From Blastococcus sp. LR1 (GTDB lineage: Bacteria > Actinomycetota > Actinomycetes > Mycobacteriales > Geodermatophilaceae), in assembly GCF_020166105.1 (NCBI RefSeq), contig NZ_JAIUJY010000002.1, positions 682,001 through 746,000 of the forward strand: DNA of 64,000 nucleotides, given 5' to 3'. Made by a program: the position numbers and the translations under genes. Below are positions 1 through 64,000 of this stretch, piece by piece (position 1 is the stretch's first letter; every line of letters begins with the position of its first letter). Under the pieces are notes generated by a model. The model was given only the letters and a program-made list of their open reading frames with translations. It had not been told where the DNA came from and did no database searches.

Positions 1-265
1 GCTTCTGCGGAGTCCCGACGCAGACGAAGTGGACCGACGAGCCGGCCGCGTCGGCGAAGTCGGTGGAGAAGCGCAGGCGCCCGGTCGCCAGGGTGCGCGC
101 CAGCAGGTCGTCGAAGCCGGGCTCGAAGAACGGCGCCTTCGCCCGGGACAGCCACTCGACCTTCGCCTCGTCGACATCGATGCCCACGACGTCATGCCCG
201 AGCTCCGCCATCGACGCCGCATGCACGGCACCGAGATAGCCGCAGCCGATGACCGAGATCTTCAC
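1..265 (-). CDS. ugd: UDP-glucose 6-dehydrogenase, N-terminal part (cut by window edge)
   Basis: Only the first 88 codons are inside the window. The minus-strand frame opens with GTG at 265 and reads a Rossmann start (KISVIGCGYLGAVHAAS) followed by the PFFEPGF and HFVCVGTPQK stretches typical of UDP-glucose/GDP-mannose dehydrogenases. The enzyme oxidises UDP-glucose to UDP-glucuronate with two NAD+ and supplies acidic sugar for surface polysaccharide. It is a close paralogue of the complete copy at 7767-9086, which shares the GCGYLGAVHAAS segment. It is divergent from the LCP gene at 504. The catalytic cysteine lies outside the window, so intactness cannot be judged. The family call is secure; the exact substrate is inferred. 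Confidence 0.9.
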   Translation of the reverse strand, partial: MKISVIGCGYLGAVHAASMAELGHDVVGIDVDEAKVEWLSRAKAPFFEPGFDDLLARTLATGRLRFSTDFADAAGSSVHFVCVGTPQK

Positions 266-503
266 GCACACTCCAAGATGTCCGGCGAGATGACTTCCGG
301 CGCAGACGTCCGGCTCGCACTGGTGGACTCCGACCCTAGAACGCGCACAGCAGGAAGGGCCAAATCCCTGCGGGAAGTCCGCCCGGACGGGGCATCCGGC
401 CAGCCGGAGCGCCGCGTCCTCACTCCGCCGGGGGAAGCGCAGGCCCGCTTCGCCGACGCCCGGCCGTACATTCGACCCTTCATCTGCCATTCGGGGGCGC
501 GGC

Positions 504-1631
504 ATGCGGGACGACGTGGAGAGCGGGCAGGCGCGGGATGCGCTGCTGCCCGCGCCGGCTCCGGAGGAGGAGACCTCCGAGGGGGCGGCTCCCGACGCCG
601 CCGACACCTCGCGCACGTCCGGCCGACGCCGGGCTCTGCGCCGGGTGCTGATCAGTCTGGGGGTCCTCGGACTCGTCCTCGCGCTCCTCGTCGGCGGCGG
701 ACTCTGGTACCTGACCGACCGATGGGCGGGCAACATCGACCGCGTCCCGGACGTCTTCGCCGACCTGGACGCCGACAGCCGGCCCGCTCCCGCGACGCCG
801 GTGCAGGAGGCGGGCGACGACCCGGTCACCTTCCTCCTGGTCGGCTCCGACACCCGCGCCGACGTGGCCGAGGGCGAGGATCCGGACGGCCGCTCCGATG
901 CGATCATGCTCGCCCGGTTCACCGCGGACCGCCGGCACGCCCAACTGGTCTCGATCCCCCGGGACTCCTGGGTCGACATCCCTGGGCACGGCAGGAACAA
1001 GATCAACGCCAGTTACGCGTTCGGTGGCCCGTCACTGCTCATCCAGACCGTCGAGCAGCTGACCGAGGTGCGGATCGACCACTACGTGGCGATCGACTTC
1101 GACGGGCTCATCCAGGTGACCGATGATCTCGGCGGCGTCGACGTGAGGGTCGCCGAGACCACGACCCACCAGGGGTACACCTTCGAGGAAGGCGTCAACC
1201 ACCTCGACGGCGCCCAGGTGCGGCAGTACCTCCAGCAGCGCAAGAACCTGCCGGGCGGGGACTTCGACCGGGTCAAGCGTCAGCAGCAGTACCTCCGCGC
1301 CATGTTCGAGAAGCTCTTCAGCGCGGACACGTTCACCGACCCCCAACGGCTGGACGCGGCGCTGCTCGCCGTGACGAGCGCGGTGAGCATCGACGACGCC
1401 CTGGGCAACGGAGATCTGTTGTCCCTGGCCTACTCCCTGCGCGACGTCACTCCGGGCGACATCGACTACTTCACGGCCCCGGTGCTCGGCACCGGCCGCG
1501 AGGGGGCGGCCAGTGTCGTCTACCTGGACGACGGCGCGTGCGAGCGCATGTGGGGCTATCTGCGGAACGACTCGCTGGCCCAGAACGCCGCGGAGTTCGA
1601 GGACGACGCACTTCCCAACGTCCCGCGCTGA
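504..1631 (+). CDS. LytR-CpsA-Psr (LCP) family glycan ligase
   Basis: A 375-residue membrane-anchored protein. LCP enzymes transfer undecaprenyl-diphosphate-linked glycans onto peptidoglycan outside the membrane. The N-terminus is cytoplasmic and acidic, then a basic patch (GRRRALRR) leads into one transmembrane helix at about 48-70. The LCP domain runs from about 107 to 270, with LLVGSDTR (111-119), the R130-SD pair, IPRDSWV (151-157) and the K166/N168 region, which are the usual pyrophosphate and metal contacts. The ATG at 504 starts just before the acidic N-terminus. It sits next to ugd genes and upstream of a polysaccharide locus, so attachment of that polymer to the wall is the likely job. 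Its C-terminal 140 residues are duplicated in the chimera starting near 3196. Confidence 0.93.
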   Translation: MRDDVESGQARDALLPAPAPEEETSEGAAPDAADTSRTSGRRRALRRVLISLGVLGLVLALLVGGGLWYLTDRWAGNIDRVPDVFADLDADSRPAPATPVQEAGDDPVTFLLVGSDTRADVAEGEDPDGRSDAIMLARFTADRRHAQLVSIPRDSWVDIPGHGRNKINASYAFGGPSLLIQTVEQLTEVRIDHYVAIDFDGLIQVTDDLGGVDVRVAETTTHQGYTFEEGVNHLDGAQVRQYLQQRKNLPGGDFDRVKRQQQYLRAMFEKLFSADTFTDPQRLDAALLAVTSAVSIDDALGNGDLLSLAYSLRDVTPGDIDYFTAPVLGTGREGAASVVYLDDGACERMWGYLRNDSLAQNAAEFEDDALPNVPR

Positions 1632-1732
1632 CCCGGTCGGGCCAAGGGAAGGCAGCACCCGGCGCGATGCGTCACCGCTGATTTCCGATCGGAGGTCTTC
1701 TCCGCCGCTGCTCCAGGTGGCACAGTGCGACC

Positions 1733-1900
1733 ATGCACGCGCCCAGCGGAGTGATTCCGGCATCGAACGCGGAGCGGCAGTCGCAGCTCCGCGCGGCGGG
1801 CGCCCGCCACGTGCACTGGTTCCGCTACGCCGGCGCCGACCCGTTCAGCGGGTCGAGCCTGTACGCCTGCCGGTGCGGCGTGGTGCGCCCCGGCCTCTGA
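1733..1900 (+). CDS. Small conserved-looking protein with a CxC pair
   Basis: A 55-codon frame from ATG 1733 to TGA 1900, lying between the LCP gene and a convergent membrane-protein gene. The product carries HWFRYAGADPF and then YACRCGVVRPG at the C-terminus. The two cysteines spaced by one residue could bind metal with a partner, but a single CxC is not a full zinc site. Codon third positions are strongly G/C as in neighbouring genes. I do not recognise a family and infer no function. It could also be an unexpressed frame. Confidence 0.5.
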   Translation: MHAPSGVIPASNAERQSQLRAAGARHVHWFRYAGADPFSGSSLYACRCGVVRPGL

Positions 1901-1907
1901 ACGGGCG

Positions 1908-2807
1908 TCAGCCCCGCAGCCCGTCCCCGGTCGGCCGACCCGGAAGGGCCTCGCGCACGTCGAGGGTCTCGGCGTCGGCGGTACGGCGCAGCGCCCAGTC
2001 CGCCGGGAGCGCCAGGCGCGGCGCGACACCGACGAGCACGGCGACGAGGAACGCGACGCCGGCGAGCGCCTCGCCGGACTCCTCGAGGTAGGTGGCCGTC
2101 GCAGCCCAGCCACCGGGCACGGCCGAGCTGAGCGCGGAGAGCCCGACGGAGGCCACGGCATACCCGGTGAGCGCGCCGAGGACCCGGCGGCGGTCACGGC
2201 GTTCGGTGCGACTGAGGACGAACAGCCCGGAGACGACGACGGCAGCCGCCGTCACGCTGATCAGCACGGCTCCCTGCGTACCGACCGCTCCGGTCAGTGC
2301 CACCTTGGCGTCGACGTGCACGGTGCTGCCGGCCTTGACCGCGGCGATGCCGCCGGCCACCACGGCGACGGCGAGCCACCAGGTGCGGCGCGTGGTACCC
2401 GCGCCGGCAACGGCCGCGAGAGCCGCGGCGCCGAAGAGAGCCGCCACGTACATCCGAGGCAGGGAGAAAGGATCGTCCATGGAGAGGGCCCGGGCGAGCG
2501 GACTGGTGGTGCCGGACAACCGGAAGCCGTAGCCGACGGTCATCAAGCCGACGGCGAGGGCGGCGAGCGCGATGCCGATCGGGGGCAGCGGCACGGCGCG
2601 GCGCCGCACGCGACCGGGGGCAGCCTGCGGGGCGAGGTCCGCGGTGGTCAGCAGGCCCGTCGAATCCGGGGTGCGGAGGTCAGCGGTCCGGATGCTCCGG
2701 CCGATGACGAGCGCCAGCCCGAAGGCGAGGACGAACCACGCGACAAGTCCACCTACTACCCAGAGCCACCACACGAGCAGTTCATCGGCAGGAACGTGGC
2801 GAAACAT
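1908..2807 (-). CDS. Multi-pass membrane protein of unknown function
   Basis: A 299-residue protein when started at ATG 2807 (MFRHVPADELLVWW); a start 13 codons earlier (2846) is open but adds a polar stretch. Hydrophobic segments lie near residues 10-35, 80-100, 118-135, 144-160, 178-198, 210-235 and 245-262, separated by short charged loops such as RTERRDRRR. There is no enzymatic motif I can name. It converges on the small CxC protein gene. Polytopic topology is clear; function is unknown. Confidence 0.7.
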   Translation of the reverse strand: MFRHVPADELLVWWLWVVGGLVAWFVLAFGLALVIGRSIRTADLRTPDSTGLLTTADLAPQAAPGRVRRRAVPLPPIGIALAALAVGLMTVGYGFRLSGTTSPLARALSMDDPFSLPRMYVAALFGAAALAAVAGAGTTRRTWWLAVAVVAGGIAAVKAGSTVHVDAKVALTGAVGTQGAVLISVTAAAVVVSGLFVLSRTERRDRRRVLGALTGYAVASVGLSALSSAVPGGWAATATYLEESGEALAGVAFLVAVLVGVAPRLALPADWALRRTADAETLDVREALPGRPTGDGLRG

Positions 2808-2979
2808 GACGCCCGGCTCACGCTGGGTGCTCGCGTCGAGTCCCAATCGTCACATCGGCATGAATGGACCCCACGCGTCCCGGGTAGAAGGCGAGCCCAC
2901 TGAAGTGGCCGCCCGTTTTGGCAAGGCATGCCTGATCGGTCGGCTCTTCCCGGGCCTGGTCCTCCCGTAGGAAGAACTC

Positions 2980-3147
2980 ATGAGCGCACTGTGGCTGGTT
3001 GCAAGTTGCTGGATGGTGGTCGCGCTGCTGCTGGCTGCGGTCATCGGCCGTGCCGTGCGCATCGCCGACGAGGACGCCGAGCTCACCGCTGAGCTGAACG
3101 TCGTCGTCGCGGGTTCGATCGCCCCGCCGTCGCGCGGCGCCCACTGA
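2980..3147 (+). CDS. Small single-TM protein
   Basis: A 55-codon frame from ATG 2980 to TGA 3147, preceded by AGGAAG about 5 bases upstream, a plausible ribosome site. The product has one strongly hydrophobic helix (LWLVASCWMVVALLLAAVIG, residues 4-23), then a short acidic and polar tail. It is divergent from the membrane protein at 1908-2807. It is in the same frame as the LCP-SGNH chimera but separated from it by its own stop. No family is recognised. Confidence 0.5.
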   Translation: MSALWLVASCWMVVALLLAAVIGRAVRIADEDAELTAELNVVVAGSIAPPSRGAH

Positions 3148-3195
3148 CCGTTCCGCCTGCCCCGTAGGGGCACGAAGCCCCCGCCTCCTGCTGTT

Positions 3196-4788
3196 CTGAA
3201 CGGCGGGCAGGTCCGCTGGTACCTGGGCCAGCGCTACGACCTGCCGGTGGGTGACTTCGACCGCGTGAAGCGGCAGCAGCAGTACCTGCAGGCGATGTTC
3301 GGCAAGCTGTTCAGCTCCGACACGTTCAGCAGCCCGACCCGGCTCGACGGCGCGCTGCGCGCGGTGACCGACGCGGTGGCGGTGGACGACAGACTGAGCA
3401 ACGCCGACATGGTGCAGCTGGATTACTCGCTGCGCGGCGTGACGCCGGAGAACATCGACTTCTTCACCGCGCCGGTGCTCGGTACCGGCCGGGTGGGGGC
3501 GGCCAGCGTCGTTTATCTCGACGACACCGCCGCTGAGCGCAGATGGACTTACCTGCGCAGCGACTCGCTGGGCCAGAACGCCACCGCGTTCGCCGACGAC
3601 GACCTGCCCGAGGTGCCTCGGAAAGTGGCCCAGAGGGCGGCCTCCCGGCTGGTGGTCACCGAGGCGGGAGTCCTCGGCGGGGCGATCAAGCTGGCAGCCC
3701 TCGGCGACTCCATCACCGCCGGGCAGAACTTCAACCAGGCGCAGAACGACTACTGGGCGTCCGTGCCGATCCTGTCGGCGCTCCTGTCTGAAGGCCGCAT
3801 CCAGTACCGCTGGAACGCTGGCAAGCCCGGCGACACCAGCGCCCAGGTGCTCGCCCGCGTCGGAGAGGTCACCGGACTCAACCCGAAGCCGGACGTCTGC
3901 GTCGTCACCTGCGGCACCAACGACGGCACCGCCGCCCCTGCCATGACGAACATTCCGCTGATCGTCGCGGCTCTGCGAGCCGCCGGGATCGAGCCGGTGC
4001 TCACGACCATCCCGCCGAGCAACGACAGCAACGCCCAGATCCAGACGAAGATCAGGACCCTGAACGGGTGGCTGCCCCGCTACGCCTCGCTGAATCGACT
4101 GCGGCTGGTCAACTTCTACGACATCCTCGTGAACCCGGCGACGGGCGGCTACAAGGCCGGGTGGTTCGCTGATGTCACCCACCCGAACAAGGTCGGCATG
4201 AAGGCGATGGCGCAGGCCCTCGTCGACACCCTCGCCCCGGCCGCCGGGCCTCGGCCGACCCGCGCCTGGACGCCGAGCGACAACGTCGACACCACGAACC
4301 TGATCACCAACGGGCTGATGCTCAACGGGACGGCCGTGCCTACCGGCTGGACGTCGTCCGCTGGCACCGGCTTCGTGGAGAGCGTCGTCACCGACGCCGC
4401 CTTCCGGGGCGGCAAGGCCTACGAGTGCACCCGCACCGCCACCGACACCCACGTCCTGGAGCAGAGCATCGGCACCTCGATGTTCTCGGCCGGAGACCGC
4501 CTGTCGCTCTCCTTCAAGATGACCACAGTCGGCGTCGAGGCCCAGGGTTCCAAGGTCGAGGTGATGGCGAAATTCGTCGGAGCCACCAACCCCGAGAACC
4601 TGGCGTGGCTCCGCGTCAACACCGACATCACCGCCGGCGTCTTCTACGTCGAGCAGGTCGTCCCCGCCTCCACCACCGGGGTGCTCCAGGTGCAGATCCG
4701 CTCCGACCAGGGCACCGCCCCGAACTACTCGTTCCGCGTCGGCGAGTTCGGCATCCGCAACCTCACCCGCCTGGGCATCGCTACCTGA
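3196..4788 (+). CDS. Chimera: truncated LCP C-terminus fused to a phage-type SGNH/GDSL hydrolase
   Basis: From codon 3196 the frame reads LNGGQVRWYLGQRYDLPVGDF..., matching the C-terminal 140 residues of the LCP protein at 504-1631 up to its last residues (DDALPNVPR there, DDLPEVPR here). The frame then continues, without a stop, into an SGNH hydrolase: block I LAALGDSITAG, block III CGTNDG, block V DVTHPNKVGMKAM. A C-terminal beta-rich region of about 170 residues (from NLITNGLML) resembles carbohydrate-binding ends of phage tail esterases. The first usable start is GTG 3247; no signal peptide, membrane helix or LCP active site is present. The LCP part is therefore a remnant, and the hydrolase part may be expressed or be a decaying insertion. 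Coordinates begin where LCP homology begins, not at a proven start. Confidence 0.75.
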   Translation: MNGGQVRWYLGQRYDLPVGDFDRVKRQQQYLQAMFGKLFSSDTFSSPTRLDGALRAVTDAVAVDDRLSNADMVQLDYSLRGVTPENIDFFTAPVLGTGRVGAASVVYLDDTAAERRWTYLRSDSLGQNATAFADDDLPEVPRKVAQRAASRLVVTEAGVLGGAIKLAALGDSITAGQNFNQAQNDYWASVPILSALLSEGRIQYRWNAGKPGDTSAQVLARVGEVTGLNPKPDVCVVTCGTNDGTAAPAMTNIPLIVAALRAAGIEPVLTTIPPSNDSNAQIQTKIRTLNGWLPRYASLNRLRLVNFYDILVNPATGGYKAGWFADVTHPNKVGMKAMAQALVDTLAPAAGPRPTRAWTPSDNVDTTNLITNGLMLNGTAVPTGWTSSAGTGFVESVVTDAAFRGGKAYECTRTATDTHVLEQSIGTSMFSAGDRLSLSFKMTTVGVEAQGSKVEVMAKFVGATNPENLAWLRVNTDITAGVFYVEQVVPASTTGVLQVQIRSDQGTAPNYSFRVGEFGIRNLTRLGIAT

Positions 4789-4791
4789 CGA

Positions 4792-5589
4792 TCAGGGCGC
4801 GGCTGGCACGGTCAACCCGGCCAGCTCGCGGAACTCCACCAGGAAGCGCTCCGCGAAGTAGGCGTGGCCCTCGCTGTTCAGATGCGAGCCGTCCGTGAAG
4901 GCGTACTGCTCACTGTTGGCCTCGGTGAACCAGTCCTCGGACAGCGGGCTGATGTAGATGGCATCGGTGCGGCTCACTCCCGCCCGGACGCCGTCGTCGA
5001 TCGGCGCCAGCGCGCTGTCCAGAGGCTCCGGGGCGGCGGGGCCCACGACGACGATCACGGCGTCGGGCCATGCCTGCTGCGCGGCACCGATCGTTGCCTG
5101 CACCGCGTCGGCGATCTCGCCTGTCGTGGCCCGGCTGTCGTTGAGCCCGCCCTGAAAGACGACCACGTTGGGCGCAAGCTCCCCCGCGCTGATCACTTCC
5201 TGCAGCCGCTCGAGGTAGGTGCGCGAGTCCTGCTCGGATCCGGTGGTGTACCCGGTGCCACCCGCACCGGATCGCAGGGACGGCCAGCCGAGCTGCTCGA
5301 TGGCCTCGTAGGCCCAGCCGTCAGTAGCCGGCTCCGCGCCGAAGCCGGTGGTGTACGAGTCGCCAAAGATCAGTAGCCGGGGGTCCGCTGGAAGGGTGAG
5401 TCGTCGCTCCGGCTCGTCGGTCTGCAGCCCCGCCGCCCGCGCCTCGTCGTTCAGCCTGTCGGCCTCGGCCGCCGAGATGGCGGGCTCGCGCGTCGCGACT
5501 GCCACGGAGGCCGCGACGAGCGTGAGAACGCCGACGATCATCAGCACGATCACCGACAGCGGCGGTCGCTCGAACCCTCCCCGTGCCAT
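4792..5589 (-). CDS. Membrane-anchored SGNH/GDSL hydrolase
   Basis: A 265-residue protein with an N-terminal helix (about 11-31, LSVIVLMIVGVLTLVAASVAV) and an extracytoplasmic SGNH domain. Block I is LLIFGDSYTTGFG with the nucleophilic serine, block III contains QGGLND, and block V is DGSHLNSEGHAYF with the Asp-His pair. Such enzymes de-esterify carbohydrates or lipids, often removing O-acetyl groups from surface glycans. It converges with only a three-base gap on the SGNH chimera ending at 4788, but the two sequences are not close copies. Substrate is unknown; a role on the neighbouring polysaccharide is inferred from context. Confidence 0.85.
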   Translation of the reverse strand: MARGGFERPPLSVIVLMIVGVLTLVAASVAVATREPAISAAEADRLNDEARAAGLQTDEPERRLTLPADPRLLIFGDSYTTGFGAEPATDGWAYEAIEQLGWPSLRSGAGGTGYTTGSEQDSRTYLERLQEVISAGELAPNVVVFQGGLNDSRATTGEIADAVQATIGAAQQAWPDAVIVVVGPAAPEPLDSALAPIDDGVRAGVSRTDAIYISPLSEDWFTEANSEQYAFTDGSHLNSEGHAYFAERFLVEFRELAGLTVPAAP

Positions 5590-5756
5590 GCCCGCGAAGG
5601 TACGGGATCGGCCCGGTTCCGGTCACGCACCGCCACCTGACCGAGCGCCCAGAGGGGGCGCTTCGGGCGGGTCCAACTCCCTGAGCCGCTCCACCTGATG
5701 AGCAGCTCACGGGCGTCGACGGAAGCGTGGCAGCAACCTCCACTGCGGCCGGTCGC

Positions 5757-7699
<1,943 letters not shown>

Positions 7700-7766
7700 T
7701 CACAACGGTAGTGGGATGCGGTCTGCGACGCCCCTGACCTCCCCTCCGCCGAGTGAGACCGAAAGG

Positions 7767-9086
7767 TCAGCCGGCCCGGCGGCCCAGCGCCCGATAGGTC
7801 CAGCCGGCCTCGGTCCAAGCAGTGCGACTCAGGGCGTTACGCCCGTCCAGCACCCGCTTCTGACGCACGACCTCGCCGAAGGCGACCGGGTCCAGCTCTC
7901 GGTACTGCTTCCATTCCGTGAGGACGAGAACGGCGTCGGCGCCCTCGGCCGCCTCCTCGGGGGTCGTGGCGTAGTCCAGGTGCGGCCACTCGCGGCGGCT
8001 GTTCTCGATGGCGGCGGGGTCCGTGACCCGCACGACGGCCCCCTGTAGCTGTAACTGCTGCGCGACGTTGAGCGCAGGTGAGTCACGGATGTCGTCGCTG
8101 TCCGGCTTGAATGCCGCACCCAGGACCGCGACGCGCTTGCCCAGCAATGAGCCGTCGCAGACTTCTCGAGCCAGCTCCACCATGCGGATGCGCCGGCGCA
8201 TGTTGATGCTGTCGACCTCTCGCAGAAAAGTCAGCGCCTGGTCAGCACCCAGCTCGCCGGCGCGGGCCATGAACGCGCGGATGTCCTTGGGCAGGCAGCC
8301 CCCGCCGAAGCCGAGGCCAGCGTTGAGAAACCGGCGCCCGATGCGCTCGTCGTAGCCGATCGCATCAGCGAGCTGTTTCACATCTGCCCCGGTCGCCTCG
8401 CACAGCTCGGCCATGGCATTGATGAACGAGATCTTCGTGGCGAGGAACGAGTTGGCTGCGGTCTTCACCATCTCCGCCGTGGCGTAATCGGTGACCACCT
8501 TGGGCACGCCCCGCGCCAATATGCGGGCGTACACCTCATCGAGCACTGCCGCCGCTGGGTCCGCTTCAGATGCCTGCTCCACGCCGTAAACGAGGCGGTC
8601 AGGGTGCAGGGTGTCACGGACGGCAAACCCCTCCCGCAGGAACTCGGGGTTCCACGCCAGCAGCGTGCCCGGGACCTTCTCGGCGAACATCTGCGACAGG
8701 CCGGCAGCCGTACCCACGGGAACTGTGGACTTGCCGACCACGACGTCGCCAGGCTCAACCACGAGCAGCAGGGACTCTGCGGCTGCCTGCACGAATCGCA
8801 AGTCGGCCGCGTACTCACCGTGCTTCTGCGGTGTGCCCACGCAGATGAAGTGGACGCGAGCACCGGCGGCGACGGCGACGTCGGTACTGAATGCCAGTCG
8901 GCCAGACTTCAGCGACTGGCTCAGCAAGTCTTGGAATCCGGGCTCGTAGAACGGTGAGCGCCCCTGACGCAGTGACGCCACTTTGCGCTCGTCGACATCT
9001 ACGCCAACGACCTCGTGGCCGAGCTCGACCAGGGAAGCTGCGTGCACAGCACCGAGATAGCCGCAGCCGATGACTGAGATCCTCAT
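7767..9086 (-). CDS. ugd: UDP-glucose 6-dehydrogenase
   Basis: A full-length 439-residue UDP-glucose dehydrogenase. It has the N-terminal GCGYLG NAD site (7-12), the VGKSTVPVG hinge stretch and the active-site segment GFGGGCLPKD with catalytic Cys at about 264. The C-terminal domain contains GAAFKPDSDDIRDSPAL, the UDP-binding signature. ATG 9086 is preceded by GGAGG at good spacing (CCACGGAGGCGGCGATC), which decides against the longer open frame. It produces UDP-glucuronate for the polysaccharide assembled by neighbouring genes and is a paralogue of the partial gene at 1-265. Confidence 0.95.
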   Translation of the reverse strand: MRISVIGCGYLGAVHAASLVELGHEVVGVDVDERKVASLRQGRSPFYEPGFQDLLSQSLKSGRLAFSTDVAVAAGARVHFICVGTPQKHGEYAADLRFVQAAAESLLLVVEPGDVVVGKSTVPVGTAAGLSQMFAEKVPGTLLAWNPEFLREGFAVRDTLHPDRLVYGVEQASEADPAAAVLDEVYARILARGVPKVVTDYATAEMVKTAANSFLATKISFINAMAELCEATGADVKQLADAIGYDERIGRRFLNAGLGFGGGCLPKDIRAFMARAGELGADQALTFLREVDSINMRRRIRMVELAREVCDGSLLGKRVAVLGAAFKPDSDDIRDSPALNVAQQLQLQGAVVRVTDPAAIENSRREWPHLDYATTPEEAAEGADAVLVLTEWKQYRELDPVAFGEVVRQKRVLDGRNALSRTAWTEAGWTYRALGRRAG

Positions 9087-9215
9087 GATCGCCGCCTCCG
9101 TGGCTCTGACGAAGCCATTGCTTGGCCCCAAAGCGGATCACGGCCCAGGGTGCCCGCGCCTCGTGGGCAGTCAAACTTGCCCGGCGAGCTGCCACCACCC
9201 GGTTAGCGGGCGCGG

Positions 9216-10760
9216 TCAGTAGGCACCCGACCCGCGCACCACCGCGCCGATGGTCTTCCAGAGAATCATGAAGTCGAAGGCCAGCGACCAGTTCTCCACG
9301 TACCGGACGTCGATCCGCACCGAGTCGTCCCAGGAAAGGTCCGAGCGCCCGCTGACCTGCCAAAGTCCTGTAATACCCGGCTTGACCAGGAACCGACGCT
9401 GCATGTCGAAGCCGTAGCGCTCGACCTCCGTCGGTAAGGGGGGGCGCGGACCGACGAGGGACATGTCCCCGCGGACGACGTTGATGAGCTGGGGCAGCTC
9501 ATCGAGCGAGTATCTCCGCAGAACGCGGCCCACCCGTGTGACCCGAGGGTCGGTCTTCATCTTGAAGAGGACGCCGTTACCGCTGCTGTTGGCTGCCAGG
9601 TCCCTGACCATTCGGTCGGCTCCGGACAACATGCTGCGGAACTTCAGCATGTTGAAGGTCTGGCCATCACGGCCGACGCGCTCCTGGCGGTAGAACACGC
9701 CACCCCGGCTGGTCAGCCCTACAGCCAGCGCCAGCCCTATGAACACCGGCGCCAGGAACAGCATCCCCAGAGCAGCGGCCGTCCGATCGAACGTGTCCTT
9801 GGTCAGCCGCCGAACTCCCCGCAACTCTGGGCGCTCCATGTGCAGGAGTGGCAGCCCGCAGACGGGACGGATCCGCACTCGTGGTCCGACGATCTCGGTC
9901 ACCGCCGGCGCGAGCAGCAGTTCGGCCTGCGTCTTCTCCAGGGCCCACCCGAGCCTCCTTAGCGCTGGCCCGTCGAGCTCCGGACAGGGGAGGACAGCCA
10001 CCGTGTCGACCTCGTAGCGGGTGACGACGTCGGCAACTTCGTCCAGAGCCCCGAGCACGGGCAGCCCGTTGAACGCATCGGCCCGGGCCTCGTACTGGTC
10101 CGCCGGCAGGCAGCACCCGATGACCCGGTAGCCGTGCTGAGCTTCCCGCTCCAGCTGCTCGTCAAGGGCCGCCACTGCACGTCGATGCCCAACCAGCAAG
10201 GTCGTCTGCAGGTGCTCACCCCGCTGGCGGGCGCGGTGCAGGAGCCACCGCTGCGCACATCTCTGCATCAGCGTGAGTGAGGCGGTGAGCGGAACAGCCA
10301 CGATCACGAACCCCCTGGCCACGTCGAGTCGGAGTGCCCAGGAGACCGTGCCCAGCGCGGCCAGGAGCATGACCGCGGCGAAGAACACCCGCCGGAACTC
10401 ATCCGGCCCCACCCACAGGAACCGCTCCTCGTAGCTGCGGGCGACCACCATCGAACCCAGCCAGATGACCGGGAGCAGCATGGCTGCCCAGGTGGAGGCA
10501 TACCCGGGTACAGAGTCCGCAGGTCCGAAGTGGATCAAGTACCCACACAGCGCGGCAGCAGCGGCGCTGAGCGCATCACCGACGATCACTCGGCGGACAT
10601 AGTCGCCTCGCCACTGCCTGCGGGCGAGCGTGCCTTCGCCGCGAAAGCCTGAGGCGTGCAGGCCCCAACCCCAGCTGCTGCGAGCCCGGCCCACAGAGAT
10701 GTCGCGACGCGTGTCCAACACTGCCTGCAGGCACCCCCGTGCGCCCTCGGCGACGAACAT
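9216..10760 (-). CDS. Undecaprenyl-phosphate sugar phosphotransferase (exopolysaccharide priming enzyme)
   Basis: A 514-residue enzyme of the WbaP/EpsL class. It transfers a sugar-1-phosphate to undecaprenyl phosphate to start a polysaccharide repeat unit. The N-terminal half has several membrane helices and a CoA-binding-like domain; one helix before FYRQERVGRDGQTFNMLKFRSM precedes the catalytic domain, which continues with YSLDELPQLINV, SLVGPRPP and GITGLWQVSGRSDLSWDD. The start is uncertain: ATG 10760 gives a long N-terminus, and homology with the paralogue at 11556-13052 begins about 35 residues in (ASGFRGEGT). The two copies flank a tyrosine phosphatase gene. Confidence 0.92.
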   Translation of the reverse strand: MFVAEGARGCLQAVLDTRRDISVGRARSSWGWGLHASGFRGEGTLARRQWRGDYVRRVIVGDALSAAAAALCGYLIHFGPADSVPGYASTWAAMLLPVIWLGSMVVARSYEERFLWVGPDEFRRVFFAAVMLLAALGTVSWALRLDVARGFVIVAVPLTASLTLMQRCAQRWLLHRARQRGEHLQTTLLVGHRRAVAALDEQLEREAQHGYRVIGCCLPADQYEARADAFNGLPVLGALDEVADVVTRYEVDTVAVLPCPELDGPALRRLGWALEKTQAELLLAPAVTEIVGPRVRIRPVCGLPLLHMERPELRGVRRLTKDTFDRTAAALGMLFLAPVFIGLALAVGLTSRGGVFYRQERVGRDGQTFNMLKFRSMLSGADRMVRDLAANSSGNGVLFKMKTDPRVTRVGRVLRRYSLDELPQLINVVRGDMSLVGPRPPLPTEVERYGFDMQRRFLVKPGITGLWQVSGRSDLSWDDSVRIDVRYVENWSLAFDFMILWKTIGAVVRGSGAY

Positions 10761-10919
10761 GGCCGCCGGTCCGAAACATCTCTGCCCAGAGGTCGAGAAC
10801 GTACGCGCCGATTTCGGACTTCAACAGTGCGCGAACGCCGCCCCGCATTGCGTCCGCACGCACGGCGACTATTGCCGTTGCGCGCAGCAAGGCGATCGCG
10901 ACGCGGGGGGCGACCTCGA

Positions 10920-11546
10920 CTAGTCCAACGACTCGTGCAGGCTGACGATACGGCTGAGCAGCGGCAGCAGTGATTCGACGATCAGTTCGGCGACCTGCTC
11001 GTGCACTTCGATGGGCTGGCGGATGGGGTCTGGAACGTCGTCCTCCGCGCCGCCCTGTCGGCGTGAGCGGGCCCCGCCCAGGGCGGCTACAAGGCTGCGG
11101 ACTCGATGGCCGAAGTTCTCCCCCACAACAGCGCTGCCGCTGCCGCCATCGAGGACTGCGAGCAGCCCAGCCGCTTCCCGGACAGTGAAGGTGCGAGCGA
11201 GCGCTCGAGGCGCTCGAGCCAGGACCTCCCGCCGATGCGACCGCGTCATCGTGAGAATCAGGTCTGCTTGAGCCGGCAGAGCGTCGGTGAGCTGCTGCGC
11301 GCGAAAGTTCTCGGCCCGAGCCCCGAAGCCGGAGAGAACGAGTGCACTGTCGGGATGCATCGCCGACCCGACGACGGCCTGAGTGCCTGCGCTGACTACC
11401 CGGATGTCGCCGGCCCGCTCACCGAGGGCCTCCTGCAAATAAGCGCGGCCCAGCTGCTCGGCCATGGCCGACCGGCAGATGTTGCCGGTACACACCACGA
11501 GGACCGTGACCGCCGCAGCGGAGGCGCCGGGGTTATTCACTGGCAC
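10920..11546 (-). CDS. Low-molecular-weight protein-tyrosine phosphatase
   Basis: A 208-residue phosphatase with the P-loop CTGNICRS (C19 nucleophile, R25) near the N-terminus and the general-acid Asp in a DVPDPI context near residue 175. In capsule systems this enzyme (Wzb/Ptp) removes phosphate from the tyrosine cluster of the BY-kinase, which is encoded at 13238-14623. It is 9 bases downstream of the second sugar transferase, so it is likely in the same transcript. Start is GTG 11546 or GTG 11540. Confidence 0.92.
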   Translation of the reverse strand: MPVNNPGASAAAVTVLVVCTGNICRSAMAEQLGRAYLQEALGERAGDIRVVSAGTQAVVGSAMHPDSALVLSGFGARAENFRAQQLTDALPAQADLILTMTRSHRREVLARAPRALARTFTVREAAGLLAVLDGGSGSAVVGENFGHRVRSLVAALGGARSRRQGGAEDDVPDPIRQPIEVHEQVAELIVESLLPLLSRIVSLHESLD

Positions 11547-11555
11547 ATTGTGCGG

Positions 11556-13052
11556 TCAGTACGCCCCGGATCCGCGCAGAACTGCCCCCACGGTCTTCCA
11601 GAGGATCATGAAATCGAACATGAGAGACCAGTTCTCGACATAGCGGACGTCGATGCGCACAGAGTCGTCCCAGGACAGGTCAGAGCGCCCACTGACCTGC
11701 CAGAGCCCGGTCAGCCCCGGCTTCACGAGGAATCGGCGATGCATGTCGAAGCCGTACCGCTCGACCTCGGTCGGCAGCGGCGGGCGCGGCCCGACCAGCG
11801 ACATCTCACCCCGGAGGACGTTGATCAGCTGCGGCAGCTCGTCCAACGAATAACGCCGCAGGACCTTGCCGACGCGAGTGACGCGCGGGTCGTCCTTCTT
11901 CTTGAAGAGAACCCCGTTTCCATCGCTAGCCTCTGCCAGCTGGCCGACCATGCGGTCGGCCCCGGTGACCATGCTGCGGAACTTCAGCATCGAGAACGAG
12001 CGCCCATCGCGTCCGACCCGCTCCTGACGGAAGAAGACGGGACCTCGGCTGCTCAGCTTCACTGACAAGGCGAGACCAAGCAGGACCGGGAGGAAGAACA
12101 GCAGGGCGGCCAACGCGGAACTGCGGTCGAAGATCTCCTTGGTGAGCCGGCGGGCGCCGGTGAGCTCTGGGCGCTCCATGTGCATCAATGGGAGCCCGCA
12201 CACGGGACGGATGCGCACGCGCGTGCCAACGATCTCCGTCACGGCGGGCGCCAACAGCAGTTCCGCACGGGTTTTCTCCAGATCCCAGCCCAGCCGGCGT
12301 AGGGCCGGCCCGTCGAGCTCGGGGCACGGGAGCACCGCCACGGTGTCGACTTCGTACCGGGCCACAACGGCGGCCACCTCGTCGAGCCGACCAAGGACCG
12401 GAAGCCCGTTGAAGGCATCGACCTCGGGACTGAACTGGTCGCCGGGGAGACAGCAGCCGATCACGCGGTACCCGTGAAACGCCTCCCGGTCCAACTGCTC
12501 GTCAAGGGCTGCCACGGCGTTCCGGTGCCCCACCAGGAGCGTGGTCTGCAGGTACTCGCCCCGCCGACGTGCTCGGTGGAGCAGCTTTCGCTGGTAGTAG
12601 CGGTGGCCGAGCGTGAGAAGCGCTGCCAAGGGGACGGCGAGCACGACGAATCCCCGAGCCACGTCGAGGCGGAAGGCCCAGGAAACCGTTCCTAGGGTCG
12701 CGAGCAGCATCATGGCCGCGAAGAAAACCCGACGAAATTCCTCAGCCCCTACCCAGAGGAACCGCTGCTCGTAGCTTCGCGCCACCACCATGGCGAGCAC
12801 CCAGACGACGGGAAGAGCAAGAGCTGCCCACGTCGAAGCCTGCGGGGTTGAGGTATCGCTCCCGAACCTGACTACGTAACCCGCCAGGCCTGCGAGTGCT
12901 GCGCAAACGACATCTCCGACGATGGCCCGGCGGACGTAGGCACTCCGCCATGCGCGACGGGCTTCCGTCCCCTCCCCGCGGAAGCGGGAGGCGTACGTCG
13001 ACCAGCCACGCGCGGCAGGTCGCTCACCCGGCTTCCTGGGCACACCTTGCAC
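11556..13052 (-). CDS. Undecaprenyl-phosphate sugar phosphotransferase, second copy
   Basis: A 498-residue paralogue of the 9216-10760 enzyme, nearly identical in the catalytic end: both end DFMILWKT.GAV.RGSGAY and share SLVGPRPPLPTEVERYGFDM. It should prime synthesis of a polysaccharide unit on undecaprenyl phosphate at the inner membrane. N-terminal helices lie at about 45-65, 77-95, 110-130 and 135-155, and one more is near 305 before the catalytic domain. The start read here is GTG 13052. Whether the two copies use the same sugar cannot be seen from sequence. Confidence 0.92.
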   Translation of the reverse strand: MQGVPRKPGERPAARGWSTYASRFRGEGTEARRAWRSAYVRRAIVGDVVCAALAGLAGYVVRFGSDTSTPQASTWAALALPVVWVLAMVVARSYEQRFLWVGAEEFRRVFFAAMMLLATLGTVSWAFRLDVARGFVVLAVPLAALLTLGHRYYQRKLLHRARRRGEYLQTTLLVGHRNAVAALDEQLDREAFHGYRVIGCCLPGDQFSPEVDAFNGLPVLGRLDEVAAVVARYEVDTVAVLPCPELDGPALRRLGWDLEKTRAELLLAPAVTEIVGTRVRIRPVCGLPLMHMERPELTGARRLTKEIFDRSSALAALLFFLPVLLGLALSVKLSSRGPVFFRQERVGRDGRSFSMLKFRSMVTGADRMVGQLAEASDGNGVLFKKKDDPRVTRVGKVLRRYSLDELPQLINVLRGEMSLVGPRPPLPTEVERYGFDMHRRFLVKPGLTGLWQVSGRSDLSWDDSVRIDVRYVENWSLMFDFMILWKTVGAVLRGSGAY

Positions 13053-13237
13053 ATCGAGCAGAGAAATCGGGCACCCCCGTGCGCCAATGCGGGCGTAGTG
13101 GCCCTGGATCCCTGATGGACGCCGGGAACTTCATCGTTCAACCAGCGGTTGGAAGCTACACGTCCGAACTACCATCTGGAAGACCTGCTAGGCCCCGGAG
13201 GTCAGGCTCACACTCCGATCGAATGCCGCCTACACAC

Positions 13238-14623
13238 TTAAGCTCGGCGCTTGCCGCGACCAGCGGTCGAGTCAGCCTCATAGCTGTATCCGTAGCCGTA
13301 CGCACTCGCAATCTGAGCCTTCGGTGGCACGATGCTGAGGATGGCGCCGAGGGTGTTCGCCTGGACTCGTTGCAAAGTCATTGCCGCCTGTCGCAACTGA
13401 TCCTTAGTGCTTACGCCATACCGCACGGCCACAAGCACGCCGTCCATGGCCGAAGCGAGACCTGACGCATCGGCAACCGGGAGGAGGGGCGGTGCATCCA
13501 CCAGCACGAAGTCATTCTCGTCACGCAGATTCTCGAGCAACACCGACATGTGGCGAGACGAGAGCAACTCTCCGGGATTCGGCGGGGTCGGACCAGCACC
13601 GATGATGCTCAACCCGGCCGACCCGTACGTCTGAATGACATCGCCGACTTCCGCCGTCCCGGCGAGGACGTTAGTCAGGCCCACACCCGCCACCATGTCG
13701 AGATACTTGGTCACCTTGGGCTTGCGCAGATCGGCTTCTACGATCGTGACCCGCTGCCCGGCATCGACCAAGGCGAGAGCGAGGTTCACAACGGTGGTCG
13801 TTTTACCCTCCGACGGGACCGCGCTTGTGACCATGATGATCTTCGGCGGGTGATCGACGCTAAGGAATTGCAGGTTAGTCCTAAGCTGACGAAAGTCTTC
13901 CGCGCTACGCCCCGTCGCACCGCGTCCTACGAGGTGCCGATGCTCCAGGTCGGGATCCCGCAAGATGGTGCCAATTACCGGCGCCCCCAGCATCTCGGCG
14001 GCAACCTCAGGCTCCTTTACAGTTCGATCAAGGTGTGCCCGAAGAAGGGCTAGTCCACCTCCGACGAGCAGTCCCACGATCGCCCCCAAGGCGACGCTTC
14101 GCGGTATCACCGGGCTACTTGGAGCTGACGCAACGTCCGCTGCATCTGTCACAGTCACCTTGACGGGCGAAGCCGCTTGCTCGTCGGCGGTTTCGAGTTC
14201 CGCCACTAAACCTGGGAACTCGTCACCGATCGACTCGGCGATGAGCTGCGCCCTCTGTGCAGACGTATCACTTACAACAACTTCGAGCAGAACCGTGTCT
14301 GTCACTGCCACTGCAGAGACCATGGAGGAGAAATCTTGGGGAGTTACATCCAGTCCAAGGTCCCCGATGACGCGGTTAGCCAATTCGTCGCCCCCCAAGA
14401 GTCGCGCATAGGAAGCGACCCGTTGCTGCGAGAACTGGCTACCCTGGAAGGCCTCGGCTGAAGTTCCCGAGTTCGCCGTGGATACAAACAGTTGCGTGCG
14501 CGACTCATAGAGAGGCGTCTGGATTAGACACACGCCCAAGGCGACGCTCGCGCCGAGGATCAGCCCGATCGCTGGGGCCCACCACGAGTTGCGCATCGCG
14601 GCCAAGATCTCTCGCACGTCCAC
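13238..14623 (-). CDS. Wzz-type chain-length regulator fused to BY-type tyrosine autokinase
   Basis: A 461-residue protein controlling polysaccharide polymerisation and export. The N-terminal Wzz domain has membrane helices at about 13-33 and 173-194 with an extracellular part between. The cytoplasmic kinase follows, with Walker A PSEGKTT (270-276), Walker A' VEADLRKP (295-302) and Walker B LVDAPP (374-379). The C-terminus carries a short tyrosine cluster (YGYGYSYE), the usual autophosphorylation site. GTG 14623 is chosen because the family starts VREILAAMRNSWW; GAGAGG lies about 10 bases upstream. The phosphatase at 10920-11546 is its natural partner. Confidence 0.93.
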   Translation of the reverse strand: MDVREILAAMRNSWWAPAIGLILGASVALGVCLIQTPLYESRTQLFVSTANSGTSAEAFQGSQFSQQRVASYARLLGGDELANRVIGDLGLDVTPQDFSSMVSAVAVTDTVLLEVVVSDTSAQRAQLIAESIGDEFPGLVAELETADEQAASPVKVTVTDAADVASAPSSPVIPRSVALGAIVGLLVGGGLALLRAHLDRTVKEPEVAAEMLGAPVIGTILRDPDLEHRHLVGRGATGRSAEDFRQLRTNLQFLSVDHPPKIIMVTSAVPSEGKTTTVVNLALALVDAGQRVTIVEADLRKPKVTKYLDMVAGVGLTNVLAGTAEVGDVIQTYGSAGLSIIGAGPTPPNPGELLSSRHMSVLLENLRDENDFVLVDAPPLLPVADASGLASAMDGVLVAVRYGVSTKDQLRQAAMTLQRVQANTLGAILSIVPPKAQIASAYGYGYSYEADSTAGRGKRRA

Positions 14624-14846
14624 CGCGCGCCCTACCTCTCTCGCCCCTGCGCCAGCATCGCAGGCCGCCCAGACGATAGAGCAAGTTGACGGCTCATCTA
14701 GCCCGAAGCAACAGAACACACTGCCGCCGTTCACCCATTCGGCCCTGCACCCTCGGCATGCAGCCGTCGCGGCGCATCACGGGCACCCCCCTCCCCTGCA
14801 CTCGTCAGCGGCAACCGGCCCGTGCTCGGCTAGGCTCGACGGACCC

Positions 14847-15758
14847 GTGGCTCAGCACCTCGCGGAGCCTCCGGAACCAGAGGGGGACGGCGCATTGCCA
14901 TCGCGCGCAGGGAAGCACCGAAATGGGACCATCTTGGTGCAAACGATCGGCGGGCTCGGCAATCGGATGCGCGTTCTCCTCGGCGCAGAGTCACTCGCAG
15001 CCCACTCGGGGCGACGCCTGCTCTACGTCTGGCCACGTGATCATAGGTTCAAGCCGGCGCTAGATTCCCTGTGGGAGGTCCCGGAAGCCCGGCCTGTCCT
15101 AAGACTCCCGGCCGAACTCGCCAACGTGCTGCGCACGCCTTCCGACGAAACTCTTTCTGACCTACTCCCCACCCAACGCCTGTGGAACATCCGAACTCAA
15201 CATGCTCTAGCGCTCCCTCACGACGCCGAGCCTTGGCAGTCGCGACTGCGCGCGAGTAAGCCCGCCGCCGAGGTCGCGACCCTAGTCAACCGCCTGTGGG
15301 ACCAAGGATTGGCGGGGCGCCCCTACATCGGGGTCTCAGTCAGAGCCCACGCCAAGGCACATGAGAACACGCTACAGGCGTCGCCTGTCTCATGGTTCAT
15401 CGCCGAAATGGATGCGTTGCACAAGCGGGCCCCCGAGCTCGCATTCTTTGTTTCGTGCGATTCGCCGATCGCAGAAGCGGAGATCCGCGAGGCAATTCCG
15501 AACGTGCACACGCTACCTAAAGGTGCTTACAATTCGACTGCTTCGGTAGTCGCAGCGGTGGCCGACCTCTACCTAATGGCATCAGCGAACTGGCTGATGG
15601 GACCGCACTGGTCCAGCTTTGTGGAGATGGCCACGGCCCTCAACGCGGATGCGACGCGGGTGCATACCGCGATGAGCCCCCTACCGGCTCCTGACGCGGA
15701 CGACCTTGCGAAAGCCGCAGTCGTGGACCCTCTGCAGCCCTGGCTCAGGCTGCGGTGA
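14847..15758 (+). CDS. Fucosyltransferase-like (NodZ/O-fucosyltransferase fold) protein
   Basis: About 303 residues from GTG 14847; the true start could be a later GTG near 14938, directly before QTIGGLGNRM. The hallmark GGLGNRMR (35-42) matches the GDP-fucose binding N-terminal signature of NodZ and protein O-fucosyltransferases. Further on are IGVSVRAHAKAHENT, FFVSCDSPIAEAEIR and a C-terminal LMASANWLMGPHWSSF block typical of the second nucleotide-binding half. It probably adds a deoxyhexose to the surface glycan. It is on the plus strand, opposite to most of the locus, and coupled to the Wzy-like gene by a GTGA overlap. The family assignment is fairly good; donor sugar is unknown. Confidence 0.7.
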   Translation: MAQHLAEPPEPEGDGALPSRAGKHRNGTILVQTIGGLGNRMRVLLGAESLAAHSGRRLLYVWPRDHRFKPALDSLWEVPEARPVLRLPAELANVLRTPSDETLSDLLPTQRLWNIRTQHALALPHDAEPWQSRLRASKPAAEVATLVNRLWDQGLAGRPYIGVSVRAHAKAHENTLQASPVSWFIAEMDALHKRAPELAFFVSCDSPIAEAEIREAIPNVHTLPKGAYNSTASVVAAVADLYLMASANWLMGPHWSSFVEMATALNADATRVHTAMSPLPAPDADDLAKAAVVDPLQPWLRLR

Positions 15759-17119
15759 TCGCAACCGCAAGTGGGCTGCGTTCGGATAGCAGCCAAAGAC
15801 GCCGCGCGGACAGGCTGGTCGAGACTCTCCTTATCTTGCTATTCCTGGCGGTGCCCCTTCGTTCCGCGACATCCCTCTATCTGGACAACGCTCGGCGCAC
15901 CCGGGACACCTTCGGCAACCTTGTCTGGACCGCCGACGGCAACTTGGCGGGCCTCGTCGGCTCGCTGACGCTGTTCTGCACCCTCCTGCTGTGCGGAATT
16001 GGTTTGATGCGACGAACCCGAGAGGACTCACAGACGCGGCCAGCCTCCCACCTTGCAACTGGGCTCATCATCGGCACGGGCATCCTGTTGACTTCACTCA
16101 CGTGGTTCCGGGGTGATGGAACAAGCCTCACTCTAGGCGCGGCGCTAGCGACCATTTCTTTGGCCTTCCTTGCCCGAGCACCGTTGACCGCGGCTCACCT
16201 ATCACCTTTGGCAACCACCGCGGCGATACTTTCCGCGCTCACATTGTTGACTATCCTGTTCGACCCCAGCTCCACCACCGACGTATGCCGAAGTGATAAG
16301 TGCGGCGCTTTCGGAAGCCTATGGCGTGCATACTGGCCGAGCGAGAATAACCTGGGGATCTTCTTTGCGCTCTCCGCTCCGCTCGCGGTGGTGGCGCGCA
16401 GTCGGACAGTGTCGGCGACACTGCTTGCGTGCGGCCCAATTCTGGTCCTAGGCAGCGGTAGTCGCACGGCCTTGGTTGCCCTCGGGGTCACGGCACTAGT
16501 AGCGCTGGCGTCAACCCGAGACCACATGTGGAGGCCAGCCCCCGCCATTCGGATACTCCGGACTGGGCTACTGGCAGTTCCGCTCGTAGCGCTCGCGGCC
16601 TCCGTTGTCACCCTCTTCGTGGCTTCGCCCACCTCGTTCACCCAGCGAGGTGTAGTGTTCGCCGTCGTCCGCGAGGGCCTGCGCGATAACTGGCTAACCG
16701 GATCCGGTCGCGGACTGCTAGAAGACGCCTACATGATGGGGCGAACTCCTGGATTTGCGTTTCCCCACGAGCACGCTCAGGGCGCCTACGTACTCAACAA
16801 CCTGGGTGTGCTGGGGCTTCTGGCACTGACTTTGCTGCTGTGGAGGTTTGCCACGACTACGGCAACCCCAGTTGCCGCCGGCATCGGGGGTGCGGCCGCA
16901 AGCATGTTCTTGACAGAACCTGTGTGGGAGCTCACCACCGCGAGCCCCTACTTTTGGTCTCTGGCAGTCTGCGCTGGGCTGGCCGTGGTAGCCCCTGCCA
17001 CCCGTGGTGAATCGCCAACGGTCGTAGGGGTCAGTGCCGATTCACAGCGGTCTCGAAAAGCTGACGATGCTGTTCGCCTACAACGCTCCAAGCGAACTCC
17101 GTCAGATTCGGGGCATTGA
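15755..17119 (+). CDS. O-antigen ligase/Wzy-like polymerase
   Basis: A 454-residue polytopic membrane protein. About ten hydrophobic segments surround a large extracellular loop with the pattern NWLTGSGRGLLEDAY... FPHEHAQGAYVLNNLGVLG, which matches the Wzy_C region (short G-x-G, then H and N-x-x-G). Such proteins polymerise lipid-linked repeat units outside the membrane. GTG 15755 overlaps the preceding stop by four bases. The 3' end overlaps the convergent glycosyltransferase gene by 89 bases; the last 50 residues are polar and may be non-essential. GC is visibly lower here than in the flanks. Confidence 0.8.
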   Translation: MIATASGLRSDSSQRRRADRLVETLLILLFLAVPLRSATSLYLDNARRTRDTFGNLVWTADGNLAGLVGSLTLFCTLLLCGIGLMRRTREDSQTRPASHLATGLIIGTGILLTSLTWFRGDGTSLTLGAALATISLAFLARAPLTAAHLSPLATTAAILSALTLLTILFDPSSTTDVCRSDKCGAFGSLWRAYWPSENNLGIFFALSAPLAVVARSRTVSATLLACGPILVLGSGSRTALVALGVTALVALASTRDHMWRPAPAIRILRTGLLAVPLVALAASVVTLFVASPTSFTQRGVVFAVVREGLRDNWLTGSGRGLLEDAYMMGRTPGFAFPHEHAQGAYVLNNLGVLGLLALTLLLWRFATTTATPVAAGIGGAAASMFLTEPVWELTTASPYFWSLAVCAGLAVVAPATRGESPTVVGVSADSQRSRKADDAVRLQRSKRTPSDSGH

Positions 17120-18062
17120 GGGGCTTCTTTCTCAGCCACACCTCGAGGTTGTCCCAGAGATCCGGATCGTCGAGTTCTCCATAGCTGAAGACCCACTCGT
17201 CGCCAACGGTCTCGCGCAGTTCCACGACTCCCGGCGTCGCCATGGCGATCACCCGCCGGCCATAAGAGAGACCAAGAAGAAGCATCCCCGAGTTGCCCAG
17301 ATCTGGGTCGGCCGAGATCAGGGCATCGGAACCGAGCACCACTTGAGCGATTTCCTCCTCTGCGAGCCACCCCGCACGTAACTCGACCGAGGAAGAACCG
17401 GTCACTGCGCGCATGAGCTTTTCCGAGTAGGCGGCATCGACGGCTGCTCCTGCGATCACGAGCCGCAGCCGGGAGGGTTGCAGAGGGAAGCGGGCCACCA
17501 GTTCGACCAGGCGCTTGTACGGACGCAGCTGTCCGACGTTCGCCAGCACTAAGGGCTGGTCGGAATCGGCCGGCGGGGAGTGTCCCGCCGCGCCGACGGC
17601 CTCGTAAAGCCCATGCCGAATCACGGCGTGCCGTGCGCGCCCGAAGCGCGATCCGTGCACCCGATAGAACTCTTCCTGCGTCGCCTGTGATAGGTGAACC
17701 ACGACCGCAACAAGCTTGGCCAACGCCCCATAAAACGCTCTCTGCTGCCAGCGCGAGATCGGCTCGTGCGGGAGGCTGTTGTGTGCCGTCCACACAATCC
17801 TGGCTCTCAAGAAGACTCGAGCCCAAGCCAGAACGCATAGGACCAGGATCAATCGCGCCCATCGAAAGCGATGACGGCTGGCAAAGTCTTCAGGCCAGTG
17901 CACGTGCAGAATGTGGGCCCGACGGATGAGACTGCGCCGCGAGAGGCGCCTGACCTCCCAGTGACCTGTTCGTCGGAGCGACGCATATAGAAGGCTTAGG
18001 TAAGGGTTCGCTTGGGTGGCCGATCCGTCCGGCCAAGCAAGCAGAACGTAAGGCGTGGTCAC
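17031..18062 (-). CDS. Glycosyltransferase (GT4-like/GT-B fold)
   Basis: A 343-residue GT-B-like glycosyltransferase. The N-terminal domain has ILHVHWPEDF and IVWTAHNSLPHE. The C-terminal donor domain has VLANVGQLRPYKRL, LRLVIAGAA, and a short D/E-containing stretch ISADPDLGNSGMLLLGLSYG where GT4 enzymes carry the EPFG-type motif. GTG 18062 overlaps the stop of the upstream WecG-type gene as GTGA; ATG 18092 is the alternative. It is part of the minus-strand run flippase-GT4-WecG-GT, which probably builds the lipid-linked repeat. Confidence 0.82.
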   Translation of the reverse strand: MTTPYVLLAWPDGSATQANPYLSLLYASLRRTGHWEVRRLSRRSLIRRAHILHVHWPEDFASRHRFRWARLILVLCVLAWARVFLRARIVWTAHNSLPHEPISRWQQRAFYGALAKLVAVVVHLSQATQEEFYRVHGSRFGRARHAVIRHGLYEAVGAAGHSPPADSDQPLVLANVGQLRPYKRLVELVARFPLQPSRLRLVIAGAAVDAAYSEKLMRAVTGSSSVELRAGWLAEEEIAQVVLGSDALISADPDLGNSGMLLLGLSYGRRVIAMATPGVVELRETVGDEWVFSYGELDDPDLWDNLEVWLRKKPLNAPNLTEFAWSVVGEQHRQLFETAVNRH

Positions 18063-18778
18063 GCGTCCGTCAGAGCCTGGTGGTTTTCCCATCCCCTACA
18101 CCCCCGGATCATTGAACGCAGCTCTCCGCGCCTAAGTACCGCACGTACGGCCCAGATTGTGTAACGGCGCCAGAGTCGCCGAGGCTCTCTGACCAAACGC
18201 ACAAACCAATTGAGGCGTAGCGGGTACGCCCACGCCGGATAGTAGGCGGCCTGCGATACCTGATCGAGATAGCCACCGCACGTAAGAACGACGGTTTCCG
18301 CGCTTGCCGAAGCGACCTCCTGCGCCACCAGTTCTTGCAAGCCCGCACCGAGGCCGACCAGAACCAGCTGTGGCGCCCTTTCCTCTAGCCAGGCATTCAG
18401 CTGTCCACCTCTCAACAGCCCGTCGAAGCCATCCATGGCCCCAACGATTCGACTTCTCGACTGGAGAGCATGCGCGGCAGCGGCCACCGACTGCGGCGTT
18501 CCGCCGATGAGTGCGACTCGTGGTAACCGGAGTTCCTCCAGGACTAGGGGAACCACCAGGTCAGCGCTCGTCCGGCGCTCCGCACCGACCAGCCACTGCA
18601 ACAACTTCCCATCCGTACCGACCACGTCGAAGTTGGCGAGGTCGACGCCGACCGTGGTCTCAGCTACCAGTGCGCTGTAGTGATTTAGCCAAGTCACAGC
18701 GAGCGGCTGACCTCCGCTGACGTGCCGAGCGATGTGCCTAGCCAACGCACTAGCCGGTCGGTCCGTTGCCTGGGTCAC
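18059..18778 (-). CDS. WecG/TagA/CpsF family glycosyltransferase
   Basis: A 239-residue GT26 enzyme. Members add ManNAc, ManNAcA or glucose to lipid-linked precursors at the membrane face. Visible family features are LNHYSALVAE, FDVVGTDGKLLQWL near residue 50-63 with the catalytic-region Asp, VGLGAGLQE in place of the usual VGLG-P-QE, CGGYLDQVS, and the C-terminal RLNWFVRLVREPRRLWRRY amphipathic stretch. GTG 18778 follows the stop of the upstream gene immediately (TAAGTG). The usual proline of the VGLGxPxQE block is changed to G here. Confidence 0.88.
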   Translation of the reverse strand: MTQATDRPASALARHIARHVSGGQPLAVTWLNHYSALVAETTVGVDLANFDVVGTDGKLLQWLVGAERRTSADLVVPLVLEELRLPRVALIGGTPQSVAAAAHALQSRSRIVGAMDGFDGLLRGGQLNAWLEERAPQLVLVGLGAGLQELVAQEVASASAETVVLTCGGYLDQVSQAAYYPAWAYPLRLNWFVRLVREPRRLWRRYTIWAVRAVLRRGELRSMIRGCRGWENHQALTDA

Positions 18779-19942
18779 TTACGCCCCTTCCTCGAGACGG
18801 CCCAGCATGCCGCGGACTCTGCCCGTCCAAGACAATCTTCCAGCCGCCTCAGCCGTGCGCTCGCGGCGCGTTTCAGGATTGTTATCGTCTTCCGCCGCAG
18901 CGAGGAGAGCTCGCAACAGTTCCTCATCATGACCACTGGTGAAGTGATGCAGCGTCTTCGGCTGGTATTCGTCGTTGCTTGCGTTCGATCGGGTTGCTAC
19001 GACTGGTAGTCCGAGAGCAAGGTATTCATACACTTTCAACGGGCTGTGGTAGGTCGCCCCGTCGACGGTCGGCTTGTGGCCAGCAAAGCCAATGTCACTA
19101 CCAGCCAGAAGATTTAGCGCCTCGCTGTGCGGCACACGACCGCTGAAGTGGACGCGCCCGCCCATCTGCAGCAACTCAACGCGCGCCTTCAGCCCTTCGA
19201 GGGCAGGACCGTCGCCAACGACGAGCAACTTGAAGCGATCGTCAAGCGATGCCATAACCTTGACGAGATGGTCAAGACCTTGCCACCCGACGACCTGCCC
19301 AAGGAAGGCGACGACAATGTCCCCTTCGGGGAATACCCGCTTCGGTTGGATCGAGGCCAAGTACGAGAAGTCAAAACCGTTGGGAACGACTAGGACCTTA
19401 CGCTCGGAAACGCGCGCTTCGGCCACGATCTGCTTTTTGATCGCCTCACTGACCGCGATCACCAGATCCGCTGAGCGATAGGCGCGGGTCTCCTGCGCTC
19501 GAGCAAGCCACGGGATACCAATGGACTTTCGAGAGCCGCTCGCCTCCTTATAGAAGAGGCCGTTGCTCTCGACTAACCATTTACTGCCTGACCGCCTGCG
19601 CCGGATCGCTTTACCTAGAGACTGGTAGCTAGCGAATCTTTCGTAGATAAGATCGTAATCCCCCCCGAAAGATCGCTTGAGGGTTCGCCGCGCCAAGAGT
19701 CCTATTACTAGGCGGGCGAGGTCTCCCGCCGCCAACGCAACCGGCGACTTCTGCAGGTCTTGCTCCTCGGTGTCACGCAGCCTCCTCGCGGATCTCTGGT
19801 CGCTCGCGAGGTAGACGTCCACCGAGTGCCCGAGTTCCTTCATGGCCGCGAGCGTGCCAAGGACGTGAGTTCGCGGGCCTGGCGTATTGGATCCTTCATC
19901 CAGTCGAATGCGGGGGGCACCGACGATGTATAGAATTCTCAT
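18779..19942 (-). CDS. Glycosyltransferase family 4
   Basis: A 387-residue GT-B enzyme. The N-terminal acceptor domain begins MRILYIVGAPRIRLDEGSNTPG and contains LIYERFASYQSLG. The donor domain shows VVPNGFDFSYL, VVAFLGQVVGWQGLDHLV, LLVVGDGPALEGL, and SPLKVYEYLALGLPVVAT, the GT4 E-x7-E-like nucleotide-sugar site. ATG 19942 overlaps the stop of the flippase gene by ATGA, so the two are coupled. Sugar specificity is not readable. Confidence 0.92.
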   Translation of the reverse strand: MRILYIVGAPRIRLDEGSNTPGPRTHVLGTLAAMKELGHSVDVYLASDQRSARRLRDTEEQDLQKSPVALAAGDLARLVIGLLARRTLKRSFGGDYDLIYERFASYQSLGKAIRRRRSGSKWLVESNGLFYKEASGSRKSIGIPWLARAQETRAYRSADLVIAVSEAIKKQIVAEARVSERKVLVVPNGFDFSYLASIQPKRVFPEGDIVVAFLGQVVGWQGLDHLVKVMASLDDRFKLLVVGDGPALEGLKARVELLQMGGRVHFSGRVPHSEALNLLAGSDIGFAGHKPTVDGATYHSPLKVYEYLALGLPVVATRSNASNDEYQPKTLHHFTSGHDEELLRALLAAAEDDNNPETRRERTAEAAGRLSWTGRVRGMLGRLEEGA

Positions 19943-21171
19943 GGTTGCACCTTTTCGTCTGGTGACTCTTTAATCCTGACGACCGCGCGCCATGCGCTGA
20001 CGCCCGCGGGTAGGACGAGAATAAGGGAGGCGATCTCGGCGGCGAGTACTGCAGCCCCTATTCCTCGCGGAGTGGAGCCGAGGGAAAGCATCGTGCCCAC
20101 GACTATCGCTAGGCTCACGGCCAGCCTGGCGACGATCGAGAATCGCCTGCCGGACGCCACCAAGAGTGTGTCAAACCAGTTCGACACGAAGAAAAAAGGA
20201 GTGCCAAGAATGACCAATGCAAGAATCTCCGCCGCCGCCTCGAAGTCTTGACCGAAGAGCGCACTCACGATCTGCGGAGCGGCAAACCAGACGGCCAAGG
20301 CGACTAGGGAACCGGCCGCCACGTTCACAGCGAAACTGACTCGAAGAATTCTCGCCCAACCTGACGCTCGCGCATACAAGCGGGGTCTCAAGACATCGTT
20401 ATTCATTGCCACCGCTAGCAATCCCGATATGCCGTAGATCGACAGGGCTGCACGGGCGGATCCGGCAAGCGTCACGGAGGCAACCAAACCTGCGCATATC
20501 ATCGGAGCTTGGCGCGACAGCGCAATGAGTGCGCTCTGTAGCCCGAAAGGGACCGAGTCGCGGAACAATGCAATGAGCTTCAGGCGCGGTTCGTTGCTGG
20601 CGACCTCGGCGGACGTGCGAGGTCGCAGGCTAATCAAGAGCGCGGCGAAGCCCCCGAGGAGGAATGCTCCGGCCGCAGCAACCGCGTTCGGCGAGGCTAC
20701 CAGGGGTACAACCAGCAGCGGGGCCACTGCAATCAAGCGCAACAGGATGTCGCGCCGCGCTTTGACGGCATACTGCAACTGCCGCTGAGGCCTCGCAGTG
20801 AAGGGGAGAGCCAGTGAGGTCATGGCCAATCCAAAGGCGATGAGGAGTGCAGAAACTTTCCCCTCCCCGTCCAGCGGGGGGTAAGCCAGGACGGACACCG
20901 TGGCGATAAAAAGGAAGATCACCTGCCAGGCGAGCAGTCCACGCCGCAGGCCTTGGTCTCCTACGACGTTCCTCAGATACGCTTGGTCGAGTCCGGCGTA
21001 GGAGAAGGCATTTGCAGCCGTAGCCACGGCGAGAGCGGCTGCATACACGCCGAAATCAACGGGCCCAAGCCACCGCGCAAGGACTACCGTCGCAATGGTT
21101 GTCGCGGGGATAATAGCGAACTTCGCCGCCACGGCGAAGAGTGGACCGAGACTGGAGCGAATTACTCTCAA
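19939..21171 (-). CDS. Wzx-like polysaccharide flippase
   Basis: A 410-residue protein with about 12 to 14 hydrophobic helices, starting LFAVAAKFAIIPATTIATVVLARWLGPVDFGVYA, the classic opening of the polysaccharide-biosynthesis transporter (MOP) family. It should move undecaprenyl-linked repeat units across the membrane. The start is TTG 21171 with GGAG nine bases upstream; no ATG or GTG gives a complete first helix. It is first in the minus-strand run of four coupled genes, so the promoter should be in 21172-21400. Confidence 0.88.
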   Translation of the reverse strand: MRVIRSSLGPLFAVAAKFAIIPATTIATVVLARWLGPVDFGVYAAALAVATAANAFSYAGLDQAYLRNVVGDQGLRRGLLAWQVIFLFIATVSVLAYPPLDGEGKVSALLIAFGLAMTSLALPFTARPQRQLQYAVKARRDILLRLIAVAPLLVVPLVASPNAVAAAGAFLLGGFAALLISLRPRTSAEVASNEPRLKLIALFRDSVPFGLQSALIALSRQAPMICAGLVASVTLAGSARAALSIYGISGLLAVAMNNDVLRPRLYARASGWARILRVSFAVNVAAGSLVALAVWFAAPQIVSALFGQDFEAAAEILALVILGTPFFFVSNWFDTLLVASGRRFSIVARLAVSLAIVVGTMLSLGSTPRGIGAAVLAAEIASLILVLPAGVSAWRAVVRIKESPDEKVQP

Positions 21172-21659
21172 GGAGAGACTCCGACTAAGGGCATTGAATT
21201 ACCGACCAGGCCTTTGCACTGTCTCGCGTCCTCAGTCAGGATTACACAGCTGATTGCTTGCTCGAAGGAGTGTCCCGCAGAGCTCGCCTGACTGACCATA
21301 GCCGTAACTTATCGGATGCTCAGCGTTCGTTCTCTCACTGTCGCTGCGGTACGGCGGGCAGGGCCGAGCGCCACTAGGGGTACCGGTACCACCGGCGGAG
21401 GATCGTCCGTTGACGAAACGATGCCGGAGTCGCCACGGCCGGGTAGCGGCGCCTAGCAAGTTCGATCGATTGGTCAGTTGGGGTGCGCTCCTCTCACCTG
21501 ACGCCAGGCTGGAGGAGATAGGTGTCGCGCGTGGGGACGGGACGGGCGAACCCATCGCCGCCCAGCGTCAGAGCGGTGGAAGCCGCCGCTGGCGACCGGT
21601 ATCCCCGAGCCCACGGCCCCAGATCATGGTGCGCGCTGTACGCCGACACCCACGGGGGC
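21172..21659. other. Gene-free stretch upstream of the flippase operon
   Basis: No convincing gene. It is likely to hold the promoter of the minus-strand flippase-GT operon and the terminator of the PP2C gene that ends at 21660. It contains the 12-base palindrome GGTACCGGTACC at 21379-21390 (two tandem KpnI-like hexamers), which could be a regulator site. Frames here lack recognisable protein features. Confidence 0.5.
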
Positions 21660-22427
21660 TCACGGTTCTTCCGCTCGACCACCCGCCTGCTCGTCAGCCG
21701 ACTCGAAACCGTGCACGCGGACGACCACCACGCTCACGTTGTCGTGCGCGCCCGCCCGGAGAGCGACGTCGACCAGCCCGTCGGCCAGCGCCTGCTCGTC
21801 GGTGTCGGCGGCCATCAGCTCCGCGATCCGCCCGTCGTCTACGTCGCCGGTCAGGCCGTCCGAGCACAGCAGGAAGCGCTGGCCGTCCTCCACCGGGAGC
21901 AGCGTGACGTCGGCTCCTGCGCGGTCACCGAAGCCCAGGGCACGAGTGATCATGTGCCGCTGCGGATGCGTGAGCGCGCGCTCCTCGGTGATCTGGCCGG
22001 CGTCGATGAGCCGCTGCACGACCGAGTGGTCGGAGCTCACCCGCTCCAGGCCCTCGGCACCCCAGCGGTAGACCCGTGAGTCGCCCACGTGGAAGGCCGC
22101 CCACAGCGGGGAGCCGTTGCCCTCGACGAGCGCGATGCCGGCCACCGTCGTCCCGGGCCGGTTGGTCGCGCCGATCGCCTTGCCCATGGCGGCGATGTCG
22201 TCGTCGGCGCGCTCCAGCGCCGCCTGGATCGCCTCGACCGACACCGTCGGGCTCTGCGCCAGCTCCCCCAGCCGCGCCACCGCCAGCTCGCTCGCCTGCG
22301 CGCCCCCTGCGTGCCCGCCCATGCCGTCGGCGACGGCGAACACCGGCGGAGCTCCGAGGCATCGGTCCTGGTTCTCCTGGCGCCGGCCGACATCCGAGGC
22401 CACCGCCCAGGTGAGGTCAGGCAACAT
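21660..22427 (-). CDS. PP2C-family serine/threonine phosphatase
   Basis: A 255-residue metal-dependent phosphatase. The motifs run in order: ASDVGRRQENQD (metal Asp), VFAVADGMGGHAGG, TTVAGIAL, HVGDSRVYR, SSDHSVVQRL, ITRALG, FLLCSDGLTGDVDD, and the C-terminal HDNVSVVVV with the last metal ligands. No transmembrane segment is present, so it acts in the cytoplasm, reversing Ser/Thr kinase signals, perhaps on the membrane proteins encoded next to it. No kinase gene is in the window. The start at ATG 22427 gives the family's normal length. Confidence 0.93.
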   Translation of the reverse strand: MLPDLTWAVASDVGRRQENQDRCLGAPPVFAVADGMGGHAGGAQASELAVARLGELAQSPTVSVEAIQAALERADDDIAAMGKAIGATNRPGTTVAGIALVEGNGSPLWAAFHVGDSRVYRWGAEGLERVSSDHSVVQRLIDAGQITEERALTHPQRHMITRALGFGDRAGADVTLLPVEDGQRFLLCSDGLTGDVDDGRIAELMAADTDEQALADGLVDVALRAGAHDNVSVVVVRVHGFESADEQAGGRAEEP

Positions 22428-22650
22428 CCGCGCTCCTGTCCCCGTCGTCCGGCCCCCGAAACCGTCCGCCCCGCAGGGCGAGCGCGCATGACCCTATGGC
22501 GTGCGGGCCGACGCCGGAACGCCGCGGCCCCTCGGAACACCGAAAGGCACGCCGGACGCCCGTGACCCGTGGGACGGACGTGCTCAGGCGTTAGCGACAC
22601 GTGGCACACGGAGCGGCTCGACACGCCCGGGCCGCTCCTACGCTCCGCCC

Positions 22651-23442
22651 ATGCCTTGTCCCACCTGTGGGGCGACGGACGCACGCACGCAGATCCTTCC
22701 GGGTTACTGGCGCTGCGACGCCGTCGTCCGCGTAGCCGAGCTCGTCGGCGGTCCCGTCGACGCCGCGGCCCCGGTCGCGACGACCAAGCGCTGCGGCACC
22801 ATCCACATCCAGACCCGCGCCGACTCCGACGCCGCCGTCTGCCGCTGCGGTGACCCCGCCATCGGCGAGTGCACCGAGTGCACCCGCGCGGTCTGCGCCG
22901 ACCACTCCGCCCTGTGGCAGGGCTGGCGGGTCTGCGACCGCGACCTGGCCAACGCGCGCATGCGCGCCCGTTCGGCCGCGATCGCCGAGGAGCGCGCCCG
23001 CGCCGCCGCCCTCGCCGCCGCCGAGGCCGAGCGCCACCGCCAGCGCACCGAGCTGCTGGAGCTCGCCGCCGAAGACGCCGTCTGGATCCTCTACGCCCGC
23101 GACGAGAAGCGCACCGAGCAGGAGATCCGCTCCGCCGTGCACGTCCTGCGCGGCCTGAACGCCACCGACTTCACCGACGCCTGCCTCTACCTGCTCCCCT
23201 ACGCCCGCGAGCCCGAGAAGCGCGGCAGCGCGCTGAGCCGGCTCTCGGGCTGGGCCTTCGAGGGCGCCGACTACCACGGCCGCTCCTGGTTCCTGACCCG
23301 CAAGGGCGAGTGGCACCGCAGCGGCGCCTACGGCGGCGCGTCGGAGAACCGCTGGAAGAAGATCCGGTTCGACGACGTCGAGAAGCGCGCGGTCATCGAC
23401 GAGCTCGCCTGGCAGCAGAAGGTCGACAGCGGCCTGATCTGA
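22651..23442 (+). CDS. Zinc-ribbon and coiled-coil protein of unknown function
   Basis: A 263-residue protein from ATG 22651 (MPCPTCGAT). The N-terminus has C3/C6 and C22, then CRCGDPAIGECTECTRAVCADH, giving at least two metal-binding clusters resembling zinc ribbon or B-box patterns. A long Ala/Glu/Arg helix (about 108-145) suggests a coiled coil. The C-terminal part contains WAFEGADYHGRSWFLTRKGEWHRSG and ends IDELAWQQKVDSGLI. I know of no assigned function. It is divergent from the PP2C gene and convergent with the next gene. Confidence 0.75.
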   Translation: MPCPTCGATDARTQILPGYWRCDAVVRVAELVGGPVDAAAPVATTKRCGTIHIQTRADSDAAVCRCGDPAIGECTECTRAVCADHSALWQGWRVCDRDLANARMRARSAAIAEERARAAALAAAEAERHRQRTELLELAAEDAVWILYARDEKRTEQEIRSAVHVLRGLNATDFTDACLYLLPYAREPEKRGSALSRLSGWAFEGADYHGRSWFLTRKGEWHRSGAYGGASENRWKKIRFDDVEKRAVIDELAWQQKVDSGLI

Positions 23443-23460
23443 CCGTGCGGACGAGGGCAG

Positions 23461-24342
23461 TCAGTAGCCCTCGAACGCCACCTCGCTGATCGCGGTGAAG
23501 TCGCGGACCGCCGTCTCGTTCCCGGTCGTCACGATCTCGACGACGACCTGCTCGGTGGTCACCGGCGCGTCCAGGACGATCTGGTCGAGCGACGGGCGCG
23601 GAGGGCTGAACGTCTGCACCTGCGTGGTGCCGTCGTCGAACTCCCAGACGACGCGCGTGATGGTGCGGTTCTCGAGGAACCGGTCGGTCCCGTCGAACGG
23701 ATCGACCTTGGCGTAGCCGGGGATCAGCCCGACGGACGTCAGGGTGACCTCCCGCCCGAAGTCGAAGGCCACCCGCTGGCCCTCGGCGGACCCTGGGCAC
23801 CGCCAGGCCGTTCCCGGCACGCCATCGAGCGTGTGCGCGGGCTCGTAGGTGATCGTGTTGCCGACGCTGTCCTCACCGGGCAGCGCCTGGCAACCGGCGC
23901 TGACGAACTCCGGCCGCAGCGATCCCACGGGCCGGTCCGGCCGGGGCTCTGCCTCCTCCTTCTGGTCGGGCGCCGGGACCACGACGGCCGGTCCGCCGTC
24001 GGCCACCACGGACGGGTTGTCGTCGTCGGACGCCCCGAACACGAACCACGCCCCGGCGCCCATCGCGCCCACGAGCAGCAGCGCCACCAGGACGAGCCAG
24101 GAGGACCGTCCCGAGTGCGCGGGTGGCTGGGGCGGCGGAGCCGGGAAGGGGTGCACGGGCGGCGGACCGGCCCAGGGGCCGACCTGCGGCTGTTCCTTGG
24201 TGAGCGACACCTGCGGCGTCGTCGCCGTGGCGACCCCCGGCTCGGAGGTCCACGCCGGCTGAGGTGCCCACGCCGGCTCCGGGGGCGCGGCCTGCGGTAC
24301 CCAGGGCGCCGTCCGCGGCTGCTTTCCGTCGTACGAGCTCAT
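23461..24342 (-). CDS. Membrane-anchored NADase-type glycan-binding (discoidin-like) protein
   Basis: A 293-residue protein with a Pro-rich cytoplasmic N-terminus, one membrane helix at about 80-103 (SSWLVLVALLLVGAMGAGAWF) and an extracellular domain from about 145. That domain (YEPAHTLDGVPGTAWRCPG, TLTSVGLIPGYAKVDPFDGTDRF, NRTITRVVWEFDDG, AVRDFTAISEVAFEGY) matches the discoidin-like module described as NADase-type glycan-binding. No catalytic domain is attached, so a binding or sensing role is inferred. A close paralogue is at 28708-29643. Confidence 0.8.
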   Translation of the reverse strand: MSSYDGKQPRTAPWVPQAAPPEPAWAPQPAWTSEPGVATATTPQVSLTKEQPQVGPWAGPPPVHPFPAPPPQPPAHSGRSSWLVLVALLLVGAMGAGAWFVFGASDDDNPSVVADGGPAVVVPAPDQKEEAEPRPDRPVGSLRPEFVSAGCQALPGEDSVGNTITYEPAHTLDGVPGTAWRCPGSAEGQRVAFDFGREVTLTSVGLIPGYAKVDPFDGTDRFLENRTITRVVWEFDDGTTQVQTFSPPRPSLDQIVLDAPVTTEQVVVEIVTTGNETAVRDFTAISEVAFEGY

Positions 24343-24448
24343 CGCACACCCCCGTGGCCGACGCCGCTCCGCGCGGGCGGCGTCGGCGAGAGTAGGTCAG
24401 CTGCGGCCCGGATCGAGGCCTTCGCGATGCGATACGGAACCCGGGCGG

Positions 24449-25861
24449 TCAGCCGGCCGTCCCGGTCGGGAGTCCGTCACTCGCCGCGCCGAAACGACGC
24501 CGCACGGCCACCACGAAGCCGGCGGGGACCTTCGCCGCGACGACCGGTGCCAGCAGCCCGCAGACCCCGCCCCACACGGCCAGGACGATCGCAGCGAGGA
24601 ACGGGTTGAAGGTGACCGACCCCTCCCCCGAGGCCGAGAACTCGGCGACCTCGCCGCCGCCGTCGGCACTGATCCGGAGCAGGAGGGCGGCGGCGAACGC
24701 GACGACGGCCAGGGCCCCGGCGAACCGGCCCGCCTCGCGCCGGGCGTCCTCCACCGTGTCCTGGCGCACCGCGAGAGCCGTGGCCACCGCGAGCGTTCCC
24801 ACCCCCAGCAGGACCGGCGCCAGCCACAGCCAGCCGTTGGCATCGGTGAGCATGAACAGGTCGACGTCGGCAGAGCTCATCCCGACGAGCCCGCCGAGCA
24901 CGGGGCTGTCGGAACCGCCCTCCAGGCTCAGCGGAACACCCGCCGAGAGCAGGACGCCGGCGAGCGCACCGTTGCCCCCGCCGAGCAGGAGGACGGCGAG
25001 CGAGGCGACCGGCTCGCCCTCCTCGATCAGCGACCAGATGAACGTTCCGAGCAGGGCCACGACGCCGAGGGAGAACACCGCGACGGCGCCGCCGAGCGCT
25101 GCCCGCGCCTGGGAGCGGGCCACCCCCAGCCGGCCCGGCAGCGGCACCGACCGGGAGAACAGCCAGGTCAGCCCGAGCGCGGCTCCCGCGAAGAGCAGGG
25201 CGCCGACCAGCGTGGAGAGGACGCCGATCCCGAACTGGCCGGCGACCCCCAGGGCGTCGAGCTCGTCGGCCTCCCGGCGGGTCAGCAGGGCCAGCGGCAG
25301 GAAGATCGCCGTGAACACCAGGGCGGTGCGCACGCCGCGCAGCAGGGCGTCGGTGGAGCTCGCCGGCGGGGAGGCGTGCAGGTCGCGGCGGTAGGACCGG
25401 GCGAGCAGGACGAGCCCCGCCAGCGTGATCGTCAGCGGCAGGAAGCCGACGGAGGCCGAGGTGGCGGCGGAGGTGCCCAGCACCGACGCGTCGGCCTCCA
25501 GGTAGGCGTCGCCACCCACGGCGAGGCAGACCGCCGCGACGGTCAGGGTGAGCACCTCACCGAAGCCGAGGTCGCCCTCGCCGGCCAGCAGGACGGCGAG
25601 CAGCGCGAGCACCGCCATCGCCCCGACCGCGAGACCGGCGGCCCGGACCGCCGGACGCCAGTCGCCGGTGAGCAGCGCGTCGACGACGGCGGTCCGTGGC
25701 ACTGTCGGCGGGCCCGGCTCCGGCGGCGGGGGCGGATTCCACTGCTGCTGCGGCGGCTGCTCCGGAACGGTAGCCGCGGCCAGGCGGGCGCCGCACGTGG
25801 CGCAGAAGCTCCCGCCGGGAACCGCCTGAGAACCGCAGTTGAAGCAGAAGCTCCCCGTCAT
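24449..25861 (-). CDS. Zinc-ribbon multi-pass membrane protein
   Basis: A 470-residue protein. The N-terminal double-Cys ribbon (CFNCGS...CATCGA, residues 6-23) is followed by a Pro-rich linker and about ten membrane helices. ATG 25861 is chosen because it directly precedes the ribbon (MTGSFCFNCG). It is a paralogue of 32531-34081: both share AVVDALLTGDW/FVDALLNGDW, GGDAYLEADAS/GGDAFAEADAS and the LPLTITL/LPLTVTL block. The function of this membrane family is unknown to me. Confidence 0.78.
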   Translation of the reverse strand: MTGSFCFNCGSQAVPGGSFCATCGARLAAATVPEQPPQQQWNPPPPPEPGPPTVPRTAVVDALLTGDWRPAVRAAGLAVGAMAVLALLAVLLAGEGDLGFGEVLTLTVAAVCLAVGGDAYLEADASVLGTSAATSASVGFLPLTITLAGLVLLARSYRRDLHASPPASSTDALLRGVRTALVFTAIFLPLALLTRREADELDALGVAGQFGIGVLSTLVGALLFAGAALGLTWLFSRSVPLPGRLGVARSQARAALGGAVAVFSLGVVALLGTFIWSLIEEGEPVASLAVLLLGGGNGALAGVLLSAGVPLSLEGGSDSPVLGGLVGMSSADVDLFMLTDANGWLWLAPVLLGVGTLAVATALAVRQDTVEDARREAGRFAGALAVVAFAAALLLRISADGGGEVAEFSASGEGSVTFNPFLAAIVLAVWGGVCGLLAPVVAAKVPAGFVVAVRRRFGAASDGLPTGTAG

Positions 25862-25985
25862 CCGCCAGCTCCCCCTCGGCGTGCAGCGGTGCGTGACGGC
25901 GCCGCGCACCCGCTCGCGAACGGACCGTACCGGTCCGTAATCGGGGCGAACAAGGCTTCGCGGCGTGGCGGCCGCCGACGGAGGG

Positions 25986-26981
25986 TCAGCCGCCGGCCAG
26001 GGGCTCCGAAGGCGGTTGCGGAGACTGCTGGGCCGCCGCCGGTTGCTCCGGCGTCCGGACGCGCGAGAACCGGTAGACCGCGGCCGCGGTCGCCACCGCG
26101 GCCGCTCCCCCGGCGGCCAGGACCAGCGGCGACGTCCCGTCCACGGAACGGTCGTCGTCCTGCGGACCGGCCGCCGTCGCGGGATCCGACGGGGCCGCGG
26201 ACTGCTCCGGAGCCGGCGCCGGAGCCGCGGTCGGCCCGGGCTCGGGCGGGGCCGGAGCGGGCGGAGTACGGGCGGCGAGCAACGCGGCGACCTGCCCCGG
26301 GAAGGCGTCGCGGACCAGCGGATAGGCAGCGTCGCCCGGGCAGCTCGTCACGGACATGTCGCGGTGACCGGCGATGGTCGGCGTCGTCACCGAGGCCCCG
26401 GCCGGCCACCGGTTCGAGCCCCGGGAGACGAACGTCGTCGTGACGCCGGGCGTCGGGTCGATCCCGTACCGCTCGGCGAGGCCGGCCAGCAGCGCGACCA
26501 TCGAGCGCTGCGCCTCGGGCGTCGGCGGCTCCGTGGTGTGGTCGCCGACGAAGCAGCAGATCTGCGCGAAGCCCTGGCTCCCGCCGGTGGCCGAGGGCTG
26601 CACCGGGCCGTCGAGGCTGCCGGACCGGCCCTCCCACACGACGCCGTACCGGTCGACGAAGAAGTTGTAGGCGACGTCGGGCCAGCCCTTGTCCGCGCCG
26701 GTGTGGAAACCGTGGAACCCGCGGAGGGTGCCGGGCACGTCGCCCGCGGCGTAGCCGTTCGGCGAGGCGGAGTGGTGCACCAGCAGGAAGCGGACGTCGC
26801 CCGGAGCCTCCACCGGCAGCGGCGCCGGGGCACCGAGCCCCTCGGCCCACGCCGCGCGCGGCCGGATCTCCAGCCCGGCGAGGGCCGGGGCGGCCGTCGC
26901 CGGCCGGGGCAGCGACGTCGCCAGCGGAACGGCGAGGCCGGCCGCCACCAGCCCCTGCAGCACCGTCCGCCGGCTCAGCAC
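25986..26981 (-). CDS. Tat-exported PGRP-type N-acetylmuramoyl-L-alanine amidase
   Basis: About 331 residues from GTG 26981. The N-terminus SRRTVLQGLVAAGLAVPLA is a twin-arginine signal. The amidase_2/PGRP domain follows, with zinc ligands in LLVHHSASPNGY, IAGHRDMSVTSCPGD and the AYNFFVDRYGVVWEGR core. A Pro/Ala-rich spacer leads to a C-terminal helix (LVLAAGGAAAVATAAAVY) and a basic tail, so the enzyme should be tethered after export. It cuts the bond between muramic acid and the stem peptide. The GTG overlaps the stop of the upstream SPOR-like gene; another GTG is at 26987. Confidence 0.88.
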   Translation of the reverse strand: MLSRRTVLQGLVAAGLAVPLATSLPRPATAAPALAGLEIRPRAAWAEGLGAPAPLPVEAPGDVRFLLVHHSASPNGYAAGDVPGTLRGFHGFHTGADKGWPDVAYNFFVDRYGVVWEGRSGSLDGPVQPSATGGSQGFAQICCFVGDHTTEPPTPEAQRSMVALLAGLAERYGIDPTPGVTTTFVSRGSNRWPAGASVTTPTIAGHRDMSVTSCPGDAAYPLVRDAFPGQVAALLAARTPPAPAPPEPGPTAAPAPAPEQSAAPSDPATAAGPQDDDRSVDGTSPLVLAAGGAAAVATAAAVYRFSRVRTPEQPAAAQQSPQPPSEPLAGG

Positions 26982-27715
26982 TGCCACAGCTGGGTGGCCG
27001 GCGTGTTGTTGTCCATGCGCTTCACGTAGGCGCTGCCGCCGACGGCGGACCGGGCCGCGCACGCCGTGGCCTGGTCCGGATAGGGGCCGACGTAGACGGC
27101 GTAGATGAGGCTGCCGTCGTCCAGCTGCTGCCGCATCGAGGTGCAGCCGCCCCGGGTGAGGGTGTACATCGCACCGGGCCGGCTGCTCATCAGCGCCTGG
27201 ACGTCGGCGGCGTGGGCGGCCGGATCGGTCGCCGCACCCAGGAAGACCATGAAGCTGCCGTCGCACGCGGGCGTCGAGATCGGAACGCCCAGGCCCAGGT
27301 CGCCGGCCGCGGTCCCGGACGGCTGCGCCGACGGGGTGGGGGCGGTGCTCTGCGCGGCGTCCTCGTCCTCGCTCCCCGAGCTCCGGTCGGCATCGAACTG
27401 CTGGGACGAGCCGAACGGCGCGGAACCGCCGTCATCCGTCGAGGCGGAGCTCTCCTCGCCGGACGACGACGCGTCCTCCCGGGTCAGGAACAGGCCGATC
27501 CCCACCCCGGCGGCGACCAGCACGACCGCGAGCACAGCCCAGAGCAGCGCACCGCGCCGACGGCGAGGACCGCCGCCCGGCTGCTCCGGCGGCGTACCGC
27601 CTCCCGCGGGAAGGACGGCGGTGGGCGTGCGCTCGGCCGGCGGGGTCGCCTTCAGCGCCCAGGGGGCCGGCGAGCCCTTGCCCGGCGTCGATCCGGAGTC
27701 GGTCACGGACGGCAC
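26975..27715 (-). CDS. Single-TM protein with SPOR-like C-terminus
   Basis: A 246-residue protein with a cytoplasmic Pro-rich region, one helix at about 57-79 and an extracellular Ser/Asp-rich linker. The C-terminal domain (FMVFLGAA..., SLIYAVYVGPYPDQATACAARSAVGGSAYVKRMDN) has the repeated aromatic-Val-Gly layout of SPOR domains, which bind denuded peptidoglycan. This fits its translational overlap with a peptidoglycan amidase gene. Start is GTG 27715, with GTG 27706 as an alternative. The SPOR assignment is by pattern only. Confidence 0.7.
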   Translation of the reverse strand: MPSVTDSGSTPGKGSPAPWALKATPPAERTPTAVLPAGGGTPPEQPGGGPRRRRGALLWAVLAVVLVAAGVGIGLFLTREDASSSGEESSASTDDGGSAPFGSSQQFDADRSSGSEDEDAAQSTAPTPSAQPSGTAAGDLGLGVPISTPACDGSFMVFLGAATDPAAHAADVQALMSSRPGAMYTLTRGGCTSMRQQLDDGSLIYAVYVGPYPDQATACAARSAVGGSAYVKRMDNNTPATQLWQC

Positions 27716-27848
27716 CCTAGCGAGAACGCCTCGGCTCGTCCGGCCGTCGACGCCCGGCCTGTCGCGCTCGGCCTGTCACACTCGCCGGAGCCGAGTCCGC
27801 CCCGAACGCGCTGCTCGGGTCCACCGGATCTCGACACGAGGAGCGCGC

Positions 27849-28736
27849 ATGCCCGCTGGAGCTCGCGGAGCACGCTCGAGGCGCCGGCCGTCCCCGGTCG
27901 TGCTCCTGCTGGGCGTCGCCGTACTGGTCGCCGCCGCTGTGGGGGCGGGCTACCTGGTGCGCACCGCGGGCTCGTCCGACGCCGCCGCACCCGTCGCGAC
28001 GAGCACGAGCCCGTCGTCGTCCGCGGCGCCGTCACCGGCTCCGAGCCCGACGGTTCCCCCTCCGCCCCCGCCCCCGCTCGCCGGCCGGACGGTCGTCCTC
28101 GACCCGGGGCACAACCGGGACAACGGGCAGCACCCCGCCCAGATCGGCCGGCAGGTCGACGCCGGCGGCTTCACGAAGCAGTGCAACACCACGGGCACGG
28201 CCACCAACAGCGGCGTCGCTGAGGCGACCGTCAACTGGGAGCTGGCCCTGGCCCTCCGCCAACGGCTCGAGGCGGCCGGCGCGCGGGTCGTGCTCACCCG
28301 CGACGCCGACGCCGGATGGGGCCCGTGCATCGACGAGCGCGCGGCGGTCGCCAACCGCGAGGGCGCGGACCTGCTGCTCTCCCTGCACGCCGACGGCTCC
28401 GCCGCGTCAGCGCACGGCTTCCACGTGATCGCGCCGGGGATGCTCCCCGGCTGGACCGACGACATCGCCGCGGAGAGCCAGCGGGCCGCCGTCGCCGTCC
28501 GGGACGCCCTGGTGGCCGGCGGCCTGACGCCGGCCACCTATCTCGGCTCCGCCGGGCTCGACGAGCGGACCGATCTGGGCACGCTCAACCGCTCCGACGT
28601 GCCTGCCGTGATGCTCGAGGCGGGCAACCTGCGTCATGCCGGCGACGCGGCCCTGCTCACCTCAGGAGAAGGCCAGGCCCGCGTCGCCGATGCGCTGAGC
28701 GCTGCGGTCACTCAGTTTTTGTCACGTAGCCGGTGA
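27849..28736 (+). CDS. N-acetylmuramoyl-L-alanine amidase (Amidase_3 family)
   Basis: A 295-residue exported or membrane-anchored amidase. After ATG 27849 (preceded by GAGGAG) come a basic stretch, a helix at about 16-38 and a Ser/Pro linker. The catalytic domain starts VVLDPGHNRDN (first zinc His) and contains EATVNWELALALRQRLEAAGARVVLTR (Glu ligand), LLLSLHADGS (His ligand) and VPAVMLEAGNLRH (catalytic Glu). It cleaves peptides from peptidoglycan during division or remodelling. Its last 29 bases overlap the convergent discoidin-like gene. Confidence 0.93.
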   Translation: MPAGARGARSRRRPSPVVLLLGVAVLVAAAVGAGYLVRTAGSSDAAAPVATSTSPSSSAAPSPAPSPTVPPPPPPPLAGRTVVLDPGHNRDNGQHPAQIGRQVDAGGFTKQCNTTGTATNSGVAEATVNWELALALRQRLEAAGARVVLTRDADAGWGPCIDERAAVANREGADLLLSLHADGSAASAHGFHVIAPGMLPGWTDDIAAESQRAAVAVRDALVAGGLTPATYLGSAGLDERTDLGTLNRSDVPAVMLEAGNLRHAGDAALLTSGEGQARVADALSAAVTQFLSRSR

Positions 28737-29643
28737 ACTGGACGTCGCTGATCGCGGTGAAGTCCCGGACCGCCCCGTCGTTGCCGGTCTGCAGGATCCG
28801 CAGGACCACCTCGGTCGTCAGGAACTGCTCGGGGAGCTTGCTGCTGATCAGAGACGGCTGCGGCGAGGCGATCCGCTGCACGTGTGAATCCTCGCTGACG
28901 AACGTCCACTCCACCGCGGTCACGGTCCGGTTCTCCGCGAAGCGCTGGGTGCCGTCGGTCGGATCGACCTTGGCGTAGCCGGGCACGAGGGCCACGGAGG
29001 TGAAGGTCACCGGGCTGCTGAACGTGTAGGTGAGCTGCGCGCCGACGGCTGAGCCGGGGCAGCGCCATCCGGTCGAAGGGTTCCCGTCCAGGGTGAGCGC
29101 CGGCTCGTAGGTGATCGGCGCGCCGGCGGCGTCCACGCCGGACGGGGCCTGGCAGGTGGCGGTCACCGACATCGGCTTCTGCACCTCGAGGGGGCCCTGG
29201 GGCCCGAACGACGAGCTCGACAGCGTCTCGTCAGCCGACCTCGTCGGCGACGCGCCGGCCTCGGCCGACTCCTCGGCGGCCTCGGTCTTCTTGGCCGGCG
29301 CAGCCCCGAACCCGCTCGAGTCGTTCCCGGTGGAGGACGAGGCGGCGGGCTCGGCGGACACCTCGCTGACGACGACGTAGCCGCCGGCGGCCACCGCGAG
29401 GGCGGCCGCGAGACCGAGCGCCCAGAACCCCGCGCCGCGCCGCTTCTCCGGCTCCTCGTCGTACATGTCCTCCCAGCGGTCCGGCTGCAGAGCGGGTTCG
29501 GCGGCCCAGTGCGAGCTCACCGGGGTCGGCGGCAGCGGCGCGGGGACAGCCGGGTGCGTGGGCGGCGCCGGTTGCTTGGGCGCCGCAGCGGCAGCGGCCC
29601 ACGGCGCGGGAGTTGCTCCGCGGCGGTTCTGGTCGTCGGTCAT
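28708..29643 (-). CDS. Membrane-anchored NADase-type glycan-binding (discoidin-like) protein, second copy
   Basis: A 311-residue paralogue of 23461-24342 with the same architecture: a Pro/Ala-rich cytoplasmic N-terminus, a helix at about 72-93 (GFWALGLAAALAVAAGGYVVV), a Ser/Glu linker, and an ectodomain with ITYEPALTLDGNPSTGWRCPG, VALVPGYAKVDPTDGTQRF, NRTVTAVEWTF and AVRDFTAISDVQFTGY. The shared GYAKVDP.DGT.RF.ENRT core is very strong. Binding of a wall or host-type glycan is inferred from the domain; no enzyme part is present. Confidence 0.8.
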   Translation of the reverse strand: MTDDQNRRGATPAPWAAAAAAPKQPAPPTHPAVPAPLPPTPVSSHWAAEPALQPDRWEDMYDEEPEKRRGAGFWALGLAAALAVAAGGYVVVSEVSAEPAASSSTGNDSSGFGAAPAKKTEAAEESAEAGASPTRSADETLSSSSFGPQGPLEVQKPMSVTATCQAPSGVDAAGAPITYEPALTLDGNPSTGWRCPGSAVGAQLTYTFSSPVTFTSVALVPGYAKVDPTDGTQRFAENRTVTAVEWTFVSEDSHVQRIASPQPSLISSKLPEQFLTTEVVLRILQTGNDGAVRDFTAISDVQFTGYVTKTE

Positions 29644-29749
29644 CGGTTCCTCCGTGCGCAGACGGCCGTGGACGACCGTGGGAACTGGGAAAGGGAGCGG
29701 GGAGAGCGAGCAGAGGCCGGCACCCGGGAAGGGGTGCCGGCCTCAGGGA

Positions 29750-32071
29750 TCAGTACGCCTGGACCGTGACCTGGAAGGTCACCGGCTCGTCGTCGCCGGA
29801 GGAGTAGTACCAGGAGGCGTACTCCTCCAACTCGAGCGTGTAGAGGCCGGACCCGGAGGCGGCGGAGTAGACGAGCGCATTCGAGTACGACGACCCGCCG
29901 GAGGAGTCGGAGTACCCGCCGTCGATGTCCTCCAGCAGGGCGGCGAAGCTCTTGTTCCCGTTGCTGGACACCGAGATCCGCGCCTCGCTGCCGGACGGGA
30001 CGAACACCCTCAGCGACTCGGTCCCGTCGCCGGAGACCACGGTCACCGAGTCGCCGACCGTCAGGATGTCGCCGCTCAGGTCCTCGATGTCCACCGAGTT
30101 CTGCGCCCCGATGGTCAGCAGGTGGGTGCCGCTCTCCTCGGGCACGAACGCGCGGGTCCGCACCTCCTCGCCGCTCGGGGTGGTGACCAGCACCTGGTCG
30201 CCGTCCGGAGCGTCGAAGACGATCGGCTGGCCCGCCGTCGCCTCGAAGCTCAGCACGCGGCCACCGCAGGCGTCGTCGTCCTGCGGCGTGATGCTCGTGG
30301 GCACCGAAACCTGCTCGACCGTCGACGTCGTCGCGGCGAGGCTGAAGGGAGCCGAGTTGCCGCTCACCACCAGCACGCGGTACCGGCCGCCGTCGGTCGC
30401 GACGGCGGCGCTCCCCCCGGTCGGGCGGCCGTCCGGGCCGTAGATCACGCCGTAGACGTCATCGCGGTCGAGGCAGGGCGCGAAGACCGAGCCGGCCGGC
30501 ACGTCCATCTCGTAGAGCGCGGGGCGCTCCCAGCCGGCGACCGCGCCGTCGACCGAGGCGCCGTCGGCCAGGGTGCCGTCGACGCCACCGAACTGCGGAA
30601 CGCCCAGCAGCGAGGCGACCGCGTCCGCGTCCATGCCGGCAACGCCGTCCCGGACCTCGTTGACGGCGGTGGCGACCGGGGCCAGGTACCAGCGCCCGTC
30701 GACCTCCTCGGTCAGGACCGTGGCGGCCTCGAAGCGGCCGGCCAGGTCCGCGCCCAGGCCCATCTCGTCGAACGCCTCGTCGAGGCAGCCGCCGTCGGTG
30801 TCGCCGGCGTCGTTCCAGCTCACGCAGTTCTTGTCGAGCGACCAGAAGATGCTGTCGCCGTCGTCGTCGTACACGTTGCCCGACGCCGACCGCACCGTCA
30901 CCGGCACGCGGTCGTCGATCTCGTCGCCCTCCACGAGGTCCAGGGAGACGAACTCGATGCTGCCCTCGGACTGCAGCTCGGCCAGCGCGCCCTCGCGGTG
31001 CAGCGCCGTCGTGACGGCGTCGCGGTAGTGGTAGAGCGCCGAGGCCTCGTCCGGGCTCAGCATGTTCAGCAGCTTGTCGACGTCGTAGTCGGCGACGGCG
31101 TCCGCCGCCTGGCGAACGGCGTCCGCACCGGAGTCGGCGCCGGTGCCCTCAAGGTCCAGCTCCTTCGAGAAGTCCGCCTGGGGCAGGCCCTCGGCCGTCC
31201 GCCACGCCTCGAGCAGCGTGTACTGCGGGCTGACGTACCAGTTGCCGTCGCGCTGGACGGTCATGATGCGCAGCGGCGAGCCCGGGGAGGACTCCTGCGT
31301 GATCTCGACCAGGTCGGCCGAGCCCTCGGTCGCCGTCCGGGCGTCACCGTCCTGCTGGATGCGCAGCGCGCCCTGCAGCTGGTCGGGGTCGAGCGTCCAG
31401 GAGACGGTGCCGCCGGTGATCGTGACGGCGGCGACGTCGTCCCCCAGTTCCTCGGTGGTCACCTGCACGCCGTCGAGCTTCAGGTCGAAGCCCTGCATGG
31501 GCTTGTCCTTCGCGATGACGCCGGTGCTCACGGCCTTGGCCTCGACGTCCTGGTAGAGCTCCACCAGCGGGCCGACCTCGTTGGGGGGCAGCAGGCTCAG
31601 CGCGGTCACCGCGTCCTCCGCACCGGCGGCGGCGGAGAGCTCCAGGACGGCGGCCTGCGGGGAGTCAGCGCCGCCGCCCGGTCCGGTGAGCTGGTCGTAG
31701 ACGAAGTAGCCCACGGTGCCGAGGACGCCGACCGCGGCGACGCCGCCGATCGCGGTGACCAGGCGGCGACGGCTGCGCGGGGCGGCGGCCGGCTGCTCGG
31801 TCGGCAGCACGAGGGTGGGCTGCACAGCAGTGGGCTGCTCGGCGGTCGGCTGCACGGCGGTCGGCTGCACGGCGGTCGGCTGCACGGCGGTCGGCTGCAC
31901 GGCGGTCGGCTGCACGGCCGCCGGCTCGGGGGCCGGGGTGGGGGTCGGCGGCGCGGGCACCGCGGCCGGCTCGGCGGCACCAGTGACGTCGGCCGCGACC
32001 GGGGCGCCGCACCCTTCGCAGAACCGGGCGCCCTCCCGCAGGGACGTGCCGCAGCTGGGGCAGAACTTCAT
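29750..32071 (-). CDS. Large zinc-ribbon, single-TM protein with long extracellular region
   Basis: A 773-residue protein from ATG 32071 (MKFCPSCGTSLREGARFCEGCG). An N-terminal zinc ribbon is followed by a Pro-Thr linker with seven five-residue repeats (VQPTA type, about 53-87), one helix at about 104-125 (LVTAIGGVAAVGVLGTVGYFV), and roughly 640 extracellular residues. The outer part contains two related segments with AVTALSLLPPNEVGPLVELYQD and DYDVDKLLNMLSPDEASALYHY, NTF2-like or tandem-fold in flavour, then beta-rich repeats near the C-terminus (GTHLLTIG, ASGSGLYTLELEEY) resembling pre-peptidase-type domains. It is coupled to the upstream gene by an ATGA overlap. Function is unknown. Confidence 0.8.
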   Translation of the reverse strand: MKFCPSCGTSLREGARFCEGCGAPVAADVTGAAEPAAVPAPPTPTPAPEPAAVQPTAVQPTAVQPTAVQPTAVQPTAEQPTAVQPTLVLPTEQPAAAPRSRRRLVTAIGGVAAVGVLGTVGYFVYDQLTGPGGGADSPQAAVLELSAAAGAEDAVTALSLLPPNEVGPLVELYQDVEAKAVSTGVIAKDKPMQGFDLKLDGVQVTTEELGDDVAAVTITGGTVSWTLDPDQLQGALRIQQDGDARTATEGSADLVEITQESSPGSPLRIMTVQRDGNWYVSPQYTLLEAWRTAEGLPQADFSKELDLEGTGADSGADAVRQAADAVADYDVDKLLNMLSPDEASALYHYRDAVTTALHREGALAELQSEGSIEFVSLDLVEGDEIDDRVPVTVRSASGNVYDDDGDSIFWSLDKNCVSWNDAGDTDGGCLDEAFDEMGLGADLAGRFEAATVLTEEVDGRWYLAPVATAVNEVRDGVAGMDADAVASLLGVPQFGGVDGTLADGASVDGAVAGWERPALYEMDVPAGSVFAPCLDRDDVYGVIYGPDGRPTGGSAAVATDGGRYRVLVVSGNSAPFSLAATTSTVEQVSVPTSITPQDDDACGGRVLSFEATAGQPIVFDAPDGDQVLVTTPSGEEVRTRAFVPEESGTHLLTIGAQNSVDIEDLSGDILTVGDSVTVVSGDGTESLRVFVPSGSEARISVSSNGNKSFAALLEDIDGGYSDSSGGSSYSNALVYSAASGSGLYTLELEEYASWYYSSGDDEPVTFQVTVQAY
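31816..31921. repeat. 15-bp coding tandem repeat (VQPTA linker)
   Basis: Seven 15-base units with the plus-strand core GGCTGCACGGCGGTC, in frame in the zinc-ribbon protein, encode a Pro-Thr-rich linker between the ribbon and the membrane helix. The central units are identical at DNA level, so copy number may vary by slippage. There are no spacers, so it is not a CRISPR array. Confidence 0.9.
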
Positions 32072-32517
32072 GACTGAGCTCCTGGGGATGCGGCGCCCGT
32101 GCGCCGCCTGCTCGAGAAGGATCGGAAGGGGGCCGGGAACGTCAGCAGGGCGACACCGCCGGCCAGGGCGAGCAGAGGACCGAAGAGGGCGACGTCGAGC
32201 CCGGTCAGGTGCAGGGCGACCAGGACCGCGACGACGTCGAGGAGGATCAGCGCGCCGAGTGCCCGCACCGCCACCACCGCCGGACGGCGGGGCAGCAGGA
32301 TCGAGACGCACAGCGCGAGAGCCGCCGCGAGGGGCACGGCGAGCCAGAGGTGGGCGAGCCCGGCGAGGAACGGCTCGTCCACCGCCTCGTCGAGAGCGAG
32401 ACCGAGGGACGCGGTCTCCCAGCCGCTGCGCGTGGCCGCGGCCGTGCTGCTCCACGGCAGCACGGTCGCGACCAGCGTCAGGACAGCGGAGACCAGGCAG
32501 CCGACCTGGCGACGCAC
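32068..32517 (-). CDS. Small polytopic membrane protein
   Basis: About 149 residues from GTG 32517 (RRQVGCLVSAVLTLVATVLPW), or 170 from ATG 32580, which would overlap the upstream gene by 50 bases. Four hydrophobic segments are visible (about 6-22, 50-71, 81-99 and 104-122) and the tail is basic and serine-rich. Its stop overlaps the start of the large zinc-ribbon gene. It resembles the small membrane proteins that accompany zinc-ribbon proteins but I cannot name a family. Confidence 0.65.
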   Translation of the reverse strand: MRRQVGCLVSAVLTLVATVLPWSSTAAATRSGWETASLGLALDEAVDEPFLAGLAHLWLAVPLAAALALCVSILLPRRPAVVAVRALGALILLDVVAVLVALHLTGLDVALFGPLLALAGGVALLTFPAPFRSFSSRRRTGAASPGAQS

Positions 32518-32530
32518 GGGTACGCGGAGG

Positions 32531-34081
32531 TCAGGCGACCGGCGGCGCGACCGGCTGGGCAGCCGGCTGGGCCGCGGCACCGAACCGGCTGCGCACCCAG
32601 ACCACGAAACCGGTGGGCAGCTTGGCCGCCACGGCCGGCGCGACGAGCCCGGCCACGATCCCCCAGATCCCCAGGACGACCGCGGCGAAGAGCGGGTTGA
32701 ACATCAGCGAGCTCTCCACGCCGCCGTCGCCGTATCCGGTCACGCCGGCGTTGCCGTCGATGCCGACGCGCAGCAGCAGCGTGGCCACGAAGGCGACCAC
32801 GGCCAGGCCACCGGCGAACCGGAGCCCTTCGCGGCGGGCGTCCTCGATGGTGTTCTGCCGGACCGCGAGGGCGGCGGCGACCATGACGACGGTGGCCAGC
32901 AGCGCGACCGGAGCCAGCCAGAACCAGCCGCTCGCGTCGGTGAAGGTGAACAGGTCCACGCCGGCAGCGGCGGCGGGCAGCTCGTCGGCCAGCTCGCCGC
33001 GCACGGCGCCGTCCACGTTGAGCGGGACACCGGCCGACAGCAGGACGCTCAGCAGGGCTCCGTTGCCGGCGGCGAGCACCACGGCACCGATCTGGACCAT
33101 CGGCTCGTCACCCTCGACGAGCCCGTAGATCAGGCCGGCGACGACGGCGAGCAGGCCGACGGCGAAGACCGCGACAGCGCCGAGCAGCGGTACACGCGCC
33201 ACATCCAGCAGCGCACCGAACCGGCCGGGGAGCGTGCTGGTGCGGGCGAACAGCCAGGTGATGCCCAGGGCGGCCACGGCGAAGAGCAGGGCGCCGAACA
33301 GCGTGGAGGCGACGCCGACACCGAGCTGGCCGGACAGGTCGAACACGCCGGAGCTGTCCGAGTCGTACCGCGTCAGCAGCGAGATCGGCAGGAAGGAAGC
33401 GGTGAACACCAGCGCGGTGCGCAGCCCCTGCAGCAGGGAGTCGGTCGGAGACTGACCCGGGTTGCTGCGCAGCTGCTTGCCGAAGAGCCAGCCGAGCAGG
33501 CCGACGCCCACCAGGGTGACGGTGAGCGGGAGCGCGCCGACGCTCACCGAGCCGGCGGCGAAGCTGGCGTCGGCCTCCGCGAAGGCGTCGCCGCCGACGG
33601 CGAGGGAGGCACCGGCGAGGACCAGTGCGAGCGTCTCGCGGAAGCCCACCCCGCCCTCGGTGACCAGGAGGACGCCGAGCAGCGAGACGGCGAGCATCGC
33701 GCCCACGGCGATGCCGGCGGTCTTGGCGGCGCCGCCCCAGTCGCCGTTGAGGAGGGCGTCGACGAAGCTGCGGCCGGACTGACGGGGAGCGGACGGCGCG
33801 CCGGCGGCGGCACCCCAGGGGGCGGCGGCGGGCTGCGGCGTCGGCTGCTGGGGGAGCTCGGCGGTGGGCGCTGCCTGCGGAACCGGCGGCGGCGCGTACT
33901 GCGCGGCAGCGGGCTGCACCGCGATGGCGGGCTGCGTCGCGGTCGGCGCCGTGGCCGGCATCGCGGTCGGCGCCGTCGTCGGCGTTGCGGTCGGCGTTGC
34001 CAGCGCGGCGCCACAGCCGGCGCAGAATGCCGCGCCCGGCGAGCGCTGGGCGCCACAGTTACTGCAGAAGGACCCGGACAT
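32531..34081 (-). CDS. Zinc-ribbon multi-pass membrane protein, second copy
   Basis: A 516-residue paralogue of 24449-25861. The N-terminal ribbon CSNCGAQRSPGAAFCAGCGA is followed by a Pro/Ala/Thr-rich linker of about 90 residues and then about ten helices. It shares SSVDVDLF-like and NGWLWLAPV/SGWFWLAPV segments, the RQDTVEDARRE/RQNTIEDARRE loop and the FNPFLAA/FNPLFAA end with its partner. The ribbon is cytoplasmic by the positive-inside pattern. It is likely first in the run with 32068-32517 and 29750-32071. Function is unknown. Confidence 0.78.
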   Translation of the reverse strand: MSGSFCSNCGAQRSPGAAFCAGCGAALATPTATPTTAPTAMPATAPTATQPAIAVQPAAAQYAPPPVPQAAPTAELPQQPTPQPAAAPWGAAAGAPSAPRQSGRSFVDALLNGDWGGAAKTAGIAVGAMLAVSLLGVLLVTEGGVGFRETLALVLAGASLAVGGDAFAEADASFAAGSVSVGALPLTVTLVGVGLLGWLFGKQLRSNPGQSPTDSLLQGLRTALVFTASFLPISLLTRYDSDSSGVFDLSGQLGVGVASTLFGALLFAVAALGITWLFARTSTLPGRFGALLDVARVPLLGAVAVFAVGLLAVVAGLIYGLVEGDEPMVQIGAVVLAAGNGALLSVLLSAGVPLNVDGAVRGELADELPAAAAGVDLFTFTDASGWFWLAPVALLATVVMVAAALAVRQNTIEDARREGLRFAGGLAVVAFVATLLLRVGIDGNAGVTGYGDGGVESSLMFNPLFAAVVLGIWGIVAGLVAPAVAAKLPTGFVVWVRSRFGAAAQPAAQPVAPPVA

Positions 34082-34270
34082 GACTTCCTCTTCTGATCTG
34101 CCTCCCGTGCGCGCGGATCGACGCAGCGGGCCGAGGTGTGGGATATCGGCAGGTCAGAAGGGGGATACGAGTCGGAACTGCCTCGACTTCCTCCCAAGAG
34201 GGGAGATGGGCGGAATCACGCCCCCGCTGTCACGCCCGTCACAGAGACGCCGGTCCCGGCCACGACAGTC

Positions 34271-34310
34271 GTGTGCACACATGTGCCGCTTACGGCGCAT
34301 CTGCGCACAC
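34271..34310. promoter_or_regulatory. Imperfect 16-bp inverted repeat upstream of the AbiEi-like gene
   Basis: Arms at 34271-34286 and 34295-34310 match at 13 of 16 positions. The left arm includes the 10-base palindrome GTGTGCACAC. The left-hand motif TGTGCACACATGTGCCGCTT recurs with 16 of 20 identities at 35290-35309, on the other side of the gene. AbiEi-type antitoxins are known to autoregulate by binding inverted repeats, so an operator is a reasonable guess. Confidence 0.45.
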
Positions 34311-34378
34311 CGTCGGTCGTCATCCACAGGTCGACTCTGCGGAGCCCGCTGTGGCGTCGAGTGCCGCAGTGTCCCTCC

Positions 34379-35299
34379 GTGGCGTTCGACGTACCTGCGG
34401 CGGTGGGGCCGGATGGCTGGGTGACGGTTCCGGAGCTGCTGAAACGGGTGAGCCGACGCACGATCGCCCGCTGGGTCTCCGACGGCCGGCTGATCCAGGT
34501 GCGGCCGGGCGTGGTGGCGCTGCCGTCCACCGCCGGACACTGGCGTACCCGCGTGGCCGCGGCTCTGCATGACCGGAAGGCGGTCGCCAGCGACGCCACC
34601 GCACTGGCGCTGTGGGAACTCCTCCCACACCCACCCGGGCCGGTGCACGTCACGGTCGAGCCGGGCAGAAGCGGCCGCGGCTCCGCCGGCGTCGTGGTGC
34701 ACCGGGCTCCCGGCACCTTCGCCGACCACCGGCGAGTGGACGGTCTCGCCCTCACGTCCGTCGAGCGCTCGATCGTCGACGCGTGGGGCCGACCCCGCGG
34801 CGTCCCCCGCTCCGACGTGCGTGCCGCCGCGATCGCCGCCGTCCGCACTCGGCGGTGCCGCCCGCAGGACCTGGCTGCGGAGCTGGCCACCCAGCCACGG
34901 CTGCCGGGCCGCGTCGAGCTCTCCCGGCTCATCTCACTGCTCGCCGACGGATGTCGGAGCGAGCTGGAGATCTGGGGCTGTCTCGAGGTGCTCCGGGCAC
35001 CGGGCATGCCGCCGTTCGTCCAGCAGCGGCAGGTCGCCGTCGCAGGCCGGACGTTCCTCCTCGACGCCGCCTACGACGACATCCTGCTGGCGGTCGAGAT
35101 GGACGGCGCGGCCTGGCACGGCTCGCGCGCGCAGCGGGAGCGCGACATCAGCCGGGATGCCCTGCTCGCCACGGTCGGCTGGCAGACCCTGCGCTTCGGC
35201 TTCGCCCGGATGACCCGATCGCCCGAGGCGTGCCGACGCGAGATCCTCGCCGTCTACACCACGCGTCAGCGGCTCTTCTCCAGCAACCGTGTGCGCTGA
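34379..35299 (+). CDS. AbiEi-like antitoxin domain with DUF559 (Vsr-like nuclease fold) protein
   Basis: About 306 residues from GTG 34379; longer readings from 34136 look non-coding. The N-terminus (PDGWVTVPELLKRVSRRTIARWVSDGRLIQVRPGVVAL) is the winged-helix pattern of type IV antitoxin AbiEi proteins. The C-terminus (FLLDAAYDDILLAVEMDGAAWHGSRAQRERDISRD, then GWQTLRFGFARMT) is the DUF559 region, which has a Vsr/PD-(D/E)xK-like layout with E-x-D. No AbiEii nucleotidyltransferase toxin is adjacent, so it is a solitary member. The role could be DNA binding or cleavage; this is inference. It is flanked by two related inverted repeats. Confidence 0.75.
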   Translation: MAFDVPAAVGPDGWVTVPELLKRVSRRTIARWVSDGRLIQVRPGVVALPSTAGHWRTRVAAALHDRKAVASDATALALWELLPHPPGPVHVTVEPGRSGRGSAGVVVHRAPGTFADHRRVDGLALTSVERSIVDAWGRPRGVPRSDVRAAAIAAVRTRRCRPQDLAAELATQPRLPGRVELSRLISLLADGCRSELEIWGCLEVLRAPGMPPFVQQRQVAVAGRTFLLDAAYDDILLAVEMDGAAWHGSRAQRERDISRDALLATVGWQTLRFGFARMTRSPEACRREILAVYTTRQRLFSSNRVR

Positions 35300-35338
35300 T
35301 GTGCCGCTTCACATCGCGGAAGGGCACATCAGCGCACA
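35290..35338. terminator. Perfect 16-bp inverted repeat between convergent genes
   Basis: Arms TGTGCGCTGATGTGCC (35290-35305) and its exact reverse complement (35323-35338) enclose a 17-base loop. The left arm contains the stop codon of the AbiEi-like gene, and the end of the formate dehydrogenase operon is 24 bases away. There is no T-run, as is common in actinobacteria. A bidirectional terminator is likely. Confidence 0.65.
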
Positions 35339-35361
35339 ACCGCGCGCGGCGGCGGAACCGC

Positions 35362-36405
35362 TCAGCGGGTGACGGTGGAGGCGTGCTCGTTGGTGCCGGC
35401 GGCGAGCCGCTCGCGCTGCGGGAGAACGACGTACTTCGGGTCCTTGGTGCTGGCGATGCCGGCCTCGAAGACGCCGAAGCGGGTGAGCAGCGAACCGGCC
35501 GCGAGAAGCGTTCCTGACGCAATGGCGCCCACCCGGGTGCGCCCGGCGATCGCGGCCAACCCGGCGCCCGCGGCGGTCGTCGTCTTCGCTGCCTGCATCA
35601 GCTTGCCGGGGCGTCCCTCGTGGAACGGCTCGCTCAGGATGCCGTGGTCGGTCTCGACCTTGTGCATCACGGCCAGCTCGATCGCCGCGCCCGTGATCGC
35701 CATCTTCCGGGCCGGTCCGGCCTCGTCGACCGGCACGAAGATCATCGAGATGCCGCCACCGGCAGCCATCGCCGAGCCGCCGAAGACGAACGGCAGCTGC
35801 TTGTAGGCCGCGTGCCACGACGGCACGGCGGTGTTGGCCAGCAGCACGCCGGTGTAGGTGGCCAGCGGCCCGCCGAAGATGGCGGACACGATGCCCCCGA
35901 AGCGCTCGAGCCGCGGGAACCAGCCGAGAAGCTCCACCGCCGCCGTCGCCCCGGCCGCCGCGCTGAACGGCGACAGGATGTAGGTGCCGACCGACAGCGG
36001 CGACGTCAACTTGAACACCCGCAGCATGTGCAGGAACCGCTCGGGCCGGCCGAGGTCGTGCACCAGGGCGACCACCGAGAGCAGCGACCCGATCGCCGCG
36101 GTCATCCGGCCCACGCGGGTCAGCTTCGGCCGGTCGGTGAAGTCGGCGACCGCCGCCAGGATCGACGACGAACCCGCAGCACCGCCGAGGAACAGGTAGA
36201 GCGGCACGTCCGGCGACTTCCACACCGGCGTCTTGACGATCTGCCGGCCGTAGTACGAGGTGAACTCGACGTCGTCGACCATCGCGACCTCGCCGCGGTT
36301 GCGGCCGCCGCCGCGCTTGCGCCGCTTGCCGCTCTTGCGCTGCGTCGCCGGGCCGCTGTCGGCCTGGCGCCACCCCGCACCGGGGCTGGTGATCCCGCCG
36401 GTCAT
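35362..36405 (-). CDS. NrfD/PsrC-type membrane subunit of formate dehydrogenase
   Basis: A 347-residue polytopic subunit that exchanges electrons with menaquinone. The region from about 55 on has eight or so helices, with VPLYLFLGGAAGSSSILAAV at the first and VHDLGRPERFLHMLRVFKLTSPLSVGTYIL typical of NrfD-family quinone-site loops. The first 45 residues are hydrophilic and basic. ATG 36405 follows the stop of the Fe-S subunit by one base. It takes the place of the cytochrome b subunit FdnI of E. coli FDH-N. Confidence 0.9.
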   Translation of the reverse strand: MTGGITSPGAGWRQADSGPATQRKSGKRRKRGGGRNRGEVAMVDDVEFTSYYGRQIVKTPVWKSPDVPLYLFLGGAAGSSSILAAVADFTDRPKLTRVGRMTAAIGSLLSVVALVHDLGRPERFLHMLRVFKLTSPLSVGTYILSPFSAAAGATAAVELLGWFPRLERFGGIVSAIFGGPLATYTGVLLANTAVPSWHAAYKQLPFVFGGSAMAAGGGISMIFVPVDEAGPARKMAITGAAIELAVMHKVETDHGILSEPFHEGRPGKLMQAAKTTTAAGAGLAAIAGRTRVGAIASGTLLAAGSLLTRFGVFEAGIASTKDPKYVVLPQRERLAAGTNEHASTVTR

Positions 36406-36406
36406 G

Positions 36407-37477
36407 TCAGCGCCTCCGCGAGCCGAGGACGGCCGAGACCGCGACCCCGATCATCATCGCCGCAGCCGTGCCGGCCGCCTTCCACATCGCCGGGAGGTCC
36501 CGGGTCGTGACGATCGGGTCCGGCGGCAGGCCGTAGACCTCCGGCTCGTCGAGGAGCAGGAAGAACGCCCCGTCGCCGCCGACGCCGTCGTTCTCGTCGC
36601 GCCCGTACAGCCGCGCCGTCTCCACGCCCTGCGACTTCAGCGTCGCCAGCCGGGCGTCGGCGCGCTCCTGGAGCTCGTCGAGGTCGCCGAACTGGATCGA
36701 CTGCGTCGGGCACGCGGTGGCGCACGCCGGCTGCAGCCCGTCGGTCAGCCGGTCGTAGCACATCGTGCACTTGAAGACCCGGCCGTCGTCCTTGCGCTGG
36801 TCGATGACGCCGTAGGGGCACGCCGCCACGCAGTAGCCGCAGCCGTTGCAGATGTCCTGCTGCACCACGACGGTGCCGAACTCGCTGCGGAACAGCGCGC
36901 CGGTCGGGCAGACGTCGAGGCAGCCGGCGTGCGTGCAGTGCTTGCAGACGTCGGAGCTCATCAGCCAGCGGATCTGCTTGTCCGCGCCGGTCTGGCCGGT
37001 CTGCGGGTCGAACTCGCTGAGCGCCTCGATGTTGAGCACGCTGGCCTGCGCCTTGGCGGTGCTGTCCAGGTCGCCGCTGTCGGGCGCCGGGATGCCGTGC
37101 TCGTGCGGCCGGTCGTCGCCGGGCCGCCCGAAGGTCGGCATCGGCAGGTCGACGGCGCGGGACTGCTCGATGAACGCCACGTGCCGCCACGAGTTGGCGC
37201 CCAGCTGCCCGGTGTTGTCGTACGACATCCCCGACAGGCCCAGGGCGTCCCGCTCACCGTGCGAGTCGTCCATCGGGAGCGTGTTCCACTCCTTGCAGGC
37301 CACCTCGCAGGCCTTGCAGCCGATGCAGACCGAGGTGTCGGTGAAGAAGCCGACCCGCTTCGGGTGGTCGGGCTCGTACCCGGCCTCCTCCGCGACGTCG
37401 GGCAAGGGCCCGAACAGCCGGTTCTTGACGTCGCGCAGGCCACCGAGGCCCGGACTGGCGGAACTGACCGAGGTCAC
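36407..37477 (-). CDS. Formate dehydrogenase iron-sulfur (beta) subunit
   Basis: A 356-residue ferredoxin-like subunit passing electrons from the molybdopterin subunit to the membrane subunit. Four cysteine clusters are visible: CIGCKACEVACKEWN, CKHCTHAGCLDVCPTGAL, CNGCGYCVAACPYG, and CTMCYDRLTDGLQPACATACP, enough for four [4Fe-4S] centres. A C-terminal helix (AAGTAAAMMIGVAVSAVLG) anchors it as in FdnH. It is 25 bases downstream of the alpha gene. Confidence 0.94.
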   Translation of the reverse strand: MTSVSSASPGLGGLRDVKNRLFGPLPDVAEEAGYEPDHPKRVGFFTDTSVCIGCKACEVACKEWNTLPMDDSHGERDALGLSGMSYDNTGQLGANSWRHVAFIEQSRAVDLPMPTFGRPGDDRPHEHGIPAPDSGDLDSTAKAQASVLNIEALSEFDPQTGQTGADKQIRWLMSSDVCKHCTHAGCLDVCPTGALFRSEFGTVVVQQDICNGCGYCVAACPYGVIDQRKDDGRVFKCTMCYDRLTDGLQPACATACPTQSIQFGDLDELQERADARLATLKSQGVETARLYGRDENDGVGGDGAFFLLLDEPEVYGLPPDPIVTTRDLPAMWKAAGTAAAMMIGVAVSAVLGSRRR

Positions 37478-37502
37478 GCGGCGGCCCTCCTCTTCGTGTG
37501 CG

Positions 37503-40500
37503 TCATGAGATCGTCGAGCCCTCTCCGGCGTCGGCGGCGACCGGGTCGCGGCCGTTCACGCCGACCTTCCCCGACTGCACGCCGGCGCGACGGCGGAAGC
37601 CCTCGACGAACTCCAGCAGCTCCGGCCCCCGCGGACGGCGGCCCGGGATGATGTCGCAGGAGCTGACCTTCGACTCCTGGATGTGGGTGTTGGGGTCCAT
37701 CACGATGCCCAGCAGGTCGTTGGCGGCGTCTCCGGTGGAGATGCCCGCGTAGGACCAGTGGTAGGGCATGCCGATCTGGTGCACGACGGTGCCGTCGCGC
37801 AGCCTGATCGGCCGGACCCGCTCGGTGACCAGCACCTTCGCCTCGATCGCCGTGCGGGCGCTGACCAGCGTCGCGTACTCGTTGTTGGCCAGTCCGCGCA
37901 GCTTCGCGAGCTCCGGGCTGACCTCCACGAAGAACTCCGGCTGGAGCTCGGCGAGGTAGGGCAGTGTGCGGCTCATGCCACCGGCGGTGTGGTGCTCGGT
38001 GAGCCGGTAGGTGGTCACCTGGAACGGATAGACCTCGCTGCGCGCGGGGTTCGCCCGGTTCCACGGGCCCTCGATCATCTCCAGCGTCGGGTTGGCCTGC
38101 TGCTTGTACAGACCGTTCTCGACGACGGACTCGGCCGGCTCGTAGTGCGTCGGCAGCGGCCCGTCGACGACGCCGCCCGGCGCGAACAGCCACGCCTTGC
38201 CGTCGCCCTGCATGACGAACGGGTCGTTGCCGGCCAGCGCGTCCTGCGCCTTGGCACCCTCGGGCGGCACGTAGTCCGGGCGCTTCTTCTTCTCGAAGTC
38301 GGGCACGTCGAGGCCGGTCCACTCACCGGCGGCCTCGTCCCACCACACGTACTTCTTGCGCTCGCTCCACGGCTTGCCGTCGGGGTCGGCCGAGGCGCGG
38401 TTGTAGAGCATCCGCCGGTTCAGCGGCCACGCCCAGCCCCACTCCGAGGCCACCGGGCCCTGCTCCTTGCCCGGCTTGCGCCGGGCGGCCTGGTTGACGC
38501 CATCGGCGTAGACGCCGGAGTAGATCCAGCAGCCGCCGCTGGTCGAGCCGTCGTCCTTCATCTCCAGGTAGGAGTTCAGCAGCTGGCCGTCCGGACCGAA
38601 GCCGTTGATCTCCTGCAGCACGTGCTCGGCGCTGGGCTCGAGCTCGGGACCGTGCGTCGGGTAGTCCCAGGTGAGCTCGAGCAGCGGGAGGTCCCGGGGG
38701 TCCGTGGAGTCCTTGAGCCGCTCGCGCAGGATGCGACCGAGGTGGAAGTAGAACCACAGGTCGCTGCGGGCGTCGTTCGGCGGCTCGACAGCCTTGTGCC
38801 GCCACTGCAGCACCCGCTGGGTCTGGGTGAAGGTGCCTTCCTTCTCCACGTGCGTGGCGGCCGGCATGAAGAAGACCTCGGTGCCGATCGTGTCGGGGGC
38901 CATCTCCCCCGTCTCGATCTCCGGGCCCTCCTTCCAGAAGGTCGCCGACTCGATCATCTGCAGGTCGCGGACGACCAGCCAGTCGAGGTTGGCCAGGCCG
39001 AACCGGTTCATCCTGCTGTTCGGGTGGCCCACCGTGGGGTTCTCGCCGACCAGGAAGTAGCCGGAGACCTTCCCCTTGATCATGTCGGCGATCGTCCGGT
39101 AGCTGCTGTGGTCGCCGTTGATCTTGGGCAGGTAGTCGAAGGCGAAGTCGTTCTCCGCCGTCGCGTTCTCGCCCCACCAGGCCTTGAGCAGGCTGACCAT
39201 GTACGACTTCTTGTTGCCCCAGAAGCCGGCCTTGCCCTCGGCGTCGGCGACGTACTCCTCGAGCGTCGCGTGCTGCTTCGCGTGCGGCATCGGCAGGTAG
39301 CCGGGCAGCAGGTTGAACAGCGTCGGGACGTCGGTGGAGCCCTGGATGCTGGCGTGCCCGCGCAGCGCCATGATCCCGCCGCCGGGACGGCCGATGTTGC
39401 CCAGCAGCGTCTGCAGGATCGAGCAGGTGCGGATGTACTGCGCGCCGACGCTGTGCTGCGTCCAGCCCACGGAGTAGATCCACGCCGTCGTCCGGTCGCG
39501 GTTGCTGTTGTCGGTGACCCACTTCGCCACCTGCTCGAAGACCTCGGGCTCGACGCCGCAGACCTCGGACACCATCTCCGGGGTGTAGCGGGCGAAGTGC
39601 CGCTTGAGGATCTGGAACACCGAGCGCGGGTGCTGCAGCGTCTCGTCGCGCTTGGGCTTGGCCGCTATCGGCGGACCGCCGCTGCCGGACGCCTGGGCGC
39701 GGTCGGCCGACTTCACGTCGGGGTCCTGGTCGGTCCGCTCCTGCTCGGCGGCCTCGGCCGGCTGGTCGGAGCCCGAGTTCGGCGGCTCCTCCGGCTCGTA
39801 CTGCCAGCTCGCCTCGTCGTACTGCCGGTTCTCGGCGTCGAAGCCGGAGAACAGGCCGTCGAGGTCCTCGGAGTCGACGTACTCCTCGCCCACCAGGGCG
39901 GCGGCGTTCGTGTAGGCGGCGACGTACTCCTTGAAGTACAGCTCGTTGCTCAGCACGTAGTGGATCAGGCCACCGAGGAACGCGATGTCCGTGCCGATGC
40001 GCAGCGGGACGTGCAGGTCCGCGATCGCACTGGTCCGCGTGAAGCGAGGATCGATGTGGATGATCTTCGCGCCGCGCGCCTTGGCCTCACCGACCCACTG
40101 GAAACCCACCGGGTGGCACTCGGCCATGTTCGAACCCTCGATGACGATGCAGTCGGCGTTCGAGAGGTCTTCCAGGAAGTTCGTGGCACCGCCACGACCG
40201 AACGAGGCACCCAGACCGGGCACCGTCGCAGAGTGCTATATGCGTGCTTGGTTCTCGATCTGCACGGCGCCCATCGCGCTGTACAGCTTCTTCATCAGGT
40301 AGTTCTCTTCGTTGTCCAGCGTCGCGCCGCCGAGGCTGGCCAGCCCCATGGTGCGGTTCACGCGCTTGCCGCCGTCCTCCTCCTGCCAGCCCTTGCGGCG
40401 GGCGTCGAGGACGCGGTCGGCGATCATCTCCATCGCCGTGTCGAGCTCCAGGTCCTCCCACTCCGTCCCGAACGGACGGCGGTACTTGACCGTGGTGACG

Positions 40501-40805
40501 CGGGTGGGGCTGGTGACCAGCTGCTTGCTGGCGCTGCCCTTGGGGCACAGCCGGCCGCGGCTGATCGGCGAATCGGGGTCGCCCTCGATCTGCGTGATCT
40601 TCTCGTCCTGGACGTACACCTTCTGGCCGCAACCCACGGCGCAGTAGGGGCAGACGCTCTTGACGACGCGGTCAGCGGTGGCGGTACGCGAGACGACGGA
40701 CTCGGTCCCCTTGCTGCGGGCGGCCTTGCCACGCCCCAGCGGGTCCGAGCCGGTCAGCTGGCGGTACACCGGCCAGCTATCGAGCCAGGTCTTCACCCCC
40801 AGCAC
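37503..40805 (-). CDS. fdhA: Selenocysteine formate dehydrogenase alpha subunit, UAG recoded as Sec
   Basis: A molybdopterin enzyme oxidising formate to CO2. Read through one in-frame TAG (40236-40238), the frame gives 1100 residues, close to the family's length. The N-terminal [4Fe-4S] site is C52, C55, C59, C87 (CPYCAVGCGQ...CPKG). The TAG is codon 190, in the context NQARI-[stop]-HSATVPGLGASFGRGGATN, exactly where E. coli FdnG has selenocysteine (position 196 there). After it the protein continues NMAECHPVGFQW and the Mo-bis-MGD domains. A bSECIS-like hairpin follows the codon. UAG-directed selenocysteine is documented in Geodermatophilus and Blastococcus. Start GTG 40805 (GGGTGG upstream) or GTG 40796. 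No twin-arginine signal is seen, so a cytoplasmic catalytic side is likely. Annotated naively it would appear as two genes, 40239-40805 and 37503-40223. Confidence 0.93.
40206..40238 (-). promoter_or_regulatory. bSECIS element with UAG selenocysteine codon
   Basis: On the minus strand TAG is followed by 11 bases and then a hairpin: GGTGCCC (40224-40218), loop GGTCT (40217-40213), GGGTGCC (40212-40206). The seven pairs include two G-U wobbles. From memory of the E. coli fdhF element, the SelB-recognised loop has GGUCU at the same distance from the codon (bases 22-26 counting the codon as 1-3). The codon context TAG-CAC parallels UGA-CAC there. Confidence 0.85.
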
Positions 40806-40867
40806 TCTGCCACCCGTTCGCCACCGTGGCGCGGCGGCCGACCCTTGCGTGTCCCGATCGTCCGGAA

Positions 40868-40974
40868 TGCGGTGATCACTTCGTGCCTGGCGGCGGCGCC
40901 GTTCATGATCACCTCGGGCGCACCGGGGCGTCGGCGCGGGTCGAGACCCCGATGGACCCGTGGTGATCACCGCA
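40868..40974. promoter_or_regulatory. Three GTGATCAC-type palindromes between fdhA and the EAL gene
   Basis: GTGATCAC occurs at 40872-40879 and 40963-40970, with ATGATCAC at 40905-40912. The outer two lie in a 12-base inverted pair (TGCGGTGATCAC and its complement). The sites sit in the 239-base space between two divergent operons, so a shared regulator or a long-range hairpin is possible. Confidence 0.4.
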
Positions 40975-41044
40975 GCCCCCCGAACGGGTGACGGATCGGT
41001 AACGAGGGCTGCAGCACGGGGCCCTCCCTCCCGACAACGAACAG

Positions 41045-42943
41045 GTGACGACCGCGCCCGACCCGGGTCAGCCGACGGCTGCGAACCCGACTCCGCCTCC
41101 CCGTGGGCGCGCCGGGTTCCTTCCGGTGCTCTGCTTCGGGCTCGCCCTGGTCGCCGTCGTCCCGGTGCTCCTGCCCGGTCATCCGCTGCTCCGGGCGCTG
41201 AGCGTCCTGCTCGGTCTGGCGCCGATCACCGCCGCCCTCACCGCGGTCTGCCGCCGTCAGCAGCTCCTGGCCGGCGACCTGCGCCGCAGCCAGGCCGCCT
41301 TCCGCACGCTCGCCAAGAGCAGCGTCGACCCGGTCGTCATCCTCGACGAGCAGCTCCGCGTCACCTTCGCCTCCCCGGCGCTGGCCGGCGTCCTCGGCCG
41401 CGAGCCCGGCGAGATGCTGGGCCTCCCGCTGGAACCGGTCATCCACCCCGACGACCGCGCCGGCCTCTTCGGCGCGAACCTCCAGCGCCGCGAGAACGGC
41501 GAGTTCGCCGTGCGCACCGCCCGGGTGCGCGCCGCCGACGGGCAGTGGCGCCTGATGCAGGCGACCGTCCGCGACCTCCGCAACGACCCCGACGTCGGCG
41601 CGCTCGTCCTGCACTGCCGCGACGTCACCTCCCGCGGCCGCGGCGTCGACCCCGAACTGCTCGAGCTCTCCCTCGCCGACCCCGTCACCGGCCTGCCCAA
41701 CCGGACGGCGCTCAGCCGCCGGCTGGCCGCCGTCCAGCGCACGGTCGCCGCCTCCCCGGTCGCGCTCGTCCTCCTCTCCATCGACGGCGTGGCCGGCGCG
41801 ACCTCGCGCCCCGGCACCGAGGAGACCGTGCTGCGCGTGCTCACCTCGCGCCTGAGCCGTGAGCTGCGCGGCGAGGACTGGCTGGCCCGCGGCAAGGACG
41901 GTGACTTCGTCGTCCTCGTCGACGGCACCGTCTCCGACGCCGAGGTCGTCGCCACCCGCCTGGTCAGCACGCTCGGCTACATCGCCACGCCCGCCGGCCC
42001 GCTCACCGCCACCGCCGGCGTCACCGGCCTGGCCGCAGACATCGACCCCGGCGAGGCCCTGCGCCGCGCCGACCTCGCCCTGTCCAGCGCCTGCAGCGCC
42101 GGCGTGGGCTCCGTGCACCGCTACGACGACGCCCTGCGCAACGCCCAGGACCGTCGCAGCACGCTCGCGGTCGACCTCGCGGGCGCCCTGGAGCGCGGCG
42201 AGCTGCGGCTGGCCTTCCAGCCCGTGGTCGACGTGGTCCTGCACCGCACCGTCTCCGTCGAGGCGCTGCTGCGCTGGCGGCACCCCGAGCTCGGCGACGT
42301 CTCCCCGCAGGAGTTCGTGCCGCTGGCCGAGGAGTCGCCGCTGATCACCGAGCTCGGCCGCTGGGTGCTCCGCGAGGCGTGCTCCACCGTCGCCCGCACC
42401 ACCGACGACGAGCTGTCGGTCGCCGTCAACGTCTCCGCCCGCCAGGTCCGCAGCGGCCAGCTCGTCTCCGACGTCGTCGCCGCCCTGGAGAGCAGCGCGC
42501 TGCCCGCCTCCCGGCTGATCGTCGAGATCACCGAGTCGATGCTGCTCGACGAGCACGTCGCCGCCGACCTGGAGACCCTGCGCGGCCTCGGCGTGCGGAT
42601 CGCCGTCGACGACTTCGGCACCGGCTGGTCCTCGCTGGCCTACCTCGTCGGCATGCCCGTGGACCTGCTCAAGATGGACCAGCACTTCCTGGCCCACGTG
42701 GAGACCGATCCGCAGCGCCGGGCGCTGTGCCGCGCGATCCTCCAGCTCGGCACCACCCTCAATCTGCCCGTCATCGTCGAGGGCGTCGCGACCCCGGCCG
42801 TGCTCGCGCTGCTGCGCGACATGGGCCACCGCTTCGTGCAGGGCTACGCCTTCTCCCGGCCGCTGGAGGCCGAGCAGCTCGCCGCCGGCGTGTGGCGCAC
42901 GGTTCCCTACGTCGCGTCCGCGCCTCCGGGGGTGCCTGCGTGA
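41045..42943 (+). CDS. PAS-GGDEF(degenerate)-EAL c-di-GMP phosphodiesterase
   Basis: A 632-residue protein with two N-terminal membrane helices (about 24-64), a PAS domain (about 85-190), a degenerate GGDEF domain (RGKDGDFVVL where GGDEF is expected) and an intact EAL domain. The EAL part shows VSVEALLRWRHP, NVSARQ, IVEITESMLL, VDDFGTGWSSL, LLKMD and FVQGYAFSRPL, so metal ligands are retained and c-di-GMP hydrolysis is expected. The decayed GGDEF may bind GTP or act as a regulatory fold. The start is GTG 41045. Its stop overlaps the start of the next c-di-GMP gene. Confidence 0.92.
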   Translation: MTTAPDPGQPTAANPTPPPRGRAGFLPVLCFGLALVAVVPVLLPGHPLLRALSVLLGLAPITAALTAVCRRQQLLAGDLRRSQAAFRTLAKSSVDPVVILDEQLRVTFASPALAGVLGREPGEMLGLPLEPVIHPDDRAGLFGANLQRRENGEFAVRTARVRAADGQWRLMQATVRDLRNDPDVGALVLHCRDVTSRGRGVDPELLELSLADPVTGLPNRTALSRRLAAVQRTVAASPVALVLLSIDGVAGATSRPGTEETVLRVLTSRLSRELRGEDWLARGKDGDFVVLVDGTVSDAEVVATRLVSTLGYIATPAGPLTATAGVTGLAADIDPGEALRRADLALSSACSAGVGSVHRYDDALRNAQDRRSTLAVDLAGALERGELRLAFQPVVDVVLHRTVSVEALLRWRHPELGDVSPQEFVPLAEESPLITELGRWVLREACSTVARTTDDELSVAVNVSARQVRSGQLVSDVVAALESSALPASRLIVEITESMLLDEHVAADLETLRGLGVRIAVDDFGTGWSSLAYLVGMPVDLLKMDQHFLAHVETDPQRRALCRAILQLGTTLNLPVIVEGVATPAVLALLRDMGHRFVQGYAFSRPLEAEQLAAGVWRTVPYVASAPPGVPA

Positions 42944-45498
42944 GCTGGCTCCGCGACCTTCCCGTCCAGTTCCGCTGGACCGTGCTCCTGGGCATCGTCG
43001 GCCTGATCGCCGCGGTGCCCTTCAGCGCGCCCGACGGCACCGGCATGCAGTGGGACGAGCTCGTCCTCGGCTCGATCGCCACCAGCTGCGTCGTCCTGAT
43101 CCTGCGCCGCCTGGCGATCATGGACCGGGCTGTCACCCTCCCCTGGTGGCCTCCGGCTCTCGGCGCGCTCGGCTTCGCCGTCGCCCAGTTCCTGGCGGGC
43201 TCCTTCCCCGGTCCGGAGTTCGACGGCTTCGGCGCCGACGACGTGATCCTGCTGATCGGCGCGACGTCGCCGCTGATCACCTGCGCGATCCTCGCCCGCC
43301 GCGTCATCCGCACCCGCTGGAGCGCCCTCGCCGTCGACGGCGCTGTCGTGATCGTCGCGATCCTGGTGATCACCGAGGTGCTGCGCACACCGCTGGTCAG
43401 CCCCGCCAATGCTCCGGACGACCAGCGCTCCCTCGTGCTCGCCTACGGCGCCTACGCCGCGCTGATGCTCGGCGCGGCCGGCGTCATGTGCACCGTCTCG
43501 ACGGCGGCGATGCGCCGCGCGGCCACCACGCTGCTGGTCGGCGTCTCGCTGCAGGCCTTCGCCGCCGGCGCCGAGGCCATGGCGATCGTCGATCCGTCCT
43601 GGGGCTGGACGGCGGTCGGCGACTCCGCCGTCGCCGCCGCTCTGCTCGCCGGCACCCTGGCCACCTACCGCGCTCCGCTGCGGCCCGTCGGGCGCACCGC
43701 CCGCGACGCCGCTCCGCAGATCAGCCCGGTGGGGCTCGTCCTCGTCGTCGCCGCCGTTCTCGGCATGCCGGCCGCCCTCGTCTTCGGCATGCTGCGGGGC
43801 GAACCGGTCAGCACCGCCGCCGAGCTCGGCATCGCCGTCGTCCTCACGCTCGTGGGCGTCCGCCTGGTGCTGCGCATCCGCGAGGACAGCCGCGTCACCG
43901 AGGACCTCGTGCGCAGCGAGGAGGACTTCCGCGAGCTCATCGAGTCCAGCTCCGACGGCGTCGCCATCATCGACGCGCAGTTCCGCCTGCTCTTCACCTC
44001 TCCCGCCGCCCGCGACCTGCTCGGCATCGACGGCGGGACCGAGCGCGACGTCTCCCTGCTCGAGCTCGTCGTCCCCGAGGACCGGACGAGCGTGCGCGCC
44101 GTCACCGACCGCGCGGCGCTGCACTTCCGCGTCCCGGTCGACGGCGCCGCGCCCCGCGAGCTCGAGGTCACCAGCTCCGAGCGCCCCGGCGGCAGCCGCC
44201 GCGTGCTGCACCTGCGCGACGTGACCGCCCGGCGGCTGCGCGAGCGCGAGCTCGAGCGCATGGCCTACACCGACTCCCTCACCGGCCTGCCCAACCGCGT
44301 CCTGCTCTTCCGCGAGCTGGGCGTCGTCTCCGACGACCCGCGGGTGCTGCTGGTGCTCGACCTCGACGGCTTCAAGGCCGTCAACGACGTCGCCGGGCAC
44401 GAGGCCGGCGACCAGCTGCTGGTCGAGGTCGCCCGCCGGCTCCGGACCGTCGTCCGCGACGACGACCTGATCGCCCGCCTCGGCGGCGACGAGTTCGCCG
44501 TGCTGGTCAGCGGCTCGCCCACCGACGGCGAGGAGGTCGCGCACCGCGTCGTCGACGTCATGACCCTGCCCTTCCGGGCCGGTGGCCGCACCTTCGCCAT
44601 CGGCGCCAGCGTCGGCGTCTCCACCCTGGCCACCCTCGGCGGCACCGCCGCCTTCCGCGCCGCCGACGCCGCGCTGCGCGACGCCAAGCGGGCCGGCAAG
44701 GGCTGCGTCCGCCTGGCCGAGGACGACGCGTTCGTCGTCTCCGGCATGGAGGACCTCACCTTCGCCGCCGCCCTCGTCGAGGGCACGCTCAGCGTGCGGA
44801 TGGACACCGCCTGCGCCGCCGACGGCAGCATCGCGCTCGTGCACGCGCTCCCGCTGTACGAGCACCCGCGCGGCACCGTCCGCGGGCAGGAGCTGTGGCG
44901 GGTGGCCGACCGCTTCGGGCGCAGCGCCGACCTGCAGCGCTGGCTGCTGCGACAGGCCTGCCGCGAGATCGCTCCGCTGGCCGACCGCTCGCTGGGCGTC
45001 GTCGTCAGCCTGCCGCCGGGCGCGGCCAACGCCGAGGGCCTGGCCCGCGACGTCGCCTCCGCCGTCGCCGACGCCGGCCTCGACCCGCGCCGCCTCGTGC
45101 TCTCCCTCACCGAGGAGACGCTGATGACCTCCGGGGCGTCCCTGGTCCCCGAGCTGGAGGCGGTCCGCCGCACCGGCGTCCGGCTGTGCCTCGACGGCTA
45201 CGGCCTGGGCTACAGCATCTGGGCGCTGCTCGCTCGCGTTCCGCTGGACATGGTGCGCGTCGAGCTGGCGAACCTCGCCACCCGCGACGACACCGGCGGC
45301 GCGCTCACGGTGCTGAACTCCGTCGCCCGCACGATGGCCGCACTCGGCCTGGTCTCCGTGGCCGGTGGCATCGTCAGCGCCGAGCAGCGCGACGGGGCCA
45401 TCGCGGCCGGGATCGACCTGCTGCACGGGCGCGTGCTCCCCTCGGACCTCACCGCCGAGGACCTGGCCGCCCAGCTCGCCGCCGTTCCCGCCCGCTGA
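42940..45498 (+). CDS. Membrane PAS-GGDEF-EAL(degenerate) diguanylate cyclase
   Basis: An 852-residue protein from GTG 42940, which overlaps the preceding stop as GTGA. About nine to ten membrane helices fill residues 10-310, then a PAS domain (about 330-435) and a GGDEF domain with intact RLGGDEFAVL and the substrate loop TDSLTGLPNR. The C-terminal EAL-like domain is decayed: IALVHALPLYEHP replaces the EAL motif and CLDGYGLGYSIW replaces DDFGTGYSSL, so phosphodiesterase activity is unlikely. With its neighbour it forms an opposed synthesis/degradation pair. Confidence 0.92.
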   Translation: MSWLRDLPVQFRWTVLLGIVGLIAAVPFSAPDGTGMQWDELVLGSIATSCVVLILRRLAIMDRAVTLPWWPPALGALGFAVAQFLAGSFPGPEFDGFGADDVILLIGATSPLITCAILARRVIRTRWSALAVDGAVVIVAILVITEVLRTPLVSPANAPDDQRSLVLAYGAYAALMLGAAGVMCTVSTAAMRRAATTLLVGVSLQAFAAGAEAMAIVDPSWGWTAVGDSAVAAALLAGTLATYRAPLRPVGRTARDAAPQISPVGLVLVVAAVLGMPAALVFGMLRGEPVSTAAELGIAVVLTLVGVRLVLRIREDSRVTEDLVRSEEDFRELIESSSDGVAIIDAQFRLLFTSPAARDLLGIDGGTERDVSLLELVVPEDRTSVRAVTDRAALHFRVPVDGAAPRELEVTSSERPGGSRRVLHLRDVTARRLRERELERMAYTDSLTGLPNRVLLFRELGVVSDDPRVLLVLDLDGFKAVNDVAGHEAGDQLLVEVARRLRTVVRDDDLIARLGGDEFAVLVSGSPTDGEEVAHRVVDVMTLPFRAGGRTFAIGASVGVSTLATLGGTAAFRAADAALRDAKRAGKGCVRLAEDDAFVVSGMEDLTFAAALVEGTLSVRMDTACAADGSIALVHALPLYEHPRGTVRGQELWRVADRFGRSADLQRWLLRQACREIAPLADRSLGVVVSLPPGAANAEGLARDVASAVADAGLDPRRLVLSLTEETLMTSGASLVPELEAVRRTGVRLCLDGYGLGYSIWALLARVPLDMVRVELANLATRDDTGGALTVLNSVARTMAALGLVSVAGGIVSAEQRDGAIAAGIDLLHGRVLPSDLTAEDLAAQLAAVPAR

Positions 45499-45551
45499 CC
45501 GGTTCCTGCCCGTCCGGCGCTCGTCCGTCGTGGCCGTGACGAACGGGTGAA

Positions 45552-45572
45552 CACCAGGGAGTCGCCCTGGTG
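45552..45572. terminator. Short hairpin between the c-di-GMP gene and gpgS
   Basis: CACCAGGG (45552-45559) and its complement CCCTGGTG (45565-45572) enclose five bases. It lies 54 bases after the stop of the cyclase gene and 24 bases before the gpgS start, so it could terminate the c-di-GMP transcript. Confidence 0.45.
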
Positions 45573-45595
45573 ACCCTCCGGACGCGTGCGCGACA

Positions 45596-46570
45596 GTGGA
45601 GCCCGTGAGACCCGACGCCCGAGCCTGGTTCGCCGAGCGCACCACCTCCGCGACCTCCCTGGCCGACCTCGATCCCGCTGCCCTGCTGCGCGCGAAGCGC
45701 CGCGGCGGGCACCGGATCAGCGTCGTGCTGCCCGCCCGCGACGAGGAGGCCACCGTCGGCCGGCTCGTCGCGGACCTGCGCGAGCACTGGATGCGCCGGA
45801 TCCCCCTGATCGACGAGCTGGTCGTCATGGACTCCGACTCCACCGACGCCACCGCGGCGGTCGCCCGCGCCGCCGGCGCCGACGTCGTCGCCACCTCCGA
45901 CGTGCTTCCGGCTTGCGGCTCCCGGCCCGGCAAGGGCGAGGCGCTGTGGAAGTCGTTGGCCGCCACCACCGGCGACCTCGTCGTCTTCCTGGACGCCGAC
46001 CTGCTCGGCGACGTCACCCACTACGTGCCCGGCCTGCTGCGGCCGCTGCTCACCGATCCGCAGGTCCGGTACGTGAAGGGCTGCTACACCCGGCCGCTCG
46101 AGGTGGGCGGCACCGTCGTCCCCGCCGGCGGCGGCCGGGTCACCGAGCTGACCGCCCGGCCGCTGCTCAACGCGCTGTGGCCCGAGCTGGCGGGGTTCGT
46201 GCAACCGCTGGGCGGCGAGTACGCCGGCCGCCGCTCGGCGCTCGAGCGGGTGCCGTTCGTCTCCGCCTACGGCGTGGAGGTCGGGCTGCTCCTCGACCTG
46301 CTGGAGCTCGGCGGGCTCTCCTCGCTGGCCCAGGTGGACCTCGGCGAGCGCCGGCACACCTCGCAGGGCGTCGACGCGCTCGGCGAGATGGCCGGTCAGG
46401 TGGTGGCCACCGTCCTGTCACGGGCCGGGGGCTCGCGAGAGACGAGCGGCGCGCTCACCCGGTTCCGGCACGACGGCACCGGCTTCGTGCCCCGGACCAG
46501 CGACGTAGCCGTCGCCGAGCGGCCGCCGATGGCCACCGTGCCGGAGTACCGCGCCCGCCTCGCCGGGTAG
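45596..46570 (+). CDS. gpgS: Glucosyl-3-phosphoglycerate synthase
   Basis: A 324-residue GT81 enzyme making glucosyl-3-phosphoglycerate from a nucleoside-diphosphate glucose (UDP-glucose in mycobacterial GpgS) and 3-phosphoglycerate, the first step toward glucosylglycerate and, in mycobacteria, methylglucose polysaccharides. Family features: ISVVLPARDEEATVG, DSDSTDAT, RPGKGEALWKSL, VFLDADLLG (metal DxD), FVQPLGGEYAGRRS and FVSAYGVEVGLLLD. The start is GTG 45596 or GTG 45605. The stop is TAG, showing that UAG still ends translation when no SECIS follows. The gene is followed by three copies of GGGTAGCCGC. Confidence 0.92.
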   Translation: MEPVRPDARAWFAERTTSATSLADLDPAALLRAKRRGGHRISVVLPARDEEATVGRLVADLREHWMRRIPLIDELVVMDSDSTDATAAVARAAGADVVATSDVLPACGSRPGKGEALWKSLAATTGDLVVFLDADLLGDVTHYVPGLLRPLLTDPQVRYVKGCYTRPLEVGGTVVPAGGGRVTELTARPLLNALWPELAGFVQPLGGEYAGRRSALERVPFVSAYGVEVGLLLDLLELGGLSSLAQVDLGERRHTSQGVDALGEMAGQVVATVLSRAGGSRETSGALTRFRHDGTGFVPRTSDVAVAERPPMATVPEYRARLAG

Positions 46571-46674
46571 CCGCACGGGGTAGCCGCACCGGGTAGCCGC
46601 GCCCCTCCGCTGCGCGACGGGAAGCGGACGGGGAAGATCTCTGCCGTGCCAGCTTCTTCCCGCCGCGCCCCCCG

Positions 46675-47511
46675 GTGACCGCTCCCGAGGTCGTCGCCCC
46701 CGAGGTGGTCGCCCACCGCGGAGCCACTGCCGAAGCGCCCGAGCACACGCTGGCCGCCTACCGGCACGCCGTCGAGGTCGGCGCCGACGCGGTCGAGTGC
46801 GACGTCCGGCTCACCCGTGACGGCGTGCTCGTCTGCGTCCACGACCGGCGGGTGCACCGGACCTCCAACGGCCGCGGCGTCGTCTCCACGCTGCGGCTGT
46901 CCGAGCTCGAGCAGTTCCAGTTCGGCGCCCGCCGTTCCCGGCGCGACACCTGGAAGGACGACGAGATCCTCGCCGTCTCCGACGAGCCGGACGTGGAGGA
47001 CGGCCGGGTGCTCACCCTGGAGCGGCTGCTCGAGTACGCGACCGCCACTCCCGGCACCGTGCGGCTGGCGATCGAGACCAAGCACCCGACGCGGCACGCC
47101 CGCCGGGTGGAGCAGGAGCTGGTGCGGTGCCTGCGCCGGTACGGCCTGCTGGACGGCGGCCAGCCCGTCGAGTGGGGCGGGAAGCCGGCGTTCCGGGTGA
47201 TGAGCTTCTCCCAGCTCGCGGTCCGCCGGGCCCGCACGCTGGCGCCCGGTGTGCAGACCGTGCAGCTGATCGGCAAGCGGCTGCGGCCCGTGCGCAGCGA
47301 GCTGCTGACCGGCTCGATGAGCGCCGTCGGCCCCGGGCTGGCGCTGTTGCGGTCCGATCCGGGCTACGTGGCCGAGGCGCACGCCGCGGGCAAGGAAGTG
47401 CACGTGTGGGTGGCGAACGAGCCCGCGGACGTCGACTTCCTCGTCGACCTCGGCGTCGACGCGCTCATCACCGACCGCCCCGACGAGGTGCTCCGCCGGC
47501 TCGGCCGCTGA
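46675..47511 (+). CDS. Glycerophosphodiester phosphodiesterase
   Basis: A 278-residue cytoplasmic enzyme releasing glycerol 3-phosphate from glycerophosphodiesters. The catalytic signature is complete: AHRG (H14/R15), ECD (E41/D43), VHD (H56), then LAIETKHPTRH with the Glu and Lys, and the C-terminal VHVWVANEPADVDFLVDLGVDALITDRPD that is typical of the family. No signal peptide is visible. It converges with the HAD gene; a perfect 20-bp hairpin separates them. Confidence 0.92.
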   Translation: MTAPEVVAPEVVAHRGATAEAPEHTLAAYRHAVEVGADAVECDVRLTRDGVLVCVHDRRVHRTSNGRGVVSTLRLSELEQFQFGARRSRRDTWKDDEILAVSDEPDVEDGRVLTLERLLEYATATPGTVRLAIETKHPTRHARRVEQELVRCLRRYGLLDGGQPVEWGGKPAFRVMSFSQLAVRRARTLAPGVQTVQLIGKRLRPVRSELLTGSMSAVGPGLALLRSDPGYVAEAHAAGKEVHVWVANEPADVDFLVDLGVDALITDRPDEVLRRLGR

Positions 47512-47540
47512 TCCGCCCTCTCCTGACCACCAGGTGTTCG

Positions 47541-47587
47541 GGAAGCTCGTGCTCTGCCCCGCTGGAGGGGGCAGAGCACGAGCTTCC
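47541..47587. terminator. Perfect 20-bp hairpin between convergent genes
   Basis: Arms at 47541-47560 and 47568-47587 are exact complements around a seven-base loop. The core GTGCTCTGC also occurs in the hairpin at 53773-53803. It is 29 bases after the glycerophosphodiesterase stop and 11 bases before the HAD stop, so it can serve both directions. No T-run follows. Confidence 0.75.
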
Positions 47588-47598
47588 GGGCCCCCTCC

Positions 47599-48267
47599 TC
47601 AGGCGGTGAGGTCCAGGCGGTCAAGCGCGGCGGCGATGTCGCCGGGGGTGTCGAAGATGTCCAGCGCTCCGGCGTCACGCAGCTCGTCGTCGCCGAAGCC
47701 GCCGGAGCGGACGACGATCGACGGCATCCCGGCGTTCTTGCCCGCCTCGACGTCGTAGACCGAGTCGCCGATCAGGATGCTCGGGGCGTCGATCGGCTCG
47801 CCGAGCTTCTTCAGCGCCACCTGCAGCAGGTCCGGCGCCGGCTTGGTCGACTCGACGTCCTCGCTCGTGGTCCAGGCCTCGGCGATGTCGCGGGCGTCGA
47901 GCAGGTCGAGCGCGTTGTCGACGTGGTGCGGCTTGCCCGAGCTGGCGAGCACGACCCGGTGCCCGCGCTCCTTCAGCGCCAGCAGCAGCTCGCGAGCGCC
48001 CGGAAGGACGGCGACCTCCTCCATCAGCGGGTCGGCCTCGGTCACCCAGCGCTCGCGCGCCTCGTCGCCGATGCGCTCCTCGACCTCGTCGCCGCCCAGG
48101 GCCGCGACGAGCTGGTCGCCGCCCATGCCGATCAGCCGGTGGATCCGCCAGACCGGGAAGGTCTCCCCGAGCGACCGGAAGGCCCGGTACCAGGCGAGCG
48201 CGTGCTGGTAGTTGGTGTCGACGAGGGTGCCGTCGACGTCGAGAACGGCGATCCGCAGAGAGCTCAT
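47599..48267 (-). CDS. HAD-superfamily phosphatase
   Basis: A 222-residue hydrolase from ATG 48267 (MSSLRIAVLDVDGTLVD). Motif I DVDGT carries the nucleophile D10 and D12, motif II is LASSGKPHHV, motif III has the Lys in STKPAPDLL and motif IV is IGDSVYDVEAG. The helical cap between motifs I and II (HALAWYRAFRSLGE...) is of the beta-phosphoglucomutase/phosphoglycolate phosphatase kind. The substrate is unknown. Confidence 0.9.
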   Translation of the reverse strand: MSSLRIAVLDVDGTLVDTNYQHALAWYRAFRSLGETFPVWRIHRLIGMGGDQLVAALGGDEVEERIGDEARERWVTEADPLMEEVAVLPGARELLLALKERGHRVVLASSGKPHHVDNALDLLDARDIAEAWTTSEDVESTKPAPDLLQVALKKLGEPIDAPSILIGDSVYDVEAGKNAGMPSIVVRSGGFGDDELRDAGALDIFDTPGDIAAALDRLDLTA

Positions 48268-48305
48268 GCGGCGGAGCTGCCCACCCCGTCGCCCGCGCAA
48301 CCCCT

Positions 48306-48368
48306 GTTGATCATCGTCATGTGGCTGGGGCGGGCGGCGTGTCGAGCAGCCACATGACGATGATCAAC
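48306..48368. terminator. Perfect 21-bp hairpin downstream of the alcohol dehydrogenase gene
   Basis: Two exactly complementary 21-base arms (48306-48326 and 48348-48368) surround a 21-base GC-rich loop. The arms contain TGATCATCGTCATGTGG. The hairpin follows the alcohol dehydrogenase stop (48396) on the minus strand and precedes the HAD start (48267), so it may terminate the first transcript. The perfect pairing is stronger than a terminator needs. Confidence 0.65.
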
Positions 48369-48395
48369 GGCGAGGGGGCGAGGGGGGTCCTTCGC

Positions 48396-49511
48396 TCAGT
48401 CGGCGTGGACGAGGAGTCCGCGGACGGTCTCGCCGGCGGCCTGGTCGCGGTAGCCCTGGTTGATCTCGTCCAGCTCGTAGCGCCGCGTGATCAGCCGGTC
48501 GAGCTCCAGCCGGCCCTCCTCGTGCATGCGCAGCAGCCGCGGGATGTCGGTGAACGGGTTGCACGAGCCGAACATCGAGCCCTGGATCCGGTGCTCGAAG
48601 ACCGTGGCGAGCTGCCCGTTGAGCGTGACGGACCCGTCCGACGGGCGGTCGCCAAGGGCGGTGAGCACCAGGGTGCCGCCCTTGCCCAGGCAGGCGGCCG
48701 CGCCCTGGTAGACCTCAGCGGACATCTTCCCCACGGTCACGACGACGACGTCCGCGCCCGTGCCGCGGGAGAGCTCGCGGGCCAGCCCGACCGCCTCGTC
48801 GGTGCTCGCCACGGTGCGGGTGGCGCCCACCGACTCGGCGAACTCCCGCTTCATGGCGACCGGGTCCACGCCGATCACGTGCATCGCGCCGGCGTGCACG
48901 GCGCCCTGCACCGCGTTCACGCCCACGCCGCCGAGCCCGACCACGACGACGACGTCGCCCGGCCGCGTGCCGCCGGCGTAGACCGCCGAGCCCCAGCCGG
49001 TGGGCACGCTGCAGGCGGTGAGCGCCGCGGTGTCCAGCGGCAGCCAGGGGTCGATCTTCACGCAGGAGAACTCGCTGAGCAGCGCATGCCGGGCGAAGGC
49101 GCCGACCATGCAGAAGCCGCCGAGCTCCTCGCCGTCGAGCCGGTACGGGTACTGGCCGCCGGGCAGCAGCCCGGTGGCGATGGTCGCGCCCTTGTCGCAG
49201 ATGTTGGACCGGCCCGACGCGCAGAAGCGGCAGTGCCCGCAGGCGGGCAGGAAGCTGGTGACGATGTGGTCGCCCGGCGCCACGCCGGTGACGCCGGGGC
49301 CGACGGCCTGGACGACGCCGGAGCCCTCGTGCCCACCGACGATCGGGTAGCGGCCGCCGGGGTTGGAGTGCCGCAGGTGCTCGTCGGAGTGGCACAGCCC
49401 GGAGTACGCCATCTCCACCAGGACCTCGCCCGGCCCGGGATCGCGGACCTCGAGTTCGACGATCTCGTACTCGGTGTCCGGCTCGCGCAGCACAGCGGCT
49501 CTGGTGAGCAC
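48396..49511 (-). CDS. Zinc-dependent (NDMA-type) alcohol dehydrogenase
   Basis: A 371-residue medium-chain dehydrogenase. The catalytic zinc residues are in SGLCHSDEH (C40) and GGHEGSGVV (H61/E62). The structural zinc site is C91-x2-C94-x2-C97-x7-C105 (CGHCRFCASGRSNIC). The NAD fold shows VVGLGGVGVNAVQGA. Sequence style (MFGSCNPFTDIP, TALGDRPSDGSVTLNG) matches actinobacterial N,N-dimethyl-nitrosoaniline-dependent enzymes. GTG 49511 is fixed by an AGGAGG six bases upstream. It is divergent from a TetR gene that probably controls it. Confidence 0.93.
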   Translation of the reverse strand: MLTRAAVLREPDTEYEIVELEVRDPGPGEVLVEMAYSGLCHSDEHLRHSNPGGRYPIVGGHEGSGVVQAVGPGVTGVAPGDHIVTSFLPACGHCRFCASGRSNICDKGATIATGLLPGGQYPYRLDGEELGGFCMVGAFARHALLSEFSCVKIDPWLPLDTAALTACSVPTGWGSAVYAGGTRPGDVVVVVGLGGVGVNAVQGAVHAGAMHVIGVDPVAMKREFAESVGATRTVASTDEAVGLARELSRGTGADVVVVTVGKMSAEVYQGAAACLGKGGTLVLTALGDRPSDGSVTLNGQLATVFEHRIQGSMFGSCNPFTDIPRLLRMHEEGRLELDRLITRRYELDEINQGYRDQAAGETVRGLLVHAD

Positions 49512-49639
49512 CGGGGTCCTCCTGGGTGGCGGTGGGAACCGGGGTGCGACGGACGGCACGCCCCGGTCGGGCGGCCGTCATCGTGCCTGGTGGCCGGACG
49601 GCCCCTGCACGCCGGTCCGGTCCCACCCACCACATACAT

Positions 49640-49653
49640 ACCGACCGGCCAGT
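49640..49653. promoter_or_regulatory. Candidate TetR operator between alcohol dehydrogenase and TetR genes
   Basis: ACCGACCGGCCAGT matches its own reverse complement at 10 of 14 positions around a central CCGG. It lies 129 bases from the dehydrogenase start and 42 bases from the divergent TetR start, a normal place for an autoregulatory operator. Confidence 0.45.
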
Positions 49654-49694
49654 CATCCGTGCAGGTGAGGACTCCGGGTGCCTATCCTCGCACC

Positions 49695-50408
49695 GTGAGT
49701 GAGTTGCTAGACCGCCGAGCGCAGAAAAAGGCCCTTACGCGAGCACACGTCCGGGCCGTCGCCCAGGAGCTGTTCGCCGAGCGGGGGTTCGACGCCGTCA
49801 CGATCGCGGACGTGGCCCGGGCGGCCGACGTCGCCGTCCAGACGGTGTTCAACCACTTCTCCACCAAGGAGGAACTCTTCTTCGACGGTCGCACGCCGTG
49901 GGTCACCGGCCCCGCCGACGCCGTCCGCGACCGCACGCCCGGGATGACTGCCCACACCGCGCTGCGCAACTACCTCGTGGCCCTGGTGCGCGGCCGCTTC
50001 GGCGCGCTGGCGTCGGTGAAGTCGCGCACCTACCTGCGCACCATCGAGGGCTCCGACGCGCTGCTGGCGCACGAGCGGGACCTCATCCACGAGTGCGAGC
50101 GACGGCTCACCGAGGCGCTGCACGAGGTGTGGGCCTCACCCGACGACCGCGACGGCATCGTCTCCCAGGACCCGGCGACCGCCGCGACCCTCACCGCCGC
50201 CACCTGGCTGGGTGCGGCCCGTGCGCTCATCATCGGCCAGCGCTCCCGGGTCACCGCCGGGGCCTGCCCGCTCGAGATCGCCGAGACGCTGGGCCAGCTG
50301 GCCGAGCGCTTCTTCGACGCCGCCATCGCCACGATGCCCGCGTTCGAGGAGGAGGCCGGCGCCGCCGTGATGCCCGCCGTCGAGTGGCCCGCCTCCCGCG
50401 CCTCCTGA
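49695..50408 (+). CDS. TetR/AcrR-family regulator
   Basis: A 237-residue repressor-type protein. The N-terminal helix-turn-helix reads AQELFAERGFDAVTIADVARAADVAVQTVFNHFSTKEELFF (about 22-63), the standard TetR pattern; the all-helical ligand domain follows. GTG 49695 is chosen because it gives the usual 10-12 residue lead before the HTH; the frame is open much further upstream without sense. It is divergent from the zinc alcohol dehydrogenase, its likely target. Confidence 0.92.
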   Translation: MSELLDRRAQKKALTRAHVRAVAQELFAERGFDAVTIADVARAADVAVQTVFNHFSTKEELFFDGRTPWVTGPADAVRDRTPGMTAHTALRNYLVALVRGRFGALASVKSRTYLRTIEGSDALLAHERDLIHECERRLTEALHEVWASPDDRDGIVSQDPATAATLTAATWLGAARALIIGQRSRVTAGACPLEIAETLGQLAERFFDAAIATMPAFEEEAGAAVMPAVEWPASRAS

Positions 50409-50409
50409 G

Positions 50410-51000
50410 TCAGGCGGCGACCGGCTCCCCGACCCCGCGCAGCAGCGGCGCGAGCACCTCGTCGACCACGAAGACGACGTTCTCCGCCGTCAAGGGCTCG
50501 GCGAGCCGGTAGCGCTGCCACCAGAACGCCTCGAGCACGGTGGCGAGCAGGCGCTCGCGCTCGGGGTCGATCCCCTCGCCCCGGGCCTCGGCCCGCGCGA
50601 ACAACTCGTGCACCGCGGCGGCCAGCGGGCGGACCAGCGCCTCGTCCAGGCCGGCGCGCAGCTCCTCGTCGTGGCACGCAGCGCCGGCGAGGCTGGCGAC
50701 CGCCCGCTCCTCGCGGTCCAGCGGCCGGGTCCACCGCTCGAGCAGGCCCAGCAGGTCGGCCCGCAGCGAGCCGCCGTCCTCGGGGACCACGACGAGCCGG
50801 AAGCGGCTGACGGCGGCCCGGGCGAGCGCGGCCATCGTGGGCCAGCGGCGGTAGATGCCCGCCTTGCCCGCACGGGCGCGGGCGGCGATCCGGTCGCTGT
50901 TGAGCCGGCCCCACCCCTCGTCGGCCAGGATGTCGACGGCGACGGTGAGCAACTGTTCCGACAGCTCGGAGCTCAGTGGCCGGCCGGGAGCCCCGGTCAC
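50410..51000 (-). CDS. TetR-family regulator
   Basis: A 196-residue regulator with HTH residues LLTVAVDILADEGWGRLNSDRIAARARAGKAGIYRRWPTMAAL (about 17-59) and a C-terminal TetR_C-type domain. Its stop lies one base from the stop of the convergent TetR gene. GTG 51000 is the only start near the HTH. An inverted repeat 25 bases upstream could be its own operator. No obvious target gene adjoins it. Confidence 0.9.
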   Translation of the reverse strand: MTGAPGRPLSSELSEQLLTVAVDILADEGWGRLNSDRIAARARAGKAGIYRRWPTMAALARAAVSRFRLVVVPEDGGSLRADLLGLLERWTRPLDREERAVASLAGAACHDEELRAGLDEALVRPLAAAVHELFARAEARGEGIDPERERLLATVLEAFWWQRYRLAEPLTAENVVFVVDEVLAPLLRGVGEPVAA

Positions 51001-51024
51001 GACGCCGCTCCGCCACGGCTGGTC

Positions 51025-51040
51025 ATGTCCACCCGGACAT
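51025..51040. promoter_or_regulatory. Inverted repeat upstream of the second TetR gene
   Basis: ATGTCC and GGACAT arms separated by four bases (51025-51040), just upstream of the GTG at 51000. The size and place fit a TetR autoregulatory operator. Confidence 0.45.
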
Positions 51041-51103
51041 AGTGGCCGCTCGGTGGACCGACCACAATGATCTTGGCTCTGCGATCTGCGACGACTGCGC
51101 AGG

Positions 51104-51436
51104 TCAGGCCCCGGCGGCGCTCTCCACGTGCACCTGCAGCCCGGAACCGTCGGCGGTCAGCCAGCCGTGCGTACGCGCCGACGTGATCATCGCGTCCCAC
51201 CTGGTGGACCAGTCGGGCGCGGTCGCCCGCGGCTCGGCCGCTGCCCGCAGTGCGGCGACGTCGAGGAACGCCGTCTCCGCGTCCTGCAGCCGACCGAGCG
51301 CCGCATGCTCCAGCGCCTGCCCGGCCTCCTCGTCGGTGACCACGCCCAGCGCCAGGTGCAGCCGACCGAGGTCGTCGACGTCGACGACCCGGGCCTCGGG
51401 ACGCTCGTCGGCGCCCGTCACGACTTCCACGATCAC
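51104..51436 (-). CDS. Small protein of unknown function
   Basis: A 110-residue frame from GTG 51436, acidic, with VIVEVVTGADERPEARVVDVDDLGRLHLALG at the start and WSTRWDAMITSARTHGWLTADGSGLQVHVE at the end. Codon third positions are GC-rich as in real genes here. It follows menB on the same strand after a hairpin. There is no membrane segment and no family I can name. Confidence 0.6.
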   Translation of the reverse strand: MIVEVVTGADERPEARVVDVDDLGRLHLALGVVTDEEAGQALEHAALGRLQDAETAFLDVAALRAAAEPRATAPDWSTRWDAMITSARTHGWLTADGSGLQVHVESAAGA

Positions 51437-51450
51437 GGCTCTGCCCTCAT

Positions 51451-51476
51451 AGGGCCTTAATGGCCATTTCGGCCCT
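51451..51476. terminator. Hairpin downstream of menB
   Basis: AGGGCC (51451-51456) pairs with GGCCCT (51471-51476), and the inner AATGGCCATT (51459-51468) is itself palindromic. It is 17 bases after the menB stop and just upstream of the next gene's start, so it may attenuate read-through. Confidence 0.45.
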
Positions 51477-51492
51477 GGAGCATGCAGAGCTG

Positions 51493-52383
51493 TCAGACAT
51501 GCCAGGGGAACTGGGAGAAGTCGGGATCGCGCTTCTCCAGGAAGGCGTCACGGCCCTCGACGGCCTCCTCGGCCATGTAGGCCAGCCGGGTCGTCTCGCC
51601 GGCGAAGAGCTGCTGGCCGACCAGGCCGTCGTCGATCAGGTTGAACGAGTACTTGAGCATCCGCTGGGCGGTCGGGCTCTTGGTCACGATCTTCTTGCCC
51701 CACTCCAGCGCGGTCCTCTCCAGCTCGGCGTGCGGCACGACCCGGTTCACCATGCCCATGCGCTGGGCGTCCTCGCCGGTGTACTCGTCGCCCAGGAAGA
51801 AGATCTCGCGCGCGAACTTCTGGCCCACCTGGCGGGCGAGGTAGGCGGAGCCGAAGCCGCCGTCGAAGCTGCCGACGTCGGCGTCGGTCTGCTTGAAGCG
51901 GGCGTGCTCGGCGCTGGCCAGCGTCAGGTCGGCGACGACGTGCAGGCTGTGCCCGCCACCGGCCGCCCAGCCGGGGACGACGCAGAGCACGACCTTCGGC
52001 ATGAAGCGGATCAGCCGCTGCGCCTCGAGGATGTGCAGCCGCCCGCTGGACCGGCCCTTGTCGTGCTCGTAGCCGTACTTCCCGCGCACCCGCTGGTCGC
52101 CGCCGGAGCAGAACGCCCAGCCGCCGTCCTTCGGGCTCGGGCCGTTGCCGGTGAGGATCACGCAGCCGACGTCGGTGGACAGCCGGGCGTGCTCCAGGGC
52201 GGTGATCAGCTCGTCGACCGTCTGCGGCCGGAAGGCGTTGCGCACCTCGGGCCGGTCGAAGGCGATCCGGACGACACCGGCGTCCACCGCCCGGTGGTAG
52301 GTGATGTCTTCGAAGTCGAAGCCCTCGACCGCCGCCCAGGCGGAGCTGTCGAAGATCTCGGAGACGTCGTCGCGCGCGGTCAT
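51493..52383 (-). CDS. menB: 1,4-dihydroxy-2-naphthoyl-CoA synthase
   Basis: A 296-residue crotonase-fold enzyme closing the second ring in menaquinone synthesis. The oxyanion-hole stretches are CSGGDQRVRGKYGY and VVPGWAAGGGHSLHVVADLTLAS, and the DADVGSFDGGFGSAYLARQVG and FLGDEYTGEDAQRMGMVN blocks are specific to MenB rather than general enoyl-CoA hydratases. It ends with the family's DPDFSQFPWHV. Other men genes are not adjacent. Menaquinone is also the acceptor expected for the formate dehydrogenase. Confidence 0.96.
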   Translation of the reverse strand: MTARDDVSEIFDSSAWAAVEGFDFEDITYHRAVDAGVVRIAFDRPEVRNAFRPQTVDELITALEHARLSTDVGCVILTGNGPSPKDGGWAFCSGGDQRVRGKYGYEHDKGRSSGRLHILEAQRLIRFMPKVVLCVVPGWAAGGGHSLHVVADLTLASAEHARFKQTDADVGSFDGGFGSAYLARQVGQKFAREIFFLGDEYTGEDAQRMGMVNRVVPHAELERTALEWGKKIVTKSPTAQRMLKYSFNLIDDGLVGQQLFAGETTRLAYMAEEAVEGRDAFLEKRDPDFSQFPWHV

Positions 52384-52426
52384 GCGCCGAACCTAACCCG
52401 GCCCCTCGCCCATCCCGCCAGGCGCG

Positions 52427-53188
52427 TCACTTGCCGAGCAGGCCGCCGACCCCGCCCACGACGCCACCAACCGCGCCTCCGACCCCGCCCACGATCTCAC
52501 CGACGGGCTCGCAGATGCAGTCCTTCTCCGGCGGGGGCGGCTGGTTCGGCGGGGGCGGCGGGGGCTGCTCAGCTGTGCCGCCACCACCGGTGTGCCCACC
52601 GCCAGTGGTGCCACCGGTCGTACCGCCACTGGTCCCCCCGGTCGTGCCGCCGCTGGTCGTACCGCCACCGCCCGCCGGGGCGGGAGCCGGAGCACCGGCC
52701 GCCGCCCGGCCAGTGCCGGCGGGCGCAGAGCCGCCGCCGGACGCACCGCCACCGGAGGCCGAGCCGCCACCGGCCGCGCCGGCACCGCTCCCAGCCGTAC
52801 CGCCACCGCCGCTGCCGGCCTGGACGTCTCCGGCGGGTGCGAGGGGGTTCTCCCCCGGCGCCGGGGTGCGGTCGGCCTCGGTCGTGATGCCGGCCGGGCC
52901 ACCCGTGGGGGTGCTGCCGGAGCCGTCGCGGTCCCCGCCGTTGCCGGCGAACACGCCGTCGGAGTCGCGGGAGGAGCCGTCGCCGCCGTCGGCCCCGCTC
53001 CCGCCGCCGCTCCCGAGGAGCATCAGCGTCAGGGGGATGGCGATGAGCAGACCCACGCCGAGCAGTGCGAGCGCGAGCAGGAGGCCCTTCTTGCGCGGGC
53101 GGCGCTCGTGGCGACCGGCACCGGTGACGGTCGAACCGTGACGTCCGGTGGTGGCTGCGGCGTGGCGGGACAGGGCCGGCTCCTTCAT
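52427..53188 (-). CDS. Single-TM protein with long Gly/Ser/Ala low-complexity tail
   Basis: A 253-residue protein with a basic N-terminus (GRHERRPRKKG), one helix at about 36-58 (LLLALALLGVGLLIAIPLTLML), and then about 150 residues of Gly/Ser/Thr/Pro repeats, followed by ENPL, NQPPPPEKDCICEP and a Gly-Val repeat end (VGGVGGAVGGVVGGVGG). The low-complexity part makes homology unsafe. The length of open frame despite this and the sensible membrane topology support a real gene. Confidence 0.6.
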   Translation of the reverse strand: MKEPALSRHAAATTGRHGSTVTGAGRHERRPRKKGLLLALALLGVGLLIAIPLTLMLLGSGGGSGADGGDGSSRDSDGVFAGNGGDRDGSGSTPTGGPAGITTEADRTPAPGENPLAPAGDVQAGSGGGGTAGSGAGAAGGGSASGGGASGGGSAPAGTGRAAAGAPAPAPAGGGGTTSGGTTGGTSGGTTGGTTGGGHTGGGGTAEQPPPPPPNQPPPPEKDCICEPVGEIVGGVGGAVGGVVGGVGGLLGK

Positions 53189-53266
53189 GGCGGTGCGGTG
53201 GTGCTGCCTGTCCCTTACCGGGACGGGGACATCAGAAGACCAGTGCCCGCCCCGTTCGGCATGTAG

Positions 53267-53743
53267 TCATGGGTTTCCCATCCGTAACAGGGGCCACAGG
53301 CGACCCAGCGACGCCGCCAGGCCGGGGTGCAGCTCGACCTGCGCCAATCGGGCACGTGGCACCCAGGCCGCGCCGTCGCTCTCGCCGTCCAGCCGCAGGT
53401 CGCTCGCCTCGAACGGACGCGCCGGCGTGGCCAGCACCGTCGTGTAGGACCACCCGCCGTGGTCGTCGACCGAATGCGCGCCCAGCACCAGGTCGGCGGC
53501 GGTGAGCCCGAGCTCCTCGCCCACCTCGCGGAGCGCCCCCGCGGCCGGCGCCTCGCCCTCGTGCAGCGCGCCGCCCGGCGTCCCCCACGTGCCGCCGTGG
53601 TGCGACCACCGAGCCCGGTGCTGGAGCAGCAGCTCGGGGCCGTCGTCGCCGTCGCGGTGGATCAGCAGCCCGGCCGCCCCGGCCCGACCCCAGTGCCGGT
53701 GCCCGGAGGCGCAGACGGTCCAGCCGTCGGTGGAGGCGAGCAC
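53267..53743 (-). CDS. NUDIX hydrolase
   Basis: About 158 residues from GTG 53743 (LASTDGWTVCASGHRHWG); an ATG at 53824 would put a hairpin inside the coding region. The NUDIX box is present as GGALHEGEAPAAGALREVGEELGLT, with the E..REVGEEL metal residues. Such enzymes hydrolyse nucleoside-diphosphate derivatives, often oxidised nucleotides. The preceding LLIHRDGDDGPELLLQHRA is the typical first strand. It is divergent from the MaoC gene. Confidence 0.9.
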   Translation of the reverse strand: MLASTDGWTVCASGHRHWGRAGAAGLLIHRDGDDGPELLLQHRARWSHHGGTWGTPGGALHEGEAPAAGALREVGEELGLTAADLVLGAHSVDDHGGWSYTTVLATPARPFEASDLRLDGESDGAAWVPRARLAQVELHPGLAASLGRLWPLLRMGNP

Positions 53744-53772
53744 CCGACCAGTGAACCTGGTGGCGAACAGTT

Positions 53773-53803
53773 GTGCTCTGCTCCGCCTGTGCGAGCAGAG
53801 CAC
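53773..53803. promoter_or_regulatory. 11-bp hairpin in the NUDIX/MaoC divergent space
   Basis: GTGCTCTGCTC (53773-53783) and its exact complement (53793-53803) with a nine-base loop, inside a further GAACCT...AGGTTC pair. It lies between two divergent genes, so it is more likely regulatory or 5'-leader structure than a terminator. The GTGCTCTGC core is shared with 47541-47587. Confidence 0.4.
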
Positions 53804-53844
53804 TAGGTTCGGGGAAGTACCCATGACTCCGGAGGACGCACCGC

Positions 53845-54303
53845 ATGAGCACCACGACGACGATGGCCGAGCTGAACGGGCTGATCGGCACGGAACTGGG
53901 CACCAGCGACTGGTACGACGTCACCCAGGAGCACGTGAACCTGTTCGCCGACGCCACGGGTGACCACCAGTGGATCCACATCGACGTCGAGCGCGCGACG
54001 AAGGAGAGCCCCTTCGGCGGCCCGATCGCCCACGGCTACCTGACGCTGTCGCTGCTGGTGCCGCTGTTCGCGCAGGTCCTGCTGGTCACCGACACCGTGA
54101 TGGGTGTGAACTACGGCCTGAACAAGGTCCGTTTTCCCTCGCCGGTGCCGGTGGGTGCGCGGGTGCGGCTGACCGCGACCCTGGCCGGCGTCGAGGAGAT
54201 CACGGGCGGCAAGCAGCTCACCTTCGCCTGCGTCATCGAGCGCGAGGGCGGCGACAAGCCGGTCTGCATCGCCGAGCCGGTCTACCGCTACTACGGCGGC
54301 TGA
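53845..54303 (+). CDS. MaoC-like (R)-specific dehydratase
   Basis: A 152-residue hot-dog fold protein. The hydratase-2 motif is present as D40-H-Q-W-I-H45 ([10 protein letters not shown]) followed by [19 protein letters not shown]. Enzymes of this type hydrate or dehydrate enoyl-CoA/ACP thioesters. ATG 53845 follows the NUDIX gene divergently. Eight bases separate its stop from the next gene, so the two may be co-transcribed. The real substrate is unknown. Confidence 0.9.
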
Positions 54304-54310
54304 TCCGCGC

Positions 54311-54886
54311 GTGCGCATCGCCGTCTTCACGGGGTCGCACGACGGGCCTGCCGCGCACGCCGAGGCGGCGGCCGCCTTCGCCACCGCCCTGGCGGAGGCG
54401 GGCGTCGGCATCGTCTACGGCGGCGGGCACGTCGGGATGATGGGCGTCGTCGCCGACGCCGCGCTCGCCGCCGGGGGCGAGGTCATCGGGGTGATGCCGC
54501 AGCACCTGGTGGACGACGAGGTCGCCCACCCCGGCCTGCCGCGGCTCGACGTCGTCTCGACCATGCACGAGCGCAAGGCGCGGATGGCCGAGCTGTCCGA
54601 CGCCTTCATCGCCCTGCCCGGCGCCGCCGGCACGCTCGAGGAGCTCTTCGAGGCGTGGACCTGGGGGATGCTCGGGCTGCACGCCAAGCCCACGCTGCTG
54701 CTCGACGTCGACGGGTTCTGGCAGCCGCTGCTCGCCCAGCTGCGCCGGATGGTCGACGACGGCTACCTCGACGGCCGCCGCCTGGACGCTCTGGGCGTGG
54801 TGCACGACGCGGCGGGGCTGCTGGCCTTCGTCGAGGGTTACGAGCACCCGCCCAGAAAGTGGTCGGCGCCGCCGTCGTCCACCTGA
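54311..54886 (+). CDS. LOG-family protein (cytokinin riboside 5'-monophosphate phosphoribohydrolase type)
   Basis: A 191-residue Rossmann-like protein from GTG 54311. Family features: VFTGSHDG near the start, [51 protein letters not shown], and [22 protein letters not shown] enzymes release adenine-type bases from nucleoside monophosphates; some bacterial members cleave AMP. The usual PGGxGTxxE motif reads PGAAGTLEE here, with the second Gly changed to Ala. Confidence 0.9.
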
Positions 54887-54938
54887 TCGCGCGGTAGCTG
54901 TAACCCCTCGGCAATACGGATCGTGGTGCACTGGAGTG

Positions 54939-55871
54939 ATGCCGTCGAACCAGGTCGCCGAGAGTCGTGTCGTCCACGGGCACAAGCGCGCCTTCGTCCG
55001 GGCGGGAGACGGGCCGGCGCTGCTCCTGCTGCACGGCATCGGGAACAACTGCCAGACCTGGTCGAAGGTGATCGACCGGCTCGCCGAGACGCACACCGTC
55101 ATCGCGCCGGACCTGCTCGGCCACGGCAACTCCGACAAGCCCCGCGGCGACTACTCGCTGGCCGCCTACGCCAACGGCATGCGCGACCTGCTCTCCATCC
55201 TCGACATCGAGAAGGCCACCGTCGTCGGCCACTCCCTCGGTGGCGGCATCGCGCTGCAGTTCGCCTACCAGTTCCCGGAGCGCTGCGAGCGGCTGGCGCT
55301 GGTCGGCAGCGGTGGCCTGGGCCCGGAGCTCTCCGCCGGCCTGCGCGCGGCGACGCTGCCGGGCGCCGAGCTCGTGGTGACCGCGCTGGCGCAGGTCTCC
55401 GCGCCGCTGCGCACCGGCCTGCAGGCGGTGGAGAAGGTCGGGCGCGTGACCGGGTGGCGGCGGATCGGCGATCTCGCCCAGGCCGTCGACGCGCTGCTCG
55501 CGCTCAAGGACATCGAGGCGCGCCGCGCGTTCCTGCGCACCCTGCGCGGCGTCGTCGACGCACGCGGCCAGGCGGTCACCGCGCTGGACCGGATCTACCT
55601 CGCCGACTCCGTCCCGATGCTCGTGATCTGGGGCGCCCAGGACCCGATCGTGCCCGCCCAGCACGCCGAGTCGGTGCGGGCACTCGTGCCCAGCGCCCGG
55701 GTCGAGGTGTTCGACGACGCCGGCCACTGGCCGCACCTCGACGAGCCGGACCGCTTCTGCGACGTCCTCCTGGAGTTCATCGCCGCGACCGAGCCGGCGG
55801 CGCACGACCTGGACAGCTGGCGCCGGCTGCTGGCACAGAACTGGGACGGCGTGCCGCGCCCCGTCCGGTAG
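54939..55871 (+). CDS. Alpha/beta-fold hydrolase
   Basis: A 310-residue hydrolase from ATG 54939; GTG 54936 is equivalent. The oxyanion region is LLLLHGIGNNCQTW, the nucleophile elbow is VVGHSLGGG (Ser), the acid is in VIWGAQDPIVP and the His in DAGHWPHLDEPDRF, so the catalytic triad is complete. The sequence style is that of epoxide-hydrolase/lactonase-like members. The stop codon is TAG. No specific substrate can be read. Confidence 0.9.
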   Translation: MPSNQVAESRVVHGHKRAFVRAGDGPALLLLHGIGNNCQTWSKVIDRLAETHTVIAPDLLGHGNSDKPRGDYSLAAYANGMRDLLSILDIEKATVVGHSLGGGIALQFAYQFPERCERLALVGSGGLGPELSAGLRAATLPGAELVVTALAQVSAPLRTGLQAVEKVGRVTGWRRIGDLAQAVDALLALKDIEARRAFLRTLRGVVDARGQAVTALDRIYLADSVPMLVIWGAQDPIVPAQHAESVRALVPSARVEVFDDAGHWPHLDEPDRFCDVLLEFIAATEPAAHDLDSWRRLLAQNWDGVPRPVR

Positions 55872-55892
55872 CGACCGCCTAGCGTCGTCCCG

Positions 55893-57005
55893 GTGGAGCA
55901 CTGGGACGTCGTCGTCGTGGGTGGCGGCCCGGCGGGAGCGGCGTGCGCACTGGCCGCCCGGCAGGCCTCCCCGGGCGCGCGGGTGCTGGTGCTCGACCGC
56001 GCCGACTTCCCCCGCGACAAGGTCTGCGGCGACGGGATCGCACCCGAGGCGCTCGACGTCCTCGCCGGGCTGGGCGTCGATCCCGCCGCCGTCACCACGG
56101 GGTATCCGGCGGTGCCGCGGCTGCGGCTGCGCTCCCCCGGCGGCACCACCCTGGAGCGGGCCACCGAGCGGCCCTCGCACGTGATTCCCCGCGCCGTCCT
56201 CGACGCCCGGCTGATCGCCGCCGCCCAGGTCGCCGGCGCCGAGCTGCGCAGGCACACGGTCCGTCGGATCACCGTGCGCGCCGATGCCGTGGAGGTCGAC
56301 GGAGCGTTCACCGCCGGCGTGCTGGTGGGCGCCGACGGCGCGGAGTCGGTGGTGCGCCGGGCGCTGGGCGTGCCGCGCAACCGCCCCGACCAGGTGGCGA
56401 TCGCGATCCGCGGGTACGCGCCGTCGGCGGAGGAGGGCGTCCAGGTCATCCTCACCACCGAGCAGCGCTGGCCGGCCTACGCCTGGTCCTTCCCCATCGG
56501 CGACGGACGGGCCAACGTCGGCTACGGCGAGCTCACCTCCGGCGGCGCCACCCGCGCCGGGCTGCTCGAGGGCCTGCACCGGCTGCTCCCCGGCGTGGAG
56601 CCGGACGAGCTGCGTGCGCACCGCCTCCCGCTCAGCACCGGGCGGCCCCGCCAGCCCGACGGGCGGGTCCTGCTGGCCGGCGACGCGGCGTCACTGATCA
56701 ATCCGCTGACCGGCGAGGGGATCTTCTACGCGGTGCTCTCCGGCGCCCTCGCGGGTCGGGCCGCAGCCCGGGGCGCGGAGGCGGGGGCGGTCCACCGGCG
56801 AGCGCTGACGCGCCGGCTGGGCGCGCACCTGCGCTCCTCGTCGGCGGCCTCCCGGCTGAGCCGGTGGCCGCTGCTCATGGACGCCGTCTTCCGGGGCGCC
56901 GCGGCCGACCAGCGGGTGTTCGACGACGTCGTCGCCCTGGGGCTGGCCGACGGCCGGCTGACCCCCCGCACGCTGCTCGCGGCGAGCCGGCGGCTGCGCA
57001 GCTAG
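55893..57005 (+). CDS. Geranylgeranyl reductase-family FAD-dependent oxidoreductase
   Basis: A 370-residue flavoprotein. FAD is bound by VVVVGGGPAGAACAL (GGGPAG at 10-15), CGDG (about 46-49) and LLAGDAASLINPLTGEGI. The layout is that of GGR-type enzymes that saturate isoprenoid chains; the mycobacterial member MenJ acts on menaquinone. MenB lies 3.5 kb away, which suits a quinone role but proves nothing. It follows the hydrolase gene after 21 bases and ends in TAG. Confidence 0.88.
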   Translation: MEHWDVVVVGGGPAGAACALAARQASPGARVLVLDRADFPRDKVCGDGIAPEALDVLAGLGVDPAAVTTGYPAVPRLRLRSPGGTTLERATERPSHVIPRAVLDARLIAAAQVAGAELRRHTVRRITVRADAVEVDGAFTAGVLVGADGAESVVRRALGVPRNRPDQVAIAIRGYAPSAEEGVQVILTTEQRWPAYAWSFPIGDGRANVGYGELTSGGATRAGLLEGLHRLLPGVEPDELRAHRLPLSTGRPRQPDGRVLLAGDAASLINPLTGEGIFYAVLSGALAGRAAARGAEAGAVHRRALTRRLGAHLRSSSAASRLSRWPLLMDAVFRGAAADQRVFDDVVALGLADGRLTPRTLLAASRRLRS

Positions 57006-57018
57006 GTCAGGCGCCGGG

Positions 57019-58053
57019 TCAGGCGAACGCGGCCGCGACGCGTCCGCGACCGGCACGCTTGGCGGTGTAGAGGGCGTCGTCGGCCGCGGCGTAGAGCGCC
57101 CGCAGGTCGCCGGTCGTGCGGTCCGCGTGCGCCACGCCGAGGCTGATCGAGAGCCCGTAGAGGGTGCCGTCGGGCAGCACGAGCGGCTCGCCGCGCACGG
57201 CGTCCAGCAGCTGCTCCGCCCGGTGCACGGCGGCCTCGCGCGAGCAGCTGCGCAGGAGCACCGCCACCTCGTCGCCACCCATGCGGCTCACGACGGCGTC
57301 GCTGGCGCGGACCTGCCGCTTGATGATCGTGGCCAGGTGCACGAGCGCGTCGTCTCCGGCGAGGTGCCCGTGCCGGTCGTTGATGGTCTTGAACTCGTCG
57401 ACGTCGACGAGCAGCAGCGCGGTGCCGTCGTCGGAACGGGAGAGGGCGGTGGTGAGCGCCTGGTCGAGCACCCGGCGGGTGACCAGGCCGGTCAGCGTGT
57501 CGATGTCGGCCTGCTGCTTCAGCGCTCGGACGAGGCGGTCCTGGGAGTTGGTGGAGCGGGCCAGCAGCGTTCCGGTGACGCCGAGCATGGTGCCGAAGAA
57601 GACGAAGTCGCTGAGCGCCGACTCCACGGTGTGGCTGGTGAACAGCATGATGCCGCCGGCCACGACGGAGAGCAGCGTGACCAGGAGCGCGCCGACCGTC
57701 CGCAGGTGGAACCCCGCGTAGAGGACGACGAAGACGAGGAACGCCTGGGCGCGGGTCGAGGTGCCGCCCGCCGAGACGGCGAGGGTGCACAGCACCGTCA
57801 CGCCGACGACGGCCAGCGCGAGGAAGCCACCCACCCGGTCCAGCCGCGCCGCGGAGATCCGGTGGAGGCCGCCGGCGGCCAGCAGCAGCCCGGCGAAGCA
57901 GGCCCAGACGACGCCCCGGCTCGCGTCACCGGCGGCGCTGGGCCCGAGGAGACCGACGAGTCCCATCATGGCGGCGCAGACCAGCAGCACGATCACCGCG
58001 GTGCGCGCGGCGGCACGCGGGTCGCGGGCTCGCAGCGACGACGGAATCCTCAC
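57019..58053 (-). CDS. Membrane-bound diguanylate cyclase (GGDEF variant GGDEV)
   Basis: A 344-residue protein from GTG 58053. Six hydrophobic segments (about 18-165) form a membrane sensor region, followed by the cyclase domain: TLTGLVTRRVLDQAL, LLLVDVDEFKTINDRHGHLAGDDALVHLA, and SRMGGDEVAVLL. The signature's last residue is V instead of F, which other active cyclases tolerate. There is no EAL domain. It converges with the flavoprotein gene. Confidence 0.92.
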   Translation of the reverse strand: MRIPSSLRARDPRAAARTAVIVLLVCAAMMGLVGLLGPSAAGDASRGVVWACFAGLLLAAGGLHRISAARLDRVGGFLALAVVGVTVLCTLAVSAGGTSTRAQAFLVFVVLYAGFHLRTVGALLVTLLSVVAGGIMLFTSHTVESALSDFVFFGTMLGVTGTLLARSTNSQDRLVRALKQQADIDTLTGLVTRRVLDQALTTALSRSDDGTALLLVDVDEFKTINDRHGHLAGDDALVHLATIIKRQVRASDAVVSRMGGDEVAVLLRSCSREAAVHRAEQLLDAVRGEPLVLPDGTLYGLSISLGVAHADRTTGDLRALYAAADDALYTAKRAGRGRVAAAFA

Positions 58054-58139
58054 ACCACCCCATCGGCAGCGGGCGGCCCTTTCCGTAGCGACCGGACGCA
58101 GATCACTTTTTAGTTGTGCCCAATCGGAGTGGGGGCGAC

Positions 58140-58973
58140 TCAGCGCAGCGCGGTCACCATCGAGCAGCCGACCGGCCCGAGCGTCTGGACCACGAACCCG
58201 AGCTGGGCGAGCACGTCGGCGAGCGTGACGTTCATCAGCTCCTGGACCGCCGCGTCGGCGTCCGGGCCGCGCGAGCCGGAGGTGCTCATCCGGGAGTGCG
58301 TGCGCCAGCTGACCAGGACGCTGCAGTTCTCGGCGTCGGGGGCCAGCCAGACCCCGCCGGAGGCGATCTCCTTCGTGGTGTCGAAGAGCGGCAGGCCGGC
58401 CTCGAGGAGCGCCGCGGTGATCTCCACGACGAGGGTGGTCAGCGGGTCGGTGTCCGACAGCAGGTCGTTCCAGTCCTCGGGCAGCCGGTCCAGCTGGTCG
58501 CCGAGCTCGTTCAGCCAGGCCCGGTCCGCCGGGGAGGGGCGGGGGGCGACGGTGCCGTTGCCGCGCCGGGCGCCGTAGACCGTCAGGGCGGGGGCCTCGG
58601 AGTCCAGAGCGGCCCAGTCGGCGTCGAGCTCGTCCTCGAACGGACCGGCCAGCACCTCCGCCGTCTCGCCGACCAGCCACCAGGCCGGAGCCGAGGGCGC
58701 CGGTGCCGGCGCCTCGGCGGGGCGCTCGGCGAGGGCGACCGCCTGCGCCTGCGGCTGCGGCTGGGCGGCAGCGGCGGTCCCGGCCCGGCCGGGGGTGCGA
58801 CGGCCCGCGGGGTGGTTGCTCATGCTCCGGGCGATCGCCGCCTCGGCGGCGCGGGCCCCGTTGCGTTCGAACTCGTAGCGGGCGGTCGAACTGGCCCCGA
58901 GGAGCACCACCACCGCGGTGGTCAGGAGAAAACCAAGCACTGCGGTAGCCGGCCACAACAGCAACGTGCCCAT
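58140..58973 (-). CDS. Single-TM protein of unknown function
   Basis: A 277-residue protein from ATG 58973 (GTG 58979 is possible, with GGAG upstream). An N-terminal helix (about 5-26, LLWPATAVLGFLLTTAVVVLLG) is followed by a Pro/Ala/Gln linker and a folded region with VYGARRGNGTV, WLNELGDQLDRLPEDW, and LVSWRTHSRMSTSG near the end. No catalytic motif or family is recognised. Confidence 0.65.
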   Translation of the reverse strand: MGTLLLWPATAVLGFLLTTAVVVLLGASSTARYEFERNGARAAEAAIARSMSNHPAGRRTPGRAGTAAAAQPQPQAQAVALAERPAEAPAPAPSAPAWWLVGETAEVLAGPFEDELDADWAALDSEAPALTVYGARRGNGTVAPRPSPADRAWLNELGDQLDRLPEDWNDLLSDTDPLTTLVVEITAALLEAGLPLFDTTKEIASGGVWLAPDAENCSVLVSWRTHSRMSTSGSRGPDADAAVQELMNVTLADVLAQLGFVVQTLGPVGCSMVTALR

Positions 58974-58979
58974 GGTCAC

Positions 58980-59342
58980 GGGGGAGCTCCTCGACGCCTT
59001 CGACCGCGGCGGGAAGTACCGCGGTGTGATGCAGAAGTTACGGCCTCCGGGGGCTCCGACCGGCCGGTTCCGAGCCACTCCCGACCGGCCCGTCACCGGA
59101 TCGTTGCGGCGCACCCCGGGACACCCCGGTGACCCCTCCCCCAGCCCGGCGTCATGTCGACATGAGCGGGCTTGACCTGCGGAAACGCGCCTGTTCTCCC
59201 CCAGTTGCACCGACGGTGACGTGCCCGCCCGGCCGGTCGCGGCGCGTCGCGCGATGCGGCGTTCTGCGCGTCCCGGCGATGTGCGGCGCGGGCGCGTTCC
59301 GGAGGCCGGGATGCGCCCGTCGCGCACATCGCCGGACAGGGG
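58980..59342. other. Intergenic stretch before tRNA-Ser
   Basis: No gene recognised. It contains the 14-base perfect palindrome TCATGTCGACATGA at 59152-59165, a possible regulator site. The rest has GC-rich sequence without a convincing frame. Confidence 0.4.
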
Positions 59343-59430
59343 CGGAGGGCGTGGGATTCGAACCCACGAAGAGGGATTACCTCTTAGCGGTTTTCAAGAC
59401 CGCCGCCATCGGCCACTAGGCGAGCCCTCC
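59343..59430 (-). tRNA. tRNA-Ser (anticodon UGA)
   Basis: A full class II tRNA on the minus strand. The acceptor arms are GGAGGGC at the 5' end (59430-59424) and GCCCTCC near the 3' end (59350-59344), with discriminator G at 59343. The anticodon arm reads GCGGT-CTTGAAA-ACCGC, giving anticodon TGA. A long variable arm and the T-arm GTGGGTTCGAATCCCAC are present. The 5' half is repeated at 63554-63593. Confidence 0.95.
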
Positions 59431-59431
59431 T
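59392..59431. repeat. Left 40-bp direct repeat (att-like, within tRNA-Ser)
   Basis: The 40 bases from the anticodon loop to the 5' end of tRNA-Ser are identical to 63554-63593, same orientation. They probably mark the left end of an integrated element that carried its own copy of the tRNA 5' half. Confidence 0.85.
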
Positions 59432-60183
59432 AGCTGCATCGACGTCGCGTTACCTGTGTCGATGCCGCTATGGCGTGCCCTGGTGCTGCCCCCTCTTCGC
59501 CACTAGGGACCGCTTCGTGCCACTGCTTGCTGCACGACCTGTTGCACGCCACGGCAATGCTACGGAGCCCGTCCAGCACTTGGAGGGCTCGGGTCAGCGG
59601 GACTCACGGCTCGATGCCGCGGTCCTTGCCCAGCCGGCGGTTGAGGTCCCGAGCGTCGGCCGACTCAGGGCAAGCCGAGCGCTCTTCGAGCGTTGACGGC
59701 TCCCTGGCACGCCTCGACGGCGTCGGTCGTAGGGTCCTGGCTCGGGTCATCAACTCGGCTTCGAGCCGACCGCTCTCGCTCCGGTGCGTGATACCGAGCA
59801 TCGGTCTGGCCGGCCAAGCGCACTGCAGCCACTGTCGGTCGCCGCCACTCTTCCCCGGCGCCCGCTCGTAGAGCGCACTGTGATGGGCAGGGTCTCCGCT
59901 TTCTTGGCGGAGGTCCCAAAGGCTGATCGCCCGCGCGAGGTGACGAGTCGAGCAGCGGGAGCCCACTCGTTGCGGAACAGCATCGACAGAGAAAGGGACC
60001 GTCCTGCGGTCACCACAGTTGCCGCGGCAAGAAGATGGCGGGAGCGCTGGACACGACAGCTCGGGTGGTGTCCCCGACGCCGCAGGCGTCGGAAACCGAT
60101 TGCGCATCGGCCCGGCGGTCCGTGAGCGTCGAGCGACGTCGACGAGCGCAGCTCAATAGTGTCGTAGCGGCGCTCTAACGTCG
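59432..60183. other. Gene-poor left end of the island
   Basis: About 750 bases with several overlapping frames on both strands but no recognisable protein. The longest (minus, 59604-60107) is Arg/Ser-rich without motifs. It may be a decayed integrase or leader region; I see no tyrosine-recombinase R-H-R-Y pattern. Confidence 0.4.
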
Positions 60184-61392
60184 GTGACCGTGGCACCCAT
60201 CAACCTGCACACCAGTCGGCCGTCGGTCTATCTGGATCAGTGGGTGTGGATCGACATGGCGAAGGCCGTCGCGGGAAAGCCCCGCCGTCCCGAGGACCCC
60301 AAGGTGCTGGACGCCTTGCGCGAAGCAGCTGTAGCCGGCGTCGCTTTCCCGCTGTCGCCCGCGCACTATTACGAGACCTTCAAAATCAAGGACCCCGCTC
60401 AGCGTCACAACCTGGCACGGGTGATGGCGTCGGTTTCATACTTCCGAACCCTGGGGGGCGGACGCCAGCTGATACGTCACCAAATGCTCAACGCCATGCA
60501 CGAGACCTTCGGGCGCCCGACGTTCCGCCCGAAGCCACCCGAACCGCTGGGCCTCGGAGCGGCGTTCGCCTTCACCGGTAAGCAAGGCCTGATGACGGTG
60601 CGCGACACGGACACCGGGGCGCAGACAACCGAGGAGCGGCTACCCGGCGTCGGGGCGCTACAGCGGAAGTGCGCGCAGCTGGGCGAGACGATGCTGATCG
60701 CCGGCCCCACCGACGACGAGGTCGCCATGTTGCGCAAGAACGGCTACATGCCCGAGGTCACTGAGGCGATGGCCGCCAGTCGCCTGGCGTGGGAGGAGCT
60801 CTACGTCTCCTTGCTGCGCGATCAAAAGCGCATCAGCGTCACGGAGATGCGGGTGCAGGTCATGGCCCGAGAGCTGTTCCATGAGCATCTCGATCTCTTC
60901 AACGAGCTGCTGGCCGAGTACCGCTTGGATTTAGAGCGGGCCCTAGGGATCGACCTCCAACACCCCGGTTCGGGTCGCCCCAAGATGATGGCGCTTTCGG
61001 ACCGCATCCCCTCGATGCGCCTCGCGGCAGAAATGAAGGTGGCGCTGTTCCGCAACGCCCAGCGGACGTGGAAGCTCAACGACGTCTACGACATCGACGC
61101 GCTGAGCTTGGCCATCCCCTACTGCCACGTTGTCGTGACCGACGCGGACGCAGCAGACCGAGTGCGGCGCACCAAGGGCGACCAGCGCCACGACACGCCT
61201 GTCTTGAGCACCTTTGACCCGCTGCTGGAGCGCTTGCCCGATCTCGTTGCAGCGGCTCGCGCCCTCGGCGGTGACCCCACAGGCTGGGATGTCAGCGGTC
61301 CTGGCGAAGGCTTCGTCACCACGTTGCCGGATGGCTCCTGGCCTTCACTTCGCCCGACGTCGAAGAACGATGACGCGTGCACTTATCGTTGA
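60184..61392 (+). CDS. PIN-like domain protein, candidate ribonuclease
   Basis: A 402-residue protein from GTG 60184. The N-terminus has SVYLDQWVWIDMAKA with D18 and D24, like the first acidic strand of PIN domains. Near the C-terminus NDVYDIDALSLAIPYCHVVVTD (about 299-320) supplies the other acidic residues (D300, D303, D305, D320) in the order expected of PIN-like proteins. A long helical insertion lies between. PIN nucleases cut RNA and are common in toxin and defence systems. The function here is inferred. Composition is less GC-rich than the flanks, in keeping with the island. Confidence 0.65.
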   Translation: MTVAPINLHTSRPSVYLDQWVWIDMAKAVAGKPRRPEDPKVLDALREAAVAGVAFPLSPAHYYETFKIKDPAQRHNLARVMASVSYFRTLGGGRQLIRHQMLNAMHETFGRPTFRPKPPEPLGLGAAFAFTGKQGLMTVRDTDTGAQTTEERLPGVGALQRKCAQLGETMLIAGPTDDEVAMLRKNGYMPEVTEAMAASRLAWEELYVSLLRDQKRISVTEMRVQVMARELFHEHLDLFNELLAEYRLDLERALGIDLQHPGSGRPKMMALSDRIPSMRLAAEMKVALFRNAQRTWKLNDVYDIDALSLAIPYCHVVVTDADAADRVRRTKGDQRHDTPVLSTFDPLLERLPDLVAAARALGGDPTGWDVSGPGEGFVTTLPDGSWPSLRPTSKNDDACTYR

Positions 61393-61568
61393 TCTCCGCG
61401 CTGACTAGACGGCACCCGATCCCCGGAGGTCCTCATGGGTCACACTGGGCTACTCCGAGGTTCATCCCCGATGAGAAGGGCGGCACCGGCGCGGCCTACC
61501 TGGCCTGCGCCACAGCCCACCTCGGCGCCGTCGTCAACACCACCGAGCGGCTGAGGACCGACGCCTAG
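61377..61568 (+). CDS. Short frame, possible gene remnant
   Basis: A 63-codon frame between the two larger island genes, overlapping the end of the first by 16 bases. It ends RFIPDEKGGTGAAYLACATAHLGAVVNTTERLRTDA with a TAG stop. The last 35 residues look protein-like (helical, Ala-rich) while the first part does not, suggesting the tail of a lost gene. No family recognised. Confidence 0.3.
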   Translation: MHLSLISALTRRHPIPGGPHGSHWATPRFIPDEKGGTGAAYLACATAHLGAVVNTTERLRTDA

Positions 61569-61577
61569 CCTTATCTT

Positions 61578-62648
61578 GTGGCTGTCCCCGTCGAGGTGTG
61601 GCTTTCCGACCGTTTTCTACCGCTGCTGTACAAACTGGCCCGCGCCGACGAAATCTCTCAGGAGCTTTCCGAGGTGTTGTTCGCCTACGCGAGTCGCGAT
61701 CCCGTTCGCCTCGAAGCCGACATCAGAGGCGACCGTGAGTTCTGTCGACTCGCGTCGGTCGCGCCTCCCCCGCCGCGTATCGGGCTGTTGTTCGGCGACG
61801 CCATCCAACAGCTTCGCTCGTGCCTGGATCACGCGGTGCTAATGGTGCTCGAAGAGGTGCGTGGGCGCGCGCTCGACGCAAACGAGGCGCGAAACACCGA
61901 ATTTCCCGTCTGCCGCACCTCCGCCACCTTCCGAAGGTGGACCAAAAGGCGATCGGAGATGCTGCCCGAACTGTCCGAGGGCTCGCTGCTGTACCAGCGG
62001 CTAGCCGCGCTGCAACCGTTCGCCGCGCAGCAGATCGACGCCGATGTGGCCGTCCCGATCCATGACGAGTCTCGACAACTGTTCACCACGCCCATGGACT
62101 CTGATGGCACCCCCCTGGTGGAGCACCATCCGTTGCTCGGGCTGGCGGCCTGGTCCAACGAAGACAAGCACCGCCGGCTCAGCGTCGCCTTCGTCCGGCC
62201 CGTTTTTCCTCGGATCGTGCCGGTACCGGGGTTCCCTGGCGGCGAGTCGGCCTACCAGTGGCACGTTCCGGCCGGCGCCGCGCTTGAGCCTGGCATGGAC
62301 ATCTTCTCGGTAGAATGGGGGACGCGCATGGTCGTCGACCTGTACCCCTACCCATCGATTCGACGACCCGAGACCGGCTTGTGGCGGCCAATCCTGCCCG
62401 AGCTGAACCTGTATCAGCGCTACGTGGCCGAGCTGACATTGCCCTTTTTGTTGACGGGCGCCCGCGACGCCGCGCCGCTGCCGTCCCAGGCTTCGACCGT
62501 TGTCCCGCTGGGCAGTGCCGCGCAGGCAGGGATGTTGCCCGCTGGCTACTACTGGCGCAGTGCAGCCCAGCAGGCAGCCGCAGCTGCTGCGCTGGCAGCC
62601 TCCAACAATCGCAACGAGGAAATGACCCGACGCTTCTACCCACGCTGA
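61578..62648 (+). CDS. Protein with HEPN-like Rx4H motif
   Basis: A 356-residue protein from GTG 61578. The segment LLFGDAIQQLRSCLDHAVLMVLEEV (71-95) places R80 and H85 in an Rx4H arrangement within an amphipathic helix, as in HEPN ribonucleases, and resembles the GDxxHxLRSALDH pattern of many uncharacterised proteins. The middle carries HHPLLGLAAWSNEDKHRRLSVAF, and the end is a low-complexity Ala/Gln stretch. There is no membrane helix. HEPN activity is an inference from one motif. Confidence 0.6.
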   Translation: MAVPVEVWLSDRFLPLLYKLARADEISQELSEVLFAYASRDPVRLEADIRGDREFCRLASVAPPPPRIGLLFGDAIQQLRSCLDHAVLMVLEEVRGRALDANEARNTEFPVCRTSATFRRWTKRRSEMLPELSEGSLLYQRLAALQPFAAQQIDADVAVPIHDESRQLFTTPMDSDGTPLVEHHPLLGLAAWSNEDKHRRLSVAFVRPVFPRIVPVPGFPGGESAYQWHVPAGAALEPGMDIFSVEWGTRMVVDLYPYPSIRRPETGLWRPILPELNLYQRYVAELTLPFLLTGARDAAPLPSQASTVVPLGSAAQAGMLPAGYYWRSAAQQAAAAAALAASNNRNEEMTRRFYPR

Positions 62649-62830
62649 CCAACGACGCTGCGGGCATAGGGCCCCGGCTTATGCGGCCTCCGGGTCGGTC
62701 CTGTGCACCGCCATGTATCGACCACACAGCCCGGTCGAGCCGTCCAGCAAGGTGGGGCAACGGCGAGGGCCGCCTTAAGTACCTAGTTCAAGAACTCCGC
62801 AACGGGCTCCATCAACTGGGGAGACACGCC

Positions 62831-63445
62831 CTAGTCGTCCAAGTCACCGCCCGGCCCAGTCATGTCCAACACGGCTGCGAGCGCACCCCTGGCGCCCTGG
62901 ACCTCGGCAATAGCCTCCTCGACCCGCTTGCGCCAAGGAGCAACGACGGGGCCTCGGAGGAGCCACTCCGGTAGGTAAGTCGGAAGCGTCGCTACGGCTG
63001 ACGCTGCTTCGTCGAACGCCGTGGCCACTGCCGTGACTTCCTTACGAATTGCAGGCCGCGCCTTGAGCTTGACTGCCGACAGCGGGACAGCGAAGTCCAA
63101 GGCGGCGTCCGTGACCTCCCGGTTCCACTGCTGCGCCCACCTCCACCCGAGCAGCCTGCGCCGAAGTCGTGGTCGACCCAGGAGATCTGTCATGCGAATG
63201 AGGCGAGCCAGAGCGACCGACACGGCTGCATCGAACTGAACGCAAGACTCCAGCTCGGCTGCCCTGGCGGAGCGTGTGGCTTCGACGTTCCACTGCGCAT
63301 GGCGAGCCGCGATCCGATCGACGAACTCGCGAGACTGCAGCCGACGCTGCTGACGCCCGCTCAGCCACACCACGGCGATCGAGCCGACCACCGCGACGAT
63401 CGCCGCCGCCAGCGTGGCCCCGGCAGGGATGCGGACGTCACTCAT
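62831..63445 (-). CDS. Small N-terminally anchored helical protein
   Basis: A 204-residue protein from ATG 63445. A helix at about 8-29 (ATLAAAIVAVVGSIAVVWLSG) is followed by a basic patch and a long, mostly helical cytoplasmic part with many Arg and Ala. It converges with the Rx4H gene across 182 bases. The pattern (one TM, then helical domain) resembles small effectors in some defence loci, but no family is recognised. Confidence 0.6.
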   Translation of the reverse strand: MSDVRIPAGATLAAAIVAVVGSIAVVWLSGRQQRRLQSREFVDRIAARHAQWNVEATRSARAAELESCVQFDAAVSVALARLIRMTDLLGRPRLRRRLLGWRWAQQWNREVTDAALDFAVPLSAVKLKARPAIRKEVTAVATAFDEAASAVATLPTYLPEWLLRGPVVAPWRKRVEEAIAEVQGARGALAAVLDMTGPGGDLDD

Positions 63446-63553
63446 GGGCTCTTCCTACGTCAGCTGGGCCACGGCACAGGCCAAGGTGGGCGAGTCGCTC
63501 TCGCACGGGTGTTGCACGACCGCTTGACCGCGGGCGCCGCCAATGCGCTGAGC

Positions 63554-63593
63554 TTTCAAGACCGCCGCCATCGGCCACTAGGCGAGCCCTCCT
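63554..63593. repeat. Right 40-bp direct repeat (att-like)
   Basis: An exact copy of 59392-59431, from TTTCAAGACC to GAGCCCTCCT. It lacks the 3' half of the tRNA, so it is not a tRNA gene. It marks the probable right end of the island. Confidence 0.85.
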
Positions 63594-63700
63594 GGCGCCG
63601 TCGAGGCTAGTGCGTGCGGAACCGGCGCCGCCCGGCACGGGTGGGCGCGGGATCAGCACCCGGCGTCGGGGCGCCCGGACGACGGGTCCAGCATGGAGGG

Positions 63701-64000
63701 GTGACGGGGGCGGGAACTCAGGACCAGGACGTCGCGGAGCCCCGCCGCTCGGGCTGGCTCCTGGCGCTGCCCGCCGTCGTCCTGGTGCTGGTGGCGCTGT
63801 GCCTGCGCGCCCCGTTCACCGCCGTCGGGCCGCTGCTCGGCGAGCTGGGCGACGAGCTGTCGCTGTCCACCGGAGCGCTCGCCGTCGTCACCGCGCTGCC
63901 CCTGGTCTGCTTCGGCCTCGTCTCGCCGTTCGCGCCGGCGCTCGCCAGCCGCTTCGGGGTGCACCGGGCGGTGCTCGCCGGGGTGGTCGTGATCGCCGCC
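63701..64000 (+). CDS. MFS transporter, CynX/NimT family (N-terminal part)
   Basis: The first 100 codons, open to the window edge, from GTG 63701 (GGAGGG immediately upstream). WLLALPAVVLVLVALCLRAPFTAVGPLLGELGDEL is the characteristic first helix and loop of the cyanate/nitroimidazole transporter family, followed by TGALAVVTALPLVCFGLVSPFAPALASRFGVHRAV. It is a proton-coupled-type exporter or importer; substrate is unknown. It lies just outside the island. Confidence 0.88.
   Translation, partial: MTGAGTQDQDVAEPRRSGWLLALPAVVLVLVALCLRAPFTAVGPLLGELGDELSLSTGALAVVTALPLVCFGLVSPFAPALASRFGVHRAVLAGVVVIAA

Follow-up and report, generated by a model that had tools for sequence, protein, structure and literature searches.

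The in-frame TAG of the formate dehydrogenase (FDH) alpha gene in Blastococcus sp. LR1 is almost certainly a selenocysteine codon written as UAG, read by a tRNA-Sec with anticodon CUA through local SelB/SECIS decoding, after a single switch of codon that spans the lineage. We analyzed a stretch of 64,000 nucleotides (G000:C2:682001-746000; the window), in which this gene occupies positions 37503..40805 of the minus strand. Two open reading frames, 40970-40236 upstream and 37503-40223 downstream, share one frame. Reading through the TAG (40236..40238, minus strand; residue 245 when the frame is counted from 40970) gives a single frame of 1155 residues in which the TAG is the sole stop. The read-through product matches the NCBIfam model for actinobacterial formate dehydrogenase, NF041513, at positions 2-1067 of 1067 (1916 bits; cut-off, 1400 bits), and its score of 952 bits against TIGR01553 is above the curated cut-off of 814. 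It is of the FDH-N/O type, with Molybdop_Fe4S4, Molybdopterin, and Molydop_binding domains. Thus, the original prediction that the TAG is the only break in a full-length alpha frame was borne out. The frame is open as far as a GTG at 40970; translation probably starts from the GTG at 40805 (VLGVKTWLDSW...), because the NF041513 match begins six residues later.

The codons before the TAG (minus strand, 40238-40236) are ...GAG AAC CAA GCA CGC ATA, and those after it are CAC TCT GCG ACG GTG CCC GGT CTG GGT, giving the peptide context NQARI-U-HSATVPGLG. The residue at the TAG corresponds to the selenocysteine of FdnG, as had been proposed for the site. The two partner subunits were expected to be intact and codirectional, and they are: the genes for the beta (iron-sulfur) subunit (36407..37477) and for an NrfD-type membrane subunit, the putative FDH gamma (35362..36405), follow the alpha gene on the minus strand. 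The former carries Fer4_11 and scores 182 bits against TIGR01582, below the cut-off of 334.7 for that model, and the latter scores 42.6 bits against Pfam NrfD and 38.9 bits against NrfD_2.

A search of the whole genome for a tRNA-Sec with anticodon CUA and for selA, selB, and selD had been suggested as a check, and we found all four clustered within about 6.5 kb. The tRNA-Sec(CUA) gene (G000:C1:593838-593929) matches Rfam RF01852 over all 91 positions with 65.8 bits (cut-off, 47 bits). It has the anticodon loop CUCUAAA, a long variable arm, discriminator G, and an encoded CCA, and it is placed between selAB and selD. Searches with the models for SelA, SelB, and SelD (TIGR00474, TIGR00475, and TIGR00476) gave scores above cut-off for selA (L009:7009-8343; 415 bits), selB (L009:5267-7018; 288 bits, with a SelB winged-helix domain), and selD (L009:10752-11759; 390 bits), the last with Cys rather than selenocysteine in its own active site. 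In 84 kb of the genome, UAG ends about 4 of 43 genes called by a crude gene caller, and the rest end in TGA. Elsewhere in the genome, then, UAG is an ordinary stop. Since UAG still ends ordinary genes, selenocysteine decoding must be local, with SelB and a SECIS set against release factor 1 (RF1).

A SECIS hairpin lies directly after the UAG (40196..40235, minus strand), with the stem GGUGCCC/GGGUGCC and the apical loop GGUCU. In the FDH selenoprotein genes of Escherichia coli, the SECIS is likewise found immediately downstream of the selenocysteine codon, and its apical loop is also GGUCU. The minimum free energy of the 40 bases after the codon is -17.6 kcal/mol (z, -2.1), modestly better than that of shuffled sequences, and folding energy by itself is weak evidence for a SECIS. 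Covariation gives strong evidence. The loop is flanked by a Val and a Gly codon whose third bases, both four-fold degenerate, are able to pair in 81/81 genes, through the combinations G-U, C-G, U-G, G-C, and U-A. When the wobble positions were shuffled, a mean of 40.3 genes paired and 81 was never reached. With distinct windows only, 11/11 paired, against a shuffled mean of 5.1, and 11 was reached in 1 of 10,000 shuffles; as the sequences are related, the shuffle figure is not a strict probability.

To follow the codon in relatives, we compared FDH homologues at 80 named loci, 69 from Geodermatophilaceae and 11 from other actinobacteria. The family set comprises Blastococcus, Geodermatophilus, Modestobacter, Klenkia, Goekera, Trujillonella, and metagenome-assembled genomes, some of them filed under other names. 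All 69 family loci have TAG at the selenocysteine site, whereas all 11 others (Amycolatopsis, Gandjariella, Kibdelosporangium, Actinosynnema, Actinopolymorpha, and Rhodococcus) have TGA; a sense codon occurs at this site in none of the 80. FDH-like genes of the basal genus g7 have TGA at the corresponding site. The closest homologues of the FDH in the window are those of Blastococcus, with 94% identity to that of sp. TF02A-35.

By the standard code, the TAG is a real in-frame stop, and a GTG five codons on could serve as a start for the downstream open reading frame. This would be explained if the FDH gene were decaying and the TAG were a nonsense mutation or a sequencing error, and we consider that explanation extremely improbable. 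It is already refuted by the 69 relatives, every one of which has TAG at this residue. Moreover, the sequence after the TAG differs from that of locus L013 at 33, 24, and 106 first, second, and third codon positions, respectively, among 910 codons; this divergence by codon position shows that purifying selection acts downstream of the TAG. The copy in the window has no further disabling changes, both partner subunits are intact, and the genome has a matching tRNA-Sec with the selenocysteine machinery. Codon conservation together with purifying selection rules out an FDH pseudogene. These results uphold the prediction that the TAG is a natural selenocysteine codon rather than a nonsense mutation. 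The in-frame GTG (40223) could also permit reinitiation and the production of two polypeptides. There is scarcely any chance of this, as a single enzyme model, matched end to end, takes in the residues before and after the TAG, and the wobble covariation after the codon is at the RNA level and fits a SECIS, not reinitiation.

Pyrrolysine is the other amino acid to consider at this UAG. The anticodon CUA would suit it, and ARAGORN labels the gene tRNA-Pyl(cta) (L001:1497-1592, minus strand). However, tRNA-Pyl has no long variable arm, and the CUA tRNA, which has one, fits the tRNA-Sec covariance model along its whole length and lies among the sel genes. The ARAGORN label is a mislabel of tRNA-Sec. 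In addition, UAG is found at Sec/Cys catalytic sites of three unrelated families, and the FDH homologues outside the clade carry UGA. The architecture and gene context of the tRNA rule out its reading as tRNA-Pyl, and we regard insertion of pyrrolysine into the FDH as highly implausible.

For selenocysteine insertion at the UAG, we propose the following route. SerRS would load serine onto tRNA-Sec(CUA), as in other bacteria, and SelA, using selenophosphate from SelD, would turn the Ser-tRNA into Sec-tRNA. SelB, bound to the SECIS just after the codon, would then bring the Sec-tRNA to this one UAG, where insertion would beat RF1, and the FDH of this strain would contain selenium.

We then asked how widely the CUA anticodon is distributed. 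When 115 genomes of the family were searched with a tRNA-Sec pattern, nine genera showed CUA in all of their matched genomes; the anticodon was UCA in three basal genera (g5, g6, and g7), which are represented by fragmented assemblies. The anticodon stem was altered along with the anticodon, from a U-A to a C-G pair. In a SelA tree of 26 rows, a single branch (support, 100/100) separates all CUA rows, which adjoin g6 and g7, from the rest; one switch explains the data. The tree is consistent with a single exchange of the selenocysteine codon, UGA for UAG, that the whole lineage would have made after splitting from the basal genera. At the level of the class (395 genomes), the remaining clear matches to tRNA-Sec are UCA, except for one odd second copy with ACA. 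This tRNA-Sec-like gene (L154:9986-10077, plus strand; 66.8 bits) belongs to an actinobacterium outside the family (G390), which also has a normal UCA tRNA-Sec (L155); an ACA anticodon would read the Cys codon UGU. As a separate observation, in one relative (G110) the selA-selB-tRNA-Sec(CUA) cluster occurs twice on contig C255, complete in both places (L156 and L157), with about 59 kb between the two.

Besides FDH, two unrelated families have TAG at a selenocysteine site in the relatives. All in-frame stops listed for UGSC-family genes are TAG; at the UGSC loci that were read, the TAG is at the U of UGSC, and the other copies read have Cys there. Genes of the CFYU AhpD-related family have TAG at the U in six UAG-Sec genomes (L220-L225). 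Our search of the LR1 genome found neither family with a stop, neither being present, and its AhpC/TSA-type genes have no in-frame stop. FDH may therefore be the sole UAG selenoprotein of this genome, going by the UGSC, AhpC-type, and CFYU searches. This genome gives one case of UAG-Sec, and further cases come from relatives.

UAG-directed selenocysteine was reportedly confirmed by 75Se labeling or mass spectrometry in the 2016 work of Mukai et al. A CUA tRNA-Sec with UAG in FDH, UGSC, and AhpC has been described for Geodermatophilaceae (PMC5330540, citing Mukai et al. 2016), and the recoding claim is repeated elsewhere (PMC10778597). The prediction was correct that UAG-Sec is established in Geodermatophilus and Blastococcus (PMC5330540). 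The published system and the one described here belong to the same family and very probably the same genus, and they share a CUA tRNA-Sec, UAG in FDH, and a SECIS; nothing of substance differs for this FDH gene. Because of this precedent, described in 2016-17, the finding in the window is correct and already known rather than new. Our analysis adds the family-wide anticodon census, a SelA tree that fits one origin of the switch, a relative that carries tRNA-Sec genes of both the CUA and the UCA type, and the CFYU AhpD-related UAG family, which is not named in PMC5330540 (FDH, UGSC, and AhpC are listed there). E. coli FdnG/FdoG are of the same enzyme family and have the same selenocysteine position, but they use UGA and tRNA-Sec(UCA), whereas the gene in the window, of the actinobacterial subtype NF041513, uses UAG and tRNA-Sec(CUA). 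Pyrrolysine recoding (PylRS/tRNA-Pyl) has the UAG codon and CUA anticodon in common with this system; however, it has its own tRNA architecture and charging, works without SelB or a SECIS, and is best known in methylamine methyltransferases. A 2013 survey of pyrrolysine counted Geodermatophilus obscurus as a doubtful candidate for tRNA-Pyl (PMC3639795). These data confirm that an entire bacterial lineage has fixed a natural change of its selenocysteine codon, and they show why annotation pipelines would break the FDH gene in two and take its tRNA for a pyrrolysine tRNA. The map of a single switch, with UCA sister genera and a candidate two-codon relative, offers a place to study how a selenocysteine codon changes.

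That relative is Geodermatophilus sp. LHW52908 (G059), which has its own CUA tRNA-Sec inside selAB/selD and TAG in its FDH and UGSC genes. Its contig C17 also carries a second tRNA-Sec, with anticodon UCA (L141:1169-1263, minus strand; 81.8 bits), 0.3 kb from an AhpD-related (TIGR01926-type) gene with an in-frame TGA at CFY[U]MESH (L141:1579-2157, plus strand). The selenocysteine site of this gene agrees with NCBIfam NF041238 (AhpD_rel_CFYUT), the match itself being below cut-off, and a SECIS for the gene is plausible. Gene calls for the 20 kb surrounding the UCA tRNA-Sec include no second selA or selB. It is quite possible, and we suggest it tentatively, that this genome uses two selenocysteine codons at once, CUA/UAG and an acquired UCA/UGA, with one selA/selB pair probably serving both. 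The island has transposases of four families and a GC content of 70%, compared with 75-77% for the remainder of the contig. It is less likely that the UCA tRNA-Sec comes from contamination, since 2.5 kb of the same contig align full length to several Geodermatophilus genomes with 81-84% identity; the backbone of the contig is Geodermatophilus. The UCA tRNA and the UGA gene may instead reflect an assembly error, or they may be a dead fragment. If the two-codon reading is true, Geodermatophilus sp. LHW52908 would be a genome with two selenocysteine codons.

Follow-up and report, generated by a model that had tools for sequence, protein, structure and literature searches.

Selenocysteine (Sec) encoded by UAG is a known exception in the Geodermatophilaceae (PMC5330540). 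As cited there, the use of UAG for Sec in this family was reported by Mukai et al. (2016, Angew Chem), and Santesmasses et al. (2017; PMC5330540) described a bacterial selenocysteine insertion sequence (bSECIS) after the UAG of AhpC. An artificial counterpart exists in Escherichia coli, in which the combination of UAG, tRNA-Sec(CUA) and the fdhF SECIS yielded approximately as much active selenoenzyme as the UGA/UCA pair (PMC3834832). In that engineered system these components sufficed with SelB unchanged, although good yields needed overexpressed sel genes. The consensus model of the bSECIS comprises an apical loop of 3-9 nt with G among its first two positions, an upper stem of 4-16 bp, a distance of 16-37 nt from the Sec codon to the apical loop, a free energy of -7.5 kcal/mol or lower and UGA as the Sec codon (PMC13188914). 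Within the hairpin, E. coli SelB requires an unpaired, bulged U17 plus G23 (PMC8659212).

The hairpin considered here lies in a formate dehydrogenase (FDH) gene of the soil bacterium Blastococcus sp. LR1, within a stretch of 64,000 nucleotides that was analysed as a whole (the window). It is a genuine bSECIS that belongs to the published UAG-Sec system. It shares with that system the bacterial family, the CUA tRNA-Sec and the occurrence of UAG in FDH and UGSC proteins; covariation over 116 genes and the repeated recoding of FDH genes are derived here. The AhpC case from the literature could not be recovered here: a search for the AhpC family in the genus gave no TAG-containing member among the matches listed.

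The formate dehydrogenase operon and its in-frame UAG

The window carries an FDH operon on the minus strand, encoding catalytic, iron-sulfur and NrfD-type membrane subunits. Its features, in window positions, are as follows:

37503..40796, minus strand: FDH catalytic subunit gene with the UAG read through (NF041513, 1915.9 bits; Pfam molybdopterin domains)
40236..40238, minus strand: UAG, selenocysteine codon (residue 245 of the longest open reading frame; aligned with the UGA of E. coli and actinobacterial FDHs)
36407..37477, minus strand: FDH iron-sulfur subunit (Pfam Fer4 domains)
35362..36405, minus strand: FDH NrfD-type membrane subunit (Pfam PF03916/PF14589)

The catalytic subunit matches the family NF041513 (formate_DH_Act), and its GTG start at 40796 is a guess from homology. 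The frame has a single interruption, the UAG at 40238-40236, followed by 910 open codons, and FDH homology continues in open frame on both sides of it. Alignment with E. coli fdhF and actinobacterial outgroups places the UAG at the Sec position of the homologues. An FDH with UAG is present in 98 of the 112 genomes of the family, as counted manually from a table, and FDHs from outside the family have UGA in all cases among the matches listed. In one genome (G169) a TAG is listed beside TGA, but it sits upstream of the gene and was discarded.

The hairpin downstream of the UAG

Nucleotides are numbered from the U of the UAG (nt 1, window position 40238), so that nt n lies at 40239 - n. From the UAG onwards the minus strand reads UAG CAC UCU GCG ACG GUG CCC GGU CUG GGU GCC, in which two elements are distinguished:

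40206..40224, minus strand: upper hairpin of the bSECIS, nt 15-33 after the U of UAG, GGUGCCC-GGUCU-GGGUGCC (sequence, fold, covariation in 116 UAG and 41 UGA genes)
40213..40217, minus strand: apical loop GGUCU, nt 22-26 (same positions in E. coli fdhF)

GGUGCCC at nt 15-21 pairs with GGGUGCC at nt 27-33 through seven pairs, two of them G-U, and nt 15-33 alone have a predicted folding energy of -10.4 kcal/mol. The preliminary description of this locus had given the coordinates, fold, loop and spacing of the hairpin correctly; the hairpin proper occupies 40206-40224, and 40225-40235 is the spacer between UAG and stem. Measured against the consensus model, the loop has 5 nt and begins with two G residues (G22 and G23), the stem has 7 bp, the distance from codon to loop is 18 nt (nt 4-21) and the energy of nt 15-33 lies below the threshold. 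UAG in place of UGA is the sole departure, and the hairpin is therefore filed as a UAG variant of the bSECIS and not as a standard one. Since nt 22 and nt 26 can pair (G-U here, A-U in other copies), the loop may in effect be a triloop of G23, U24 and C25.

A 7-bp stem in this register occurs at 0.19% of the offsets of the window, both strands included; a GGUCU loop is present at a single one of these offsets and a preceding TAG likewise at a single one, in both cases the site at 40206-40224. An Rfam scan of the window gave a tRNA as its sole match and no bSECIS match. A covariance model of the FDH hairpin run over the whole genome of the strain had this site as its sole match (E 5.5e-9); the candidates that came next had E values of 0.07 and worse, and none of the best three, which were inspected, was a UAG selenoprotein site.

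The similarity to E. coli had been proposed in the preliminary description, and GGUCU is indeed found at nt 22-26 of fdhF of E. coli K-12 (NC_000913.3), where the UGA is codon 140. The two elements have in common the GGUCU at nt 22-26 with its G23 and U24, and the distance from the Sec codon. They differ in that fdhF has a bulged U17, which the predicted fold leaves out of the stem, a pair A21-U26, a loop of GGUC and a UGA codon, whereas the Blastococcus hairpin has a continuous stem with U17 paired, a GGUCU loop or GUC triloop, and a UAG codon. In the genes compared, a partner for U17 (G31 or A31) is available in 105 of 106 UAG sequences and in all 37 UGA sequences, with no bulge in the stem. 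The likeness to E. coli thus concerns the loop and the distance, and not the whole of the SelB binding site.

Beyond the hairpin, CGU stands at nt 43-45 (40194-40196) in 99 of 116 UAG FDHs, in comparison with 2 of 41 UGA FDHs; elsewhere CGU makes up 8.6% of Arg codons. A possible second hairpin, CGUGGC-GGU-GCCACG at nt 43-57 (window 40182-40196), is present in many UAG genes.

Conservation and covariation of the stem

FDH genes were gathered from the 112 genomes of the family, from 80 named genome contigs and from 20 more of the same order. The pairs 18-30, 19-29, 20-28 and 21-27 are kept in all 106 distinct UAG genes of one set, and in the larger set the silent bases 18 (wobble of Val) and 30 (wobble of Gly) are paired in 116 of 116 distinct UAG genes, as G-U in 61, C-G in 36, G-C in 13 and U-A in 6. 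When the UAG genes were shuffled, 18-30 was paired in a mean of 60.6 and a maximum of 80 in 10,000 shuffles. All 41 UGA genes likewise have 18-30 paired (U-A 26, C-G 10, U-G 5), against a shuffled mean of 34.7 and maximum of 40. One gene (L144) has exchanged C21-G27 for G21-C27 through two silent changes. Pair counting in 41 distinct sequences found 98.3% of cells paired, compared with 87.6% after shuffling and 31-60% in slid registers, and the covariation score for 41 distinct sequences was 0.308 vs 0.115, none of 500 shuffles scoring as high; the UGA set alone was consistent by pair counting but gave weaker support. Because shuffle tests are inflated by related sequences, changes at the two silent bases were also counted on a tree, which requires at least 22 at base 18 and at least 27 at base 30, indicating that pairing has been maintained across many separate changes. 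The covariation across the FDH genes of the family that the preliminary description had called for, and whose absence would have told against it, is hence present.

The loop is constrained in a similar manner. G23 and U24 are invariant, as is U26 in FDH, and nt 22 is either G or A, with A in 15 of 61 UGA genes and in 1 of 116 UAG genes. Wherever Gly is encoded in the loop its codon is GGU, a codon used for 12% of Gly residues in the rest of the gene.

Conceivably, the stem could be a by-product of the conserved peptide HSATVPGLGAS combined with GC-rich codon usage, with readthrough of the UAG requiring no SECIS. Conservation of the peptide is indeed high, and 9.7% of synonymous resamplings contain a 7-bp stem, but stem and GGUCU together appear in 1.1%. 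Moreover, the pairing is carried by the wobble bases 18 and 30, which always compensate for one another and do so in rare codons: Val is GUU in 31 of the 41 UGA genes although in the rest of the gene GUU encodes 0.9% of Val residues, and GGA forms 5% of its codon family elsewhere. The same geometry is also seen in the unrelated UGSC protein, as set out below. This explanation is already contradicted and is regarded as very improbable; judged from sequence variation, the stem after the UAG is a real, evolutionarily tested signal. The strong covariation at silent sites indicates that the selenocysteine hairpin is independent of which stop codon is recoded.

Relationship to UGA-type hairpins and to SelB

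The UGA-type bSECIS elements of actinobacterial FDHs (Streptomyces, Actinomadura, Pseudonocardia and others) share the register and the pairs from 16-32 to 21-27 with the UAG hairpin, and their loops are GGUCU or AGUCU. They differ in having a UGA codon, preceded mostly by AUU or GUU, and the lowest pair, 15-33, is absent in 20 of 31 distinct UGA sequences. UGSC proteins (NF041046; L304-L325), which are UAG selenoproteins unrelated to FDH, have a 7-bp stem at 15-21/27-33 and a loop of AGUGU at nt 22-26, the geometry having been judged by eye; one member has an AGUCU loop and a shorter stem. The genome of the strain itself contains no UGSC match. Across FDH and UGSC loops G23, U24 and U26 do not vary, and position 22 holds a purine able to pair with U26. 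One type of hairpin appears to serve UGA across the actinobacteria and UAG in the Geodermatophilaceae, in two unrelated protein families.

On the protein side, the motif T[ST]RRV..P of the C-terminal winged helix of SelB is common to UAG- and UGA-decoding genomes. Judged by sequence, neither the hairpin nor the RNA-binding motif of SelB was altered, relative to the UGA genes of actinobacteria, when UGA gave way to UAG. The earlier proposal that SelB recognition is unaltered holds in this respect, for hairpin and winged-helix motif alike, but does not fully extend to E. coli, where the bulged U17 has no counterpart in the paired, bulge-free stem found here. The UGA and UAG hairpins could serve as a natural test of codon-independent SelB action.

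tRNA-Sec and the proposed decoding of UAG

The genome of the strain has a single tRNA-Sec besides look-alikes (G000:C1:593838-593929, 65.8 bits), with anticodon CUA. Genes for selA, selB and selD, matching TIGR00474, TIGR00475 and TIGR00476 above their cut-offs, flank it on both sides within about 5 kb. An apparent second tRNA-Sec (G000:C2:741344, 49.5 bits) proved to be the tRNA-Ser(UGA) of the window. This gene (59341-59430) scores above the Rfam cut-off for tRNA-Sec and is a trap for automatic tRNA-Sec calling.

Inspection of 31 tRNA-Sec loci of the family found CUA in 23 and UCA in 8. The CUA tRNA-Sec is nearly identical to the UCA tRNA-Sec of sister lineages outside the anticodon arm; within the arm, a stem pair has changed from U-A to C-G beside the change from UCA to CUA. 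The suggestion that only the anticodon had moved is consequently too narrow, given this stem pair and the AUA that precedes the Sec codon in FDH. Lineages g5-g7 of the family (L041-L046, L049; G066, G068-G070, G072-G074) retain a UCA tRNA-Sec and are without a UAG FDH, so the anticodon switch probably took place within the family.

Taken together, the hairpin very probably is a bSECIS inside the FDH coding region that is read by SelB, with the SelB side inherited and the code change located in selC and the Sec codon. SelB-GTP would carry Sec-tRNA-Sec with its CUA anticodon, and the C-terminal winged helix would bind the apical loop at G23 and U24. While SelB binds, the UAG, which precedes the loop by 18 nt, would enter the ribosomal A site, and Sec would be inserted there in competition with RF1. 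Hairpin and SelB side would have come from UGA-decoding actinobacteria, the code having changed in selC (UCA to CUA, together with one pair of the anticodon stem) and at the Sec codon of every selenoprotein gene.

Reading of the UAG as pyrrolysine, or by an ordinary amber suppressor, might be proposed on the grounds that ARAGORN names the CTA tRNA a tRNA-Pyl. That label follows from the anticodon, whereas the gene scores 65.8 bits as a tRNA-Sec with near-identity to the UCA form outside the anticodon arm and adjoins selA, selB and selD, and the UAG occupies the Sec site of FDH; the probability of such a reading is accordingly minimal. The notion that the UAG is a true stop or a sequencing error in a pseudogene, for which nothing speaks except the stop itself, is contradicted by the occurrence of UAG in 98 of 112 genomes with a matching CUA tRNA-Sec and by the intact frame on either side, and has a negligible chance of being correct.

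The preceding codon and probable repeated recoding

Immediately upstream of the Sec codon lies a further candidate element:

40239..40241, minus strand: AUA codon before the UAG, possible context element (invariant in UAG FDHs)

AUA precedes the Sec codon in 116 of 116 UAG FDHs, in comparison with AUU in 35, GUU in 17, AUA in 7 and AUC in 2 of 61 UGA genes, and AUC constitutes about 95% or more of the Ile codons elsewhere in FDH genes. UGSC genes have GAU or GAC before UAG, so AUA is no general rule for UAG, and a requirement for A at -1 at every UAG-Sec is ruled out. Pairing of the -1 base within the folded region was also considered and set aside, as this base is predicted to be mostly unpaired (0.86, UAG genes). 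According to folding predictions, a C or G at -1 would be paired to a greater extent and, in UGA genes, would partly bury the Sec codon, which could explain the avoidance of C and G, but not the choice of A over U.

The UAG FDHs do not form a single clade. Six changes are required on the IQ-TREE tree, a single clade appears in no bootstrap tree and is rejected by the AU test (p 0.003), and well-supported branches alone force three UGA/UAG changes. Second FDH copies (L133-L150) in several genomes have AUA-UAG even though they group with UGA genes from other families. Most simply, this would mean that FDHs were gained on more than one occasion and that each was recoded from UGA to UAG. Well-supported branches provide three independent contrasts, with a mean of 2.6 showing AUA with UAG and none the opposite, which are too few for significance. 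It is tentatively proposed, as a rather unlikely extension, that the preceding codon belongs to the recoding signal and was forced to change with the stop, FDHs being repeatedly acquired and each converted, ending with AUA; an A at -1 perhaps weakens termination by RF1 or keeps the Sec codon unpaired. Repeated recoding of FDH, always with AUA before UAG, is possibly new, no mention of the recoding or of the AUA signature having been found in a literature search that covered sources other than the text of the 2016 report.

Local gene conversion was examined as a source of the UAG in the second FDH copies and was not favoured, since downstream of the codon identity to the resident copy does not clearly increase when compared with UGA outgroups. 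Closer similarity to the resident copy is confined to the 15 nt that immediately precede the codon, and these may represent a very short conversion tract.

In one genome of genus g8 (G079), both FDH copies (L151 and L152) lack the stretch containing the Sec codon and hairpin and have shifted frames. The two deletions differ at the 5' end and almost coincide at the 3' end, and may be a real loss or an assembly artefact at the GC hairpin.

Geodermatophilus sp. LHW52908 (G058) has two tRNA-Sec genes, L040/L153 (G058:C17) and L154 (G058:C11), and, together with the repeated UGA-to-UAG conversions, a genome with both CUA and UCA tRNA-Sec would offer a way to study gene-by-gene change of the code. 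The CUA tRNA-Sec lies about 1.4 kb from the sole selB, and the UCA tRNA-Sec is situated near transposases and a contig end; dual decoding of UAG and UGA as selenocysteine is possible in this organism.
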